Assembly (NCBI GenBank): GCA_037178625.1
Contig: CM074130.1
Location: 1,426,001 to 1,490,000 of the forward strand
DNA: 64,000 nt
Direction of reading: 5' to 3'
Source of the DNA: Skeletonema tropicum
Taxonomy: Eukaryota; Bacillariophyta; Thalassiosirophyceae; Thalassiosirales; Thalassiosiraceae
Of the stretch, positions 1 to 64,000 are shown in pieces. Position 1 is the stretch's first letter, and each line of letters opens with the position of its first letter. A model generated the notes under the pieces. It was given only the letters and a program-made list of their open reading frames with translations. It made no database searches and was not told where the DNA came from. Both the position numbers and the translations under genes were made by a program.

Positions 1-753
1 TATACTTGAGTGCTCTACTTGATTACACCGCCTTGGCAATTGTTGCTAGGCTGCATTTGACCTATTAAACTTTGAATGCTCTACTTGATAATTGATTGTA
101 CCGCCTTGGCACTTGTCGCTAGGCTGCATTTATTCTGCTCATCTCAGTACTGCTTTCATTTGCTTGCTGCTATCTGCAATCCGTTAGGATAGCCTCTTTT
201 CTCTATGGAGATGTTCTTGGTAAAGATAACGTGGTGTGTAATACCTACGTCCCATCTGCTCCTTCTTACTCATGCTCGACACCCCTTTCAGGAAGATATG
301 GCCTGTACGGTTACTCATGTGGCTTACTCTCATTTCTTATTGCCCTTAGGCAGAGATTTTGACTCTTTGTTCCTCGCTTCTTAAGTATCCGTACAAAGGC
401 AGATGTTTGGTGATATCTCTTCTTCTTATCCGCAGTAGACAAATGTAGCTGAATAGCTGAATTACTCTTTACTTGTACATCTAATTTCATTACTGTTCTC
501 TACTCCTTATACCCGTCCGGAGACAGATGTGGCTGTTGCAACTTTCGCTGCTGCTCTTCACTCTTTGCCAGCCCAGAAACAGGCGCTGCAACCTGCAACC
601 GAGGTTACTGCATTTATTTGACTCTCATCATCCGTCTCGAGACAGATAATGCAACCGAAATGGCTGCTCTTATTTGCTCTGACTATCCGTACGGAAACAG
701 ATGTTACAACCGCAGATGCTGCGGTTAAACCTCACATTTATTTGACTCTCATC
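1..753. repeat. Degenerate repeats leading into the satellite
   Basis: Two imperfect copies of a block of about 60 bp lie at about 5-58 and 75-130; both contain a ctctacttgat core and a ccgccttggca core. From 380 to 700 a looser motif (approximately tatccg-n-gacagatgt) recurs near 387, 428, 509, 628 and 686. The phrase catttatttgactctcatc occurs near 611 and 735 and runs directly into the first satellite unit. No credible gene is seen. I infer decayed or divergent satellite at the array edge. Confidence 0.5.
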
Positions 754-3700
754 AGTCTCGTAGCTGATCTGAGAGGTCCAGTGTGGGCTGGCCAGCAGCA
801 CCACATCCTACCAAATCGTACCTATCTTCGTCAATACGTGCATGAGCCGCTTCTAGTGGCCCATTATAGTCGGCGGTGATAGTAAGCAAGCAAATTAGCA
901 CTGCTCGGACGTTTAGCGTGCGTAGAAGCGATGCTACAGTCTCGTAGCTGATCTGAGAGGTCCAGTGTGGGCTGGCCAGCAGCACCACATCCTACCAAAT
1001 CGTACCTATCGTCGTCATTACGCGCATGAGGCGCTTCTAGTGACCCATTATAGTCGGCGGTGATAGTAAGCAAGCATATTAGCACTGCTCGGACGTTTGG
1101 CGTGCGTAGAAGCGATGCTTCAGTCTCGTAGCTGATGCGGGAGGTCCAGTGTGGGCTGGCCAGCAGCACCACATCCTACCAAATCGTACCTATCGTCGTC
1201 GTTACACCTCCGAGCCGCTTCTAGTGGCCCATTATAGTCGGCGGTGATAGTAAGCAAGCATATTAGCACTGCTCGGACGTTTGGCGTGCGTAGAAGCGAT
1301 GCTACAGTCTCGTGGCTGATGTGAGAGGTCCAGTGTGGGCTGGCCAGCAGCACCACATCCTACCAAATCGTACCTATCGTCGTCACTACGTGCATGAGCC
1401 GCTTCTAGTGGCCCATTATAGTCGGCGGTGATAGTAAGCAAGCAAATTAGCACTGCTCGGACGTTTAGCGTGCGTAGAAGCGATGCTACAGTCTCGTAGC
1501 TGATGTGAGAGGTCCAGTGTGGGCTGGCCAGCAGCACCACATCCTACCAAATCGTACCTATCGTCGTCATTACGCGCATGAGCCGCTTCTAGTGACCCAT
1601 TATAGTCGGCGGTGATAGTAAGCAAGCATATTAGCACTGCTCGGACGTTTGGCGTGCGTAGAAGCGATGCTTCAGTCTCGTAGCTGATGCGGGAGGTCCA
1701 GTGTGGGCTGGCCAGCAGCACCACATCCTACCAAATCGTACCTATCGTCGTCGTTACACCTCCGAGCCGCTTCTAGTGGCCCATTATAGTCGGCGGTGAT
1801 AGTAAGCAAGCATATTAGCACTGCTCGGACGTTTAGCGTGCGTAGAAGCGATGCTACAGTCTCGTGGCTGATGTGAGAGGTCCAGTGTGGGCTGGCCAGC
1901 AGCACCACATCCTACCAAATCGTACCTATCGTCGTCACTACGTGCATGAGCCGCTTCTAGTGGCCCATTATAGTCGGCGGTGATAGTAAGCAAGCAAATT
2001 AGCACTGCTCGGACGTTTAGCGTGCGTAGAAGCGATGCTACAGTCTCGTAGCTGATGTGAGAGGTCCAGTGTGGGCTGGCCAGCAGCACCACATCCTACC
2101 AAATCGTACCTATCGTCGTCGTTACACCTCCGAGCCGCTTCTAGTGGCCCATTATAGTCGGCGGTGATAGTAAGCAAGCACATGTCCACTGTTCGGACGT
2201 TTAGCGTGCGTAGAAGCGATGCTACAGTCTCGTAGCTGATGTGAGAGGTCCAGTGTGGGCTGGCCAGCAGCACCACATCCTACCAAATCGTACCTATCGT
2301 CGTCATTACGTGCATGAGCCGCTTCTAGTGGCCCATTATAGTCGGCGGTGATAGTAAGCAAGCATATTAGCACTGCTCGGACGTTTAGCGTGCGTAGAAG
2401 CGATGCTACAGTCTCGTAGCTGATGTGAGAGGTCCAGTGTGGGCTGGCCAGCAGCACCACATCCTACCAAATCGTACCTATCGTCGTCGTTACACCTCCG
2501 AGCCGCTTCTAGTGGCCCATTATAGTCGGCGGTGATAGTAAGCAAGCATATTAGCACTGCTCGGACGTTTAGCGTGCGTAGAAGCGATGCTACAGTCTCG
2601 TAGCTGATCTGAGAGGTCCAGTGTGGGCTGGCCAGCAGCACCACATCCTACCAAATCGTACCTATCGTCGTCATTACGTGCATGAGCCGCTTCTAGTGGC
2701 CCATTATAGTCGGCGGTGATAGTAAGCAAGCATATTAGCACTGCTCGGACGTTTAGCGTGCGTAGAAGCGATGCTACAGTCTCGTAGCTGATGTGAGAGG
2801 TTCAGTGTGGGCTGGCCAGCAGCACCACATCCTACCAAATCGTACCTATCGTCGTCACTACGTGCATGAGGCGCTTCTAGTGGCCCATTATAGTCGGCGG
2901 TGATAGTAAGCAAGCAAATTAGCACTGCTCGGACGTTTAGCGTGCGTAGAAGCGATGCTACAGTCTCGTAGCTGATGTGAGAGGTCCAGCATGGGCTGGC
3001 CAGCAGCACCACATCCTACCAAATCGTACCTATCGTCGTCGTTACACCTCCGAGCCGCTTCTAGTGGCCCATTATAGTCGGCGGTGATAGTAAGCAAGCA
3101 AATTAGCACTGCTCGGACGTTTAGCGTGCGTAGAAGCGATGCTACAGTCACGTAGCTGATCTGAGAGGTCCAGTGTGGGCTGGCCAGCAGCACCACATCC
3201 TACCAAATCGTACCTATCGTCGTCATTACGTGCATGAGCCGCTTCTAGTGGCCCATTATAGTCGGCGGTGATAGTAAGCAAGTACATGTCCACTGCTCGG
3301 ACGTTTAGCGTGCGTAGAAGCGATGCTACAGTCTCGTAGCTGATGTGAGAGGTCCAGTGTGGGCTGGCCAGCAGCACCACATCCTACCAAATCGTACCTA
3401 TCGTCGTCACTACGTGCATGAGCCGCTTCTAGTGGCCCATTATAGTCGGCGGTGATAGTAAGCAAGCACATTAGCACTGCTCGGACGTTTAGCGTGCGTA
3501 GAAGCGATGCTACAGTCTCTTTGCATATCTGAGAGGTCCAGTGTGGGCTGGCCAGCAGCACCACATCCTACCAAATCGTACCTATCGTCGTCGTTACACC
3601 TCCGAGCCGCTTCTAGTGGCCCATTATAGTCGGCGGTGATAGTAAGCAAGCATATTAGCACTGCTCGGACGTTTAGCGTGCGTAGAAGCGATGCTACAGT

Positions 3701-5487
3701 CTCGTAGCTGATGTGAGAGGTTCAGTGTGGGCTGGCCAGCAGCACCACATCCTACCAAATCGTACCTATCGTCGTCATTACGTGCATGAGCCGCTTCCTA
3801 GTGGCCCATTATAGTCGGCGGTGATAGTAAGCAAGCAAATTAGCACTGCTCGGACGTTTAGCGTGCGTAGAAGCGATGCTACAGTCTCGTAGCTGATGTG
3901 AGAGGTCCAGCATGGGCTGGCCAGCAGCACCACATCCTACCAAATCGTACCTATCGTCGTCGTTACACCTCCGAGCCGCTTCTAGTGGCCCATTATAGTC
4001 GGCGGTGATAGTAAGCAAGCAAATTAGCACTGCTCGGACGTTTAGCGTGCGTAGAAGCGATGCTACAGTCACGTAGCTGATCTGAGAGGTCCAGTGTGGG
4101 CTGGCCAGCAGCACCACATCCTACCAAATCGTACCTATCGTCGTCATTACGTGCATGAGCCGCTTCTAGTGGCCCATTATAGTCGGCGGTGATAGTAAGC
4201 AAGTACATGTCCACTGCTCGGACGTTTAGCGTGCGTAGAAGCGATGCTACAGTCTCGTAGCTGATGTGAGAGGTCCAGTGTGGGCTGGCCAGCAGCACCA
4301 CATCCTACCAAATCGTACCTATCGTCGTCACTACGTGCATGAGCCGCTTCTAGTGGCCCATTATAGTCGGCGGTGATAGTAAGCAAGCACATGTCCACTG
4401 CTCGGACGTTTAGCGTGCGTAGAAGCGATGCTACAGTCTCTTTGCATATCTGAGAGGTCCAGTGTGGGCTGGCCAGCAGCACCACATCCTACCAAATCGT
4501 ACCTATCGTCGTCGTTACACCTCCGAGCCGCTTCTAGTGGCCCATTATAGTCGGCGGTGATAGTAAGCAAGCATATTAGCACTGCTCGGACGTTTGGCGT
4601 GCGTAGAAGCGATGCTACAGTCTCGTAGCTGATGTGAGAGGTTCAGTGTGGGCTGGCCAGCAGCACCACATCCTACCAAATCGTACCTATCGTCGTCATT
4701 ACGTGCATGAGCCGCTCCTAGTGGCCCATTATAGTCGGCGGTGATAGTAAGCAAGCATATTAGCACTGCTCGGACGTTTAGCGTGCGTAGAAGCGATGCT
4801 ACAGTCTCGTGGCTGATGTGAGAGGTCCAGTGTGGGTTTGCCAGCAGCACCACATCCTACCAAATCGTACCTACCGTCGTCATTACGTGCATGAGCCGCT
4901 TCTAGTGGCCCATTATAGTCGGCGGTGATAGTAAGCAAGTACATGTCCACTGCTCGGACGTTTGGCGTGCGTAGAAGCGATGCTACAGTCTCGTAGCTGA
5001 TGTGAGAGGTCCAGCATGGGCTGGCCAGCAGCACCACATCCTACCAAATCGTACCTATCGTCGTCGTTACACCTCCGAGCCGCTTCTAGTGGCCCATTAT
5101 AGTCGGCGGTGATAGTAAGCAAGCAAATTAGCACTGCTCGGACGTTTAGCGTGCGTAGAAGCGATGCTACAGTCACGTAGCTGATCTGAGAGGTCCAGTG
5201 TGGGCTGGCCAGCAGCACCACATCCTACCAAATCGTACCTATCGTCGTCATTACGTGCATGAGCCGCTTCTAGTGGCCCATTATAGTCGGCGGTGATAGT
5301 AAGCAAGTACATAGTCCACTGCTCGGACGTTTAGCGTGCGTAGAAGCGATGCTACAGTCTCGTAGCTGATCTGAGAGGTCCAGCATGGGCTGGCCAGCAG
5401 CACCACATCCTACCAAATCGTACCTATCGTCGTCATTACGTGCATGAGCCGCTTCTAGTGGCCCATTATAGTCGGCGGTGATAGTAA
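754..5487. repeat. 184-bp tandem satellite array, about 25.7 copies
   Basis: Units starting agtctcgtagctgat recur every 184 bp from 754 to 5356, followed by a partial copy of about 130 bp. The total offset is 25 x 184 + 2, explained by two single-base insertions (about 3797 and 5312). Each unit carries the 10-bp palindrome GCTGGCCAGC. Copies differ mainly in two windows: a block after tcgtcgtc (tacgtgcatgag versus tacacctccgag) and a block after agcaag (catattagc, caaattagc, cacatgtcc, tacatgtcc). These variants recur with 552-bp (three-unit) periodicity at about 1120-2220 and 921-bp (five-unit) periodicity at about 2888-4730. Short open frames on the minus strand are by-products, because 184 is not a multiple of three. 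The unit length is close to one nucleosome repeat; a centromeric or heterochromatic role is inference only. Confidence 0.95.
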
Positions 5488-5741
5488 GGTAGCACGTCAA
5501 GAAAGCCAAGTTTAACCGTATCATTTATTGCTACTGTTAATACAAAATCAACGTTTTCCGTACTTATTTTTATTGATTTAGTAGCAAGTCATACTTTCGG
5601 TTTGCGCAAGTATATAGCTTTGTTCATTTTCTTTTTTAATGTTAGCTTTTTGATTTGTTTCAGGCCCTTTTTTGGTACTTCGTTAGGTCATTAATTATTT
5701 CTGTTTGTTTCATCAAAGTGCACGACCAAAATCATGATATG

Positions 5742-8700
5742 TCACTGCCCTTTGGTTTTTCCACTTCCTTTTGTTGTTCTCCTTTTATATTTGTTTCTGT
5801 TGGTGTGACGCTTTTGAACTCCTCTTTGTTTTCTCTTTTGTGTTTGCTTCATTTGTTTGCCCTTATTCGGCATTCTTACCTTTGGTTCAAATGCTCCAAG
5901 CTTTGCCAAATACCGGAGATATTCATTGGAGCTTCGTAGTCCCTTTCCGAACTGTCCTACTTTTTCATACGTCAATGACTCTTCCAATTCTGTGTACCTC
6001 TTTTCGAACCATTCCAAATTCTTTTCGAGACAGAAATCCTTTTCTATATCCCCCATTGCAATTAATCTCACCTCTTCCTCCATTTGTCTTCTTATACTTG
6101 GATGGGAAAGTAATGCAGGAGATTCAATTTCCGTTGCATCTTCCTCGTGCCCAAACAACTCTAGCAAGTTTGAGCCCAAAGGAGTAGGGATCATGTATCT
6201 GCCAACTTGACGAGGAAGATTGTTCCTCCGCTGACTAGGCGGCCGTGGCGGGCGTAAAGCCACACCATTTTCGTCACATAACATTACATAGCCTCGATCG
6301 ACAATATTACTAACATGAACAGCCATGCTTGCGTCAGTTCCAATTCGGTTCAAATCCATCAATCGAATAAGCTCATGTTCTTGCAGGAAGCGAGGTGGCA
6401 TTGTTTTCTTCTCCTCAATACCTGATTTTTCAAGCTTTAGCCGCTGCCCTTCTCGCAACAAATCCTTCTCAACTCTTCCCTGGACTGCCCCAACATCACG
6501 CAGCACCCACCGACAAGCATCAGCAAATCCAAGCGAATCTACAGTGACTAATTCTATCTCAAACTCTGCTTCGTCGCTGTCCGACAATGCCAATAACGCT
6601 TTCGTACGAGTGATTTGTAGGTCATTGTGTAGGCTACCAAGAAAGTTGCGGACCACATACTCATATAGTCTCCACGCATTACCTCCGCCTACATTTCCCC
6701 TGTTTGCAGCTTTTAGAGGGGTTATAGGGGGGTGATCTCCGCAATCTTTACCTCGATTAGGAGGCTTGTTCGTCTTCCTCGTTCGTAGTAAATACGAGGC
6801 AGTCTTCCCCCACTCTTCACTACTACAGTGCTGTCGCAACAACGAGCGGGCGTCAAAGCCATTTGGATCGTAACGTGTTGTCTCAGTACGTGGATAAGAT
6901 ATGAACCCAGCAGAATAGAGCTTTTCAGCAACAGACATAACAGATTTCGGCGACATTCCCATTGCTTTAGAACCTGCTTCCAATAAAGCGACAGTATTGA
7001 GACCAACAGGTGGCTTGATGCTTTCTGAAGTTTGAGAAACTTTTTTGACAACGATATCTGCACCTCTACCCCTTTCAATTAATTCTCGCGCGGCGTTCTG
7101 ACTGAAAGTGGCATTCTCCTCATAGGCATCATCTCTTTTACTCCTTGTGTCCATCACAGCGTCGTTTGTTGGGACTCTCCATTTCAGCACGTAGCTGTTG
7201 CCATCTGGAAGCTGTGCATGTAAATCTACTTTCCAATATCTTTCTGGTACAAACGCTTCTATCTCTCGTAGTCTATCCACACAAAAAGACAATGCTGGAG
7301 TTTGACAAGGCCCATATGATATCATTTTCGTCGAGCTTGAGAATCTCTGCCTCGCTAGGCCAACACACCTCCATGTAAGGAGCCTATACAAAGCAGAGAG
7401 AAAGGTCGTAACAAATGAGAAAGTGAACAATGCAAATCAATTCGTCCCAGCTCCACGAGAAATAAGAGATACCCACCTTGTGAGTGACACTCCTATTCTT
7501 AGATCGAGTTCTTGTCTAGCGTCAACACTCCTTGAGAGCTCTGGATCGGGTTCTTCAAGAGAGCTGAAAGCATCTTGAAGGGCCTTGGGAGTTATAGCTG
7601 AGAACTTTGCTCTATGAACACGCGTTGCATCAGTAGATGCTTTGCTGTATATGGCTCTGCGACAAACGGCGATGACTTCGTGGGCTATGTTTTCTCCCTC
7701 CGCGTCACAGTCTAACCAGAGAATTAGATGTTCACTATCACCTGCTAACGCTTTGAGGTGGTCAATAACTCTTAATTTCGAAGTAGTCGACTCTTCTTTT
7801 TTTGTAACAGGCAACGTGAAATAGTCACGAGGGTTGGTGCGTTGATCTTTGTTTTGAGAATCAAAGTCAAAGCCAAGAGAATAAATGTGCCCAACTACTG
7901 ATGTAACCCTAACTAGGCATCTTTGTCCATTGGCAGGTGCAAATTTATCAGTCGTGAATTCATAAACAGGCAGAGCTCTTGATATTCCTCTTCGCTGATT
8001 TGCACCTCTTTTGCCACTGAGGGAGTCGGCAATCGCCTTTGCTATCGAAGGCTTTTCTGCTACCATGAGGATCTTCATTCGATTGTCTTTTGAATCTTTT
8101 GATGATGAAGTCATCAGTAGTGGAGCAATATCTTGAAACTCGAATAGTCCTATGTACTCAAATCTCAGTCTTTGGCTACGTCGCGATAAAGCATCGAGGA
8201 CAGTTTTGACGGGCATGTCACCAATAGTAGATCCATTGATGTCAGATACAGCTCTCACCAATTCTTTACTAGGCAATCGAATCCGTTTGGATGTGACCAA
8301 CTCATCTTCTACTTGATTTTGCTCATGAGCTAGATTTTGTTCATCAGTATCAAAATTATCATCATTCGGTGCAATATCAGTGATATCAAAATCTAGATCA
8401 TCGCTGTAAGCATCATCTTCGAAATCGCGATAAGATGTATCTTTACCTGCACCATAACTGCCCTCCGCAGCCGTTCTTCTAAAATCTTGCTGACTGAATT
8501 CCTCGTTGTGCACATCGTCATCTGACTCACTATCTACTTGAGTAGAAAATGATCCTGCATTTATCTTCATATCCTCCTCAAGAGATCTGGCTTGATTTAT
8601 ATGAGCTTGACCTCGAAGCCATAATGGAATCGAGTTGCTTTGTCCTGCATCTGTAAGAAGATCTACTAAACCAGAAGCAAGTCTCGCACTCTTTGCATCC

Positions 8701-10159
8701 AGGAATGTCAGAGCTTCGCCGGATTTTCCTGCTCGTCCCGTCCTACCACATCGATGCGTATACGTGTCGATATCCCTTGGTGGATCTGCTTGAATCACGA
8801 GTCCTATTGAAGATAGGTCTAATCCACGAGCAGCTACATCTGTAGCGACCAGCAGCGAAACTTTTTGAGACTTGAAGTCTTTCATTGCTCTGTTGCGTTC
8901 TGACTGTGGTTTATCCCCATGAATTACACGCACCTGACGTTTTTTACCACCTAGCTTGTTAGATATTGCTTTGCCAAACAGTTCTGCGCCATCCTTTGTA
9001 TTTGTAAAGACGATGACACTGGTCTGATCCATTTTGAGATTGGGATTTGCCCAAAATTGTTCTACATTCTTGATGACTGCAGTAACTTTGGGGTTTTGTT
9101 TGCCTTTAGCATAGATATCGACCCATTCAAATCTTTGCTTGATTAAAGATTGTGTGCTACCCACTTTACCCACGCTTACAAAATAGTAATTTTGATTGAG
9201 GAAGTCTGCAGCTAACCTTTGAACTCCCAGCGGAAACGTTGCACTGCACAAGACGCTCTGCCTATTGTTGTTACGGGAGAAGGACCTAGCAATCCTGGTC
9301 AAATCCTTTTCAAATCCCATGTCTAATAAACGATCGGCCTCATCAATTACAAGATAATCAATGGAGTGCAGGGATAGCTTTCTTTCATCAAGGAATTGGC
9401 ATATTCTCCCAGGAGTACCTACCAATACATTGCAGCCTGGCAGCGACTGTCTCTGCTGACGAGTATCAGATCCACCAGTAGCTGGTAGAAAGAGTGTTAT
9501 GGTTGAGCTTTCTTTTTGATCGAGACAGACAATCAACAACAGACACAACCGCAATGGTCGTCATTCTTACCGAGAGAAATAGAAAAACCACAATCTGACT
9601 TCAAAAAACGATTCAACACATTAGCAGTTTGCACAGCGAGTTCTCTTGTCGGCGAAATGATCAAAGCAGTTGGTGAACCCATTGATTTGTTTGGAAAGCT
9701 TTTGCCGCTTGTCAACAGCTTATTAAGTAGTGGCAGTCCAAACATCAATGTTTTCCCGGAGCCTGTCGCACTCGAGGCCATGACGTCATACCGCTCAAAC
9801 AAAAGAGGCAATGAGTAAGCTTGGATTGGCGTTGGTGCAGTAATGTTCATATCCGAAGATTGCAATGTTTTAGTGATGCGGCTATCAAGAATGGAGCTCG
9901 CAAAATCTTTCAGAGGGAGTGTGCCATGATCTGAAGGTGACACTTCTACTGAAGCCTTCATTGATGAAAGTGACGACCGACATAACCTACTGATACCACC
10001 ATGACGTTGATGGCATATAAATGATGATGAAGTTGCCAAAGAGGTGATATGCGAGGACTGTAGCTGTCGCGTGTAGCGGGCAAACGCTAGCGTTGGCTGA
10101 AACATCATTCCAAGAAATATCGAAATGATTATGATGGCCATGCTTGATAATATTATCAT
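5742..10159 (-). CDS. DEAD-box RNA helicase fused to TOP3-beta-type DNA/RNA topoisomerase
   Basis: Three exons (10159-9571, 9511-7477, 7383-5742) with GT-AG introns of 59 and 93 bp give 1421 residues. Residues 1-30 are a hydrophobic signal ending PTLA-FARY, a possible diatom plastid presequence. The helicase half has a Q motif (TPIQ), Walker A (ATGSGKT), PTRELA, TPGR, DEAD at 253-256, SAT, ATDVAARGLDL and HRCGRTGRAG. An acidic linker follows (about 515-605). The topoisomerase starts at MKILMVAEKPS (675), with the TOPRIM metal site LWLDCDAEGEN near 797-803, ISYGPCQTP near 895 and the active-site Tyr of ISYPRTET at about 1038. SYGPCQTP and LWLDCD are typical of TOP3-beta, which also acts on RNA. 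The last 45 residues are Lys/Arg-rich; no zinc fingers are seen. Helicase and TOPRIM parts lie in one uninterrupted exon, so the fusion is not an artefact of joining exons. The second acceptor (aaaaag) is unusual. Confidence 0.88.
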
Positions 10160-10691
10160 TCACAACAACATAGCTTGGTAGACACACCTGAGCACTTGTC
10201 GCTCTTCATGATGTCCGTGCCAACCTGTGCCAACAAGCAACAAGGAGACGCGGCGAGCGGCGAGCGACGCCACAACAGGGCGCGCTGCACGAGAGAGACC
10301 CGAGACGCGCGCCCGCAGCCCGCAGTTGTTGGCTAATCTTGCTTGGGTGATGATGCGACATGAGCTATTTCTCTCTCTATGGGGATACCTTCTCATCTGC
10401 ATGATGCATGATGCTCCCGCTTGCCTTGATCAGAACGCGAACTGCCGTCGTGGAGTTCGCTTCGCATCGTATCGCTTTCTACTCTTATGAACAACTCAAA
10501 TTATTATTCAATGTGAAGTCACATCTTTGATGCTTAGTGCATTATCTTGCTATCGATGCAGCTCATAAATTAACATTTGATTCAACTGAAAATTAAACTT
10601 TTATCTGAAACAGGACAGGTGCAGTGCCTCATAAAACGACAACCTCTTGTCTAAGTGACCCAAACCCAACCCAACCCAAACCAACCTCAAA
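10160..10691. promoter_or_regulatory. Shared divergent upstream region
   Basis: This 532-bp gap separates the minus-strand helicase-topoisomerase gene from the plus-strand psbU gene and must carry both promoters. Positions 10245-10325 are strikingly GC-rich with many CG dinucleotides. The psbU leader just before its ATG (about 10660-10690) is a C/A-rich stretch built of cccaa(a) steps without upstream ATG. Short open frames here have no recognisable product. Confidence 0.45.
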
Positions 10692-11219
10692 ATGAAGCCT
10701 ATCGCGTTCGCTCTAGCTATCTTTGTTCATGCCGCGGTGGCATTTGCATTTGTTGTTCCGGTGCCCATGTCAGCGCCAGCACGCAAAGGCAGTTGCAGCA
10801 ATCTCGACGCAACGCGTCGTGACGTTATCTCTGAAATCTCTGGGCTTGTGGCGGCAGCTGCTGTGACAGCAGTCCAGCCGCCAGCATATGCGGAGCCTGT
10901 AGTCGTGGAACCACTAAAAGGCACACCTCAAGATAACGAAATTGTCAAGGAACAACGCACAGTTACCGATAAACTTGACATCAACAATGCTCCCGTTGCC
11001 GACTACATGCAGTTCCCGGGGCTCTACCCGTCTATCGGGGGTAAGATAGCAAATGGGGGACCGTACGGTTCGGTGAAAGATGTGTACAAATTGAAGGCCC
11101 TATCCAGTGACGACATTAAGCAGATTAAGAAATATGAGAGCTACCTTACCGCCACTCCAGCCACGGGTCTTGATACGTTACGTGGAAGGGACCCTTATCG
11201 CAGGTCTTTCAATCTGTAA
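10692..11219 (+). CDS. psbU: Photosystem II extrinsic 12 kDa protein PsbU
   Basis: This 175-residue protein is the lumenal PsbU subunit that stabilises the oxygen-evolving complex. The mature part contains KLDINNAPVADYMQFPGLYP and a helix-hairpin-helix-like region, both characteristic of the family. The N-terminus is three-part: an ER signal peptide (1-17) followed by FAFVVP, a plastid transit stretch, then a thylakoid signal with a twin arginine (TRRDVIS), an Ala-rich core and an AYA cleavage site near residue 67. The mature chain would be about 108 residues, slightly longer than in red algae because of an Arg-rich C-terminal tail. In cyanobacteria and red algae PsbU lacks this three-part leader, so the leader fits a secondary plastid. 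The start ATG follows a C/A-rich leader. No intron is needed. Confidence 0.93.
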   Translation: MKPIAFALAIFVHAAVAFAFVVPVPMSAPARKGSCSNLDATRRDVISEISGLVAAAAVTAVQPPAYAEPVVVEPLKGTPQDNEIVKEQRTVTDKLDINNAPVADYMQFPGLYPSIGGKIANGGPYGSVKDVYKLKALSSDDIKQIKKYESYLTATPATGLDTLRGRDPYRRSFNL

Positions 11220-12327
11220 ACACCTAGCTTCAGCTCCATAAATAAATGACAATAGGAATGAGTTTGAAGAGTAAAAAGAAGAAGCGTTCGCAGCTCAGTC
11301 ATGAAACGAGAACGGTAATCCAATCCTGCTACACACTGATACCTTTCTCTACGACAGGATGTACCAAGACCAAGGAAACATTTCAGACTGACCGCAATTC
11401 CACGAAGACAAAGAAGAATGCAAGATAATGAGTTAGATTTAAAGTAACACTTCTTGGTTATTCCATTTCTGTGGGCTTCGAAAACTTCCCTTGATTGCGT
11501 CTTGAAGCACCTCGCCAGAAGCTTGTCGCTTCGTATTTCATGTATAGCGTATCGTGCACGTTAAAGAAACATAATCGTGTCCAAGAGTAGATCACTCTGC
11601 TGATATAGAAAGCCGTGAGACGCGAGATGGTGTGGTAGGGAGACAGACAGTGTCAGTGTCTCAACATTGAAATGATTCTAGTCACCAAATCTTTTTAATG
11701 CATCAAGTTACACTCTCGATTATGTTTGCAGGCGATGATTGTGAATGAAAAACGAGGCAGGATAAGCAGAGCATTATGGCAGTGGCAAATCACTATGGTT
11801 GACACATGTAGCATGTGTACCAGTACAAGAGTTGTTGACTCCTATCGCAGCAGGTGGATAAATGAACTTCAAAGCTTGTTTTTTCCTCGTGTGGAAGCTT
11901 TTCATTTATGATGTGGTGGGCAATCAAATTCACAGTTGCAACATCAGCACTCTTTGTCTAGCAAGTCAAAACTTTTTTGATGACATTTAAATGAGCACAT
12001 AATGCATCCCTCCAGAATCGAGCTTTCAATGCTTTTGTTTACAGCAACATTCCAATAGGACATCACTCACTCACGTAGCCATATATTGTTGTTTCGTTAA
12101 TTGACAATGAAATTTGGAAGCGGGACGATAACATGAAGAGCACGAGAGGTGTTTTTCATTTTTTAACATACAGTCATCTTAATATTACGAAAAATCATGA
12201 AGCAGCCATTCTTCCAGAGAGAAATCAACATGAGGAGACCTTCGTAATTCATTATAATACACCAAGATCTACATGGATTGTGTATCCAACCTATCCTCTC
12301 TCTCTTGGTCAATCAACTCATTGATAT
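11220..12327. other. Intergenic, no gene recognised
   Basis: This is 1.1 kb between the 3' ends of psbU and RPB10. It is AT-rich with short plus-strand open frames (about 11246, 11726 and 12133) that show no known domain, no coding-like composition and no convincing start context. I see no RNA gene or clear repeat. Confidence 0.5.
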
Positions 12328-12671
12328 CTATTCAACCATTCCCTCCGCAGACTCGGTGTTATAATTCAGTAATTTTTCAATAAGATCCACATGCGTTAAC
12401 ATCTAATTCAATTCCATAGGAACAAAAGTCACGAGATATATCCAACGTTAGTATTCTGTGCCCTGTACGCAACAAAAACAAAAACTAGTCACAATACACC
12501 ACGAACATCATGTGAATAAACACTCACCATCCTTCGGCAGCAATATCTACGCAATCCCAGTTCATCAAGGGCATCACCTTCTGAGAAATCGGTTTGTAAT
12601 AAATTTAGATAGGTCTCCCATTTGTTGCCAATGACCTTACCGCAGGTGAAGCAGCGAACCGGAATAATCAT
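12328..12671 (-). CDS. RPB10: RNA polymerase subunit RPB10 (RPABC5)
   Basis: The first exon (12671-12528) encodes 48 residues beginning [18 protein letters not shown] and ending RRYCCRRM, a near-exact match to the small zinc-binding subunit shared by RNA polymerases I, II and III. The CxxC and CC pairs that bind zinc are intact. A GTGAGT donor follows. A 125-bp intron (12527-12403) ends in AG, and exon 2 (12402-12328) supplies [14 protein letters not shown] plus a short acidic tail. The total is 72 residues against about 67 in human. The gene is divergent from the DUF1995 gene, 258 bp away, so the two may share regulatory DNA. Identification is firm; only the exact splice site is inferred. 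Confidence 0.93.
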
Positions 12672-12929
12672 CTTGGGCGTTGATGTTATATGTTTTCAAA
12701 GAAGTGGTGGCTTTGATTGAGCTTTGCACATCCCTTGCTGTGCGGGCGGCTGTCATGTCCCATTATTTCGTTGATCAGTCCGTCCGCCGTTTAACCGAGG
12801 CCTTTATAACTTATTCGGTAAAAGTGTAGCGATTGCGCACTTTTCGCACTATATTCCGTACTTAAAGCACAAACGTGTCGCTTCATTTTTGGCACACACT
12901 TTACATTTTCAGCAACAATATCAACCACG

Positions 12930-14016
12930 ATGACGAGGAAGTTACTCCCCATATGCATCAGCGTGGCGGCGTCAATGTTCGCCGTCACCGCATTCCAGCA
13001 GACGCCCTACAAAACTACAAACTCCATCAACAGCACATTCGTCTTCATCTCGCCTATCCATCGGCAAGGTCTTTGGAGACAACACCACGAAGGAACAACA
13101 ACTCCCAAAAGACGTGAAAGATGCCATATCCAAATGTCGAGGGGCGGTTCAAAAGGCGTTAGAGAATAGATTATCTCGTATGGATGTAGAGATGCCTGTA
13201 GGTGCTAATTTCGGCGTTGAGAAGAAGAAAGCCTCCTCGCGTAAGAGTAGTTTGGCATCGTTGACTGATGATGATTCGTCGACGGAAGGGCTAACTATGG
13301 AGAAACTTGACACATCGAATAGAGAATTGGCACGTTTGTTCGTTGAGATGTTTCAACCTCTGGGAGGGCAGCATATTAGTGCAGTATTTAACGACGAGAA
13401 TCTTGCTGACGAAGCTCGTAAATTATGGAGTGGAGATCTAAGCGTGGAATGTAACATTGTTGCTATTGATCGAAAGTTGAAACGTTCTAGGGGTGGCTTA
13501 ATGGGTGGTAAGAAGAAGAAGAAGAAGGCTATGGGGTTTGCATCAAAAATGGCAGAGGAATTAGAGGACGATGGGTCATCAGGTCCATTCGTGTTACCTG
13601 AAGACACAGAGGTTGCTCTATTTGTTGCTCCCGGCCCGAAGGAATTGATTGCCATTGAACGAATATGCAACGAAGTGGGAATGGGAACGTGCGTCATTCT
13701 TCTCAATGCTAGACTGTCTCGTGTAGAGAAATATGTAAGTGACGACGCAAGAAAATTATTTGAGGGGTTTGAACCAGTTTGGTTCCTGGGAGCAGCTTCA
13801 CAGGAAAATGCTCCTGGATGCTTGATGCATCGAGCCTATCCAGGCAAGTGGCTGCTGGCGAGGAAACCCAAGGTTGGTGCTCCAAAGACAATTGCTACTC
13901 AGGACGACATGTTTACAGGAGAGGAGTGCGCTGTTGCATACCAAAGTATTGAGGTATCCGAAGCAGAGAAGACCGCAGAAAAGCTAGCGAGCAATGTTGC
14001 AGAGTGGTTCAAATAA
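12930..14016 (+). CDS. DUF1995 plastid protein (LPA3-like), one frame correction
   Basis: The N-terminus MTRKLLPICISVAASMFAV followed by TAFQQTP is a typical diatom plastid presequence. The body contains LPKDVKDAISKCRGAVQKAL near the domain start, and later FVAPGPKELIAIERI and GMGTCVILLNARLS, which match the DUF1995 family; plant LPA3, needed for photosystem II assembly, belongs to it. A lysine-rich run (GGKKKKKK) lies in the middle. Presequence and body are in different frames. Removing one base between about 13000 and 13075 gives a continuous 361-residue protein; the exact site cannot be fixed. The GTG at 13114 is not the likely start. The gene converges with ELP3, with only about 60 bp between stops. 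Function beyond the family is inferred. Confidence 0.7.
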
Positions 14017-14077
14017 TGAGTGCAGCCAGGTATAGAATCCATGCTAAGTACAAGCTAAAACAATGTAACGATACTAC

Positions 14078-15963
14078 TCATATTAACGATTTACTCATGT
14101 AGGGACCATCAAGCTCATATCCCATCTTTCTATAATAGTGACGCGTTCCAACTCCAGAGATTACCAACATCTTCTCGCTGCCGTGCTCTTCCCTAGCTAT
14201 CCTCTCCGCCTCTTCCATCAGCAACATACCAAATCCCTGATGTTGGAATCGGGTGGGGTCTCGACCAGACACAGCCACTGCAGTACCATAGACATGGAGT
14301 TCCCTCACGATGGATGATGGAACTTCGGATATTTCAGGTCGAAAGGCGACAGAGCTAGCTTTCCTCAACCTTAGTAAACCGATAAGAATGTCCTTTTGAG
14401 GATCTTCATAGGCAAGAAAGGTCTCCCACCCTCCATTGGCAACATAATCTCTTCGAATCAACTCGACGTCATCAGGACTGACAGCTTCCTGGATTTGCTT
14501 CATTCCGACTTCCCTAGGTACGAATGTCCTTGCAGGGTAAATCTAAGGTCACGCATCCTCGCCAGAGCTAGCTCTCGTAGATTTCCATGCTCAACTCCCG
14601 AACTCACAAGTGGCATTGGGATGTCATCGCTGGATTCTATACACACGCGTCCAAGGTGGAATCATTGCCATTACACTGGCAGTCAATTCCACCAACTGAT
14701 CAGGCGTGTAGTTGTGATATCTGCCAGTCTTCCAAAGCTCATACAATCCCCGTACCGCGAATAACCAAGGTAGGGTACAACTTCAACCCATCCGGACGGA
14801 AGGCGGGATTTTCAAAGAATTCTGTAAAGCCAGTTAAATCTCTCTCCAATCCAGTATTTGGAAGATCTGGCATCATGTGTGTTACCACCTTAAAACCACA
14901 ATCTTTCGCAAGGTGGAACGAGTTGGAAACTGCACTTACAGTATGTCCACGATTCGTCTCACGTGCCACACTCTCATAGATAGACTGCACGCCAATTTCA
15001 ATCCTTGTACATCCATATCCAAGCATCTCACTCAAATGGGGCTTTAGACAATAATCTGGTCGAGTCTCAATTGTAATCCCAATACATTTGATCGTTGACT
15101 GCTCCGAATATCGAACAGCTTCTTCCACTGACGAACTTTGAAAATAGGAGAAACAACACTTGGTGTGTGAGTACAGCCTCAAACTCATACAACCGCAGAA
15201 AAGGATATACTATTCAAAAGGGGGAGCTTACCTTTTATGTCCTGATAGTGCATCATGCAAATTTCGAATAAAGTAATCTTTGTATGATTTGTCCAAACTC
15301 ATAAACGTCCCGCCCATTACAATAAACTCCACCTTGTCAACACTGTGTCCCAACCCACGCAATTGTGCCACACGACCACGAGTTTGTGAGTACGGGTCGT
15401 ATCTTGCTCGGATGGCACGCATCGATGTAGGTTCGTACCCAGTATATGCTTGCGTAGAGTATTCAAAGTCACTATCGGGTCCACCAGGACAGTAGACACA
15501 CACTCCTCCAGTCATGGCAATATGTGGACATCGATGAGGCTTGCTCATGACAGCCACAACAGCCACACCCGATGCTGTCCTGACAGGCTTTTGACGTAGA
15601 AACGGCAAGAGCTTTGGTTTGTATTCGGGGGGGATGGAGGATAAAATATCTGTAATGCGTGGGACACCCGGTAGTTTGTACTTGCGCGCCGATTGTGCCT
15701 TGAGTGCTGTGAAATTGAGTGATTTGTTATCGTTGTAGGCTGTGATTAATGTTTGTACGATGTGGCTGATTGCTAGTGCGTAATTTGTGTTGGAGGTCAT
15801 TCCCACGAGATTGTTGTTGTTGTTGCCCTTGCTATTGCCATTGGATTTATTTGTTTTTGGACCCTTCGTCTTCTTCTTGTTGTGAATTTTGACTACACCA
15901 GCGTCGTCGGAGTCATCGCTGCCGGCGGCAGGATTGATTATCTCATGATTGTGAGACACCCAT
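14078..15963 (-). CDS. ELP3: Elongator subunit ELP3 (tRNA wobble-uridine modification), several frame corrections
   Basis: Exon A (15963-15232) and exon B (15135-14078) flank a 96-bp GTAAGC...CAAAG intron. The radical-SAM half has the [4Fe-4S] cysteines in [17 protein letters not shown]. The second half is a GNAT acetyltransferase (QHQGFGMLL, ending [14 protein letters not shown]). Together they install the cm5 group on wobble uridines of tRNAs. Exon B needs four single-base removals (near 14748, 14626, 14545 and 14516) to recover the conserved RGTGLYELW, QRDIPMPLV, CKDIRT and REVGMKQIQ blocks. The best start, MGVSQS at 15963, needs one more near 15946. Corrected length is about 594 residues (human 547), the excess being an Asn/Lys-rich N-terminus. 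All flanking residues match the family, so this does not look like an old pseudogene. Confidence 0.9.
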
Positions 15964-16586
15964 ATTGAGAATATTTTCAGTTGAGCGCAAATAATAATGA
16001 TGTACGTAGGAGTAGTCTGATTGCGGTCGAAGTCTCCTCTCACTGCAGTCTGCAGTGGCTGTCAAAAGATTTGAGTAACTTCTTCAGTATTTATTAATGG
16101 ATGTTGATCAGGAGCGATGGAACAACAGCGAGATGATAATGATGTTCATCATTCAGCTGCAAGTAGTGTGTAGTGTAGCAGCAGGTAGCAGCCGGTCGGT
16201 GTGTTTGTGTTCGGTGTGGGTTTGAGGCTGGTCGAGGTGATGGGGATTAGTGACTCAGATTCAATTTTAATATTAGTTCCTACGTTCCTGTGTCCCGAAT
16301 TGTTGCCTACCATTGATGTTGGGCGACAATCTTCTTCAGCATTATTATTCACATGCTTCTGCTGTACAAGCAGTAGGTACTTCTTAGCATTACATGAAGG
16401 AGAGAACTGCTGAACTCTGAACTGCTGGGTACATTTACTGCATTATCGAAGTCTTCGAAGAGAAGAATATTTGAAGCAAGAATTGGAAGTGAACTAAATT
16501 ATCAACTTGCACATATATTTACGCTTCAATACAGGGATACTCAATACAAATAGGAAACTACACAAACGAAAGACAACAAATCAACA
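15964..16586. promoter_or_regulatory. Divergent upstream region of ELP3 and FCF1
   Basis: This is 620 bp between two genes read outwards. It contains GT/TG-rich stretches (about 16180-16220). The AC-rich leader before the FCF1 ATG (about 16545-16586) contains no upstream ATG. I see no gene here. Confidence 0.35.
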
Positions 16587-17173
16587 ATGGGTAAAGCCAA
16601 GAAGACTCGTAAGTTCGCAGTAGCCAAAAAGATCATCTCACCGAAAGATGCACGTATCAAATCGAACCAAAAACAACAAAAGGCATTGGCCGAGTCCAAG
16701 AAAGAAAAACCACGACATGTCGATCAGGCCATATCCGCCCTCTTCTTCCAATACAACACTCAACTTGGACCACCCTATCATATACTCGTGGATACCAACT
16801 TTATAAACTTTTCTATTCGGAATAAAATGGATATTGTTCGAAGTATGATGGATTGTCTTCTTGCCAAGTGCATCCCCTGCATCACTGATTGTGTCATGGG
16901 CGAATTGGAGAAATTGGGAGCGAAATACAAGGTTGCACTAAAGTTGGCACAAGATCCACGATTTGAACGCATTCCCTGCCAATGTAGGGGATGTTATGCA
17001 GACTGATTGTTTAGGTTAATATGGTCAAACAGTGGAGATGCTTCATTGTTGCTACTTGTGATAAGGAGCTGAGGGGAAGGATACGAAAGATTCCTGGAGT
17101 GCCGTGCATGTATATTAGTTCTCATAGGTATACAGTTGAACGAATGCCTGAGGCTTTCGGAGCACCAAGGTAA
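16587..17173 (+). CDS. FCF1: FCF1/UTP24 PIN-domain endonuclease for 18S rRNA processing, two frame corrections
   Basis: [17 protein letters not shown] and the PIN-domain block [20 protein letters not shown] identify FCF1, the small-subunit processome nuclease that cuts pre-rRNA at early sites. The frame stops at 17006 inside the conserved YADDCLV block. Removing one base near 17004 and one G near 17016 restores YADDCLVNMVKQ and then [20 protein letters not shown] and MYISSHRY, ending GAPR at 17173. The corrected protein is 194 residues, against 198 in human. The second Asp of YADD is part of the acidic catalytic set, so an uncorrected product would be dead. The gene converges on the transporter, leaving 93 bp between stops. 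Confidence 0.92.
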
Positions 17174-17266
17174 CGTGGAGATAGTCAGTGGAAGGGGACG
17201 GGTAATAAATGCAGTTCGTGTAGAAAGAAGTAATAATATCAAGCATGAACTATGGTAAAGTACTTT

Positions 17267-19017
17267 CTAATCAAACTCCCTCTTGGAATCGTACAGGAAC
17301 AAAAAGCAAAACGCTCCTGCAATACAAACCATTGAATTCAATTGAAACACGGTTCTCCATCCTGAGCCTTCTTCACTGGACATCATATCCAATATTTGTC
17401 CTGTGACAGACACGCTGATACTTCCAATCATCACACCAGGCAACGATGTTAACGAGTACAGCAATCCTGCCCACCGCTCGCCTGCTTTCTCCTGAGTAGC
17501 CGCTCCGAATCCAGCGGCGTCCATAGCTTGCAATCCGAACCGCACCGCCTAACAAAATTTGAGCTGTTGTTACCTGCTCTGGCAGGTTTGAGAGTAAAAA
17601 TAGACATGTTGCAGGTCCAAATAGGGCCACACTCTGAAATAGTTTCCGCACATTCGTTCTTGTTTCTATTGAAATGCCGTCGCTCTCTCCCGAGCTCAAC
17701 TTTACTAGTAGAAAGTCTGCTAAGTTTCCTGCTGTGAGGCCTCCTATCATGCCGCAGATGCTAGGCCCGATGGAAAAGAGTGCCGATTCCTTTGTATTCA
17801 GGCCGTACTGTTCGCTGAAAAATGTTGGTGTCCATGCTAACAGATTATAGAGCTCAAAATTCTTTGCAGCATGCGCTAGCATCATGCCCCAAACTCCTGG
17901 TGATCTCAAAAAGTCAGCCCACGGTGCCGACTGCACAAGAAGTTGAATATCTTGGAACCTTCTGAAAGAATTATCATCACCAGTATTGTCTTTTGCGATG
18001 TCTTCCAGCATCATTCTCCACCAGGCATTCTTGGAAGACAAGACTGGCATCATCTTCAACCATTGTATTCACAAAAGTTTCAGTGCAATCTTCTGTGCGA
18101 CCAATACTGTTCTTGGAAGGAGAGTCTTTTGCCAGGAAGTACCACGGTAATAACCAAATCAAGCCAGCAATACCGTAGATGTAGAACATTCCTCTCCATC
18201 CCTCAATATCAGCTGCTCCTCCATCAAGCCCACTCACTTGATCCATCAGCCACGGACTAACAAGATATGCACTAACAGTACCCAGCTGAAACCCAGACAA
18301 TATAATGGCAAGTGTTGTGGCTTTCTTTTCAGGAGGCACCCAGTTCGCAAGTATTCGTTGCATTGTAGGTAACACGACTGCTTCTGCAGAGCCCATAATC
18401 GCCCGAATAGATAGCAATGGGAATAATATAGATGCGTTGTTGCTCAATTCAGCCAGAACAGGCGTACCAAGCGTCGCCAAACTCCAAAGGAACACACCGA
18501 CCATCATTAGTAGCCGAGCACTAACTACCGAGACTGCAAGCCCAATTGGCAAGATTGCTGCTCCGTATCCATAACTGACTGCACTCGAGATTTGCCCCTT
18601 CATTGTCTCCGTATAACCAAACTCTGATGAAATTGGTAGAATTGCTATTGACATTGCCACCCTGTCCAGTGCAGAGAGGAGTGTCACACAGAAGCACAAA
18701 GCAAGGATTGGATAGAACTCCGAATCTATAATTTGTTGCTGACTGGTTGACTGCAATGGCTGTGTATTACTGGGATATAAAACTTCATCATCATCATCAT
18801 CAACTTTTCTAATTGGACCAGACGTCTCCAATTGAATCTCTTCTTCAAGTTGTTGCTTCAATGAGAATCTTTCATGACCATATTGACTCCGCAGGTTGAT
18901 TGTGTTAGTTGGTTTTCTAGAAGATATACATGTTGTAGGGCAGAGAAATGCTGAAGACTGCGAGACGCCAAGCAACCCTATTGCTGAATGCAGTATCAGG
19001 GAGGGCAAAGGTCTCAT
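17267..19017 (-). CDS. SLC17/PHT4-like anion transporter, possible plastid envelope, two frame corrections
   Basis: This is a major facilitator protein of about 582 residues. The N-terminus has a hydrophobic signal ending SSAFLCP, a plausible plastid presequence, then an acidic spacer. The core begins LDRVAMSIAILPISSEFGY and includes RAIMGSAEAVVLPTMQRILANW and WRGMFYIYG, typical of the SLC17/PHT4 group that moves phosphate or organic anions. The C-terminal half carries further membrane spans (SPGVWGMMLAHAAKNFELYN, LAWTPTFFSEQYGLNTKES). One extra base near 18040-18060 and another near 17530-17540 separate the three reading segments; removing both gives one frame divisible by three. Short introns at these points are a weaker alternative (a 31-nt GT-AG span fits the first). 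Substrate is not predictable from sequence. Confidence 0.75.
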
Positions 19018-19597
19018 GTTGTTTCAAACTTTGGTATTGTTATATATACTTCTTATGCGCTGTCGCTAAATTCGGCCATGATGGTAGTACACCGAAGCCC
19101 AAATGAACACAACGACCAGAGCTTAGTAGCAAGCCTGCCGGCATCCGGCATGTTCTTTGTTTGCGAGACCACCGACCACCGACGAAGATTCATTTTTTGG
19201 CGCGAGAGGCGAGAGGTGTGGGAGGGCGAGAGTACAAAAAATACGATACAATGTCTAGGTAGGTACGTATAAGTACTTGAGGTTACTTCTTAGCTCTTCT
19301 ACTAAGCGCAGGTCGGAGCAAGTCCATACTACTACTTCTTACTGTATGATCTATCCCCAATTGCAGCAGCGTCCTAAGAAGTATGATGCAGCATGTTCAG
19401 GGGAGCCAAGAATGATGCTTCTTGCGGTTGGAATAAGTCTCGCCATTGACAGTGTAGTGCTCAGTCGTACTTGGATAGCCCGGGAGAAAATATCACAATG
19501 ATTTTTAACATGAGCGAGCAGCCTATTTCTAATGAATCTAAATCCGTCATAAATTGTCACGCTGTATGTAGTTTACTCTCCACGCATTTTCCATTCC
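19018..19597. other. Intergenic, no gene recognised
   Basis: This is 580 bp between the transporter start and the MoaC stop. It probably carries the transporter promoter. Short open frames at 19277 and 19351 have no recognisable product. Confidence 0.4.
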
Positions 19598-20719
19598 TCA
19601 CGATGCTCTAAAATCTGATTTACCGCCAGTTTTACCCATCAACACCGTGCTTCCAATCTCAACACGATGACTAACAGCCTTGACCATATCATAGATAGTT
19701 AACGCAGCAACCGCTGCACCCGTGAGTGCTTCCATTTCCACACCTGTCTTGTGCGTGACTCGACATTCACATTCAATAATGGCCCTATTGTCTATTAGTT
19801 GTATATCAATATTGACTCTATCCAGTGGCAGCGGATGACATAAAGGGATCAAATCCGACGTCCGCTTGGCCGCCATAATGCCAGCAATCTTGGCAGTTTC
19901 AAATATAGGACCCTTGGGACCAATCATTTCGCTACTCCTCTGTCCTTTCTCTTGAGTTGTACGAAGTTGAAATGCAGATAAAACTTCTGGAGGAAAGATT
20001 ACAGAAGATTTTGCCGTGGCTATTCGTCGTGTGACTGCTTTGTGGCCGACATCTACCATACTAACGCCATCGCCTTGATGGTTCAAGTGAGAGAATGGCT
20101 GTGCAGCATCATTACTAGATGGTGTAACCTCGGTTGTATCTTGTTGCTGGTGCTGATTGGATGACCCTCCTCTCATTGCTTGATGAAGGATATGCATTTG
20201 AGATGCTTCAATTTGTTGCATCCCACCATTATTCGACCATGCAATCTTTTCTTCATCAGAGAATTGGAACAGTGCCTCTCGTTCCTCATATGCTTCCTCA
20301 CGCGTTTCTGCATCCCACAGATCTCCAGTGGGACGTGTTGTATCTTTAAATGTTTCAGAATGTTGTGTTGTATCATTAATTTGTTCGTTGTATGTCTTTG
20401 CAAGCGTTGAAAGATCTTGACTATCAGAAGCATCGTCCGACGACGGACCAAATATTGCATCGCGTTCGGAATCAATCTCTTTCATTTGTTCATGATACAG
20501 CGAATGAAGTTCGGTGCCATCTTTGTTGTTGTCAACTCGAAAGCAAGCACTTGATGTAGATGTGCATCTAGTATTGCTGTGTTGTGACGCAGTGTGTGAA
20601 AACTTTCGTAGCCGCGAACTCGCGGTGGCGGAATACTTTCTGTAGATTGAAGGTTGCAATGCCTTTTCGGCAACGCGACAGAGCTGGGAGCAACGTAGAA
20701 GAGACGATGATGGCATCAT
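19598..20719 (-). CDS. moaC: MoaC, cyclic pyranopterin monophosphate synthase
   Basis: The C-terminal 150 residues are a complete MoaC domain: SMVDVGHKAVTRR, LIPLCHPLPLDRVNID with the catalytic His, GVEMEALTGAAVAALTIYDM and VKAVSHRVEIG, ending in a KTGGKS loop. The enzyme converts the MoaA product to cyclic pyranopterin monophosphate, the first stable molybdenum-cofactor intermediate. I chose the start at 20719 because MMPSSSLLRCSQLCRVAEKA, rich in Ser and Arg and lacking acids, looks like a mitochondrial presequence, where this step occurs in other eukaryotes. An earlier in-frame ATG at 20863 adds an unlikely His/Cys-rich stretch. About 200 residues of low-complexity acidic/Gln-rich sequence lie between the presequence and the domain. 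There is no fused MoaA domain. The frame is intact. Confidence 0.88.
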   Translation of the reverse strand: MMPSSSLLRCSQLCRVAEKALQPSIYRKYSATASSRLRKFSHTASQHSNTRCTSTSSACFRVDNNKDGTELHSLYHEQMKEIDSERDAIFGPSSDDASDSQDLSTLAKTYNEQINDTTQHSETFKDTTRPTGDLWDAETREEAYEEREALFQFSDEEKIAWSNNGGMQQIEASQMHILHQAMRGGSSNQHQQQDTTEVTPSSNDAAQPFSHLNHQGDGVSMVDVGHKAVTRRIATAKSSVIFPPEVLSAFQLRTTQEKGQRSSEMIGPKGPIFETAKIAGIMAAKRTSDLIPLCHPLPLDRVNIDIQLIDNRAIIECECRVTHKTGVEMEALTGAAVAALTIYDMVKAVSHRVEIGSTVLMGKTGGKSDFRAS

Positions 20720-21070
20720 GGAGGAGATGATATCTACAGATGTGTGGTGATAGTGGTGAGTGGACTGTTGACTGTGCGCTTGATGGAGGTCGCGCCAAAA
20801 TTCCGGACATATTGCCCAAGAAGAAGTACAATGCTCTTCATTCTGTCCGTGATTCTGCAACATACAACAAATCGATTGCGTAGGTGTAGGTACAGTTCAT
20901 CCCAATGTAGCAGCACATCACTTTTGCTTTGTACCATACGCCTTGTGTTGTAGCGAATCTGGTCAATACTTTAGGCATAATTGTGTTACAACGCAAGAAT
21001 GATTGATAGTTTGTATTATGCTCACCCCATCACAATCCGTTAAACTCCAATAGCGTACAAAGGAAACTGT
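20720..21070. other. Intergenic, no gene recognised
   Basis: This is 350 bp between the MoaC start and the stop of the EMAP-II-like gene. It presumably holds the MoaC promoter and leader. No repeat or RNA gene is seen. Confidence 0.35.
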
Positions 21071-21903
21071 CTATGATACCTGTGCATCAGCCATGCCGCC
21101 TTCTGCAACACAACTTCCGGAGCCAGCAGTCAACTGGAACACCCTTGTAGGAAGCAACACCATTGCTATCTGTCTTCAAATCAGGAAAAACTTTCTCCAA
21201 TACTTTCTTCTTTTGAACTGCGTTTTCAGTTGCAGGGTCGCCCTCAAAGCCAGCACACGCAACACGCTCACCAATTGCAGCATCAGCTGGTGGATTGACG
21301 AATACTACTGAATCATCGTTGGAAGCACAGAGGACCATACCAGTGTGAGGGAAAGCCAACAAGCTTCCTCGCTTTTAGATTGGCCTAGAACACATACCCT
21401 CCTTCCAATTAGGTCTTCAGCCTCATAGTACGCCCGAAGTCCCGAAGCAATTTCTCTCGGTTGCTCTTCTCCGATATCAATCTTCTCACAAAAAAGCTTG
21501 TCTGCCTCCTCGTGTTCCCATGCTTCTTAGAATAACGCCTACTCGAATGTCAAGCTTCGATACATCCATCTCCACAGGCGCAGCGTCCTGTGGTGGCGAT
21601 TTCTTCTTCTTCTTTCTTTTGCTTCTTTTCAGCTTTTGCTTCCTCTTGGGCAGGTATAGCAGAATCGTCGTCATCATCATCGACAATTGCACCCTCATCA
21701 TCCTGCGCTGCAAGACTTTCCATGATGATTTGCAAAGTGAGTTCAAGATCCTCTTCCTTCGAAGAAGCTGATTTGCCATTTGGTCCTGTGGCAACAGCTA
21801 CCTGGGTTGTAGCCAAAGCGCTGCGAACGGGAACGCTCGTTGTGGCAGTTGATACAAACGCCGATGCGATCGTAGGGAGGAGTGCGGCGGCAAGAAGCTT
21901 CAT
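21071..21903 (-). CDS. EMAP-II/Arc1p-like tRNA-binding protein, possible plastid form, five frame corrections
   Basis: The start at 21903 gives MKLLAAALLPTIAS-AFVST, a textbook diatom plastid presequence. An acidic and Lys-rich linker follows. The tRNA-binding OB-fold contains SKLDIRVGVI, EADKLFCEKIDIGEEQPREI, NLKARKLVGFPSHGMVLCAS and an EMAP-II-like C-terminal extension (GFEGDPATENAV). This fold binds the tRNA elbow in Arc1p, AIMP1 and some Met/Tyr-tRNA synthetases. Reading through needs five single-base removals (near 21603, 21529, 21387, 21339 and 21130). With them the gene is 275 codons plus stop, exactly in frame, and every conserved block returns. No synthetase catalytic domain is attached, so it is probably a trans-acting cofactor. 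Plastid location is predicted only. Confidence 0.8.
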
Positions 21904-22769
21904 GGTAGGGATCAGCATGAATGAAATTATTGTGTGTGAGATGTGCGTCATGCGTCATGCGGGCAAAACCGAAAGCCGCCCTGTGGTAGGTGACACAGGC
22001 GGGCTGTTTCCGTCCTGGCAAACAAACCACCCGCGGAAATAAACCCGGAAAAGGTCCGGAACTTTCCCTCAGGACAAATTATAGGACAGGCGGGGAGTCC
22101 ACGGATGCATAGCCACGTCATCAAGTCTGTCCTTCGTTCAGCGTGGGAATAAGTAATAGATTCAAAGGATTCTTCCCTCGTCAGGACTCGTCAGCAAAAT
22201 AATAAATCATGTCAGGACCTTCTGTACGTCGGAATTCTATTGTCCTCCCAAAGAATTCTGTCCAGGTTCCTCCCTGATGCTTCAGGCAATTCAACGGCGC
22301 GTTCGTGGCACGGCTCTTGCCGGCTCTCGCTCTCGCTTCCGCAACACTCGACATATGCTCACAAATCTCCCCTATTGCTTCCACGAGCAATCACATAGTC
22401 AGTCGCCGAAGACTCCAATCACATTAATCCATTTCAGTCGTCTTCTCATCTGCAGAGAGACGGCTCATAATTAGGAAAGACGGTTCCCCACGACGGTTTC
22501 AGGACAATCTCAAGTCAAGGGTACGTGGTTTGATTGCATTTGCATTTGATCGAAAGAGTTCGGAGTGTGTATGTGTTGCACGGTTCATCTTTGACTCATC
22601 ACATCAACTCACATCTTCTTGTCAATCCCATCATCATAATTTTTCATATTACAGGAGGAACAAGACCCCCTTGCTACTACTATTCCAAAAGTACCAAGTA
22701 TAATATAAACAGAACCCTACTCACTCTACACGAGCACAAACCATCACAAAAAATATTCAACAGACTAAC
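21904..22769. promoter_or_regulatory. Divergent upstream region with one weak small ORF
   Basis: This 866-bp region separates the EMAP-II-like gene from the epimerase. A minus-strand frame at 22181-22354 (57 residues; MSSVAEARARAGKSRA, then NCLKHQGGTWTEFFG) looks more protein-like than its surroundings but I do not recognise it. It could be a small gene or part of one with an upstream exon. No other gene is visible. Confidence 0.3.
22699..22709 (+). promoter_or_regulatory. TATA-like box of the epimerase gene
   Basis: The motif tataatataaa lies 60-70 bp upstream of the ATG at 22770 and is followed by an AC-rich leader. Position and sequence suit a core promoter, but AT-rich diatom spacers produce such matches by chance. 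Confidence 0.4.
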
Positions 22770-24065
22770 ATGAAGAACATCCGTCACACTGAAAGCTTGC
22801 CTACTCTGGCCATCCTCGACGAGGATTCGTCCTCTTCTGGCGATGAAACGCCCACCACCACACCTACGTCACGTTCTCGCACCACTGTCACTCACGCTGC
22901 ATCCATGGCAAATATGGCCGGTCTATCTTTCTCTGATGATGATGATTCTTCCTGAGGAAGGTACTCGTCGTGTTCCCCGTGTCAATACTGTCCCTCCTAC
23001 ACATGGGATATAAGAAGGTGCTTGTTACTGGTGGAGCTGGATTCGTCGGTTCCAACGTCGCCGAGGCCCTCCTTGCAAGGGGATGATGATGTTGTCATCG
23101 TGGATGAAATGAATGATTATTATGATGTCCGTATCAAGGAGAACAACCTCCGACGTCTTCGTGAGATGTACCCTGAGGACAAGCGTCTTGCTATCTACCG
23201 CGGTGACATCTGCGATGAGGACTTCATGCTCCAGTTGTTTGAGGCGGAACGCCCTCAGTGGGTCTGTCACATGGCGGCACGTGCTGGTGTGAGGCCATCG
23301 ATTCAAGATCCCTTTGTGTACATCCACTCTAATATTCGTGGAACCACATCACTTGATGGAGTTGTCTCACAAATTCGGTGTTAAGAACTTCGTCTTTGCT
23401 TCTTCGAGTAGTGTGTACTGGTGGATCAAAGAATACATTCTTCTCTGAGGATGAGAATGTGGATAATCCAGTCTCACCCTATGCTGCATCGAAGAAGGCG
23501 TGTGAGCTCCTTGCGTATACCTATCATCATCTCTACCAGTTGAATGTGACAGGTCTTCGATTCTTCACTGTGTATGGACCAAGAGGCCGTCCCGATATGG
23601 CCCCTTTCAAGTTCATCGACCGTGTCTCACGTGGATTGGAATTGCAACAGTTTGGTGATGGATCCAGTTCTCGTGATTACACCTACATTGACGATATTGT
23701 TGACGGTGTCGTGAGGATCAATTGATCGTCCTCACAAGTATGAAATGTTCAATTTGGGGAAGGGAAGTGGTACTTCATTGAAGGAGTTCTTGGACATTGT
23801 TCAGAAGCATGTGGGAAAGAAGGCTATCATCAAAGTCTTGCCGGATCAGCCAGGAGATGTTCCTTACACTTGCGCCGATGTCAGTAAGGCATTCGACTTG
23901 TTAGGATACAGAGCCACTGTGCCTTTTGATGAAGGTATCCGAAGAACTGTGGATTGGTATGTTAATGAATACGGAAAGAATATATGTATTGAGCCGGAAA
24001 CGCAGGCAAACGGAATGGGAAGGGCTCCGTCGTTTGCTGAGATTCGTAAGGCAGTGAATGCGTAG
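22770..24065 (+). CDS. NAD-dependent UDP-glucuronate 4-epimerase-like enzyme, six frame corrections
   Basis: The extended short-chain dehydrogenase core shows the Rossmann motif VLVTGGAGFVGSN, an NDYYD block, MAARAGVRPSIQDPFVY, the SSSSVYG serine region and the catalytic YAASK. This pattern is typical of UDP-glucuronate 4-epimerases, which make UDP-galacturonate for cell-surface polysaccharides; a related sugar-nucleotide epimerase or dehydratase is possible. The first 80 residues are Ser/Thr/Asp-rich with no membrane anchor, unlike plant GAE enzymes. Six single extra bases (near 22953, 23006, 23081, 23348, 23418 and 23715) break the frame. Removing them yields 429 residues exactly in frame with all motifs restored. 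This is the most heavily interrupted gene in the window, yet its substitutions look conservative. Confidence 0.85.
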
Positions 24066-24681
24066 ATGAGAAATGTATTTATTCTTCTTTGTAATTTAGA
24101 TTGGGGACCACATGATGCAGTGATAGAATGAGGGGAATTTCATCATAGCAGTAAGTAATAAGCATAAAAAAAAACATGAAAAAAGGTAATCCAAATTCTT
24201 GTCATTGCTCCCGTCAGCTTTTAGAAACTCTGAGAAGGACGAAGTCAAATTTATCTGAATTGTAGTGCACTTGTGCAACTGAACTTTGCTCCACTTGGAG
24301 AAGGTTACCTCTCGCTCTCTCTGCTTGGTACGATACAATACTACAGGGAAGTCTACTTCGTCTGCGCGCGAGCGAGAGCCGCAGGGGAAACGCTGACGTC
24401 CGGCGGCTGACGTGTAAATAATCTACTCCTATCTGTATCTACCTACCTATGTAGAGCACTTCCTACAAGTACAATACCAACAACTCGACTGACATCATTC
24501 ATCACACCTCGCGCAATCAAACCCTCCACCTCCACTTTTCTAATCTGCTGCGTCGCATCTTCTTCTCTGCCACCTACTACACCTTTCCTTCTGTCTAATC
24601 TGGATAAAAACGTGGGTGGATCTTTGTTCTTTGTTTTCTACGCCAGAATGCCACTGGATAGTATTGTATATCATTTGAGCA
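24066..24681. promoter_or_regulatory. Upstream region of the PPR gene with two TGACGT sites
   Basis: This is 616 bp following the epimerase. Two direct copies of CTGACGT begin at 24393 and 24407 inside a GC-rich patch, about 270 bp upstream of the PPR start. TGACGT is the core recognised by bZIP factors, including CRE-type sites and aureochromes in stramenopiles. Function here is inferred. Confidence 0.35.
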
Positions 24682-27633
24682 ATGGGTGCAAAAGATGAAA
24701 TTTGCTGCAAGTCTTGCAGCAAGAAGGAACTAAGTAGGAGAATGGCGTCGTCGCTTGATCATCAACACCATCGGCCACGTCGGAGGAACGCAACTATTCA
24801 CTCTGACTTTAATAAATGGGCAGACGATCGGGTTGGAAATGAAAGTAGAACCAAGAGAAGGATATCGCGTCATAGGTTTCTCAAATCCAGTGCAGTGATT
24901 ATCATGATGTGCTTATCGTTGTTACAGATATCTTCTGGGCTGGGTACTCTTCAAAATCACAAAGCATCATCTCGACAAACTTCAATTGCAAACCAAGCAA
25001 AATTGTCACAAAAATCTCTGTGTTTATCGCAACTGTCAACACACTCATATACACGGAGGAGATTCCCGTTATCAACATTATATGAGTCAAGACAGTCATC
25101 GTCGATAGACGAGTCTCGGCAGCTGACGAAGTCACAGCCTCCGATCATTACAATGCTAAATCAACAAACCGAAGCGTTACGGCAAAGCTTAGAGGGGATG
25201 AACAAGTCGGGAGTTGATCAAGATCCAGATGCATCCCCACAACCGATAACAATAATTGGAGAAATGCTCACATCATATGCCAACTGGTTATCAACCGATC
25301 CGTCGTCTACATTCAAATTAAAAGCATGCGCCATCATTGATGCAGCCTTTCGTAAGGCAACGAATCGCTGTTTCGCCAAGCCGTACAGCCTGAGCAAGCT
25401 TAATTTAGGGATGGAATTGTTGCAACTTCAGCTGCACTCAAGTGTGGGCGCTCGGTTGGCTGGTAGCTCTGAAATAGTCAATGGAAATAGGGCTGGTGTT
25501 GATAGTAATGTCTTTATTCCTCTGGAGGCACCTTACAACTCTGTGCCAAGAGGGACGTGGTTAAAAGTATTGCGTGCCTTGACCTCAAATGACATCAACT
25601 CATCTCGATCCTCATCCACACTAAGGTCAGTTAAGGCAATTACTTCCGGTGACGATGTCAATTGGATCACACCATCAAATGCAGCTTTTCGGATATTGCA
25701 ACGATTGGTAACAGGAAAGGGTGTTAGAAATTCAGAGCAACTGGTTTTAGACGAACGCGATTTCAACATGGTTCTTCACGCTTACGCTATTTTGTCACAG
25801 AATCAAATGCATTCCGCCCATCGTGTCATGGCCTTGCAAGAGCGGACTGCGCACGCCCCTCCTCTCTCAGCGGTAGCCTATTCTATCCTACTAAAAGCGT
25901 ATGGCCGGTGGAAAGATGTCAAGAATGTCGAAATGAGTATAATGCATGCGCAACGAAATCATGTCGTTCCAGACATTGTCATGGCTAATACTGTTTTAGA
26001 TGCTTACGTAAACTGTGGCGATGTGGATAAGGCTCGTGAAATTTTCCATATCATGACGGAAGAAAGTGAAGATAAAGGAGATGCATATTGGCCACTCCTT
26101 CGACCCAACTCACGAACATTTAATACAATTTTGAAAGGGATGGCGGAGATTGGCGATGTGAAGGAGGCTATGAAACTGTCTAAGACGATTCACTCCGAAG
26201 GATTGTGGGATCATGTCACCACCAACACGTTGGTGAAAACAGCAGTTACGGCGGAAGAGCTTGAAATAGCAGAAGATATTCTATCAATGCATACTGCTTC
26301 CTTCAGTGCTGATACGGCCAATGGCCGACACGTGAATCATCCCAACATTGAAGCGTACACAGAACTCGTGAATGGATATGCCAAGGCAGGCCACCTTGAC
26401 AAAGCTTTAGGGATGATGCAACTTATGCGCAAAAGGGGAGTGGAACCGAATGAATACACCTACACTTGTATTGTTGGGGCCTTGGCGAGGAGCAATAAGG
26501 TTCGCCAGGCAAAGAAAATGATAGAATATGCTTTGAACCTCAACCTACCAAGGAAGAAGTTAACTCCGATATACAACGCCTTCATTTCGGGATTACTCTC
26601 AGATGACGATAGTGATAATAGCGAGGGACAAGCATCGCATGCAGCAAATGTGGTCGAAGCTCTGTCGATGTTGCAAGAGATGCAGGATTTGAATATCCGC
26701 CCCAATGTAGTCACTGTATCAGTGATGGTTGATGGACTTGGTAGATGCAATCCTCCTCGCTGCAATGATGCAAAGGATTTAGTGCAACATCTTGAATACA
26801 CTCTTCGACCGACTTCCAGAACAAGTTACAGTCAACCGGACATGAACGCCAGAGGGATTTCGCTATCAAATAGAAAAATTGCCACAGCTTTAATACGAGC
26901 GTATGGACGTGGAAATGATGTAGAGTCTGCCGTAAAGGCATTTGATAGGATAGCCCAGCCTGATGTTGTAGCGTTCAACACGCTAATCGATGCATGCTGC
27001 CGTTGTGATCAGCTCAAGGTCGCACTTGACCTGTTTGAAACTTATGCGCTATTTGAACGACGGGACAACGATATACGCACAACAGGTGGCACTGATGGCA
27101 TAGCGATCAAACCCGATGTTGTAACCTACACAACCTTGATATCATCACTGCTTCATCTGAAGAGCAAGTCTGCGACAAAGCGAGCAATCAGAATGTATAG
27201 AGATATGAAGCAGACCTGGATGATTTATCCTGATACATTTCTAGTTGACACAATTCTGTCAGCAATGCTCAGTAGTGGAGGCAGTGGGTTTAATGATGAT
27301 GATATCAGATTCACCCTTACAGTGTTACGTGATGGTGCGTCTCTCGAGTGGGAAGGTCGTCAATATGAAAGACGGAAGAGGGCAGTGCGAGCCATCTTGA
27401 AAGGATGCTCGAGTGAAATATGGAGAAACGACGAATTTGCTTACAGTTTAATGAGCGAGAATCCAGAAGATCCACTGTTCAAGAAGAAGGGATGGAACGA
27501 GATAGACTCGGGGTTTCGCATGTGGGGAAGTGGGGATGGCAATTTTGCCGAGCAACAAGAAGATGCTTCTGTTGATTCGTTTCTAGCCTCCAAAGGCTGG
27601 AATGACATGAACTCAGGGTTTCGACTACTGTGA
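24682..27633 (+). CDS. Pentatricopeptide repeat (PPR) protein, probable organelle RNA factor
   Basis: This intact 983-residue frame has about ten PPR motifs between residues 395 and 845, for example YSILLKAYGRWKDVKNVEMS, NTVLDAYVNCGDVDKAREIF, NTILKGMAEIGDVKEAMKLS, AYTELVNGYAKAGHLDKALG and AFNTLIDACCRCDQLKVALD. PPR proteins bind organelle transcripts one base per repeat. The N-terminus is basic, with a hydrophobic stretch at about 73-88 (SSAVIIMMCLSLLQISSG); a start at the second Met (24742) would shorten the leader, and plastid or mitochondrial location is unclear. The C-terminus carries two copies of a KGWN-SGFR motif about 40 residues apart that are not part of the PPR fold. No intron or frame break is needed. 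Confidence 0.88.
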   Translation: MGAKDEICCKSCSKKELSRRMASSLDHQHHRPRRRNATIHSDFNKWADDRVGNESRTKRRISRHRFLKSSAVIIMMCLSLLQISSGLGTLQNHKASSRQTSIANQAKLSQKSLCLSQLSTHSYTRRRFPLSTLYESRQSSSIDESRQLTKSQPPIITMLNQQTEALRQSLEGMNKSGVDQDPDASPQPITIIGEMLTSYANWLSTDPSSTFKLKACAIIDAAFRKATNRCFAKPYSLSKLNLGMELLQLQLHSSVGARLAGSSEIVNGNRAGVDSNVFIPLEAPYNSVPRGTWLKVLRALTSNDINSSRSSSTLRSVKAITSGDDVNWITPSNAAFRILQRLVTGKGVRNSEQLVLDERDFNMVLHAYAILSQNQMHSAHRVMALQERTAHAPPLSAVAYSILLKAYGRWKDVKNVEMSIMHAQRNHVVPDIVMANTVLDAYVNCGDVDKAREIFHIMTEESEDKGDAYWPLLRPNSRTFNTILKGMAEIGDVKEAMKLSKTIHSEGLWDHVTTNTLVKTAVTAEELEIAEDILSMHTASFSADTANGRHVNHPNIEAYTELVNGYAKAGHLDKALGMMQLMRKRGVEPNEYTYTCIVGALARSNKVRQAKKMIEYALNLNLPRKKLTPIYNAFISGLLSDDDSDNSEGQASHAANVVEALSMLQEMQDLNIRPNVVTVSVMVDGLGRCNPPRCNDAKDLVQHLEYTLRPTSRTSYSQPDMNARGISLSNRKIATALIRAYGRGNDVESAVKAFDRIAQPDVVAFNTLIDACCRCDQLKVALDLFETYALFERRDNDIRTTGGTDGIAIKPDVVTYTTLISSLLHLKSKSATKRAIRMYRDMKQTWMIYPDTFLVDTILSAMLSSGGSGFNDDDIRFTLTVLRDGASLEWEGRQYERRKRAVRAILKGCSSEIWRNDEFAYSLMSENPEDPLFKKKGWNEIDSGFRMWGSGDGNFAEQQEDASVDSFLASKGWNDMNSGFRLL

Positions 27634-28483
<850 letters not shown>

Positions 28484-28816
28484 ATCATCTTCTGTCGCTA
28501 CCATGTTGTATCGGCGGCATTGCTGGTACATAATCACAACTGGATATTCTAATATCCACCCAACTTTCAAAGAGACTGAACAAGTTCATCATTCATTACT
28601 ATTTTCTGTTTATTATTGTAGAGGTTGTTATTAATATTTGGCTAGTGCTTTCTTGGGTAGACAGTTCATTAGTAACCATGATTGCCGATCCACCTACGTA
28701 ATGTAAGAAGTATCTGATTGTTGCTAGAATTAGCCACTTCCGTAGACACAGGATGGTAAGATACTACACAGCATTGAACTAAATAATAAGACAACCATTA
28801 AATATTCTTTATCCTA
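28484..28816. other. Short convergent intergenic stretch
   Basis: These 333 bp lie between the H4 stop and the stop of the 2H phosphoesterase. I see no clear histone-type stem-loop right after the H4 stop and no gene. Confidence 0.35.
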
Positions 28817-29785
28817 TCATACACGTTGCACTGCTTGCGCTTCACTCTGCAAACGTAAGGGGTCCCTCTTCCCAACATTCCAATACCTCATTCTCGAATT
28901 GGCAAGGACTGTCCCTCCAATACTATTTCTACCAACAGCAACTCCCTTCACCTCACTACTGCAACTGCTGCCGGTCATCGATGATACTCCTGAAAACTCT
29001 TCATTCCACTGTTGCATGACATCTTCCCTCCAGTCAAGATGATGTTCTGTAGTAGTAGATGGTTCATACCCGACTGTTAAATGGGGTATAAAACCCTCCA
29101 AGACATTCGGACTACCGTATTTTCTACATCGATAAATAGCTGCACTCCTCTCGGGTTCGTTGAGGGATGCAACCCAAGACGGAACTCGAACGGGTCGTTT
29201 GACAAATGATTCTACAGGGTCAAGTACGGCATTGGAAAGTGCTTGTAGGCAGGGAGTATTTTGTACGTGGAGCATGGTGAATGCACCATTGATGGTGTAG
29301 AACTTTTCTTCTGTATTGCTGGAATCATACTGATGATCATCATCTGGGAAGGAGGATTGAGTAGAAGAAAGGGATAGAGTGCATTCTAACCCTTCAACGA
29401 CTTGAGTAAAGTTGATTTTCGATATTGTCTCTAAAAAGGAATCAACTTTGGTCATGTTCAGCTTTGTCACTGAGTCGCTATCTTCTTCTTCTACACTACC
29501 ATTGTCATCATCATCAGCATCATGTATCTCCAAGTCAAAATCAGCTAGGAATAGTGTAATATGTGGGGTATGTTTTGAGAACAAGTCGACTTGTTCGCTA
29601 TTGTTAGAATTCTGGCTGCTGCTACTACTAAAGGAGCGTAGGAGTTCATTTGCGCGAAGAGTTTGAGTCATTAAGCAATCATCGCTGGTCAATGGTACGT
29701 GTATGTCGAGATAGATGGCATGGCTTATTATTATGATGGTGGTGAAGTGGAGAAGTAGTGTGGTTAGTGTGTGACGCATCATCAT
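28817..29785 (-). CDS. Secreted 2H-phosphoesterase-like protein
   Basis: Two H-x-T signatures (HTPHITLFLADF and GFIPHLTVGY) placed about 150 residues apart are the catalytic pair of the 2H phosphoesterase superfamily, which includes RNA 2',3'-cyclic phosphodiesterases and the USB1 group. I prefer the start at 29785 (MMMRHTLTTLLLHFTTIIII), which gives a signal peptide or anchor; the upstream ATG at 29875 would put a Lys-rich stretch in front of it. An acidic Asp/Glu run sits between the motifs. Substrate is unknown, and a secretory-pathway location would be unusual for an RNA enzyme. Confidence 0.65.
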   Translation of the reverse strand: MMMRHTLTTLLLHFTTIIIISHAIYLDIHVPLTSDDCLMTQTLRANELLRSFSSSSSQNSNNSEQVDLFSKHTPHITLFLADFDLEIHDADDDDNGSVEEEDSDSVTKLNMTKVDSFLETISKINFTQVVEGLECTLSLSSTQSSFPDDDHQYDSSNTEEKFYTINGAFTMLHVQNTPCLQALSNAVLDPVESFVKRPVRVPSWVASLNEPERSAAIYRCRKYGSPNVLEGFIPHLTVGYEPSTTTEHHLDWREDVMQQWNEEFSGVSSMTGSSCSSEVKGVAVGRNSIGGTVLANSRMRYWNVGKRDPLRLQSEAQAVQRV

Positions 29786-29951
29786 GGTGGAGGTATGTTC
29801 GATGTTCTTTTGTTTTTTGGCTGGAGGAAGAAAAAATGTCGAGGCCTTGTCGACGGCGGCGCTCTCATCCACCATCGTCCCATTGAGTTCGATACATCAC
29901 AGTCATCTTCAAGAGCGAGGCTGAGAGTCAAGAGCTGCTGCCATCAGCACA

Positions 29952-31151
29952 ATGACTGAAGAATGGACATTTGTCTCTCATAAGAGATCATCCAAGCCGA
30001 GCCGACAGCGTAGACGTACCGGCAAAGCCAACAATTACGGCGATGCTCGTACACATCATCATAATGACGACGGAATGAAACGTTTCTTTGACAACAGGAT
30101 CAATACTAATTCCCAAACATTACAACAACAAACGGAAGCTGAAATGCTGAAGGATCGAGAACGGATAAAAGACTGCAATTTTAGAGTCTATTCGTGCATT
30201 GGAAAACGTGATGATATCTTCGGAAACTTCATTTTCGTATCGGCTGATTGCTGCGCTGAGAGAAGTTATATCATCATCTTCTGCGGACGAAGGTGGTGAA
30301 GAAGATGCAGGCAACGAAGCTGAAAGCAAGAATGAGGGAGATAATGATGGTGATGTCGACGATGATGGTTCATTTAATCTCAATCTTCGCGAGATTGTTG
30401 CCTACGGAATTGGAAATTTTGCAACTACATCCTCATTCTCGGCACCCATGCTCCAGTTGGCATGTGTCTTGTTCTTGCGACGGACATGCTGCCTGCCGCC
30501 GCTTCTTCCATCATTTCAGATTCAAGTCATAGCAATACTGCATCCAATAACAATGGTGTGCAAGACATCTTCAAGCGTGAACAGGATCAAGTCCCAATTT
30601 ACTATTATGAACCATGCATCTTACCCATGGAACGAGAGTTGCTGGAAACAGTATTTCATGTGGTTGTTCTGGATAATAATGAGTTTGGAAAGCTTCATTT
30701 GCAATCTATGCGACAACAAGATGATGGTGAGAACGCATCAAAGAAGACGACGACAACAACAATCAGCAAGAGTGTACCAAAAACACTATTTTACATGCCT
30801 CATTGTCCCATGAGACTGTATTGCAATGTGTTATGGTCCCACTGGGAAACTCTGCCGTCAACTATTATATATGGCAACAGTTTCCACTCCTATGATGAGC
30901 GAACAGTATCAGTGCAAGGGCAGACTGATCCAACCAATGGTATACTCCGTATCATTCCTTGCACGAATGAAACATCCATTAAATTGCGAGGCAATAAGCG
31001 TGGTGATGAACTGTATGATGCACTGAATCATTTAGAAACCGCGTTCAATGATTGTAATATCATTTCATTTACAGCTGCTTCAAAAGATTGTCCTCGTCCT
31101 GACGAATATTTTGCATCGAACGACAATGAAAATAGAGAGTTGTCTAGATAA
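29952..31151 (+). CDS. SRR1-like protein, two frame corrections
   Basis: The N-terminus (MTEEWTFVSHKR, then a basic stretch), YGIGNFATTSSFSAPMLQLA, IYYYEPCILPMERELLE, NNEFG and TLFYMPHCPMRLYCNVLW match the SRR1 domain (sensitivity to red light reduced 1). In plants and animals the family acts in clock or haem-linked gene regulation; the biochemical role is not settled. The frame has one extra base near 30178 (restores ILESIRALENV). A second break near 30478 is best explained by one missing base, the only apparent deletion in this window, or by two extra ones. The corrected length is about 399 residues. An Asp/Glu-rich insert lies within the domain. Confidence 0.7.
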
Positions 31152-31214
31152 TGACAGAGAGAATCGAATGGAAGAGGAATGGAGCCACTTACCATAGTCC
31201 TATAGTAAGTTACT

Positions 31215-33389
31215 CTAGCTATTGTTAGCGCTCTCTCTAGAGAACCATTTCATTGGGCTCAGATAAGATATAAGCTCCAATGACCACGCGCCAATGCTAG
31301 GAGTATTGACTGCATCTTCACCACCATCTTCTTGTTCTTCTTCATATAGAGGCTGTTGTTCGTTTACTAATTGTATAAATTCATCTCCTTCTTCGTCTGC
31401 ATTGGCCCTACGCATAAGATTCAAACTTAGCACAAGGCAAACAACACCAACCGCAAATGCAACCACCAGCTCTGCAGCAATGAGAAATATCACAGATGAC
31501 GATGAAATTGGAGGCTCGCCTTCATATGAAAACTCTTTATCGGGTAGGAGTAGGTCCAACACTACGGCAGCTGTGAGAGAGGATTGCAGTACGTTCTTTC
31601 CCATTGGAAGGGCGCTTGTACCATTGAATGCATTGGCAAAGTCAACATTCTCACGACAGTTCATCAAATTTGATTCAGCAGAGTTCGGCAGGCCACATAT
31701 CAGATTGAATAATCCATTCGAGATGTAGTCACCCAACCCTAATTCACCGTTACGTATCAAGCCTGTAGAGACTCGGTAGTTAACCAACGGTATTATTGGT
31801 GATGAATCGCTACAACCACCGACAGCCCACAAGGGATAGTCACCACAGTCAAACGAAAGTTTCCCCGAACGCTCCAATAGTTGCATTGACATTTCTGCCA
31901 CCAATGATGAATTCAACATTGGATCAATCATGGAGAAGAAGTTATAAGCAATACTTGCTTCTACTGGCATGGTAGAGTTGGTACTGTACCAACCATCATT
32001 AGTTTCCGTTAGCATCACCAGCCTATTGAAGAAAGATCCTCTATCTTTGTGCCACAATGCATTCAACATATTCATTGAGCGATTCCTTCTTGCTTTAGTA
32101 GACGCCATTTCATCCGTAGTTGGACGTGTCAGGTGATTCTTATCCGCCAATATTTGACCAATCATTAACATGTCTATATCTGCCTTGGCTAGAGCTGCCG
32201 AGAATCCAACGTCAAGCATTCCAAATGGACACCGTGAATAATAGTTGGTGTTGTTGTTCTGTAAGGTGGAATTGCTGTTCTTTCCTTCATTCAAACACTG
32301 CAGCAAGTAAAGATAAGAGTTGTACATGTCATCTCCAGGGTAGTCAAACGAATCTTTGACTTGTCTCGGAATTGAAATTCCACTATTCCACTTTTTCTCC
32401 TTTATAATCTTGGTCACATTCATCAGCGAAGTTTCCCATAGTGGTGATTTCATATCAATTTCTGTTTCCAGTGGATGTTTCAATACTAAACATGGAAATT
32501 CATTGGCATTTGTCACATCTGAACAATTGGATATTATCTGTTGATGCAAATAGGTGTGCCATAGTTGTAATTTCGAGTAAAAGATGCTCAAGCTGTCAAC
32601 ATCTTCGGCTGTTTGGTTGGACAGGTAAAATATCTCTAGGATCGATGTTGCATGATGTGGCGTTGCCATTATTGTGTTAGACGACCATACTTTCGTCTCG
32701 TTATTGTCTAATGATGGCTGAATGTCATATTCTTCGGGAGACTTGTTGCCGAATAACTTTGGACCTGGATAAACCCCTATAAAGTTACTCCAAGCAGCCC
32801 CTTCAAATTCATGTTGTTTCGTATCTTTTGTTGTTGTGTGATTGAGATACACGAATCTGGGTAGAAATCCACTAGGAGACTGTGCACAAAACAACGTCCG
32901 TAGAAACTCCCACGATAGATCCGATCTGCCCAATTTTGAAAGTGTTCGTGCCGCAATGAGAAGTGTTGTTGAGTCAACAACACCGTCAAAATCGGAAGAG
33001 TTGTACGCCCTCGGGTAGTAATAGATTGGAGAGGAGGAAGAAGAAGAAGTTATTGATGGAATAGAGTGAATGGACGAACCTAAAATGGAGCGTGCCTGAG
33101 ATTCAAGTGGAGTGACCGTTGTAGAGGCGTCTTGTAGCAGAGACGTCATTCTCTTCATGTATTCTTGAGTGGATGTTCGATTTTCAGATATATCAATTCT
33201 GCGGTAGGCACGATGCGGATAAATACTCATCAGACGGTGACGTAATGCAGCACAGCAATCAAGCAAGAGATGACTATCAATGCGGACGAAGCCTCCGTCA
33301 ATTGAATTAGCCGCAGTTGTTATCTTCTGAAGCAACCGAGCAACGCTGCTGCTACCATATGAATCGACTGAATTTTCGTCGATTTCCAT
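31215..33389 (-). CDS. Six-hairpin glycosidase-like (GH63-type) single-pass membrane protein
   Basis: This is an intact 724-residue frame. Blocks such as GVVDSTTLLIAARTLSKLGR, WEFLRTLFCAQSPSGFLPRF, SPLWETSLMNVTKI and VNYRVSTGLIRNGELGLGDY resemble the (alpha/alpha)6 barrel of GH63/GH37-type glycosidases; I cannot identify the catalytic acids with certainty. Many N-x-S/T sites suggest a lumenal or extracellular body. A single membrane span (VIFLIAAELVVAFAVGVVCL) at about 635-660 is followed by an acidic cytosolic tail. No signal peptide is present at this start, so an upstream exon may be missing. Confidence 0.5.
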   Translation of the reverse strand: MEIDENSVDSYGSSSVARLLQKITTAANSIDGGFVRIDSHLLLDCCAALRHRLMSIYPHRAYRRIDISENRTSTQEYMKRMTSLLQDASTTVTPLESQARSILGSSIHSIPSITSSSSSSPIYYYPRAYNSSDFDGVVDSTTLLIAARTLSKLGRSDLSWEFLRTLFCAQSPSGFLPRFVYLNHTTTKDTKQHEFEGAAWSNFIGVYPGPKLFGNKSPEEYDIQPSLDNNETKVWSSNTIMATPHHATSILEIFYLSNQTAEDVDSLSIFYSKLQLWHTYLHQQIISNCSDVTNANEFPCLVLKHPLETEIDMKSPLWETSLMNVTKIIKEKKWNSGISIPRQVKDSFDYPGDDMYNSYLYLLQCLNEGKNSNSTLQNNNTNYYSRCPFGMLDVGFSAALAKADIDMLMIGQILADKNHLTRPTTDEMASTKARRNRSMNMLNALWHKDRGSFFNRLVMLTETNDGWYSTNSTMPVEASIAYNFFSMIDPMLNSSLVAEMSMQLLERSGKLSFDCGDYPLWAVGGCSDSSPIIPLVNYRVSTGLIRNGELGLGDYISNGLFNLICGLPNSAESNLMNCRENVDFANAFNGTSALPMGKNVLQSSLTAAVVLDLLLPDKEFSYEGEPPISSSSVIFLIAAELVVAFAVGVVCLVLSLNLMRRANADEEGDEFIQLVNEQQPLYEEEQEDGGEDAVNTPSIGAWSLELISYLSPMKWFSRESANNS

Positions 33390-33766
33390 CTTCCATCGTT
33401 TTATTTGAAGTCAGTCACGCATCGAGTCCCGAGCCCTGCATCAATCGAGATCAGCTGCATCGATGATAATAGCTTCGGCATAATCGTCAGCCGAAACAGC
33501 CGCATACAAATACAAGAAGCTTCATTACTGCACAATAATAAGGCACTTCAATACATACTCTTTCTCGCGCCTTGGAGTTATTGGGGCGTTACTTTGCACC
33601 AGTGAGTGGATGCCGATGCTGGCAGCGGAAATAAGAGAAAATATGGTGGCCCAAGACCAAAGGCTGGCTATGCAGCGCTTGAATCGTCGGACCTCAGAAA
33701 CCGCTGCGGTAAATTTTGTATGGTATCATTTTAGCATTTGTATACCCTTGATATTAGCTTCTATAT
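33390..33766. other. Intergenic, no gene recognised
   Basis: This is 377 bp between the start of the glycosidase-like gene and the stop of pyruvate carboxylase. A missing signal-peptide exon of the former could lie here, but I cannot identify it. Confidence 0.3.
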
Positions 33767-36700
33767 TTACTCAATTTCTACTAGCAAATCATCTCCATCA
33801 ACCTTATCTCCAATGTTGACAGCAATATGCTTGACAACTCCTGACGTAGAAGCCGGGAATCACGGTCTCCATTTTCATAGCTGAAAGTGTTGCCAGTGGT
33901 TCGCCTTCTGTAACACTGTCTCCTTCTTTCACCTTCAAGTTGACAATGACACCAGGCATAGGAGATCCAACTTCGTTGGGACCAGATGCCTTTCGTCTAA
34001 CATTGGCTTCTGATGCAACGGATTTATCAGTAACAGGCATCAACCAGCGTTCTCCATTGATTTCGAACACCACTGTTCGCTGTCCATCGTCTCTGGGTGG
34101 TGTGATAGAAACTAACTTGATGATCACTCTCCTTCCTGGACTCATTTCGAACTCAACTTCGTCATCCTCTTTCATAGGGCGCAAGAAAAGATCAGTTGGG
34201 AGCTGGGAAACTTCACCGTAGATGGACTCGAACTCCTTCCACTCAGTGAAAACATTGGGATAGAGAGCGTGAGACAAGACATCCTTGTCATCAATGAATT
34301 TAGAACCAAACTTTCCTTTGAGCAACTTCTCTGCTTCCTCGAAGTCGTAATCGGGAAGAGTGGCACCTGGGCGTCCATCAAGACCTTCAAGGCCACGAGA
34401 TTTAAGTACCTTAGTGCGAAGAGGCTCTGGGAATCCTCCTGGTGGAATACCAATTTCTCCACGCAAGAATTGCACCACAGATTCTGGGAAGGCAAGTGTT
34501 TCAGCCTGCTCTTCTACTTGCATAGCATTGAGGTTTTGTGCCACCATGAATTGAGCGAGGTCACCGACAACCTTACTGGATGGAGTAACCTTAGGAATGT
34601 CACCCAGGACCATATTAGCTTCAGCATACTTACGCTTGATCTCAGGCCACTTATCGGTAAGGCCAAGTTGACGAGATTGGTAGAGCAAGTTGGTGTATTG
34701 GCTATCAAATACGAAGAAGCAAAGAACAGGTCAGAAATGTGATAATGATGAAAATGATTCAATGCAAAAATTGCTTTTTTCGACACTTACCCTCCAGGAA
34801 TTTCATGCTCATAAACATCAGAAGAACCAGAAAGCTGACCAGATTCAAATGGAAGATAAACATTACGAACGTTTTCCCAGTAAGTGTTGAGCCCGCCGAC
34901 GAGAGATTTGTCGATACCAGTATCGGCTTCAGTTCCAGCAAGCATGGAAACCAATGCTCCCATGGAGGGTTGTGAAGTCATTCCAGACATAGCATCAATA
35001 GCAACATCCACAACATCGGCACCAGCCTCAGCAGCAGCAATCATGGACGCGATTCCAGTTCCGGGGGTGTCATGTGTATGAACATGAATGGGAGTATTGG
35101 GGTGCTGCTCGCGAAGAGCACCCACTAGCATCTTAGCAGCGGCTGGGGTGAGAAGACCAGCCATGTCCTTAATTGCCAAAGAGTGCACACCCATGTCTAC
35201 GAGTTCATCAGCCAACTTCATGTAGTATTCAAGGTTGTACTTGCCCTTAGTAGGGTCAGCTACATTACCAGTGTAGGACATGGCACCCTCAACAAATCCT
35301 CCAGCTTCACCAGCAGCGTCTACACCCAACTTGAGATTGTCAAGGTAATTCAAAGAATCAAACACACGGAAAATATCAATTCCACTAGCATGTGCTTGCT
35401 TGCAAAACTTGTGAACAACGTTGTCAGGGTAGTTTGTGTATCCAACAGCATTGGCACCACGGAGCAACATTTGGAAGGGAACATCTGGAGTTTTCTCCCT
35501 GAGACTCTCCAATCGCTCCCAAGGACATTCATGCAAAAATCTCATGGCGACATCGAAGGTAGCTCCACCCCACATTTCTAGCGAGAAGGCATTTGAGAGG
35601 GCAGTGTTGGTATATTCGGCGCATCGTTCGAGTTCCTTTGTACGCATGCGAGTTGCGAGGAGAGATTGGTGAGCATCACGCCAAGTGGTATCCATGAGAA
35701 GGAGACCTTTGTGTTCACGAACTGCCTTGGCGTATCCCTCAGGTCCTTGCTCCAAAAGAATCTTGCGCATACCACCAGTGCTAGTAGCACCCTCTGGAAG
35801 AATTAGCTTCTTTGTCATGTCAACACTGTGCTCAGCAACAATCTTTGTGGGATCTGCACCGAGTTCAACAGGATGACCATTGACTGCCAAGTTGGCCAAA
35901 TAACGAATTAAACGCTCCTTAGCACCAACCTTGCGTTGATCACTTTGCTCTTCACTCGCAAAGTCCCATGCAGACTCACTAACCTTCTTCAACTCAGGAT
36001 TTTCATCAATGAATGCAGTTGTTACAACGCCGGTCTCAAACTCAGGGTGCGTTAACACATTGAGCAAGAAAGGAATATTAGTCTTGACGCCTCTGATACG
36101 ACATTCAATCAAAACGCGCTTCATTCTTGCGACAGTTTCGGCAAAGCTGGATCCACGAGCTGTGTACTTGACAATCATTGAATCGAAGTAGGGTGTAATT
36201 GCCAAACCAGAATAACCAACACCATCCATACGGATTCCAGCACCAGCGGAATGACGGTACAACGAAATAGTGCCAGTATCGGGAGCAAAATCACGCTCAG
36301 GATTCTCAGTAGTAACACGGCATTGAATAGCTACACCACGAGGTTTGATATCCTCTTGCTTTAGACCAATTTCTTCAAAGGTGGCACCACCTGCAATACG
36401 GATTTGAGTTTGGACAACATCAATTCCAGTAACTTCTTCGGTAACAGTGTGTTCGACCTATGGCAATAGTGTGAGAAAGTTAGCTATGGCACTTTGATCG
36501 CGACAAAAAAGAAGATATTACATTTGTCAAGACTTACCTGAATACGAGGATTCACCTCAATGAAGTAAGGCCTGTTCTGGTTATCGATCAAGAACTCAAC
36601 TGTTCCTGCATTCTTGTACTTGGCAGCACTTGTCAACTTGACCGCATACTCGTGAAGCTCGGCTCGCAACTCATCTGGCAAACTCCAAGCGGGTGCCATC

Positions 36701-37650
36701 TCAATGACCTTTTGATGCCTTCTTTGAATAGAGCAATCACGTTCCCAGAGATGGATAACATTACCCTCTCCATCACCGATAATCTGTACCTCAATGTGCC
36801 TTGGCTTCTCCACAAATCTCTCTATGAAAACACTTCCATCTCCAAAACTAGCTAATGCTTCACTCGATGCACTGTCATAAAAGGGAATCAAATCTTCGCG
36901 GTTGCGAACAACACGCATACCTTTCCCTCCACCACCCATGGCAGCCTTGATGATCACTGGCAGTCCAATTTCATCAACAAAGGCATTCACTTCGTCGGCA
37001 GTACGAAGCGCATCATCACTTCCAGGTACAACTGGAACTCCAGCGGCAATGGCAGCATTCCTAGCAGAAGTTTTGTCACTGAATGTGTTCAAGTTTTCCA
37101 CTGTGGGTCCAACGAATGTGATACCGGCATCAGCACATGCCTGCGCAAATTGGGGACTTTCACTTAGGAAACCATAGCCAGGATGGATAGCATCAACATT
37201 GGCATCCTTGGCAATCTTGATAATTTGGTCGATATCGAGGTAGGCACTGATGGGTGTGGCTCCGCTTTCCTTCTCCAACAAAAATGACTCATCTGCACCC
37301 CATCTGTGTTGCCCATAGCGATCTTCATCTACGTAGATTGCCACAGATCCACTGTTGAGTTCGGTCACGGCGCGCTGGATACGAACAGAGATCTCAGCAC
37401 GGTTGGCAGCCATGATCTTCTTAAAGGGGATAGATGGCAGCTTATCTGCGGTAATCTTGGGAATATCCGAAGTAGCGCTTCCATCAGAGATATCGGTAGA
37501 TTCCACTGATGCCACCATCAGTCTAGATGAGTTTGATGGGATGGATCTCGTGACAGATGTAGATAGAGAAGAGGGGACAAAGGCTGATGATGACATGCCC
37601 ATGCCCACAACGGCAATGGCCGCCAAAGCGGCGGTCTTGAAGTGCACCAT
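33767..37650 (-). CDS. PYC: Pyruvate carboxylase, plastid-type presequence, one frame correction
   Basis: Exons 37650-36538, 36457-34791 and 34701-33767 are joined by GTAAGT...AG introns of 80 and 89 bp and give 1237 residues. Domain order is biotin carboxylase (HPGYGFLSE, MGGGGKGMRVV, EVNPRIQVEH), carboxyltransferase (LLMDTTWRDAHQSLLATR, the HTHDTPG metal site) and biotin carrier (AMKMET, biotinyl Lys about 1203). It carboxylates pyruvate to oxaloacetate. The N-terminus MVHFKTAALAAIAVVGMGMS followed by SSAFVPSS is a diatom plastid presequence; diatoms are known to have a plastid-predicted PYC besides a mitochondrial one. One extra C near 33856 breaks the frame just after AMKMETVIP; removing it restores SGVVKHIAVNIGDKV and the stop at 33767. 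Without it the biotin domain would be truncated. Confidence 0.95.
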
Positions 37651-38415
37651 GTTTACAAAGTAACAACTTTTTATGTTACTGATGGTTTTGGTTAGTGCGT
37701 GTGACGAGGGCTGTCAAGTTGCAGCTTTAGCTTTGTGCAGGCAAGATTTGCGTTTGTGGCCGGAAGCAAAGTGCCCGAATTTGTGGCTCCGATCAAATTT
37801 CTCGGACAGACATCACTATGACGTCATCAATATTAGGGATTGCAGGGGAAGCCCGAAAGAAATAAAGGTATTTAAGATTATTTATGGGTAAGATAAAGAT
37901 TTATTGGGCATAAGAATCACTGTATATAGCCAGATAGAAGAATAGACTTGAATCTCAGGGGGCTAAACCCGGTAAATTAGTGTTGTTTTTGACTCGGTAC
38001 TGGATGACGTTGCATTTTCGTCATTCCATCTGCCCTGCTACATCTTCAGTTCAAGGATGGAAGCGAAGTACTAAACCGTGTTGTACCTACTTACTGATGC
38101 AATTGCAAGGGCATAAGGCAACGAAAGGGCTGGTGGTGGCTCGAAAAGGCCCGAGGGAACGGCTCTTAGATGGAAAATCCGCGGTGAGACAATAGAAATG
38201 AACTGAGAACTGATGGATTGGAAAAAATGTGAGCTCCGGTGAATCACTCTACTCCACATTTTTCAACTTTACTTCTTACGTATCCTTATCTATCTACATG
38301 AAAAGACTCACAATACTGCTCATCCTTATAACTCACTGTATGAAAACATATAATTTGCTTCTCACGCGACTACATCCAAGCCAAACCCATAATACCTCAA
38401 CATTATCCCCCAAAT
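37651..38415. other. PYC upstream region and 3' flank of the orphan gene
   Basis: These 765 bp contain no recognisable gene. Apart from the TGACGTCA palindrome I see only AT-rich sequence. Confidence 0.4.
37819..37826. promoter_or_regulatory. TGACGTCA palindrome upstream of PYC
   Basis: A perfect cAMP-response-element-type palindrome lies about 170 bp upstream of the PYC start. TGACGT-type elements are established CO2/cAMP- and light-linked promoter elements in a diatom carbonic anhydrase gene. Its use here is inferred from position and sequence only. Confidence 0.45.
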
Positions 38416-39429
38416 CTAATCTGAGGTAGACTCATCCTCATCCTCTGACTCCACATCTTCTTCCTCCTCCGCCTCTTTTGCTGCTTTCTTTTTTCGAGCC
38501 TTCTCATTAGGATGTTTGAACTTATTCTTATTGTCACGCAACTCAACTTGGGCCTTTGATACAGCATTAGCTGCAAGAACCTCGTCAAATCCTACAACCT
38601 TCATGGCCTCAACGGCAAAATCGCAACACTGCATCCAAGTGAGTCTATTTTGGTTAGTATCCATCGACTCAAGTGCTTTCTTAAGTGCTGCATAGACAGC
38701 ATGGCATTTAAATACGATTTTCCTTCGCTTGAAATCAGAGACATCTGTCACATCCTCTTTTGTCCCATCCTCAATCGCCTCCCAAAAATTTTGAATGCCA
38801 GCTTGACACGCCAGCATTCTAGCTTTTATTACTGCCTTGACGTCATCTCCAGTGGATTTCCCCCAGCTTTTTGGTTTTGCCACATCGGATGGCATGAACA
38901 TTCTCCAAGCTTCACCACTATCAAAAAACGTTTCTTTGAGTATGTTATTCGCCAACCCTCTGGCAGATGTTGGTTGGTACTGCGGCAGCAATGGCTCCAG
39001 CACTGTGGTAATATCTTTAATACAGAAATTTGGAGATGATGGAGGTAATGGGCAAAAGTTTTTTTTTGTAATTAGAAAGCACCAGTTTTTGGCGTTTCTG
39101 GAATTTATCATTCTTGCTTTTTGAACGCAATACACACCACTCGGATTGATCTCGCCACGATCACCAGATATCTCGCCAAAGTGTTTCTTTATTGCCGTGA
39201 TGAATTTTCCCTTGGTGACTTGATCTCTGTAATTTTTCAGAGATGACCAATAATCTGGAAGAATGGAACACCAATCTTCGTCGGTGAACCATTGATCGTG
39301 AGTTTGGGGGAGGCTGTAAATTATGTGTTGAAACGCTTTTACGAGTTCAGCCCCTGTTACAGTCCAGACAGGTGGCCCAGCGGCTGCTTTTGCGGGGGTT
39401 GGTGCTTTGCGTTTCTTCTTGTTGGGCAT
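38416..39429 (-). CDS. Unrecognised 337-residue protein with charged ends
   Basis: I do not recognise this protein. The frame is intact. It has a Lys/Pro/Ala-rich start (MPNKKKRKAPTPAKAAAG, a possible nuclear signal), a globular middle with Trp-, Cys- and Phe-rich segments (DQWFTDEDWCSILPDYW, CHAVYAALKKALESM, WMQCCDFAVEAMKVVGF), then a Lys-rich stretch and an acidic Glu/Asp/Ser tail. The composition suggests a nuclear nucleic-acid- or chromatin-associated protein, or a domesticated element product. It sits at the border of the gene-dense and transposon-rich halves. A genuine gene is likely given its length and balanced composition. Confidence 0.55.
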   Translation of the reverse strand: MPNKKKRKAPTPAKAAAGPPVWTVTGAELVKAFQHIIYSLPQTHDQWFTDEDWCSILPDYWSSLKNYRDQVTKGKFITAIKKHFGEISGDRGEINPSGVYCVQKARMINSRNAKNWCFLITKKNFCPLPPSSPNFCIKDITTVLEPLLPQYQPTSARGLANNILKETFFDSGEAWRMFMPSDVAKPKSWGKSTGDDVKAVIKARMLACQAGIQNFWEAIEDGTKEDVTDVSDFKRRKIVFKCHAVYAALKKALESMDTNQNRLTWMQCCDFAVEAMKVVGFDEVLAANAVSKAQVELRDNKNKFKHPNEKARKKKAAKEAEEEEDVESEDEDESTSD

Positions 39430-41520
39430 GATTGGTCTTCGTTCTTTCCTATTGACAGTACCACTACCACAACCGCTGCGGCTGCGGACCTATTTCCATC
39501 TCAACCTGCATCCTGCATGAGACCTGAGAATTCTTGTCCCAAAAAAAAAAGTTTTTGCCTTAAGAATCCAAAAACTCAAAAAATCACAGAACAAGACGAC
39601 GACGCTATCGATGATGCACAATACCTCTAACACCGCCACAAAGCCATCTATAGACTCATAAGCATTAGACCCTAGACCTATTTTCAACACTGATTCGAAT
39701 GGTCTAGTCCGTGACTAGCGATATGCAACATGTATTGACGTATCGACCCTTACATCAGTACTTTTTCACCCTCAAAACCGACATTTCAATTTGTAACCGT
39801 CGATACAGAGCGATATCACTACAAATAACGCCATGGTGTATCGCCCTTGGCTCCAATATGATAGTAGGGGGCGATGTTTTGGGGAGATATCATGACACTG
39901 CACTCGTGGTCTAAGATATATCGGCCAAGAGAGGTTTAAATCCCCCAATAAACTCTGCAATCTCAGGTGTCAACAATGGTCATACATTCCAGTCAATCAA
40001 ACAAGTTGTGGAGAAACATTACTCTGATATGTTCCTTTGGTTATGCACTGTATTATGTCTACTCTAGAGATGATTAACTATTTATATTACATGTGCTTCC
40101 CAGCAATTACTCAATCAATCAAGTAAGAGTTGCTCTACAGAACTCCAGTCATGAAGAAAGATGTTGTAGCTGCCAATTCGATTACCACCAGATCATGTTT
40201 AGTGCACCTCTTACCGTCATTCGACTGATTGGTGTTGGTTTTGTTTATTTCCTCCGGTCATACAAGTTGTTACAATTGTATGATCGTAGGAATCATTGCA
40301 CACCAACACGGTTATCTCCTCGTGTATCTCAAACCTATGCACCCCCTCACAGGATCAATCGATTGTTTTGTTTTGGCACAATTCCGAAAAAAGCTTTCCT
40401 CGCAATCTCTCTTCCAATTCACAAGACTTGGACAGCCTAGCCCATATTACCCAGCACAGATATTATTACCACAACGAAACGAAGTAATAGCATACCCATT
40501 CCCCGGCCCTGGCTCCATCTTATTGCTGCCCTCGGTTTGTCATTATTCACCTACGCTCAACCAATAATAATGAAGTCATTGTTGCTATCCCCATCATTCC
40601 CCGCCCCTCACACTTTGTATTAATATTCCCTCCCCCCCGGAACGATGTACAGCAAATTTCATCGCTACGCTAGTCAATTCTACCGACCACCTGTCGCGCT
40701 TCCTGTCATAATTATCAATTTTACTTGTTTGCTGCATCGTGGAAGGGCGATCAGGATCCAGGGGCAAGTGCTGTGCGAGGGAGGGGCCAATTCAGTTGTC
40801 ATTATTTGAATTACCAACGGTCACCTTCACAGCGGGGCAAATAATACGAAGTACAGCAGCAGCTTCGTCGATAAAGCTGCTCTGACATACCCATACACAA
40901 CGGAAGTAAAATTCTACATCATAAACCAGACCCCCCACCCCGTCTGTGTTGTTAATCATTGATAATCCTCTCCTTTCACAGCGCCGTATTTTTGTTTAAA
41001 TCACGTGACACATCATAGATAGCCGAGGGGGTCCGCATCGACAAAACCGCGTGAAGAAAATGCTATCCGACTCATCCATAATTGTTATATGGTCAATAAT
41101 ATTCATTGTCTCCGCCATAGTCGAGTGGATTGGAGCCCAAAGATAGTTTGTTGCTGAGGGGGGCTGGTGTGTTATTGTGTTTTTACGTAGTAACGGTCAT
41201 TACTGTAGCTGAAACCCAAAATAAGGCTCTCAGGCCGTATGGTGCGGATCGAACCACATCATTTGATCCCTATCGGTCCACTGAGGGCGCCGGGATCGAC
41301 TTTAGGTGGTATCGGCCGGCCATCCGCTCTGTAGTAGCAGCGGTATTTCGCCATGGTTATTGAGGGCAAATGTTGTGTTTGTGTGAAAGTGACGGCAAAC
41401 GACTAGAGACCTGCCCGGCGGGGCTCCCCGAAAAGGGGGTAGGCATTTTATTCCTAGGCAAAAATGAAAAATTTTGGGACAGACTTCGCTAGTTATTTTG
41501 TTAGCAGTTCTCAGGTCTCA
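39430..41520. other. Gene-poor stretch, nothing recognised
   Basis: This is about 2.1 kb of AT-rich sequence with homopolymer runs (poly-A near 39540, poly-C near 40630). Short open frames near 40093-40567 and 41130 show no domain. It marks the beginning of the transposon-rich half. Confidence 0.45.
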
Positions 41521-41635
41521 TTACATTTTGAATTCCTACGTAGGCCTATGTAGAATTTTGCGGGAACTGCATTCTCTAGTGTTCTGGTCGTCTAGAGAAA
41601 CTATACACGCAATCAAACGCACTCATGCATGCCAC
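41521..41635 (+). repeat. Dispersed repeat copy 1 (CCTACGTAGG-containing)
   Basis: This 115-bp segment, from acattttgaattcctacg to cactcatgcatgccac, recurs at 45330-45424 with about 90% identity apart from an extra stretch of about 17 bp here. It contains the palindrome CCTACGTAGG, which also appears in fragments near 51417. Confidence 0.7.
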
Positions 41636-41765
41636 TGCACACAGAGAGCATCTCATCTCGGCGAAGTAGATGCGATGCTTTTTATCTTTATTCCTCACTG
41701 CCTTCATGTGATAATAATTTGTAATACAACCAAAATTGTTAAGTATGATGCGTCTGATTAGTCTA

Positions 41766-42518
41766 TTAATGAAAGCTACTATGAAGATGATTCATTCTTC
41801 CGCACAATGACGCTCCCACGATATGAGAATAGAAATACACGGACTTTTCTTCCTCATCAGCAACAAAAAAATTACATGTAGGGGCAGTAAACAAAGGTTC
41901 CCCATAATTCTCTTGCTTGGGGACGCTTTGGTCAAAGTCGTTGTCGCGATGGAGTTCTGAGAGGAGGTAGACTTTTCTGTTTTTCCCAGTGGATGCAATG
42001 GAGTGATCTTCTCTCGCAACTTCGGCCCAGGCATCTTGCAACGATTGGGTGCCAAGAAGGCCACTTCCTCTCTTTTTACGATTCCCAGAAAGTATTTGAA
42101 GCATGATATAAATGCTCCTCATGATTATCTTGTTCTTTGGTGCCACAGCTAAGAAAGCTTGAAAGAACTGAGGATCGTTCTTGTAACCAGCCGCCTTCAC
42201 AGTAACAAACTCATTCGCAGCGTTGGCAACAAATGGATGTACAACTAAGAGGTCCAAGTCTAAATAATACCCTCCATACTTGTAAAGATACGCTGCACGG
42301 CAGACATCTCCCTTAAAGCTGCCTATAAGGTCATCATAGTACTTCAACAACTCTGGTTCTACGTCAGAAATAGCTTCGATACATTCCTTGTCTGTCAAGA
42401 AGGTAACTTCAACATCTTCTGATGCCCATTCCTTTTTGTATGCATTTATGGTATCGTGAACATTCAATACCTGTGATTGGACAGTTTGCGTACACGGTGG
42501 TGTATGTAGGCATAGCAT
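41766..42518 (-). CDS. DXD-type glycosyltransferase (OCH1/Gly_transf_sug-like), N-terminus incomplete
   Basis: The block SFKGDVCRAAYLYKYGGYYL followed by DLDLLVV is the metal- and sugar-nucleotide-binding DXD region of the OCH1-type family, which transfers sugars in the secretory pathway. The protein is 250 residues and starts abruptly; an in-frame stop lies just upstream, and no signal anchor or the usual leading I-P-K-I-I-H-Q segment is present. An upstream exon may be missed, or the gene is truncated within transposon-rich DNA. The C-terminus FFVADEEEKSVYFYSHIVGA fits the family's final strand. Donor and acceptor are unknown. Confidence 0.65.
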   Translation of the reverse strand: MLCLHTPPCTQTVQSQVLNVHDTINAYKKEWASEDVEVTFLTDKECIEAISDVEPELLKYYDDLIGSFKGDVCRAAYLYKYGGYYLDLDLLVVHPFVANAANEFVTVKAAGYKNDPQFFQAFLAVAPKNKIIMRSIYIMLQILSGNRKKRGSGLLGTQSLQDAWAEVAREDHSIASTGKNRKVYLLSELHRDNDFDQSVPKQENYGEPLFTAPTCNFFVADEEEKSVYFYSHIVGASLCGRMNHLHSSFH

Positions 42519-44266
42519 GTACTAGTACTGATTATTTGGGCCAAAGCTAGCGAGGGAAGATTGTCTTTCGCTTCCTGTACACGTGTCGAAATGCTTTATG
42601 GAATGATCCACCAATTAGACCGCTGAGGAAATGTCTCTAGATAGAGAGACCTGCAGCTTCATCAATGCAAAAGACACCGTGTGCAAACTTCTTACACTCA
42701 CAGCAGCGGTGATTCCCAAGCATAATACATCAATTGCGTTGCAAAGAGAGCAGGTGGCACTTGGGAGTGTTGGATCAATGTCAATTACTCGTTATGCAAT
42801 GTATTAGAAATGATATTGTCATGCAAGTAAATTTTTAACGCTATGTACCAGAGAGTGGCGGGAGCCAAAAAAAATTTTACTAACAAAAGTGCTAACAAAC
42901 ATGGCGTCCGACCTGATCACTATATTGGCAGCGCGTTTAGCATGTTATGTGATCATCTTCACGGACCGCCCACTATTGCAATCGATTCAGCATGTCTTCT
43001 TTTGTCGGAAAGTAATCAATTTATAGTTTATACTCAAAATAATGACCTCAGCCTAATCAGTTTCCTACCTCACCAAAATTGGCTATATTTGCATATTTAC
43101 TAGGGAAATGAAAGTAGCAAACTTTGGTGATAGTGTTTCATGATGCAATAGTCTATAATCCGAGGTCAAAACACCATTGAACTACAAATTTCATGTAGTT
43201 TTCGAGTATCTTCACGCATATGTACTAAAAGGTGCTTTTAACACTTTCCTACGTACCAACCATACATAGCCCATGGTTTTTTACTAGCGATTTTCACGTA
43301 GATGCTGACACACCGTGAGACAGCAATACCCTTTCTATCGGCTGCTGGCAATGGAATCAAAGCATAAAATTAGGCAGACTATTCACTACCACCCTGCTGA
43401 GAATAATAGTGCTCTTGGAATCATTAAAATCGGGCTACTACAAGCGGAGTTCTGATATTTTGACTCTGTTTGCCCTCGTTTGCCCTCTGGTACATAGCGT
43501 TAATTAAGGTTCAACTCATCACTTTGCCGCCTACTACGTATGTACTTATAGGTACTGGTAAGTAGGTGTTTACCCAATTTCACTCGGACAATAACTGTGA
43601 TCGGACAATTTGCGAACAGGACAATACTGGTGCTGCGACTGTATATGTAACTGTCCGCAAAGCTATAGTGTCCGGCGGATCAACTCGAGCAGTTACATAT
43701 GTAACAGTTTCACGGACCATCTCCTGGTCGGGTACCCAAAATCCCCAACAAATTTCCATCTATCTCCAAAAAGATTACTTTATCACCCAACTCTTCAGTC
43801 ATTTTGTCACCAAAAATCAAAAGGAGTCAACAAAAAAGTTTCGGAACGAAGCAAAATCGTACAAAGTATTGGCAATAATGTTGGAAGTGAATGAGTATGT
43901 GAACGAGTATTCAGATGTTGAAATGTATGGCGACACTTTCAACAAGAAAGACATCGTGAAAAATGTTGAGGACAAGATGATTCTTTCTGTTGTTGGAAAG
44001 TTAGTTCGGGTATGAGCGGAAGCTGGCCGCAAACTAGAGAGTAAAGATAGTAAGTTCATTGATTTATGTGAAAACACTAAATTCTACTGTCTTCGGAACT
44101 CTTGCCGACCTATTCCCATGTTGTGAGAGCCAGTGTGTCCGTGGATTTGTTACGTAACACAGACATACTAGCTTTTACGTAGGAATTCAATTCCTACGTC
44201 CGGCGTGAGCGATCTGGTTGGTACATATGTAACAGTTTCGCGGACAGGTTGAGGCCACCCCTCCTA
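42519..44266. other. Gene-poor stretch with a short dispersed motif
   Basis: No gene is recognised in these 1.75 kb. The motif acatatgtaacagtttc(a/g)cgga occurs at 43696-43717 and again at 44223-44244 in the same orientation, within related ggac/gtcc-rich sequence, suggesting transposon debris. A 149-codon frame at 43566-44015 lies over part of this and is not convincing. Confidence 0.45.
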
Positions 44267-44274
44267 CTGCGACC

Positions 44275-45217
44275 TAGGGTAATGGAATTTCACCCTTTTT
44301 GAAATTCGTGGAAGTTTCACGGTGAAATTTCATGGAATTTCATGGAATTTCAGTTTCAAATGTCACTAGCTTATTTTCCTCACTATTCGCACGCACCCCT
44401 GTCCACCATTCTCGAGTCTAGTTAAGGGTTAAGGGAGTCTGCAATCCTCTTTCCAAGCACCTTCTTCGCATGCATGATATGACGAAGGTTCTCGTATCCT
44501 CGAAGAAGTGCAACACCAGTTGTATCCAACATCCTATTCCGATCCTTCATAAGAATGGTGTTCTTCTAAGGTTTGGCCCTACATTCACAATCCATGGATC
44601 CCACAGTTCCCATAGACAACAGAGGCTTAGCAACCAAGCGATAGAAGTCAGACGTCCCTGCATAACACTCAAACCATCCCAAGCGTCCAGAAATAGCAAC
44701 GGTTGTTTCCACATACTTTACCACATCTTTGATACCAAAAGACTAGTTTTTTGCAGTTCCTCCAAAGATAGAATTTGCGGAAGGGGATCTGCGAAGCATT
44801 CAAACCAGCCATTGGCTTGAGTGTCAAACTCCTCAAAATCCTTCATAACTCTCTTCCGCATCTCATCAGATCCATCATCATCCAAGGGCACATACCACTC
44901 GACCATCTTTCTCACAAGTGCAGCCTTATTAGTCTGCAGGTGGAATACCTCCCTCCAGACACGAGACTTTGGATCGCAGAGGAAACACATCAGGTGATGC
45001 TCATCAAGTAGTTATTCTCCACCTTTGGGAGAGGATAGTTCTACCATGAGTTGGTACGATCGTCATCGTCATCATGAAAGTGGATGTGGTTGATGGTTGA
45101 TGGCTGAAACTTTTGTGAAATTTCATTTTTGGCCAAAATTGTGAACAAATTGCACCCTGAAAGTTTCCTGAAAGTTGCAGTTGTGAAATTTCACCCGTAT
45201 GAAATTCCATTACCCTA
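44275..45217. mobile_element. hAT-type DNA transposon, 943 bp, decayed
   Basis: Terminal inverted repeats TAGGGTAATGGAATTTCA are perfect over 18 bp (44275-44292 and 45200-45217). An exact 8-bp target duplication, ctgcgacc, flanks them (44267-44274 and 45218-45225). Eight-base duplications and TAGGG/CAGGG ends are hallmarks of hAT elements. Both ends carry subterminal gaaatttca copies. A broken minus-strand transposase-like frame lies inside. At 943 bp it is too short to be autonomous and is probably an internal deletion derivative. Confidence 0.85.
44422..44990 (-). pseudogene. Remnant of a hAT transposase C-terminus
   Basis: Reading leftwards, three frame segments follow one another: one with WYVPLDDDGSDEMRKRVMKD and WFECFADP, one with VKYVETTVAISGRLGWFECY and SMGTVGSMDCECRAKP, and one with KNTILMKDRNRMLDTTGVAL and LRGYENLRHIM. 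The last two resemble the hAT dimerisation domain (G-S-x-x-C/S-E-R followed by K-x-R-N-R-L and L-x-x-x-E-N-L). At least two frame changes and loss of the N-terminal half make it inactive. The call depends partly on the surrounding hAT ends. Confidence 0.5.
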
Positions 45218-45329
45218 CTGCGACCTTGCCTGACCTTGCCTTGCGTCTTGCGTACCATACAAAGCCTGTCCAGCATATATAGAGGGCAGGGCGTCACAAC
45301 ACCAAAAATGTGCGTTCTTATCACTGCGC

Positions 45330-45424
45330 TACATTTTGAATTCCTACGTAGGCCTGTGTAGAATTTTGCGGGAACAGCATTCTCTAGTAGAAACTACACG
45401 CAAACGCACTCTCATGCATGCCAC
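45330..45424 (+). repeat. Dispersed repeat copy 2 (CCTACGTAGG-containing)
   Basis: This is the second copy of the repeat at 41521-41635, same orientation, lacking an internal stretch of about 17 bp. It lies between two hAT-type insertions. Confidence 0.7.
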
Positions 45425-45554
45425 GGTTCCCGTGATGCCATACTTAACGGTTTCCGAAAATGGCCGAAAGTGGCCAATACCAGAAACGCGATTTTCTCGA
45501 GACCTGTCTTTTTTGCTTGGCGCCAATTTTTTGACATGCTGCTGCAACCCCAAC

Positions 45555-45941
45555 CAGGGTTGTATCCACTCCGTACCCACCGAAAAAATACCTAGGATAT
45601 CAGGTATTTTTTGGGTATTGGGTGTAACTATTGCGTACGTACCTGGTCGATTTCTGTATGGGTACTTACCTGAACGTGCTAACCTGAGGGTAACTACCTT
45701 CTGGGTACTCCTAATCAGGTACGAAAGAGCTCAAAATACCCGTAAAATAGCGAAATTCACCCCTGAAATTACCAAAATTCTTCAGAAAAGTACCCATTCA
45801 AGGACCTGACTCGTACCTAAGTGGGTCACCTAGGTAATGGGTAGGTACGTAACCAAGTAATACGTACCCAGCCGAAAATACGGATGGGTATTACCCAATA
45901 CGTAGGTACCTACGTATTTTCGGACTCTAGGTATAACCCTG
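45555..45941. mobile_element. 387-bp hAT-type MITE
   Basis: The ends are CAGGGTTGTATCC on the left and the inverse of CAGGGTTATACC on the right. The element is flanked by an exact 8-bp duplication, accccaac (45547-45554 and 45942-45949). The interior is AT-rich and full of tacc/ggta and tacgta steps, giving several short inverted repeats, for example ccgaaaatacgg near 45873 and its inverse near 45913. It has no coding capacity. Size, ends and duplication make it a non-autonomous hAT MITE, of a different family from the element at 44275. Confidence 0.85.
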
Positions 45942-45949
45942 ACCCCAAC

Positions 45950-47848
45950 GCTAAGTAGCCCCTAACTTAAATAACTCGGATTTAGGTACATAGAGATAAT
46001 AGGCCGACCAGAGGCCGACCCCAGAAGTTGAGGGGCGCAAGCCAAAGGTGGCTCAAAATGATGCTCTGATAGTGCTTGGCTCTTGAACTTCGAGCGCCCC
46101 GCGAGTTCTGACTATGTAACAGCGATTTCAAATTTTTGTGCATTCGATGGAGGAGCCGAATGTGTTCTGTGGGATTGCTGTGCTTTAACAACCACCGGTC
46201 GATCTGTTCAAGATCTGATGCCTCGGTCATTCGAATCTATGACATCGGTAGTGGACGTCCGAGCATTATCGTACGTTTTCGAATGAATTATACAATCCTA
46301 TGGCAACCATCCTTTTTGTCTCTCAGTGAAGTGACAGTGGAGGGGGTGTGGGTGAAAGAGCATGACAACTTGCGGGACGCTCACATAACTTGGTTCATCT
46401 TGACGCTGCTATGTCTTCTGATTATGATAGGCACTTGAAATAAGAGCGCCCCGCGAGTTCCGACTACAAAATAGTCATTTCATTTTTTTTGGATTGTATG
46501 GGGTGTGGTAGGAGGAGTGAATTAACATGAGTTGCTAGATGGAGAAATTTCAATGGAATGGAGCCGCTGATCTCGTCCACCCCTTATAGTGCAATTGGCT
46601 GTGCTCGGATCATTTTCATCATTCGCAATGAGTCATTCGGCATGTTTCGAATGAATCAGCATTAATTTACTGTGGAGGAGTCCTCAAATTCATGTTCTCT
46701 CGACGATAAGTTACGAACTAAAGCGCGTCCTTGAAAAATGCACCAAGAACCCATTCAACATACTCTCGAGAGCACATTGTCGAGTCTGTGCAGTTACTGT
46801 TGGTACGTTTCACCTGCGTCTCTTCGGATAAGAGAGAATAATGTCACACAAAGAAGGGGTAAAGATGAAAGATTGCGTTTCAAGTATATGACAACCTAAT
46901 TGAGTTGCGATTCGATGTTTGCAGCAGAATTCCATTGCGCAATCTCTCTAAAGAAGTGTTCTTGCCGTGCTTCGGCTAAATACATTCGCTCTATCAATTA
47001 TGCTATCATTTACATTCGTTGTGACATGAAGTATTGTCTTCCTTTGTCCAGATTGGCTCGAAAATTAGCTTGGAAAAAGGGGAATGAACACGTAATCGAC
47101 AAGAAACGAATGGGCATGATGTAAACGTTCAATGACAAGTAAACTTAAGCGCTAATAGATGGTAATACTGTTCTTTCTTTCCCCGAAAGGAAGTGTCGCT
47201 GCTACAGATCTTTGTGGATGGAGGGCGATGATTTAAAAATTCACACTTCAGGCCTCGTCGCGCCTCGTCTTCGCAACGCTCTAGAATTGGCCGCGCATCG
47301 GAAACCGTGGCCACTGCACACGATATAATTAAAGCTTCGATTGATCTCTTTACTATGCCCGATGATATCATCAGTGTCAATATAATCATCTAATGCTTCA
47401 TTATCCATCTTGAGGTAAAAGAATATCTTGTGTTGTCAAAGCGCCTAAGTACAATACGCTGGTTAGAATGCCACACCATTCCCAAAATGCATTGCAAAGG
47501 CATCTCAATATTCGCGGAGTGGGGAGGGACCCATGAAGCGCTGAAATCGAAATCTATCTGTCGAACCGCATGATCTGGGTAAAATTGCGCGAAATCCTTA
47601 AGTGTAGAAATCCTTAATTATTGCGGGAAGGAATTTTGTTAGGGTTAGTCTTTGTTACATTTTGTTACCCCTGAAGTAAGTTCGAATCGTCACACAAATG
47701 TTACAGCGATTCTTTTTGCATCCTTTCGTTTGGCTTGATCGAATAAGTAGTAATGCTGCCCGCATAAGCTATGATACGGCTAGGCAATGCTAGAAAAAAG
47801 GATTTTATTACATATCTCAATATTTAGTGAGTAGTGAGAAGAATCTGC
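45950..47848. other. Gene-poor stretch with a direct repeat
   Basis: No gene is recognised. A 23-bp block starting gagcgccccgcgagtt occurs at 46092-46114 and 46444-46466 with one mismatch, bounding about 350 bp. Short frames near 46900 and 47129 lack any domain. Confidence 0.4.
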
Positions 47849-47890
47849 CGCTGACCCCATCGCCTGCCTCTCGCAGGCATGGGGTCAGCG
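47849..47890. repeat. Strong GC-rich hairpin
   Basis: The arms cgctgaccccat-c-gcctgc and gcaggc-atggggtcagcg pair over 18 bp with a single bulged C and a five-base loop (ctctc). No gene lies within several hundred bases. It could be a structured RNA element, a transposon end or a terminator-like site. Confidence 0.8.
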
Positions 47891-49332
47891 TTCGAAAATC
47901 AAGATACCTGTGACTTCCTGAGGTTGCCGCTCATCGTTCGGCCTCAGCTACGTGCATGCGCCTCTAGAGTACTGCTTTATCTCTCCTCTTTTACTCGCAC
48001 ACGGTGCACCCTTGTTGTTACTACTGCTTAGCTCTGGCACTCTATGTATGGATGTTCGAGCCAATGATTCTTGTGTCTTGCATTTATTGATTGTAAAAAC
48101 ATCTACTTTCTCTTTGCAGAAGTCCAACTTGTTTTTGTACGAATGCATTCCCCTGCCCTTTCCATTTCTGTTGCATTGCACCGGTATTGCTCCAACACCA
48201 GTGTCCAATCATCTGATGAAACCTCTGTCCGGGTATGGTCCTCATCAGATGCACGAGATGGCACTCTAATCGATACAGTTAAGGAATCAAGGTAAAATCC
48301 ATCGACCACATCTAAAATACAGCCTGATGGTTGGAATTCTCTGTCTCGTCACAATGTTTTGCACCCAAAATAACACTTGTAAATTCATACTTCGTGTTTG
48401 CTTTGGAAAGATATCATCCGATGATACCAACGCCGCGCTTGATTCGACACTAATATTTTATCTTCCTCCCATTATAGCGAAAAATATTCTCGATCATATC
48501 TATTTGGTTTTCATCATTTGCTGGGCTTTTTGCATCATGTGATATTGACACCATTAAAACCACCTTGTACTACGCAGCACGGACGATTGCAGCTCTTCAA
48601 TATGTGTTCAATGCCATTGTATATTAACGAATTCATGACCTCCTATCTATTTACTCGATGCATCAATAAATCACTATCTCTATCGAGGGATAGTGCGATA
48701 AAGAGATCAGTTCTCATCATGACATCATAAAATAGTCTACGTTGTGCGGTTCGGTGTTTGTTGTTGAATGAGACAGGGTGTTGGATAAAGATTAATTTGT
48801 AGCGTCTCCGTCACAACTTCTCCTCGTCGCTTTTATCTGCTGATACGAAATAAGATCATTGATCTGAATCTTTTGACTCACGAAGCACTGCTGTGTTCGA
48901 CGCCATTCAAATACTTCACTAAATCATTCCTTTTGATTTCGTAGTTTCCGTTTCCCGTCAGCCATGTCTTAGCATCAATATTTTGAGGCTTTCATCACTC
49001 CATCATTCTTCGGCACATGAGACAGAAGATGCTCCATTTGTGACTTTCGCAACATTCATTGCAAAGGAGGGTGTATAGGGTGTAGGGCGTGTCGATAGTA
49101 CCAGTCCGCATCGGCCCACCACGGAGAGTTAAAGAAGTACGGTAACTCACGGATTCACAGATGCTTTAAGATACTCCATACAAAGGCAGTTTGAAAGAAT
49201 GCATCTTTATATGGTTCTGCAATCTGTGTGGAGCTCTTGGACAAGATGGAGTACATCGACGATTCGTTCTCGACACTGCTGAAGTTGTGGGTGATAATGC
49301 CCACGTGAATGCCTCGTCTTCCTTTCAGATAT

Positions 49333-49403
49333 CTACGTCGGCGTTTTTTATTTTTGAACTACAAATATTGCAGCAAAGCCCTCTATGAAAAACGCCGACG
49401 TAG
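49333..49403. repeat. Inverted repeat, 16-bp arms
   Basis: The arm ctacgtcggcgttttt (49333 onwards) is matched by its inverse aaaaacgccgacgtag (49388-49403) across about 39 bp. No gene lies adjacent. It is probably a small transposon relic or fold. Confidence 0.7.
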
Positions 49404-49510
49404 CTTCTCAATACGAAGGACTTGTTAATAGTAGTTGGCATGGGGACGCCGTCACATCATGGTGTTGTGCAACTTTTGTTGTGGTGAGTGGTAGGTGAGT
49501 GGTGGTGATG

Positions 49511-50322
49511 AAAATCGGGCGGCCCAGCGCACGCTGATTCACAGCGCGATTTTAAGTGAAAGTGGTGGTACCGTAAAAGTTGTATAATATTAGCCCTTAT
49601 CTACGTGCCTACATACGAAATCAACCATTTTTACCGACACACACCGCACAAAAACACCCCCTCCATGGTGATTATTCGGCGTACTCTAGTACCTTAGGAA
49701 GTGCTTGTGACCATCATAGTAACGGCCTTTTTGTCTTCTTCAACATCATTAGAAGCGATTAAGTTAGTTACTATGATGGTCAGGAGCAATATTGAGAGAG
49801 CTAGAGCGCATTTTCAGCGCACAGGTGCCGACGCCGAACTTCTGCACCATGTCGGTCCCTAAAAGAATTTTCGAGGATGTCTACAGCGATGATGCTCGGC
49901 TGATCGATACAATACATTTTTTTGAATGTACCGACAAAGTATTATTGCCACAGCCACCCCCAAAGTCACTCAAAGCACTGCCTTGCGGTGAAAATTCGAC
50001 GCATCATCACAATATTTGACCCCCTATCCGAAGGGCCTCTCGTCGTAATTATTAATGTTCTGACCAAATAATCTTGTTATTATATATTAATAGAAGCGAT
50101 TTAATCTATCAAACTTAATTAGGGACTTGGTATTAGCTGAGGAGATATAGGCGACGGCGTCTACGCTGTCGGATGCCATGGTCATGATGGTTTTTTGATG
50201 TACGGTAGCTCGTGTAAGTGTACAGTAGCTAAGGTAAGGTAAAAAATAACGTACATAGGAGCTCAAATAAAAACGCAATTTACTAGCGCGGTGAATCAGC
50301 GTGAGCGGGGATGCCCGATTCG
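49511..50322. mobile_element. Possible MITE with imperfect terminal inverted repeats
   Basis: The left end (aatcgggc, then cacgctgattcacagcgc, 49515-49552) is mirrored by the right end (50282-50319) at roughly 75-80% over 45 bp. No clear target duplication was found. The span of about 810 bp has no recognisable gene. It includes a nested hairpin (gaccatcatagtaac, 49709-49723, and its inverse 49767-49781). Confidence 0.4.
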
Positions 50323-51445
50323 TGGTTCCACAAAAAATCACAAAATGGACGACCATCTCTTTCTCGGGATAAAATGGGGTTATTAGGTAGGAGCATACTA
50401 ATTCCTACAAAATACTGCGCTGCAATCTGGAGTGATCTAGCCACACCATCAGAAAAGCCACCTGTCGCCTTGTTGCGACCGACACTCTCACCAAAGGATG
50501 CATCACAGAAGGAACGAAGCCCTGAAACTTATGCCCCAGTTATAATATGATATAGAGCAATGATTGGGGGGCATAAACCTGATAAAAAGAGTCTTATTTT
50601 CTCCTTGAAGCGACGAGTCAATAATTACAAAAAACTCGTCTCAAATTAAATGGGCACAATAACCACCATCAATTGTTGTATACAGCCACCAATAATTCCA
50701 AAACACATCCAAAACAGAACTAACAAATCATTGCGGTAATAATATACATTGGTATTGTTTGAAGTAGTGTTTTCAATCGGATAATATTAAATATTATTTG
50801 GTACAATAAATTACAAAATGTAGTCCTCTACACCATGATAAATAATATGACATCTATCACCTATACTGCGGCTGCTAGAGCGTGTATACCCCCCCCCCGA
50901 CATCCTCTGTTATGTTGAGCGTTGAAGAATTGTGTTTGCATCGTTGTTATGGACTGTTTATATGGTTGATTGTTGCATATTAATTATGTGAAACATCACA
51001 TCATATCGATCACATGTGCGCCTGGGTAATAATGAATAGAGGGAGCACTCTCATACGTGGGGCACGACCTCGGAAGTCAATATTATGTTGCAGATGAGAT
51101 ATGTAAAGTAGGGGACCTTGTAGTGCAGAGTATCATTGCCAAAAGGATCATATCACAGGTGGACGAAGATGACCAATTTTCATATCGTTGATGGCGAGTA
51201 CAATAACTCAACGACGGCATCTACCTCGACAAAGAAACGCCTCCATAATATACCCAATAGTACTGGAGAGCGATATAGGTGCGTATATTGGTTATATTTG
51301 AAGCGTGTGCATTGTTGGGGCCGTCGGTGGGAGCGGCAGCTTCATGGTTGATGTCAAAAAGTTCAGCATTAGGTAGGACTTATAGGTAGTATGTACGTTC
51401 TACGAAGATTTGAATTCCTACGTAGGGCCTTAGAACTCGTGACAG
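50323..51445. other. Gene-poor stretch, nothing recognised
   Basis: This is AT-rich sequence with a poly-C run near 50892. No gene, RNA or clear repeat was identified. Confidence 0.4.
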
Positions 51446-51964
51446 GCTACCGCGCTCAAAAAATCGCACCACTCAGAAAATCGCACCAAAAATATTTTGC
51501 TAGCTTTCTACGCACAAAACACACATCGACTGAAACTAGCGCCTCACTACACTCAGCATCGACCCTCTGCCTACCTGCACCGACCATAAGTTGATAGTAC
51601 ATGTTATTACCTTTCGATTAAGCCTCTGGGAGTCATCATATGCACCATACTCGCATTACAACAGCTGCATAGGTGCTCATATACGCATGCGTCATGCATA
51701 GAATCACTTTTTTACCAGCTGAAATAGGCTGTTTTGGAACGATGCTTGCGCTTTATCTACTAGTTATATACTAGTCAGCTAATTAATAATTGTATTCGAA
51801 TATACTTTCTCAAGAGATTCTGGATATCAGTTTGGGTTCAACATGTTAATAGGTGCGCTCTATAGAGGGCATACTCACATGGTTGTTTCGTATTTGTGTG
51901 GTGTCGCCTAGTTGTGGAAAAATTTCACCAAAATTTTTTGGTGCGATTTTCTGAGCGCGGTAGC
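51446..51964. mobile_element. 519-bp MITE (GCTACCGCGC family), copy 1
   Basis: The ends GCTACCGCGCTCA followed by aaaaatcgcacc match in inverted orientation over 25 bp with one mismatch. The subterminal block tca(a/g)aaaatcgcacc is repeated in tandem on the left. No coding capacity and no clear target duplication. The first 10 bp are shared with the element at 58471, defining a small family. Confidence 0.7.
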
Positions 51965-54900
51965 AGGGACCTGCCGCGAACTAGACCCCCCTGGTCGGCT
52001 TAGACCCCCCCTCCAAATCACAGCCTAGCCAAAATATTTAGACCCCCCTCCTCCGGTTTCGACTAGCAGGTAACTTAGTAAGGCGATCACTAGGGAGTCA
52101 AATAAACGTTACTCCCTCTGTCCCACAAAAAACTAGCTTTTTGATTTAAGGTCGCGGCATAGCTTATTTTTGTACTAATTCATACGTAGCACGTATTTGT
52201 AATGTACGTTCGTAAATACCTAGTGGTAAAGTATGACATCCACCACCTTCCACCATCAAACATCAAACCATGGCACAAAGTTAGCACAAATCCCCCCTAC
52301 GGCACATGTCAACTACGCCAAACCTGCCAAGGGCGGTGGAGGAAATACAGCGGTATTTCATTGTCAACCCCATCAATCGTCATTATCCGTCGGAATTCCG
52401 CCACTAAGTGCTTTTGAATTTCCAAAACTAATAGATCCACCAAATGTCGTCCCATCGACGCTACGGCAACATTCGGCACGACAGTATCCACTCCTACACA
52501 TCGTTGATACGGCTCTCGCTGAATTACAATCGTCGCAGACGCTTCACCTATCAATATACCGTCGACCGCCGCCGGAACTCCGCCACAAACCGCCGCTTAA
52601 TTTGATATCAACACGTGCTGTTATTGCTGGATCCAGAACCATGTATCATATCATCAACAACAACAACACCCATGATGTATTAGTGCCTTAGAATAAAAGG
52701 GAGACAGAGAATTAGACTATTGAAGAAAATAAGTTGCATAAAATTGACGCGAATGGAGCATCATGAGCAAATCAAACATTTGTTGAACAGTATTATGGCA
52801 GGTCAGGAAAACGGAAGCGATATGAGTTTGATAGCATCCATCACTCTCACTGTGAATGATTCACCTATACAAAACCAAAAATGACACCAGCGATGATAGA
52901 GGAGTTGTGTAAATACCATCGGATACATTGATTCTGTTGCACGTCGCAAGGACACGACATCACCTGCAAAGGAGCCAATCTTATAAGATGTGAGAGAGGA
53001 GAGAGAGGCATTTACGAAGGCTTCCTTTATAACGCAGAATGAGTTTGCAAAACGAGGATTATTTTCTATGATATGATGTTATGGTACTTGATCAACTAAC
53101 CAGTCAAATAATTTGATGACTACGGCTTTCTTTGATACCGCTGCATCTGTGGTTTTGTTGTCCCAAGTCCCAATCCAATGACTCATCTACTTTCCTTCTT
53201 TTATCCTGGGCATGGAGCAAGTGGCTATTGTGTGTCCAGATTGCTTACAGATACCGCGGTTACACAGGACTGTCTTTTTGCTCTGTTTCGATACCATGAC
53301 TGATTCAGATAGTAGGACTTCTTTGTCCGTTACGTTGCTCTCGACAAGGCTGACCATGAGCGCGAATTCTTTGCACCCTCGCTCTCCATTAATCCTTGCA
53401 CTATCTATGTCGCTCTTCATTGTTGCTTTCTCCTTTCGAACTATTTCAACCTCATTCACTTGGACAGGACACCAAACATCAATCATCTCAGACGTCCTAT
53501 ACACACACCACCGACAAAGTTGATCGCTCCTCTCCATCATTCTCTGACCAGAGATCACCTTTGCAATGTGGTGCGCTCCCAGTCAAAGCAACAAGAGGTT
53601 CTCTATGATTCTTTTCAATCTTGCGTTTGCTGTTTTGTTTACTGCCACCTTCCTCTTCTTTGCTTGATGTACAAGACCAACTTGTCATCTTCGAGAGTAT
53701 CAGCTTCTATCGTCTGGATGTTGTATTCCATCTTCTCGAGCTTCGGTGCCTGGTTGCTGTGTTGTATCTTCCATCTCTGTGGCAAGCTTGTCCAGTGCCT
53801 CTTTGACTATCTTCAGATGTTTTGCTACATCTGCACAAGTCACAAATTTCACTCCGGATTAAGTTGAGCGCACTGTCCCCAATCTTCTGCCAACAGTGCC
53901 TTGAACCGTTGTTCATTTGGTTCTTAAGTTCATATTGCATGTTTGTTTGGGATACAATACGTTATCTTGTCAAAAACATTCTTCCAAAGGAACTTGTCTC
54001 CTCTATTGCTTGTCCTCAGCACATTGATAATCCTGTCAACTATCAGCGAGGGGTACAACCCACATGTACAAGTACAAGACGGCCACGTATTCAATCTGGT
54101 GCCACCCACAAGTTCTCATTGTCGTGTGGTAGGCAGTGATCTGCAGTGATAGAGTAATGAATGCTCGGTTTCACTTGACCATAGTTACGGGATTTGACCA
54201 TTTTTTTATGAATTATCGCAATAACAGCACGTGTTGATATCAAATTAAGCGGCGGTTTGTGGCGGAGTTCCGGCGGCGGTCGACGGTATATTGATAGGTG
54301 AAGCGTCTGCGACGATTGTAATTCAGCGAGAGCCGTATCAACGATGTGTAGGAGTGGATACTGTCGTGCCGAATGTTGCCGTAGCGTCGATGGGACGACA
54401 TTTGGTGGATCTATTAGTTTTGGAAATTCAAAAGCACTTAGTGGCGGAATTCCGACGGATAATGACGATTGATGGGGTTGACAACGAAATACCGCTGTAT
54501 TTCCTCCACCGCCCTTGGCAGGTTTGGCGTAGTTGACATGTGCCGTAGGGGGGATTTGTGCTAACTTTGTGCCATGGTTTGATGTTTGATGGTGGAGTGG
54601 TGGATGTCATACTTTACCACTAGGTATTTACGAACGTACATTACTAATACGTGCTACGTATGAATTAGTACAAAAATAAGCTATGCCGCGACCTTAAAAT
54701 AGTTAAAATTTGGTCAATTTTCGTCTAAAAAATTGCTATCGCACATCGTTGGAAAGCTTATTTCACGCCGGTTACGATTATATGGAGGTTGGAGGTTGTT
54801 AAGCGAGTATTTTTAATGATATTGTGACAAAAGGCGTTAAAAAACCCTTAAACATAACACTAATGTGAAACTGAATGAAACTGAAGAGGCCTCTCGGACA

Positions 54901-55375
54901 CTTGTGTAGGACCTCACGTAGGAATTAACATAGCCAATTTTTTTTGGGACAGAGGGAGTATGTCTTTTCGTCTACTTCTTCTTGTGTGCAGAACAGATAG
55001 GAGCTCCGTGCTCTGCACAGCATGGCTTGCACATATTGGTGGGCATTTTTTATTCCTATTTTGGTCAAGCACTTGACACATTACGCAGCATGACTTCCTC
55101 TTGTGATGCTACGGTATTGATTACTCCTACTGTTGAATAAAACCCATCGCATTCAAAACGCATTGGAGGAAGGCGGGCAATCCAACGGATGCTTTCATTC
55201 GCAAATGTCAACAAGACCCGTCCAGCCACTGCATCAACACACAACATCATGATGTCATCGGCATCGTGGTGGTGGTGGGTCTCTTGGGTGAAAACTCAAG
55301 TTAGACCCTCCTAGAGAAGACTAGCCAAAATTTTTAGACCCGGGGGGGGGGGGTCTAGTTCGCGGCAGGTCCCTG
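51964..55375. mobile_element. CAGGG-ended inverted-repeat element, split by a nested insertion
   Basis: The end CAGGGACCTGCCGCGAACTA plus gaccccc at 51964-51990 is repeated in inverted orientation at 55349-55375. Both ends continue with tagaccccc-type and tagccaaaa-type subterminal blocks, also inverted. Without the nested element at 52112-54958 it would be about 565 bp. The CAGGG start suggests hAT-like, but I find no target duplication; the left end overlaps the neighbouring MITE by one base. Confidence 0.6.
52112..54958. mobile_element. Foldback element with Stowaway/mariner-like ends and 480-bp inverted arms
   Basis: The outer ends CTCCCTCTGTCCCA are inverted repeats flanked by TA on both sides (52110-52111 and 54959-54960). 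This fits Tc1/mariner-class insertion and closely resembles the CTCCCTCCGT ends of plant Stowaway MITEs. Inside, an arm of about 480 bp (52146-52627) recurs inverted at 54219-54698 with about 97-98% identity. The right side keeps about 220 bp between outer end and arm that the left side lacks. The 1.6-kb centre holds only short frames; no DDE/D transposase is recognised. Long frames in the arms (for example 52233-52691) are mirrored and show no known domain. Confidence 0.8.
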
Positions 55376-55661
55376 TACCATGCTTATTGTACCATAAAAC
55401 CTCTCCAGTTGCCGTCTCGGTGCTACTGAGGGTGATGATACTGAAAACCATTCCTGTGAAGCTGGCAAGGAGGCCTTTATTTATGTTTGTCGTCGTGCAT
55501 GAAGACCTAGAAAACAAAAATTCACAAATATTGCAAAGCCCAAGATGCTTGAACCCAAATGCATTTGTAAACGAGATGCCTATTTGATCTCTTAGTAAAC
55601 CCGAGAGTCAAAGCCTAATAAAAGATACCTAATTTATACAGAGCTTGTCCCAGTATATAGC

Positions 55662-58253
55662 TTATATCAAATACCATGCTGCAAGGGCAAGACATATTGA
55701 AGACAAAAAAAACAGTCTAAAAACATTCTTTTCTGCGGCCGAAATGGGGGAATTCGGTCTCCCTTCAACAGTACCTATAACGAATGACGTTGGTTCAGTT
55801 TCAGTGGTTACTAATTCAGTGACTGATTCCAAATTTGAACCTGGCTCTGGCGTTGTAGTGGTAGAAAAGTCGAGATCAAAACTAAACGTGGTTGTAGTCG
55901 AAGGTACGGTTGTAGATGATGTAGTTGCACCACTGGATTCAGTCCCACTGCCCGCGGCAAGAGTGGAGGTGCCAGAATTATCCAACGTGACAGATATAGT
56001 CGAGCTAGTACTTGTAGTTTGAGGCGCAATTGTATTGGTGTCTGTCGTCGTTAAACTATCTGTCATCGACGAAGTCATGACTTCGTCGATGACAGATAAT
56101 AAAATTTCTGTTATATTATCTGTCATCGACGAAGTCATCTCTTGATGAGTTGTCGAGGAAGTTTCATTTGTTATAGCTGCACTTATTGTAGATGCGTTTT
56201 TCACTGTACTGCTTGTTGTTTGATAAGTAGACGAGGTGGTAGTTCCTTCGGTGCTTGTAGTTTGTGCCTCAACAGGAGATGCAGTTGGAGGAGGAGTTGG
56301 AGACAAAGTCGGAGGTGCAGTGGGAGGAGGAGTGGGAGATGGAGTCGGGGCTAATGTCGGATATCTTGTCGGAGCTGTCGTTGCTTGTGATACAGTTGAG
56401 GTAGTTCCTTCTGTGCTTGTTGTTTGAGACTCAATAGGAGGTGCAGTTGGAGATGAGGTCAAAGCTACTGTCGGAGCTGTCGTTGGAGATGCAGTCACTG
56501 TCAACTTGATTGGAGCAGGAGAGGGAGAATCAGTGCGAGAAAGAGTGCTAGTTGTAGTAGTTGTAGTAGCTGTAGTAGCTGTAGTTGTTGTCGCCGCTGT
56601 TGTTACCGCTTCTGTGGTTGTAGTAGCTGCAGTAGTAGTAGCTTCTGTTGTTGTAGCTTCGGTTGTTACCTGCTGCGTATCCGTGGGTTCAGCTGGCATC
56701 CCTCCACTCTTTGTGCAATACGTATTTCCGGGGTTTGTAAAATCACTGCAGCAATAATCATCATCAAATTCAGTATCACAAGCTGAACCAGTAGCACAAA
56801 ATTCCATGGATGGGGCGGGCTTATCTTTTGGAGGACCAGTTATACAACAAGAAGGGAACAAGCACGCATCCGTATGAAAACACATCCAACTTCCGCCTAA
56901 GCAATCACACTTCAAAGAATCATAGGTTTGTCCACAACATGTTTCTGTGCCTTCCGAGCACGAAGATCCTTCAATGGAACATCGCCCCCCTGGATAGCAT
57001 TTTTCTTCGGGCTGAGAGACAGCCATGTCCTTACATTCTCCTTCATACATAATTTTGACATTATCGGCCTTGCTGGCTTCACATTTGTTCGAGTAGGTGA
57101 TTTTGTCGTCTCCACAAACTGGTTGCCACACTTCAGCACAAACGATTTCATCGGACGAAACTTTTGTCATATTGTCATTACAAACATGATGGCAGCCTCC
57201 ACAATAGTTCGCTTCACACTCTGCGTAGGCACATTCGTCTTGGACATCACATGGATCAGCAAAGCAGTTCGCAAGTCCAGAACATTCACCATTTGGGCTA
57301 AGACATTGTTTTTCAGGACAAGCTGGACTGGTTGTGCTCAGATCTACTTGCCTCTCATCAGGTAGCTCACAAGACCCTTCATATGCAACGCTGGTTCCAG
57401 ACTCATCAACTTCACATTCATTGCCATAAGTTTGTCCGTCACAACCACAGATAGGCACGTAGCTCACGGGCCAATTACAGTTATCATGAATCCGCACGCA
57501 AATTCCTTCTTGGGACTCCGATGCATCAACACACATCCCTGGCTCCAACTTGCAATATTCACCATCCTGGCAGGGCCTCGTTTCATCACAAACCATTGCA
57601 GTAGTTCTTTCCTTATTCACTACGTCAACAAATACCGTTTTGCTGGAATGATATCCCGGCCATACATCTCCTCTTGCATGGAGGAAGATATTGAAACCAT
57701 CCTCATTGATGGTGACTTCATCTTTTTCCACAAGTAGCTTAGTAAACTCTACTACAGCCATGGATTCGTAAACACCTACGTAAGTATCCTGCAGAGTCTG
57801 ATCTTCCATTAATGCCACTGCTGCTGGATCGCGACCACCTAGGTGATACTTTAGAACACTTCCTTCCTCCAAGTCGGCAACAACTGCATCACTTCCCGGC
57901 ATGTTGCCAGATTCTGAGAAACCTAGTGCTACCCAGCCCTCATTAGCGCTGTCGACGAAGAGTCTCGCGCAGAAAATGCCACTTTGTAGAGGATCATCTG
58001 AATGGACGATGGAGTATTGCATTGAGGCCGCATCGTCAATTTGTACAAAGCTTTCAAAGGAGGATGGGCATCGTACCGATGGCAGTGATTCCTCATTATT
58101 TGCTGTTGGTAAATAAGTCGGTGAATAGGTAGGCCAGTATGTCGGCCAATTATTGAGTGCAGGTGTCGGTGCTGAAGGAAGAATCTCCTCCGCTGAGCAT
58201 GATATTGCACTGGCAGCTAGTATGATTGCCACATTTAACTTCGTTGCTGCCAT
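55662..58253 (-). CDS. Secreted DOMON / double-Kazal / mucin-like cell-surface protein
   Basis: The protein has 863 residues from the ATG at 58253; an earlier in-frame ATG at 58394 adds a non-signal extension. Residues 1-21 are a signal peptide. A PTYWPTYSPTYLPT repeat follows (39-50). A DOMON-like domain (about 66-210; WVALGFSESGNMPGSDAVVA) may bind haem or sugar. Two Kazal-type modules (about 252-295, ICGCDGQTYGNEC; about 372-407, PVCGDDKITYSNKC) are likely protease-inhibitor or follistatin-like folds. A Cys-rich stretch runs to about 540, then about 290 residues of Thr/Ser/Pro repeats suited to O-glycosylation. The C-terminal hydrophobic segment LFFLSSICLALAAWYLI could be a GPI signal or anchor. 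A cell-wall or surface role is inferred. The frame is intact without introns. Confidence 0.8.
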   Translation of the reverse strand: MAATKLNVAIILAASAISCSAEEILPSAPTPALNNWPTYWPTYSPTYLPTANNEESLPSVRCPSSFESFVQIDDAASMQYSIVHSDDPLQSGIFCARLFVDSANEGWVALGFSESGNMPGSDAVVADLEEGSVLKYHLGGRDPAAVALMEDQTLQDTYVGVYESMAVVEFTKLLVEKDEVTINEDGFNIFLHARGDVWPGYHSSKTVFVDVVNKERTTAMVCDETRPCQDGEYCKLEPGMCVDASESQEGICVRIHDNCNWPVSYVPICGCDGQTYGNECEVDESGTSVAYEGSCELPDERQVDLSTTSPACPEKQCLSPNGECSGLANCFADPCDVQDECAYAECEANYCGGCHHVCNDNMTKVSSDEIVCAEVWQPVCGDDKITYSNKCEASKADNVKIMYEGECKDMAVSQPEEKCYPGGRCSIEGSSCSEGTETCCGQTYDSLKCDCLGGSWMCFHTDACLFPSCCITGPPKDKPAPSMEFCATGSACDTEFDDDYCCSDFTNPGNTYCTKSGGMPAEPTDTQQVTTEATTTEATTTAATTTTEAVTTAATTTTATTATTTTTTSTLSRTDSPSPAPIKLTVTASPTTAPTVALTSSPTAPPIESQTTSTEGTTSTVSQATTAPTRYPTLAPTPSPTPPPTAPPTLSPTPPPTASPVEAQTTSTEGTTTSSTYQTTSSTVKNASTISAAITNETSSTTHQEMTSSMTDNITEILLSVIDEVMTSSMTDSLTTTDTNTIAPQTTSTSSTISVTLDNSGTSTLAAGSGTESSGATTSSTTVPSTTTTFSFDLDFSTTTTPEPGSNLESVTELVTTETEPTSFVIGTVEGRPNSPISAAEKNVFRLFFLSSICLALAAWYLI
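56057..56098. repeat. Perfect 42-bp palindrome inside the surface-protein gene
   Basis: The sequence tatctgtcatcgacgaagtc reads into its exact inverse complement around the centre at 56077/56078. A further direct copy of the left arm follows at about 56120-56141. In the protein this produces two similar MTSSMTD stretches and a LSVIDEVM stretch encoded by the opposite arm. Confidence 0.9.
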
Positions 58254-58470
58254 GGTCCTTGTCCTCGTTTGTGGTGTAAACGCTGCTTCTGCAAAAATTC
58301 GAAGGATCACTCCGATCACTCGTGAATTTTGTGTACTGATTCGCACGTGCACCTCAAAATTTTTGTGCGGGACTACATACGAATATAGGTACACTTAAAC
58401 CTGTTTACCACTACGTAAGTTTGTAGATAAAGATCAAATGGAAATGGACTCTCGTATAAAAAGGCAGCAA

Positions 58471-59042
58471 GCTACCGCGCAAAAAAATTGCTCCAGGAGC
58501 ATTTAGGTCCCGAGTTCGCTAGTAAAAAAAGTGATTAGCAAGCACTTTAGTCACGAGTTCCAACTCGAACTCGCACAAAATTCCTAGCAACCATGTCGAC
58601 ATATCCACTCCGTAGCCTGGTAAGTTTCTTGGTATACTTGTGCACTAGAATAACCAGGTGCTATGTGATAGCACACATTATTGGCTGTCGATGGAGCCAC
58701 TGGTCAACATTGTAACTGCTGTATTCGTCCTGAAGTGGTTAATTAGCATGGGTCAGATGGGTTGTTTAGGCGATTTTACCTAGTGATTTTAACTAGTAAA
58801 AATGTTGAAAATCACCCAGGAACAATTGAAGATAACTCAATGAGGACTAGATATAGATGGGTCATCCAAGGAATAATTATATTCGGATAATGTTTAGTTT
58901 GGCATTCCCAATCGCCTTTTTTGTCGAATGTGTATTATTGGCCATGGTGGAGGGGGTGTGCTGACATGGTTGTAAGCTACTTTTGTGCGTGAGAGCGCGC
59001 TGGAACAATTTTTTGCAGGGAGCAATTTTTTTGCGCGGTAGC
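58471..59042. mobile_element. 572-bp MITE (GCTACCGCGC family), copy 2
   Basis: Perfect 24-bp terminal inverted repeats (58471-58494 and 59019-59042) begin GCTACCGCGC and continue through an A-run to ttgctcc. The flanks aaggcagc (left, partly offset by aa) and aaggcaagc (right) could be a degenerate target duplication. There is no coding capacity. It sits between two genes, in the likely upstream region of the surface-protein gene. Confidence 0.75.
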
Positions 59043-59123
59043 AAGGCAAGCTTCTTCACAAGTAGTAACGAACAAGCATTCTGACAAACGAGTCTCTAGA
59101 GTAGAGCATTACAATATCACCAA

Positions 59124-60540
59124 TCATTCCTCCCCACCAACATCACCACCATCCCCTCCACGCATAATATCCTGAATCCCCGCCAAAGCCAACTTGGCCT
59201 TCAAACTCTTCTGCTCCTCTCTCAACATGGCCGATGCAAGTTGCATCCTCTGTATAACATTGGTCATATCCAACGCCTGTATCTGAATCGCTTGTCCGTT
59301 TTATACTTTCCTTCGAATTGTCCTTTGGTCCGGTACAGAATGCTGCCCAGCTTATTGCGGTTAGGTCTTTGGGAGATCGTAGTCGAACGTCTTTTTCGTC
59401 GGTTGTTTGAGATAAGTTGTCGGAGGCTGTGGTTGGTGGAAGGATGTAGCCTTGATTGTCTGTTTCTTTGGCATCTTCAAATGCTTGATGGAATTGTGCG
59501 ACTCTGTCATTTATTTCCAAGTCGTCATCGTCGTCGACATCATCATCTTCTTCTTCCTCTTCTAGATCACTACTACTTGTGCTATCCTCATTTGAATCCA
59601 AATCAACACCCTCACTCGAATCTTTCATGAACAATTCTTCCAATCTTGCTGCTTCCAATCGTTTATTCATAACTCCATCACCTTTCTCATTGTCAGTTTC
59701 CTTGTTGTTGTTTCCACTCTCCGAATTAGCAGTCTCTTCTTTTTCTTTGATTTCATTCAACTTGTACTCCATACTCGACAACGACACCATTAAATTCTCA
59801 ATAGTCGAAGCCACCAACGAACCAATCTGTATCGGTGACGATTCCCCCACAACACTTTCCCCACTATCCTTAACCCCCACATCTCCATCAATATCAATCG
59901 TCTCATCCAACACTTCCACCACCCTAGCCTTAATATACGGTTCCTCCTGCAACAAATCCTCCTCCACAATCTTCACTCGTCCCACCGCACGAATTGTAAC
60001 AAATATCGATCCATTGCCCATCCCACTCCCATCATCGACCCAATTGTCAGAGGCACCAAATCGAGTGAATGATTCGACTTCACAGAGTGGCATGGTGGTA
60101 ATCATACCGGACCCGCCTAGTAAGAGACCCATCCCGACCATACCGTGATGATTGTCCATGGCGTCAGTGAAGAGTTGATGGAACCGTTGTTCGTAGAGGT
60201 TGAGTTGGGTACGTTGTCCCTGGAGGAGGATGTCGGTGAAGGGGAAGGGTAGGATGGGGATTGTGGCGGGAATGGATGGAGGATTGTTGTCATCGGATTG
60301 CTGTTGTTGTTGATTGAAGATGTCGAGTGAGTAGTGTTCGGAATAGGCTTGATCTCTCCATTCTTGTATTCCGTGGAGTATTATTGGGGAGTTTGGTGGG
60401 TTATTATTGGATGATAATGGAGAAGAAGAAAGCTGAGGCTGAGGTGCATAGGAGGAAGGAAGGAATGCGCTGCAGGGTCGTAGTAATGGGGCGGCTGCTA
60501 GCGTTGCTGCCAGAAAGAATCGTATGTTGAGAGTGCTCAT
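59124..60540 (-). CDS. LON-substrate-binding-domain plastid protein, one frame correction
   Basis: The N-terminus ends CSAFLPSSYAP, a diatom plastid cleavage site. Residues about 95-225 form a LON N-terminal-type domain (ILPFPFTDILLQGQRTQLNL, EQRFHQLFTDAM, MGLLLGGSGMI, ITIRAVGR-like strand). An acidic low-complexity region and a C-terminal helix follow. One extra base near 59292 hides the helix; removing it gives IQRMQLASAMLREEQKSLKA and a stop at 59124, for 471 residues. No ATPase or protease domain is present, so it is a LON-domain-only protein, perhaps an adaptor or substrate receptor in the plastid. Without the correction the tail is an unlikely Gly/Trp-rich peptide ending at 59143. Confidence 0.75.
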
Positions 60541-63500
60541 GTTTGTTCTATTATTCTATCTACAGCTTTAGCAGCGCAAGTCTAAGAAGTGATGATATTA
60601 ATGAGCACAAGATGTGTTCTTATGGAAGAACACGCACATTCGACATTCGACCATGCATCGACATCTCGATGGATGAGAGAGGCTATCGTACGCGATAGCT
60701 CGCACACGCGTATTTCACACACACCACTGCACACACCACTCAAATTTAAGTGGTGACGTGGCAATTAACCAGGTGGGTGCGTTGTACATCACTCAATCAA
60801 GTCAAGTTGAAGTGGGAAACAGATAGAAGTAAGAAATATCCAAATAACCTTAGTGAACTAAAGAAGAACGTGAAACCGAGAGTTGTCTCTCGGAGCCATG
60901 AACCGCAGAGCATCGCAGCAACCAGCGATAACTCTGAAAAATATTGAGGGGGGAATTCGCCCAGCCCGAATTCCTATCTTGATATATCTAGATCAGTGAG
61001 GCCTTGATCTAGGCATTTGTAGAAGGGATTTGCCGAATCTTGAGATTGGGGTCCTTGACATGTAGCGGAACCCATCTCGCGTCGGTACCCGTGACTCACT
61101 TCGTAATTCCAGAGAGACCTTGTATCCCAGATGTGCATTGAAGCGTGGAAACCTATTTCAACATCACTTCAATTTGCACTCTGTTTATCGCAGATAAGAT
61201 ACAAGGGCCCGCTTACTCGAACAAATTTTAGCCATACCTCAATCGAGGCTAGTATGGATGAAACCACAGGTTTAACGACTAACCATCTTCAGAACACGCT
61301 CTCTGAGCTGCCCCCCTCATAATTCATCCCAGATGCAAATGGTGCGACACATCTGGGGGAGTGAAACCGTACCTACGTATTGCTTTGATTGCTCATACCC
61401 CGTCTATGCTCGGTCATAGTCTCAAGAGCGTAGGAAACAGCAACACCCATCGCACTGCATTACAGTCTACAGTTTGATGTAGTTTTTTAGCCTCAGCATT
61501 CGAACCATCTATTGCCCGAACCTGAGCTAACGAAATTAACTCCCATGAGTCTGACTATTCATTTCTTGGTAATTGGCAGAGACTACAGGTACCTGTCCAT
61601 TTCCGTCCTTCATCCAGCTTTCGCATCTCAACAACGAATCAGCACACTCGGGTGACCATCTTGGTTGATGAAGTGCAAACACACACCGCTGGATAGAATC
61701 GCAGATCATGAACATTTAAATACCTTCTCTGATAGCTGTTACTCTCTTCCCCAGAGTAACTAATATATGTACATGATGTGGCATCACCGTAGAGATCGCT
61801 GAAGTACTTGCAATCTCTTGCTGGAAGTTCTACTCGTCCCCGATGACGGAGTACATGAAGGAAGACTGTAACCTCCATTGGACCTTCCGCTTGATGTGCC
61901 ATCATTTCCCGGCCTATTCAGAAATGGATACTTAAATCCAATTCAGGGCTGTGTTCCCGTGAGAAAACAATTCCCCCGAGTACTCAGCAAAGTAAGAGAA
62001 TTAAACATATGTCTCGAGATTAATCACCACAATCCAATCAACGAGACAAATTGTTTGATGCGTCTTGCGACGCAAAATGTGACATTAGAAGGAATGCCAT
62101 AGTGGGGGAAGCCTTTCTGCAAAGTGTTCGTGATGAGTCCATCTGTCGGACAAGTGCCCTACACTCATACGAACCATCTTATCGCATAGACGATGAAGTG
62201 CGGAAAAGACTCATGGTGTTTGACAAGTTTTGGTACTACTGTGAGGTGAGAAGTGTATCGTCTCACAGACCTAGTAGTAGTATCGATCGGTGCATCAATC
62301 CGCGAGGTGTTGAAATGCTAGATCCAACCTTGCCCCCCTCTACCAATCCCCAAAACAAAGTCGAAGAGACGTCAACCAATCAAGTCCCTACATTTAAAGA
62401 TGGGAATGATTTTCCAAACATTGACATTTCCTCGGACGATCAGATTGGTCACTGCCTTCCTTGCATCTCCATACTACGACAACATAGCCGTTCATAGAAT
62501 TTCGATGCATCCCACGAAGAAGTATTCAAGCCGAAAAGCAAAACTCTTTCGTCCGACTACCTCCATCTACTTTGAATAAGTGAGAGTATGTCCGTGGCGT
62601 AGATGAGAAATGTCTACCCATCCACGACCCGAGTGCGAGAGTCATGTACATGTGCGCACATAACCCCCCTCAACATTACATATCCAAAACAGAATCCTTC
62701 TTTTCCAACGTCACTTGCTTTGATACTCTCACCATGATGAAGAAGTGTATAGCACCACCAGAACTCCCCGTCGTTGATTTATCCCCCATGCATCATATAA
62801 CGAAGGAGGCGCAGAAGGAGGGAAAGGGCTCTTGAGGGAACTCGGAGACTACACTCATCCATTCATGGCGATAGGAAGAACAACCTTCGCTTGGTCTTCC
62901 ACTATTGCCCTCCACAATAGGAGAGTGCGATAGAGCTGTGCATGACCAATGCGCCATCCCTAAACGCAAACTCAACACGGAGATTATGGCTCTCAATCGA
63001 CGAATTAATAGTATTCCCCCGACGTGATAGATTTGTGAATGTTTATGAACGCATCCCTCATCAGCGGACTGCACGGAAGTGATAAAATAGATATCATCCC
63101 GTGCACCCACCCCACCGTGTAACCAAAGCCAACTTCTGCATAAAACTCTCTGAAGCATAGATGTCGCTTTGATACTCTTAAAAACTAGAGAAGAGTATTC
63201 CACGTGTTGTGAAACCAACCAAACCATTGACATAGAACATGTTGTTGTGTCATTAACAAATATCTAATGTCATCCAACCCCCGTCAAACCCACCCAAAGC
63301 GCCGGCAATTGCTTCAAGGGACGGGTACAGATCGTAGATGAACCAAACTGGCCGCTGCATGAAGAATATTGCATGAAGAATATTGGCCTGCTGTTCAAAT
63401 CACGTTCTTAATAAATCCACAATCTGTATTATTTCACCGTTTCCACCAACACACGCAACATCCATGATATCCCTGTTCATATCCCATCTAAACCCCCCCC

Positions 63501-64000
63501 AAAGCTCCCGTCACCAAGACGGTTGCGTGTGGACACTGCGAGACAACGGAGGTCATGTCGATAGACACGGCGGTAGCAAAACTCCGGAACATTATATTAC
63601 ACGTCATCACGTCATTACGTCAAGCAGCCACGAAGGAAATAAAGACAAAAAGGAACCCAGTGACAAGCTTTAGTAAGTAGCGCATAAAAAATTCGAATCT
63701 CTGACAATAGCAACACTATCGATGATCAACTTCGACACTGATCACTTTGGCAGTAGACTGGACCGATAAATTTGCTGACAAACAAAGTTGTAAGCTTGCT
63801 GGATCATTGCTTTCTTCCCAGCCAAATCTTGTACGTATGTAGTGGATCTGTAAGTGATTTTTCTCACAACGCTTAAAGTGACACGTGACGCCACAAAGTG
63901 TTGACAGACCGCCGTACAAATTTCCAGCTGCTGTTCCTCTCTTCACCTTGGCTTTCATTCTCTACTTCCCTCCTCCCCACCAGCTTAACTTGAATGCAGT
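60541..64000. other. Gene-poor stretch, no gene recognised
   Basis: These 3.5 kb hold only short frames (the longest, about 148 codons, is at 62051-62497) without known motifs. Phrases such as tcccagatg recur near 61125 and 61326, and uniform composition with frequent stops suggests decayed transposon sequence. I could not identify long terminal repeats, a primer-binding site or reverse-transcriptase motifs. The first 200 bp probably contain the LON-domain gene promoter. Confidence 0.45.

Follow-up and report, generated by a model that had tools for sequence, protein, structure and literature searches.

Animal topoisomerase III-beta (TOP3B) acts on mRNA, an action aided by its zinc finger and RGG box according to an excerpt of PMC12585913, and a DEAD-box helicase has been placed beside it in both fly and human. 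Excerpts of PMC6251927 describe that fly p68 co-purifies with Top3-beta and TDRD3; this link disappeared on RNase treatment and depended on TDRD3, and hence does not prove that the two are directly coupled. In human, DDX5 works with TOP3B on R-loops, as stated in an excerpt of the review PMC10969213. The TOP3B-TDRD3-DDX5/p68 system consists of a separate helicase joined via TDRD3 or RNA and a TOP3B bearing a zinc ribbon and an RGG tail. The reverse gyrases of archaea and bacteria also have a helicase-like part that precedes a type IA topoisomerase on a single polypeptide; this part does not belong among the true DEAD-box RNA helicases of DDX3 or DDX5 type. In plastids, bacterial-type TopA (TOP1, type IA), which is of bacterial origin and lacks a helicase, has a place beside gyrase that the enzyme described here would equally fill; an excerpt of PMC3914683 assigns both gyrase and type IA TOP1 to the plastid of a red alga.

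The protein encoded in the 64,000-nucleotide stretch of Skeletonema tropicum DNA analysed here (the window) shares with the animal system the topoisomerase fold and the DEAD-box helicase beside it, but combines in one chain a DDX3-type helicase and a topoisomerase devoid of zinc ribbon and RGG tail, headed by an organelle-like presequence. Its gene, 10159-5742 on the minus strand, comprises three exons and two GT-AG introns, and the product, with the splice joint translated, counts 1411 residues (Table 1). All four Pfam domains score above cut-off. The initial annotation had claimed one chain of a DEAD-box helicase and a TOP3-beta-type topoisomerase, which is supported by the frame, the Pfam domains and the relatives of both halves; its exon borders hold except for the start of exon 2, placed at 9511, 30 bases early, the correct position being 9481.

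Table 1. Features of the fusion gene (positions within the window; residues of the 1411-residue product)
Feature	Positions	Strand	Details
Exon 1	9571..10159	-	presequence and start of DEAD domain (Q motif, motifs I, Ia); ATG right behind an in-frame stop
Intron 1	9482..9570	-	89 nt, GT-AG
Exon 2	7477..9481	-	remaining helicase, linker and TOPRIM in a single open frame
Intron 2	7384..7476	-	93 nt, GT-AG
Exon 3	5742..7383	-	topoisomerase core, tail and stop codon
Presequence, residues 1-70	9950..10159	-	hydrophobic start, PTLA^FARY, basic stretch (plastid-like)
DEAD domain, residues 110-283	9222..9832 (intron 1 within span)	-	PF00270, 149.9 bits
Helicase_C domain, residues 346-448	8727..9035	-	PF00271, 96.6 bits
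Linker, residues 493-665 (173 residues)	8076..8594	-	QDFR block, acidic middle, helical stretch before TOPRIM
TOPRIM domain, residues 668-809	7644..8069	-	PF01751, 42 bits; carries AEKPS and DCDAEGEN
Type IA topoisomerase core, residues 842-1233	6279..7547 (intron 2 within span)	-	PF01131 (Topoisom_bac), 257.4 bits
Active-site Tyr 1028 codon (ISYPRTET, exon 3)	6894..6896	-	residue number counted on the translation
Basic tail, residues ~1365-1411	5745..5885	-	last 60 residues: 21 K+R, 2 D+E

Protein searches, of which the best 120 of 2132, 722 and 6379 matches were considered (most rows without organism name), revealed that 88 of the 307 proteins fetched among the matches listed possess both halves, each over more than 150 aligned residues. 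These fall into two kinds, divided at 120 linker residues, a value chosen after the lengths had been seen, with none between 101 and 160. Kind A (52 proteins among the matches listed; diatoms and two red algae where named), to which the window gene belongs, combines a Ded1/DDX3-like helicase with a gap of 160-243 residues between the halves. In kind B (36 proteins among the matches listed, from Hydra, dinoflagellates and unnamed kin) the helicase is DDX5/Dbp2-like and the gap mostly about 30 residues. In both, a DEAD-box helicase precedes the topoisomerase, which belongs to one and the same TOP3-beta-like subfamily, but kind B differs in helicase subfamily, in its short linker, in lacking a presequence of this sort among the members read and in its RGG repeats, present in 11 of the 13 members measured (1 to 16 each). 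Several of the both-half proteins bear transcriptome-style names, and kind-A P0039, P0047 and P0052 carry MMETSP/transcript labels. The presence of the joined frame in other diatoms had been set beforehand as a check on the fusion, its absence to count as refutation, and many diatoms have it; the architecture is no peculiarity of diatoms, and it has come about a second time, independently, with a different helicase. No paper on either kind was found in the literature searched.

Neither a stop nor an intron is required between the two halves of the gene; 20,000 letter shuffles of the linker DNA never left it open, and 8 to 24 stops interrupt each of the five remaining frames. The Met from which a separate topoisomerase could begin lies at residue 665, not 675 as first proposed, and among 43 kind-A sequences scored (44 examined) a Met at this exact place occurs in one, the window's own. 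That two adjacent genes had been read as one, with a topoisomerase start near residue 665, could draw on the proximity of this Met to TOPRIM and on the presence of some Met within 12 residues before LMVAEKPS in 15 of the 43 sequences, but was rejected as close to refuted by the open frame, the shuffles, the Met survey, the 88 proteins with both halves and the identical joint in 52 proteins fetched among the matches listed, some of them transcript-labelled. The single joined frame is confirmed as real and is not a merged gene model. The catalytic motifs of both halves, which the initial annotation had reported as complete, recur across the family: of the 32 near-full kind-A sequences scored, the window's among them, 28 to 32 carry any given one of 11 patterns, and all 32 have AEKPS, DxDxEGEN and SYPRTET.

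The best solved relative of residues 71-485 is Vasa (3.5e-74), and the helicase half scores 254 bits with Vasa and 233 with DDX3X versus 187 with DDX17; in the fusion of the red alga Porphyridium the helicase half gives a near tie (DDX3X 238, DDX17 230 bits). Motifs Q/I, Ia, Ib, II (DEAD), III, V and VI are all present in the window protein. In the tree the kind-A helicase is sister to the Ded1/DDX3 group (support 96), whose plant members RH37, RH52 and RH11 are the nearest named unfused helicases among the matches listed. The two have in common an F..[QR]DFR block behind the helicase core, and the QDFR block of the linker lines up with the extension that follows DDX3-type cores; Ded1/DDX3 proteins differ in being separate helicases. 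Judging by sequence, the helicase half is Ded1/DDX3-derived and keeps part of the C-terminal extension. The Ded1/DDX3 kin are RNA helicases.

For residues 666-1243 the best solved relative is human TOP3B (9e-99), the topoisomerase half scoring 335 bits with TOP3B versus 230 with TOP3A, and the predicted model of the relative P0002 likewise has human TOP3B as best match in Foldseek (TM 0.92 by target length). Canonical TOP3-beta is distinguished by a zinc ribbon, cysteine pairs and an RGG tail, which the window protein lacks. A Pfam scan of the latter gave no match to zinc ribbon PF23546, and it has no CxxC pair after the active Tyr; of 29 kind-A proteins, 28 have none there and one has a single pair, as against 7 or 8 in seven canonical TOP3-beta proteins. 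Each of the 29 kind-A proteins has at most two RGG. The tail is basic and RGG-poor, as first described, with a net charge of +11 to +20 over the last 60 residues (29 kind-A proteins measured, of 52). In the tree the topoisomerase half is set apart from canonical TOP3-beta (support 100/100), and the Skeletonema tropicum genome encodes, at another place, a canonical TOP3-beta that does have the zinc ribbon and the RGG tail. The TOP3-beta assignment of the initial annotation can hence be kept in the broad sense, TOP3B being closest, but not as ordinary TOP3-beta: by these comparisons the half falls in a separate subfamily without zinc ribbon. Reverse gyrases align over the whole P0002 model in Foldseek (rmsd >20); membership among them was rejected, the fused relatives P0001, P0074 (from Hydra) and P0065 scoring 82, 115 and 51 bits with TIGR01054 (cut-off 471.7), in matches confined to the topoisomerase half.

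One origin of all DEAD-TOP3 fusions was rejected on the helicase side (AU p 1.8e-65, lnL 158 lower, quick tree), where the helicase-only model P0197 of Cyclotella atomus was counted as kind A, P0150 and P0152 were dropped for a stretched match and two named DDX5-type rows remained. It was likewise rejected on the topoisomerase side (AU p 0.00012, lnL 56 lower, quick tree), in a test for which four rows inside the two clades joined the held group after the 77-row tree had been seen. The 77 rows were the window, 18 of the 37 qualifying kind-A rows, all 20 kind-B rows, 36 of the 99 rows without a long helicase match (some of the 99 being shortened diatom models), and the genome's own TOP3-beta and TOP3-alpha. 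The four are labelled unfused, P0056 and P0050 falling within the A clade, P0151 and P0071 within the B clade, and may be fragments or real losses; they were left out of the 44-of-77-row tree used for subfamily placement, so its clean A and B clades are no test of them. On the evidence of these trees, the joints of kind A (DDX3-type) and kind B (DDX5-type) arose independently, and separate origins of a similar joint suggest that both activities are useful in one chain.

Our best reading, on which we are evenly divided, is a helicase-coupled topoisomerase of an organelle, here probably the plastid, that would clear R-loops and tangles. The nucleus-encoded enzyme would enter the organelle, most likely the plastid in Skeletonema tropicum, where its helicase half would open RNA duplexes or RNA-DNA hybrids using ATP and its topoisomerase half would cut, pass and reseal the strands thus exposed. 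R-loops and negative supercoils behind RNA polymerase would thereby be cleared and RNA untangled, work that in other plastids is split between bacterial-type TopA and gyrase; the basic tail may hold nucleic acid in place of an RGG box. Joint action is favoured by the second, independent joint of kind B, whose helicase type, DDX5, is reported in the excerpts cited above as a TOP3-beta partner in fly and human. Against this reading, the zinc finger and RGG box, described as aids to animal TOP3B on RNA in an excerpt of PMC12585913, are missing.

The halves could instead act independently, the fusion only sharing one promoter and one targeting sequence between two organelle enzymes, for which one presequence suffices. 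In the AlphaFold model of P0002 the linker middle is predicted to be disordered (pLDDT <50 over residues 280-320 and 330-367) and the geometry between the halves is not fixed, so they may be merely tethered. However, the linker blocks are kept from red algae to diatoms (in kind A, QDFR in 42/44 and an FEY.G.F-like block in 39/44), and this topoisomerase subfamily was joined to a helicase on two separate occasions, once to a partner reported for TOP3-beta in those excerpts. These points make mere sharing rather unlikely in our view. A profile of the kind-A pre-TOPRIM stretch picked up three of the 23 unfused members of the subfamily at E <0.05, directly before TOPRIM, and at this threshold 0/60 canonical TOP3-beta, 0/16 kind B, 0/82 DEAD helicases (the Ded1/DDX3 proteins checked) and 0/460 shuffles; a Pfam scan of the stretch, with an approximate query sequence, gave no match. 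This helical element is suggestive only as a sign of shared ancestry.

Diatom plastid presequences open with a signal-peptide-like segment, behind which come [A,G,S,C]^F and a basic stretch. By this rule, drawn up with thresholds of our own after the sequences had been seen, 16 of 27 kind-A proteins have a plastid-like presequence (P0003 among them doubtful) versus 2.4 expected by shuffling. The window N-terminus fits (LA^FARY), in agreement with the plastid-like PTLA-FARY start first pointed out. The remaining 11 of the 27 presequences scored fall outside the rule, and in plants organelle topoisomerases can be dually targeted (excerpt of PMC4166229); an enzyme that is mitochondrial, dually targeted or cytosolic in many species, with a plastid form in some diatoms only, would accommodate both. 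Considering the plastid-like start here and the excess over shuffling, we regard this as fairly improbable.

The genome holds a gyrase A gene, and a search with the TopA model (topA_bact, TIGR01051) matched only its three TOP3 genes, none above cut-off, the exon 3 part of gene 10159-5742 reaching 103.1 bits against 456.4. The absent TopA match could be an assembly gap, as assembly completeness is not given. A review table excerpted from PMC4166229 lists type IA TOP1 for both its red algae, so the fusion and TopA may coexist there. An enzyme confined to RNA, untangling plastid mRNA or rRNA in translation or ribosome assembly and leaving DNA untouched, would suit the Ded1/DDX3 kinship and the action of animal TOP3B on mRNA (excerpt of PMC12585913). 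It is unlikely, given that RGG box and zinc ribbon are missing and that, with no TopA match beyond the TOP3 genes in the genome, a DNA task stands vacant.

Returning to the organelle enzyme that couples both activities, we tentatively extend it to a doubtful but wider proposal: an ATP-coupled helicase-topoisomerase serving RNA and R-loops may have been assembled twice among eukaryotes, from Ded1 (the plastid form of diatoms and red algae) and from DDX5 (in dinoflagellates and Hydra), both being working counterparts of reverse gyrase drawn from a little-known third TOP3 subfamily, and the diatom enzyme may have taken over the plastid TopA task. In animals, helicase and TOP3-beta are separate proteins on a scaffold; two natural single-chain versions would make their cooperation on RNA testable by inactivating one active site at a time, and independent fusions are evolutionary evidence for joint use of both actions. 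If the plastid location is true, the enzyme would show by what means negative supercoils and R-loops are relaxed in a diatom plastid that has no TopA, and would place an RNA-capable eukaryotic topoisomerase inside an organelle of bacterial descent.

The gene opens with an ATG immediately preceded by an in-frame stop, and its three exons are spliced into a protein of 1411 residues. DEAD, Helicase_C, Toprim and Topoisom_bac domains each exceed their Pfam cut-offs, and the best solved relatives are Vasa over residues 71-485 and human TOP3B over residues 666-1243. As the initial annotation had held, an uninterrupted second exon spans both halves; since it alone covers the greater part of the helicase, the linker and TOPRIM, joining the halves depends on no splicing choice. 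None of 20,000 letter shuffles of the linker DNA kept the frame open, and the other five frames contain 8 to 24 stops. GC at codon positions 1, 2 and 3 declines in the linker (0.55, 0.36, 0.29) as it does in the coding sequence on either side (0.53, 0.42, 0.37 and 0.54, 0.44, 0.35), the linker being somewhat lower in GC with a like codon-position pattern. It is virtually certain that the window holds a real fused gene.

Features of the fusion gene and its neighbourhood (window positions)
Feature	Position	Strand	Remarks
Fusion gene	10159-5742	-	ATG at 10159, end at 5742
Intron 1	9570-9482	-	GT-AG, short
Intron 2	7476-7384	-	GT-AG, short
PsbU, photosystem II extrinsic protein	10692-11216	+	divergent neighbour of fusion gene
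DUF1995 protein	12934-14013	+	116.9 bits
Tandem array	753-5488		184-base unit, 25.7 copies, 93% matches

Three protein searches, with the best 120 of each retained, yielded 307 proteins, and among these listed matches 88 carry both halves (BLAST alignments exceeding 150 residues to each). Gap length between the aligned halves tells two kinds apart: kind A, to which the window's gene belongs (52 of 88; 160-243 residues), and kind B (36 of 88; -2 to 101, most 28-34 residues). Kind A occurs in the diatoms Thalassiosira exigua, T. profunda, Cylindrotheca closterium, Seminavis robusta and Amphora coffeaeformis, in a Bacillariaceae MAG, in Entomoneis paludosa (named by taxid), in a model labelled Psemu1, presumably Pseudo-nitzschia, and in the red algae Rhodosorus marinus (named by taxid) and Porphyridium purpureum. 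The nearest named relatives among the matches listed are diatoms, and the joined frame, which the initial annotation had asked to see in other diatoms, is present in several named ones. Kind B is found in Hydra vulgaris, where the gene sits on a 52.8 Mb contig, in the dinoflagellates Symbiodinium, Durusdinium and Effrenium, in P0066 and other proteins grouping with Hydra, and in P0144, labelled EG_transcript, which we take to be Euglena. Transcript-style names in kind A (P0039, P0047, P0052) and kind B (P0066, P0123, P0130, P0144) indicate that the joint is present in apparently RNA-based assemblies. The kind-A models P0034 and P0041 have an extra C-terminal part after the fusion, matching NFACT-R_1 in P0041 (31.1 bits, cut-off 29.8), which is perhaps a merged neighbouring gene or a further fusion. 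The database name of P0041, 'superfamily II DNA/RNA helicase/DNA topoisomerase IA', shows that annotation programs recognise both parts.

The DEAD-TOP3 fusion very probably arose twice, independently. In a helicase tree of 73 rows, kind A adjoins DDX3/RH37 (96) and kind B lies inside the DDX5/Dbp2 group (96). PDB scores point the same way: for the Hydra helicase they are 343 (DBP2) and 333 (DDX17) against 255 bits (DDX3X), and for the window's helicase 254 (Vasa) and 233 (DDX3X) against 187 bits (DDX17); those of Porphyridium are near-equal (DDX3X 238, DDX17 230 bits). Topoisomerase trees were built with 77 rows and with 44 rows, four odd rows being left out of the latter. In the 44-row tree, kinds A and B cluster with unfused copies in a single group, separate from canonical TOP3-beta (100/100), so that the TOP3-beta label initially given to this half stands for its best solved relative and not for its place in the tree; with the four odd rows left out, kind A is one clade (100/99) and kind B another (100/98). 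Kind B is most closely related to unfused copies (14-row group, 100/100) and not to kind A. A single origin was rejected on both sides, by forcing together the fused helicases (AU p 1.8e-65) and the topoisomerases of A and B (AU p 0.00012).

The unfused proteins (among them P0057, P0059, P0072, P0077, P0079, P0083, P0085, P0087, P0111) bear the names or labels Diplonema, Rhum (presumably a diplonemid), Amoebophrya, Cymbomonas and EG_transcript, others having no name, and the zinc ribbon is absent in 4 of the 4 scanned. They and both fusions look like a third eukaryotic TOP3 subfamily. P0072, labelled Rhum, has an annexin domain (PF00191) listed beside its topoisomerase domains. Hydra and its unnamed kin (P0074, P0066, P0062, P0063) are sisters of the dinoflagellate-type fusions (P0068, P0073, P0122, P0123, P0130) in helicase and topoisomerase trees, and both are nested among alveolate-type unfused copies, with hints of a lateral transfer between alveolates and a Hydra ancestor.

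The catalytic motifs initially read in both halves are conserved: each of eleven patterns is found in 28 to 32 of 32 near-full kind-A sequences (window included), and those of TOPRIM and the active Tyr in 32/32. Across these 32 sequences, 28 of 173 linker columns are at least 90% identical. A QDFR block in the linker (42/44 kind-A sequences) aligns with FGGRDFR, which follows the helicase core in plant proteins of the DDX3 type, and this places the joint downstream of part of a Ded1-type extension. Of 43 kind-A sequences, 1, the window's own, has Met at the position proposed as an internal topoisomerase start, and 15 have some Met among the 12 residues ahead of LMVAEKPS. In an AlphaFold model of the relative P0002 (1197 residues without the helicase start; 28 aligned sequences; mean pLDDT 74.5, pTM 0.63), most of the topoisomerase core is predicted with confidence, as is a helical stretch at 371-430 ahead of TOPRIM (block means 78-90); the linker middle (280-367) and the tail are predicted to be disordered. 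Its best Foldseek match is human TOP3B, with a target-length TM of 0.92; alignments to reverse gyrases extend over the full model, with rmsd >20.

The initial annotation knew of no family with such an architecture, and a search of mainly open-access literature found no paper on a DEAD-box/TOP3 fusion. The word topoisomerase is absent from the main text of PMC12787238, which reviews RNA-binding proteins in dinoflagellates, and three passages of a paper with a list of dinoflagellate topoisomerases (PMC7710908) mention no helicase joint.

In the window's protein, the N-terminus runs from a hydrophobic stretch through PTLA^FARY into a basic one. A simple presequence rule, written after the sequences had been seen, assigns a plastid-like presequence to 16 of the 27 kind-A N-termini scored, against 2.4 expected from shuffles (5/32 not scored); 11 do not fit, and the fit of the relative P0003 is doubtful. 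The earlier reading of PTLA-FARY as a plastid hint is upheld for the leader pattern. The ATGs of PsbU and the fusion gene lie 533 bases apart, and a shared promoter region is possible. The presequence fits and the PsbU neighbour favour the plastid, and such a location is fairly likely in S. tropicum. The 184-base array ends about 250 bases beyond the fusion gene's stop codon.

The S. tropicum genome (78.4 Mb, 125 contigs; completeness figure not given) contains three type IA genes: the fusion gene, an RGG-tailed gene that we take to be TOP3-alpha-like, and a canonical TOP3-beta that has both an RGG tail and a zinc ribbon (44.3 bits, cut-off 27). The bacterial TopA model gave five matches in this genome, all at the three TOP3 genes and none at a separate TopA locus, the best scoring 164.8 bits where the cut-off is 456.4; across 14 control genomes, it matched in 14 and exceeded the cut-off in 10. 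A gyrase A gene is represented by an exon piece (757 bits, cut-off 902) that spans almost all of the model beyond position 125. The plastids of C. merolae contain gyrase together with a type IA TOP1 of the cyanobacterial kind (PMC3914683), and a review table lists type IA TOP1 for 8 of 8 plants and algae, including two red algae (PMC4166229), so that TopA loss in S. tropicum, if it occurred, would be a real change.

In fly, Top3-beta-TDRD3 associates with p68, a link that is TDRD3-dependent and lost with RNase; as proposed by the authors of that study, RNA is unwound by the helicase while the topoisomerase relieves the stress (PMC6251927). In human cells, DDX5 and TOP3B work together on R-loops, according to the review PMC10969213. 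Kind B presents the same pair as a single chain, whereas kind A has a different DEAD-box helicase with the same part order and topoisomerase subfamily. On the most straightforward reading, unwinding by the helicase would be coupled to strand passage by the topoisomerase within one chain. If the protein acts in a plastid with gyrase but without TopA, its likely targets would be R-loops and negative supercoils from transcription. The fusion protein may perform coupled R-loop and RNA work, a proposal for which we consider the case evenly balanced.
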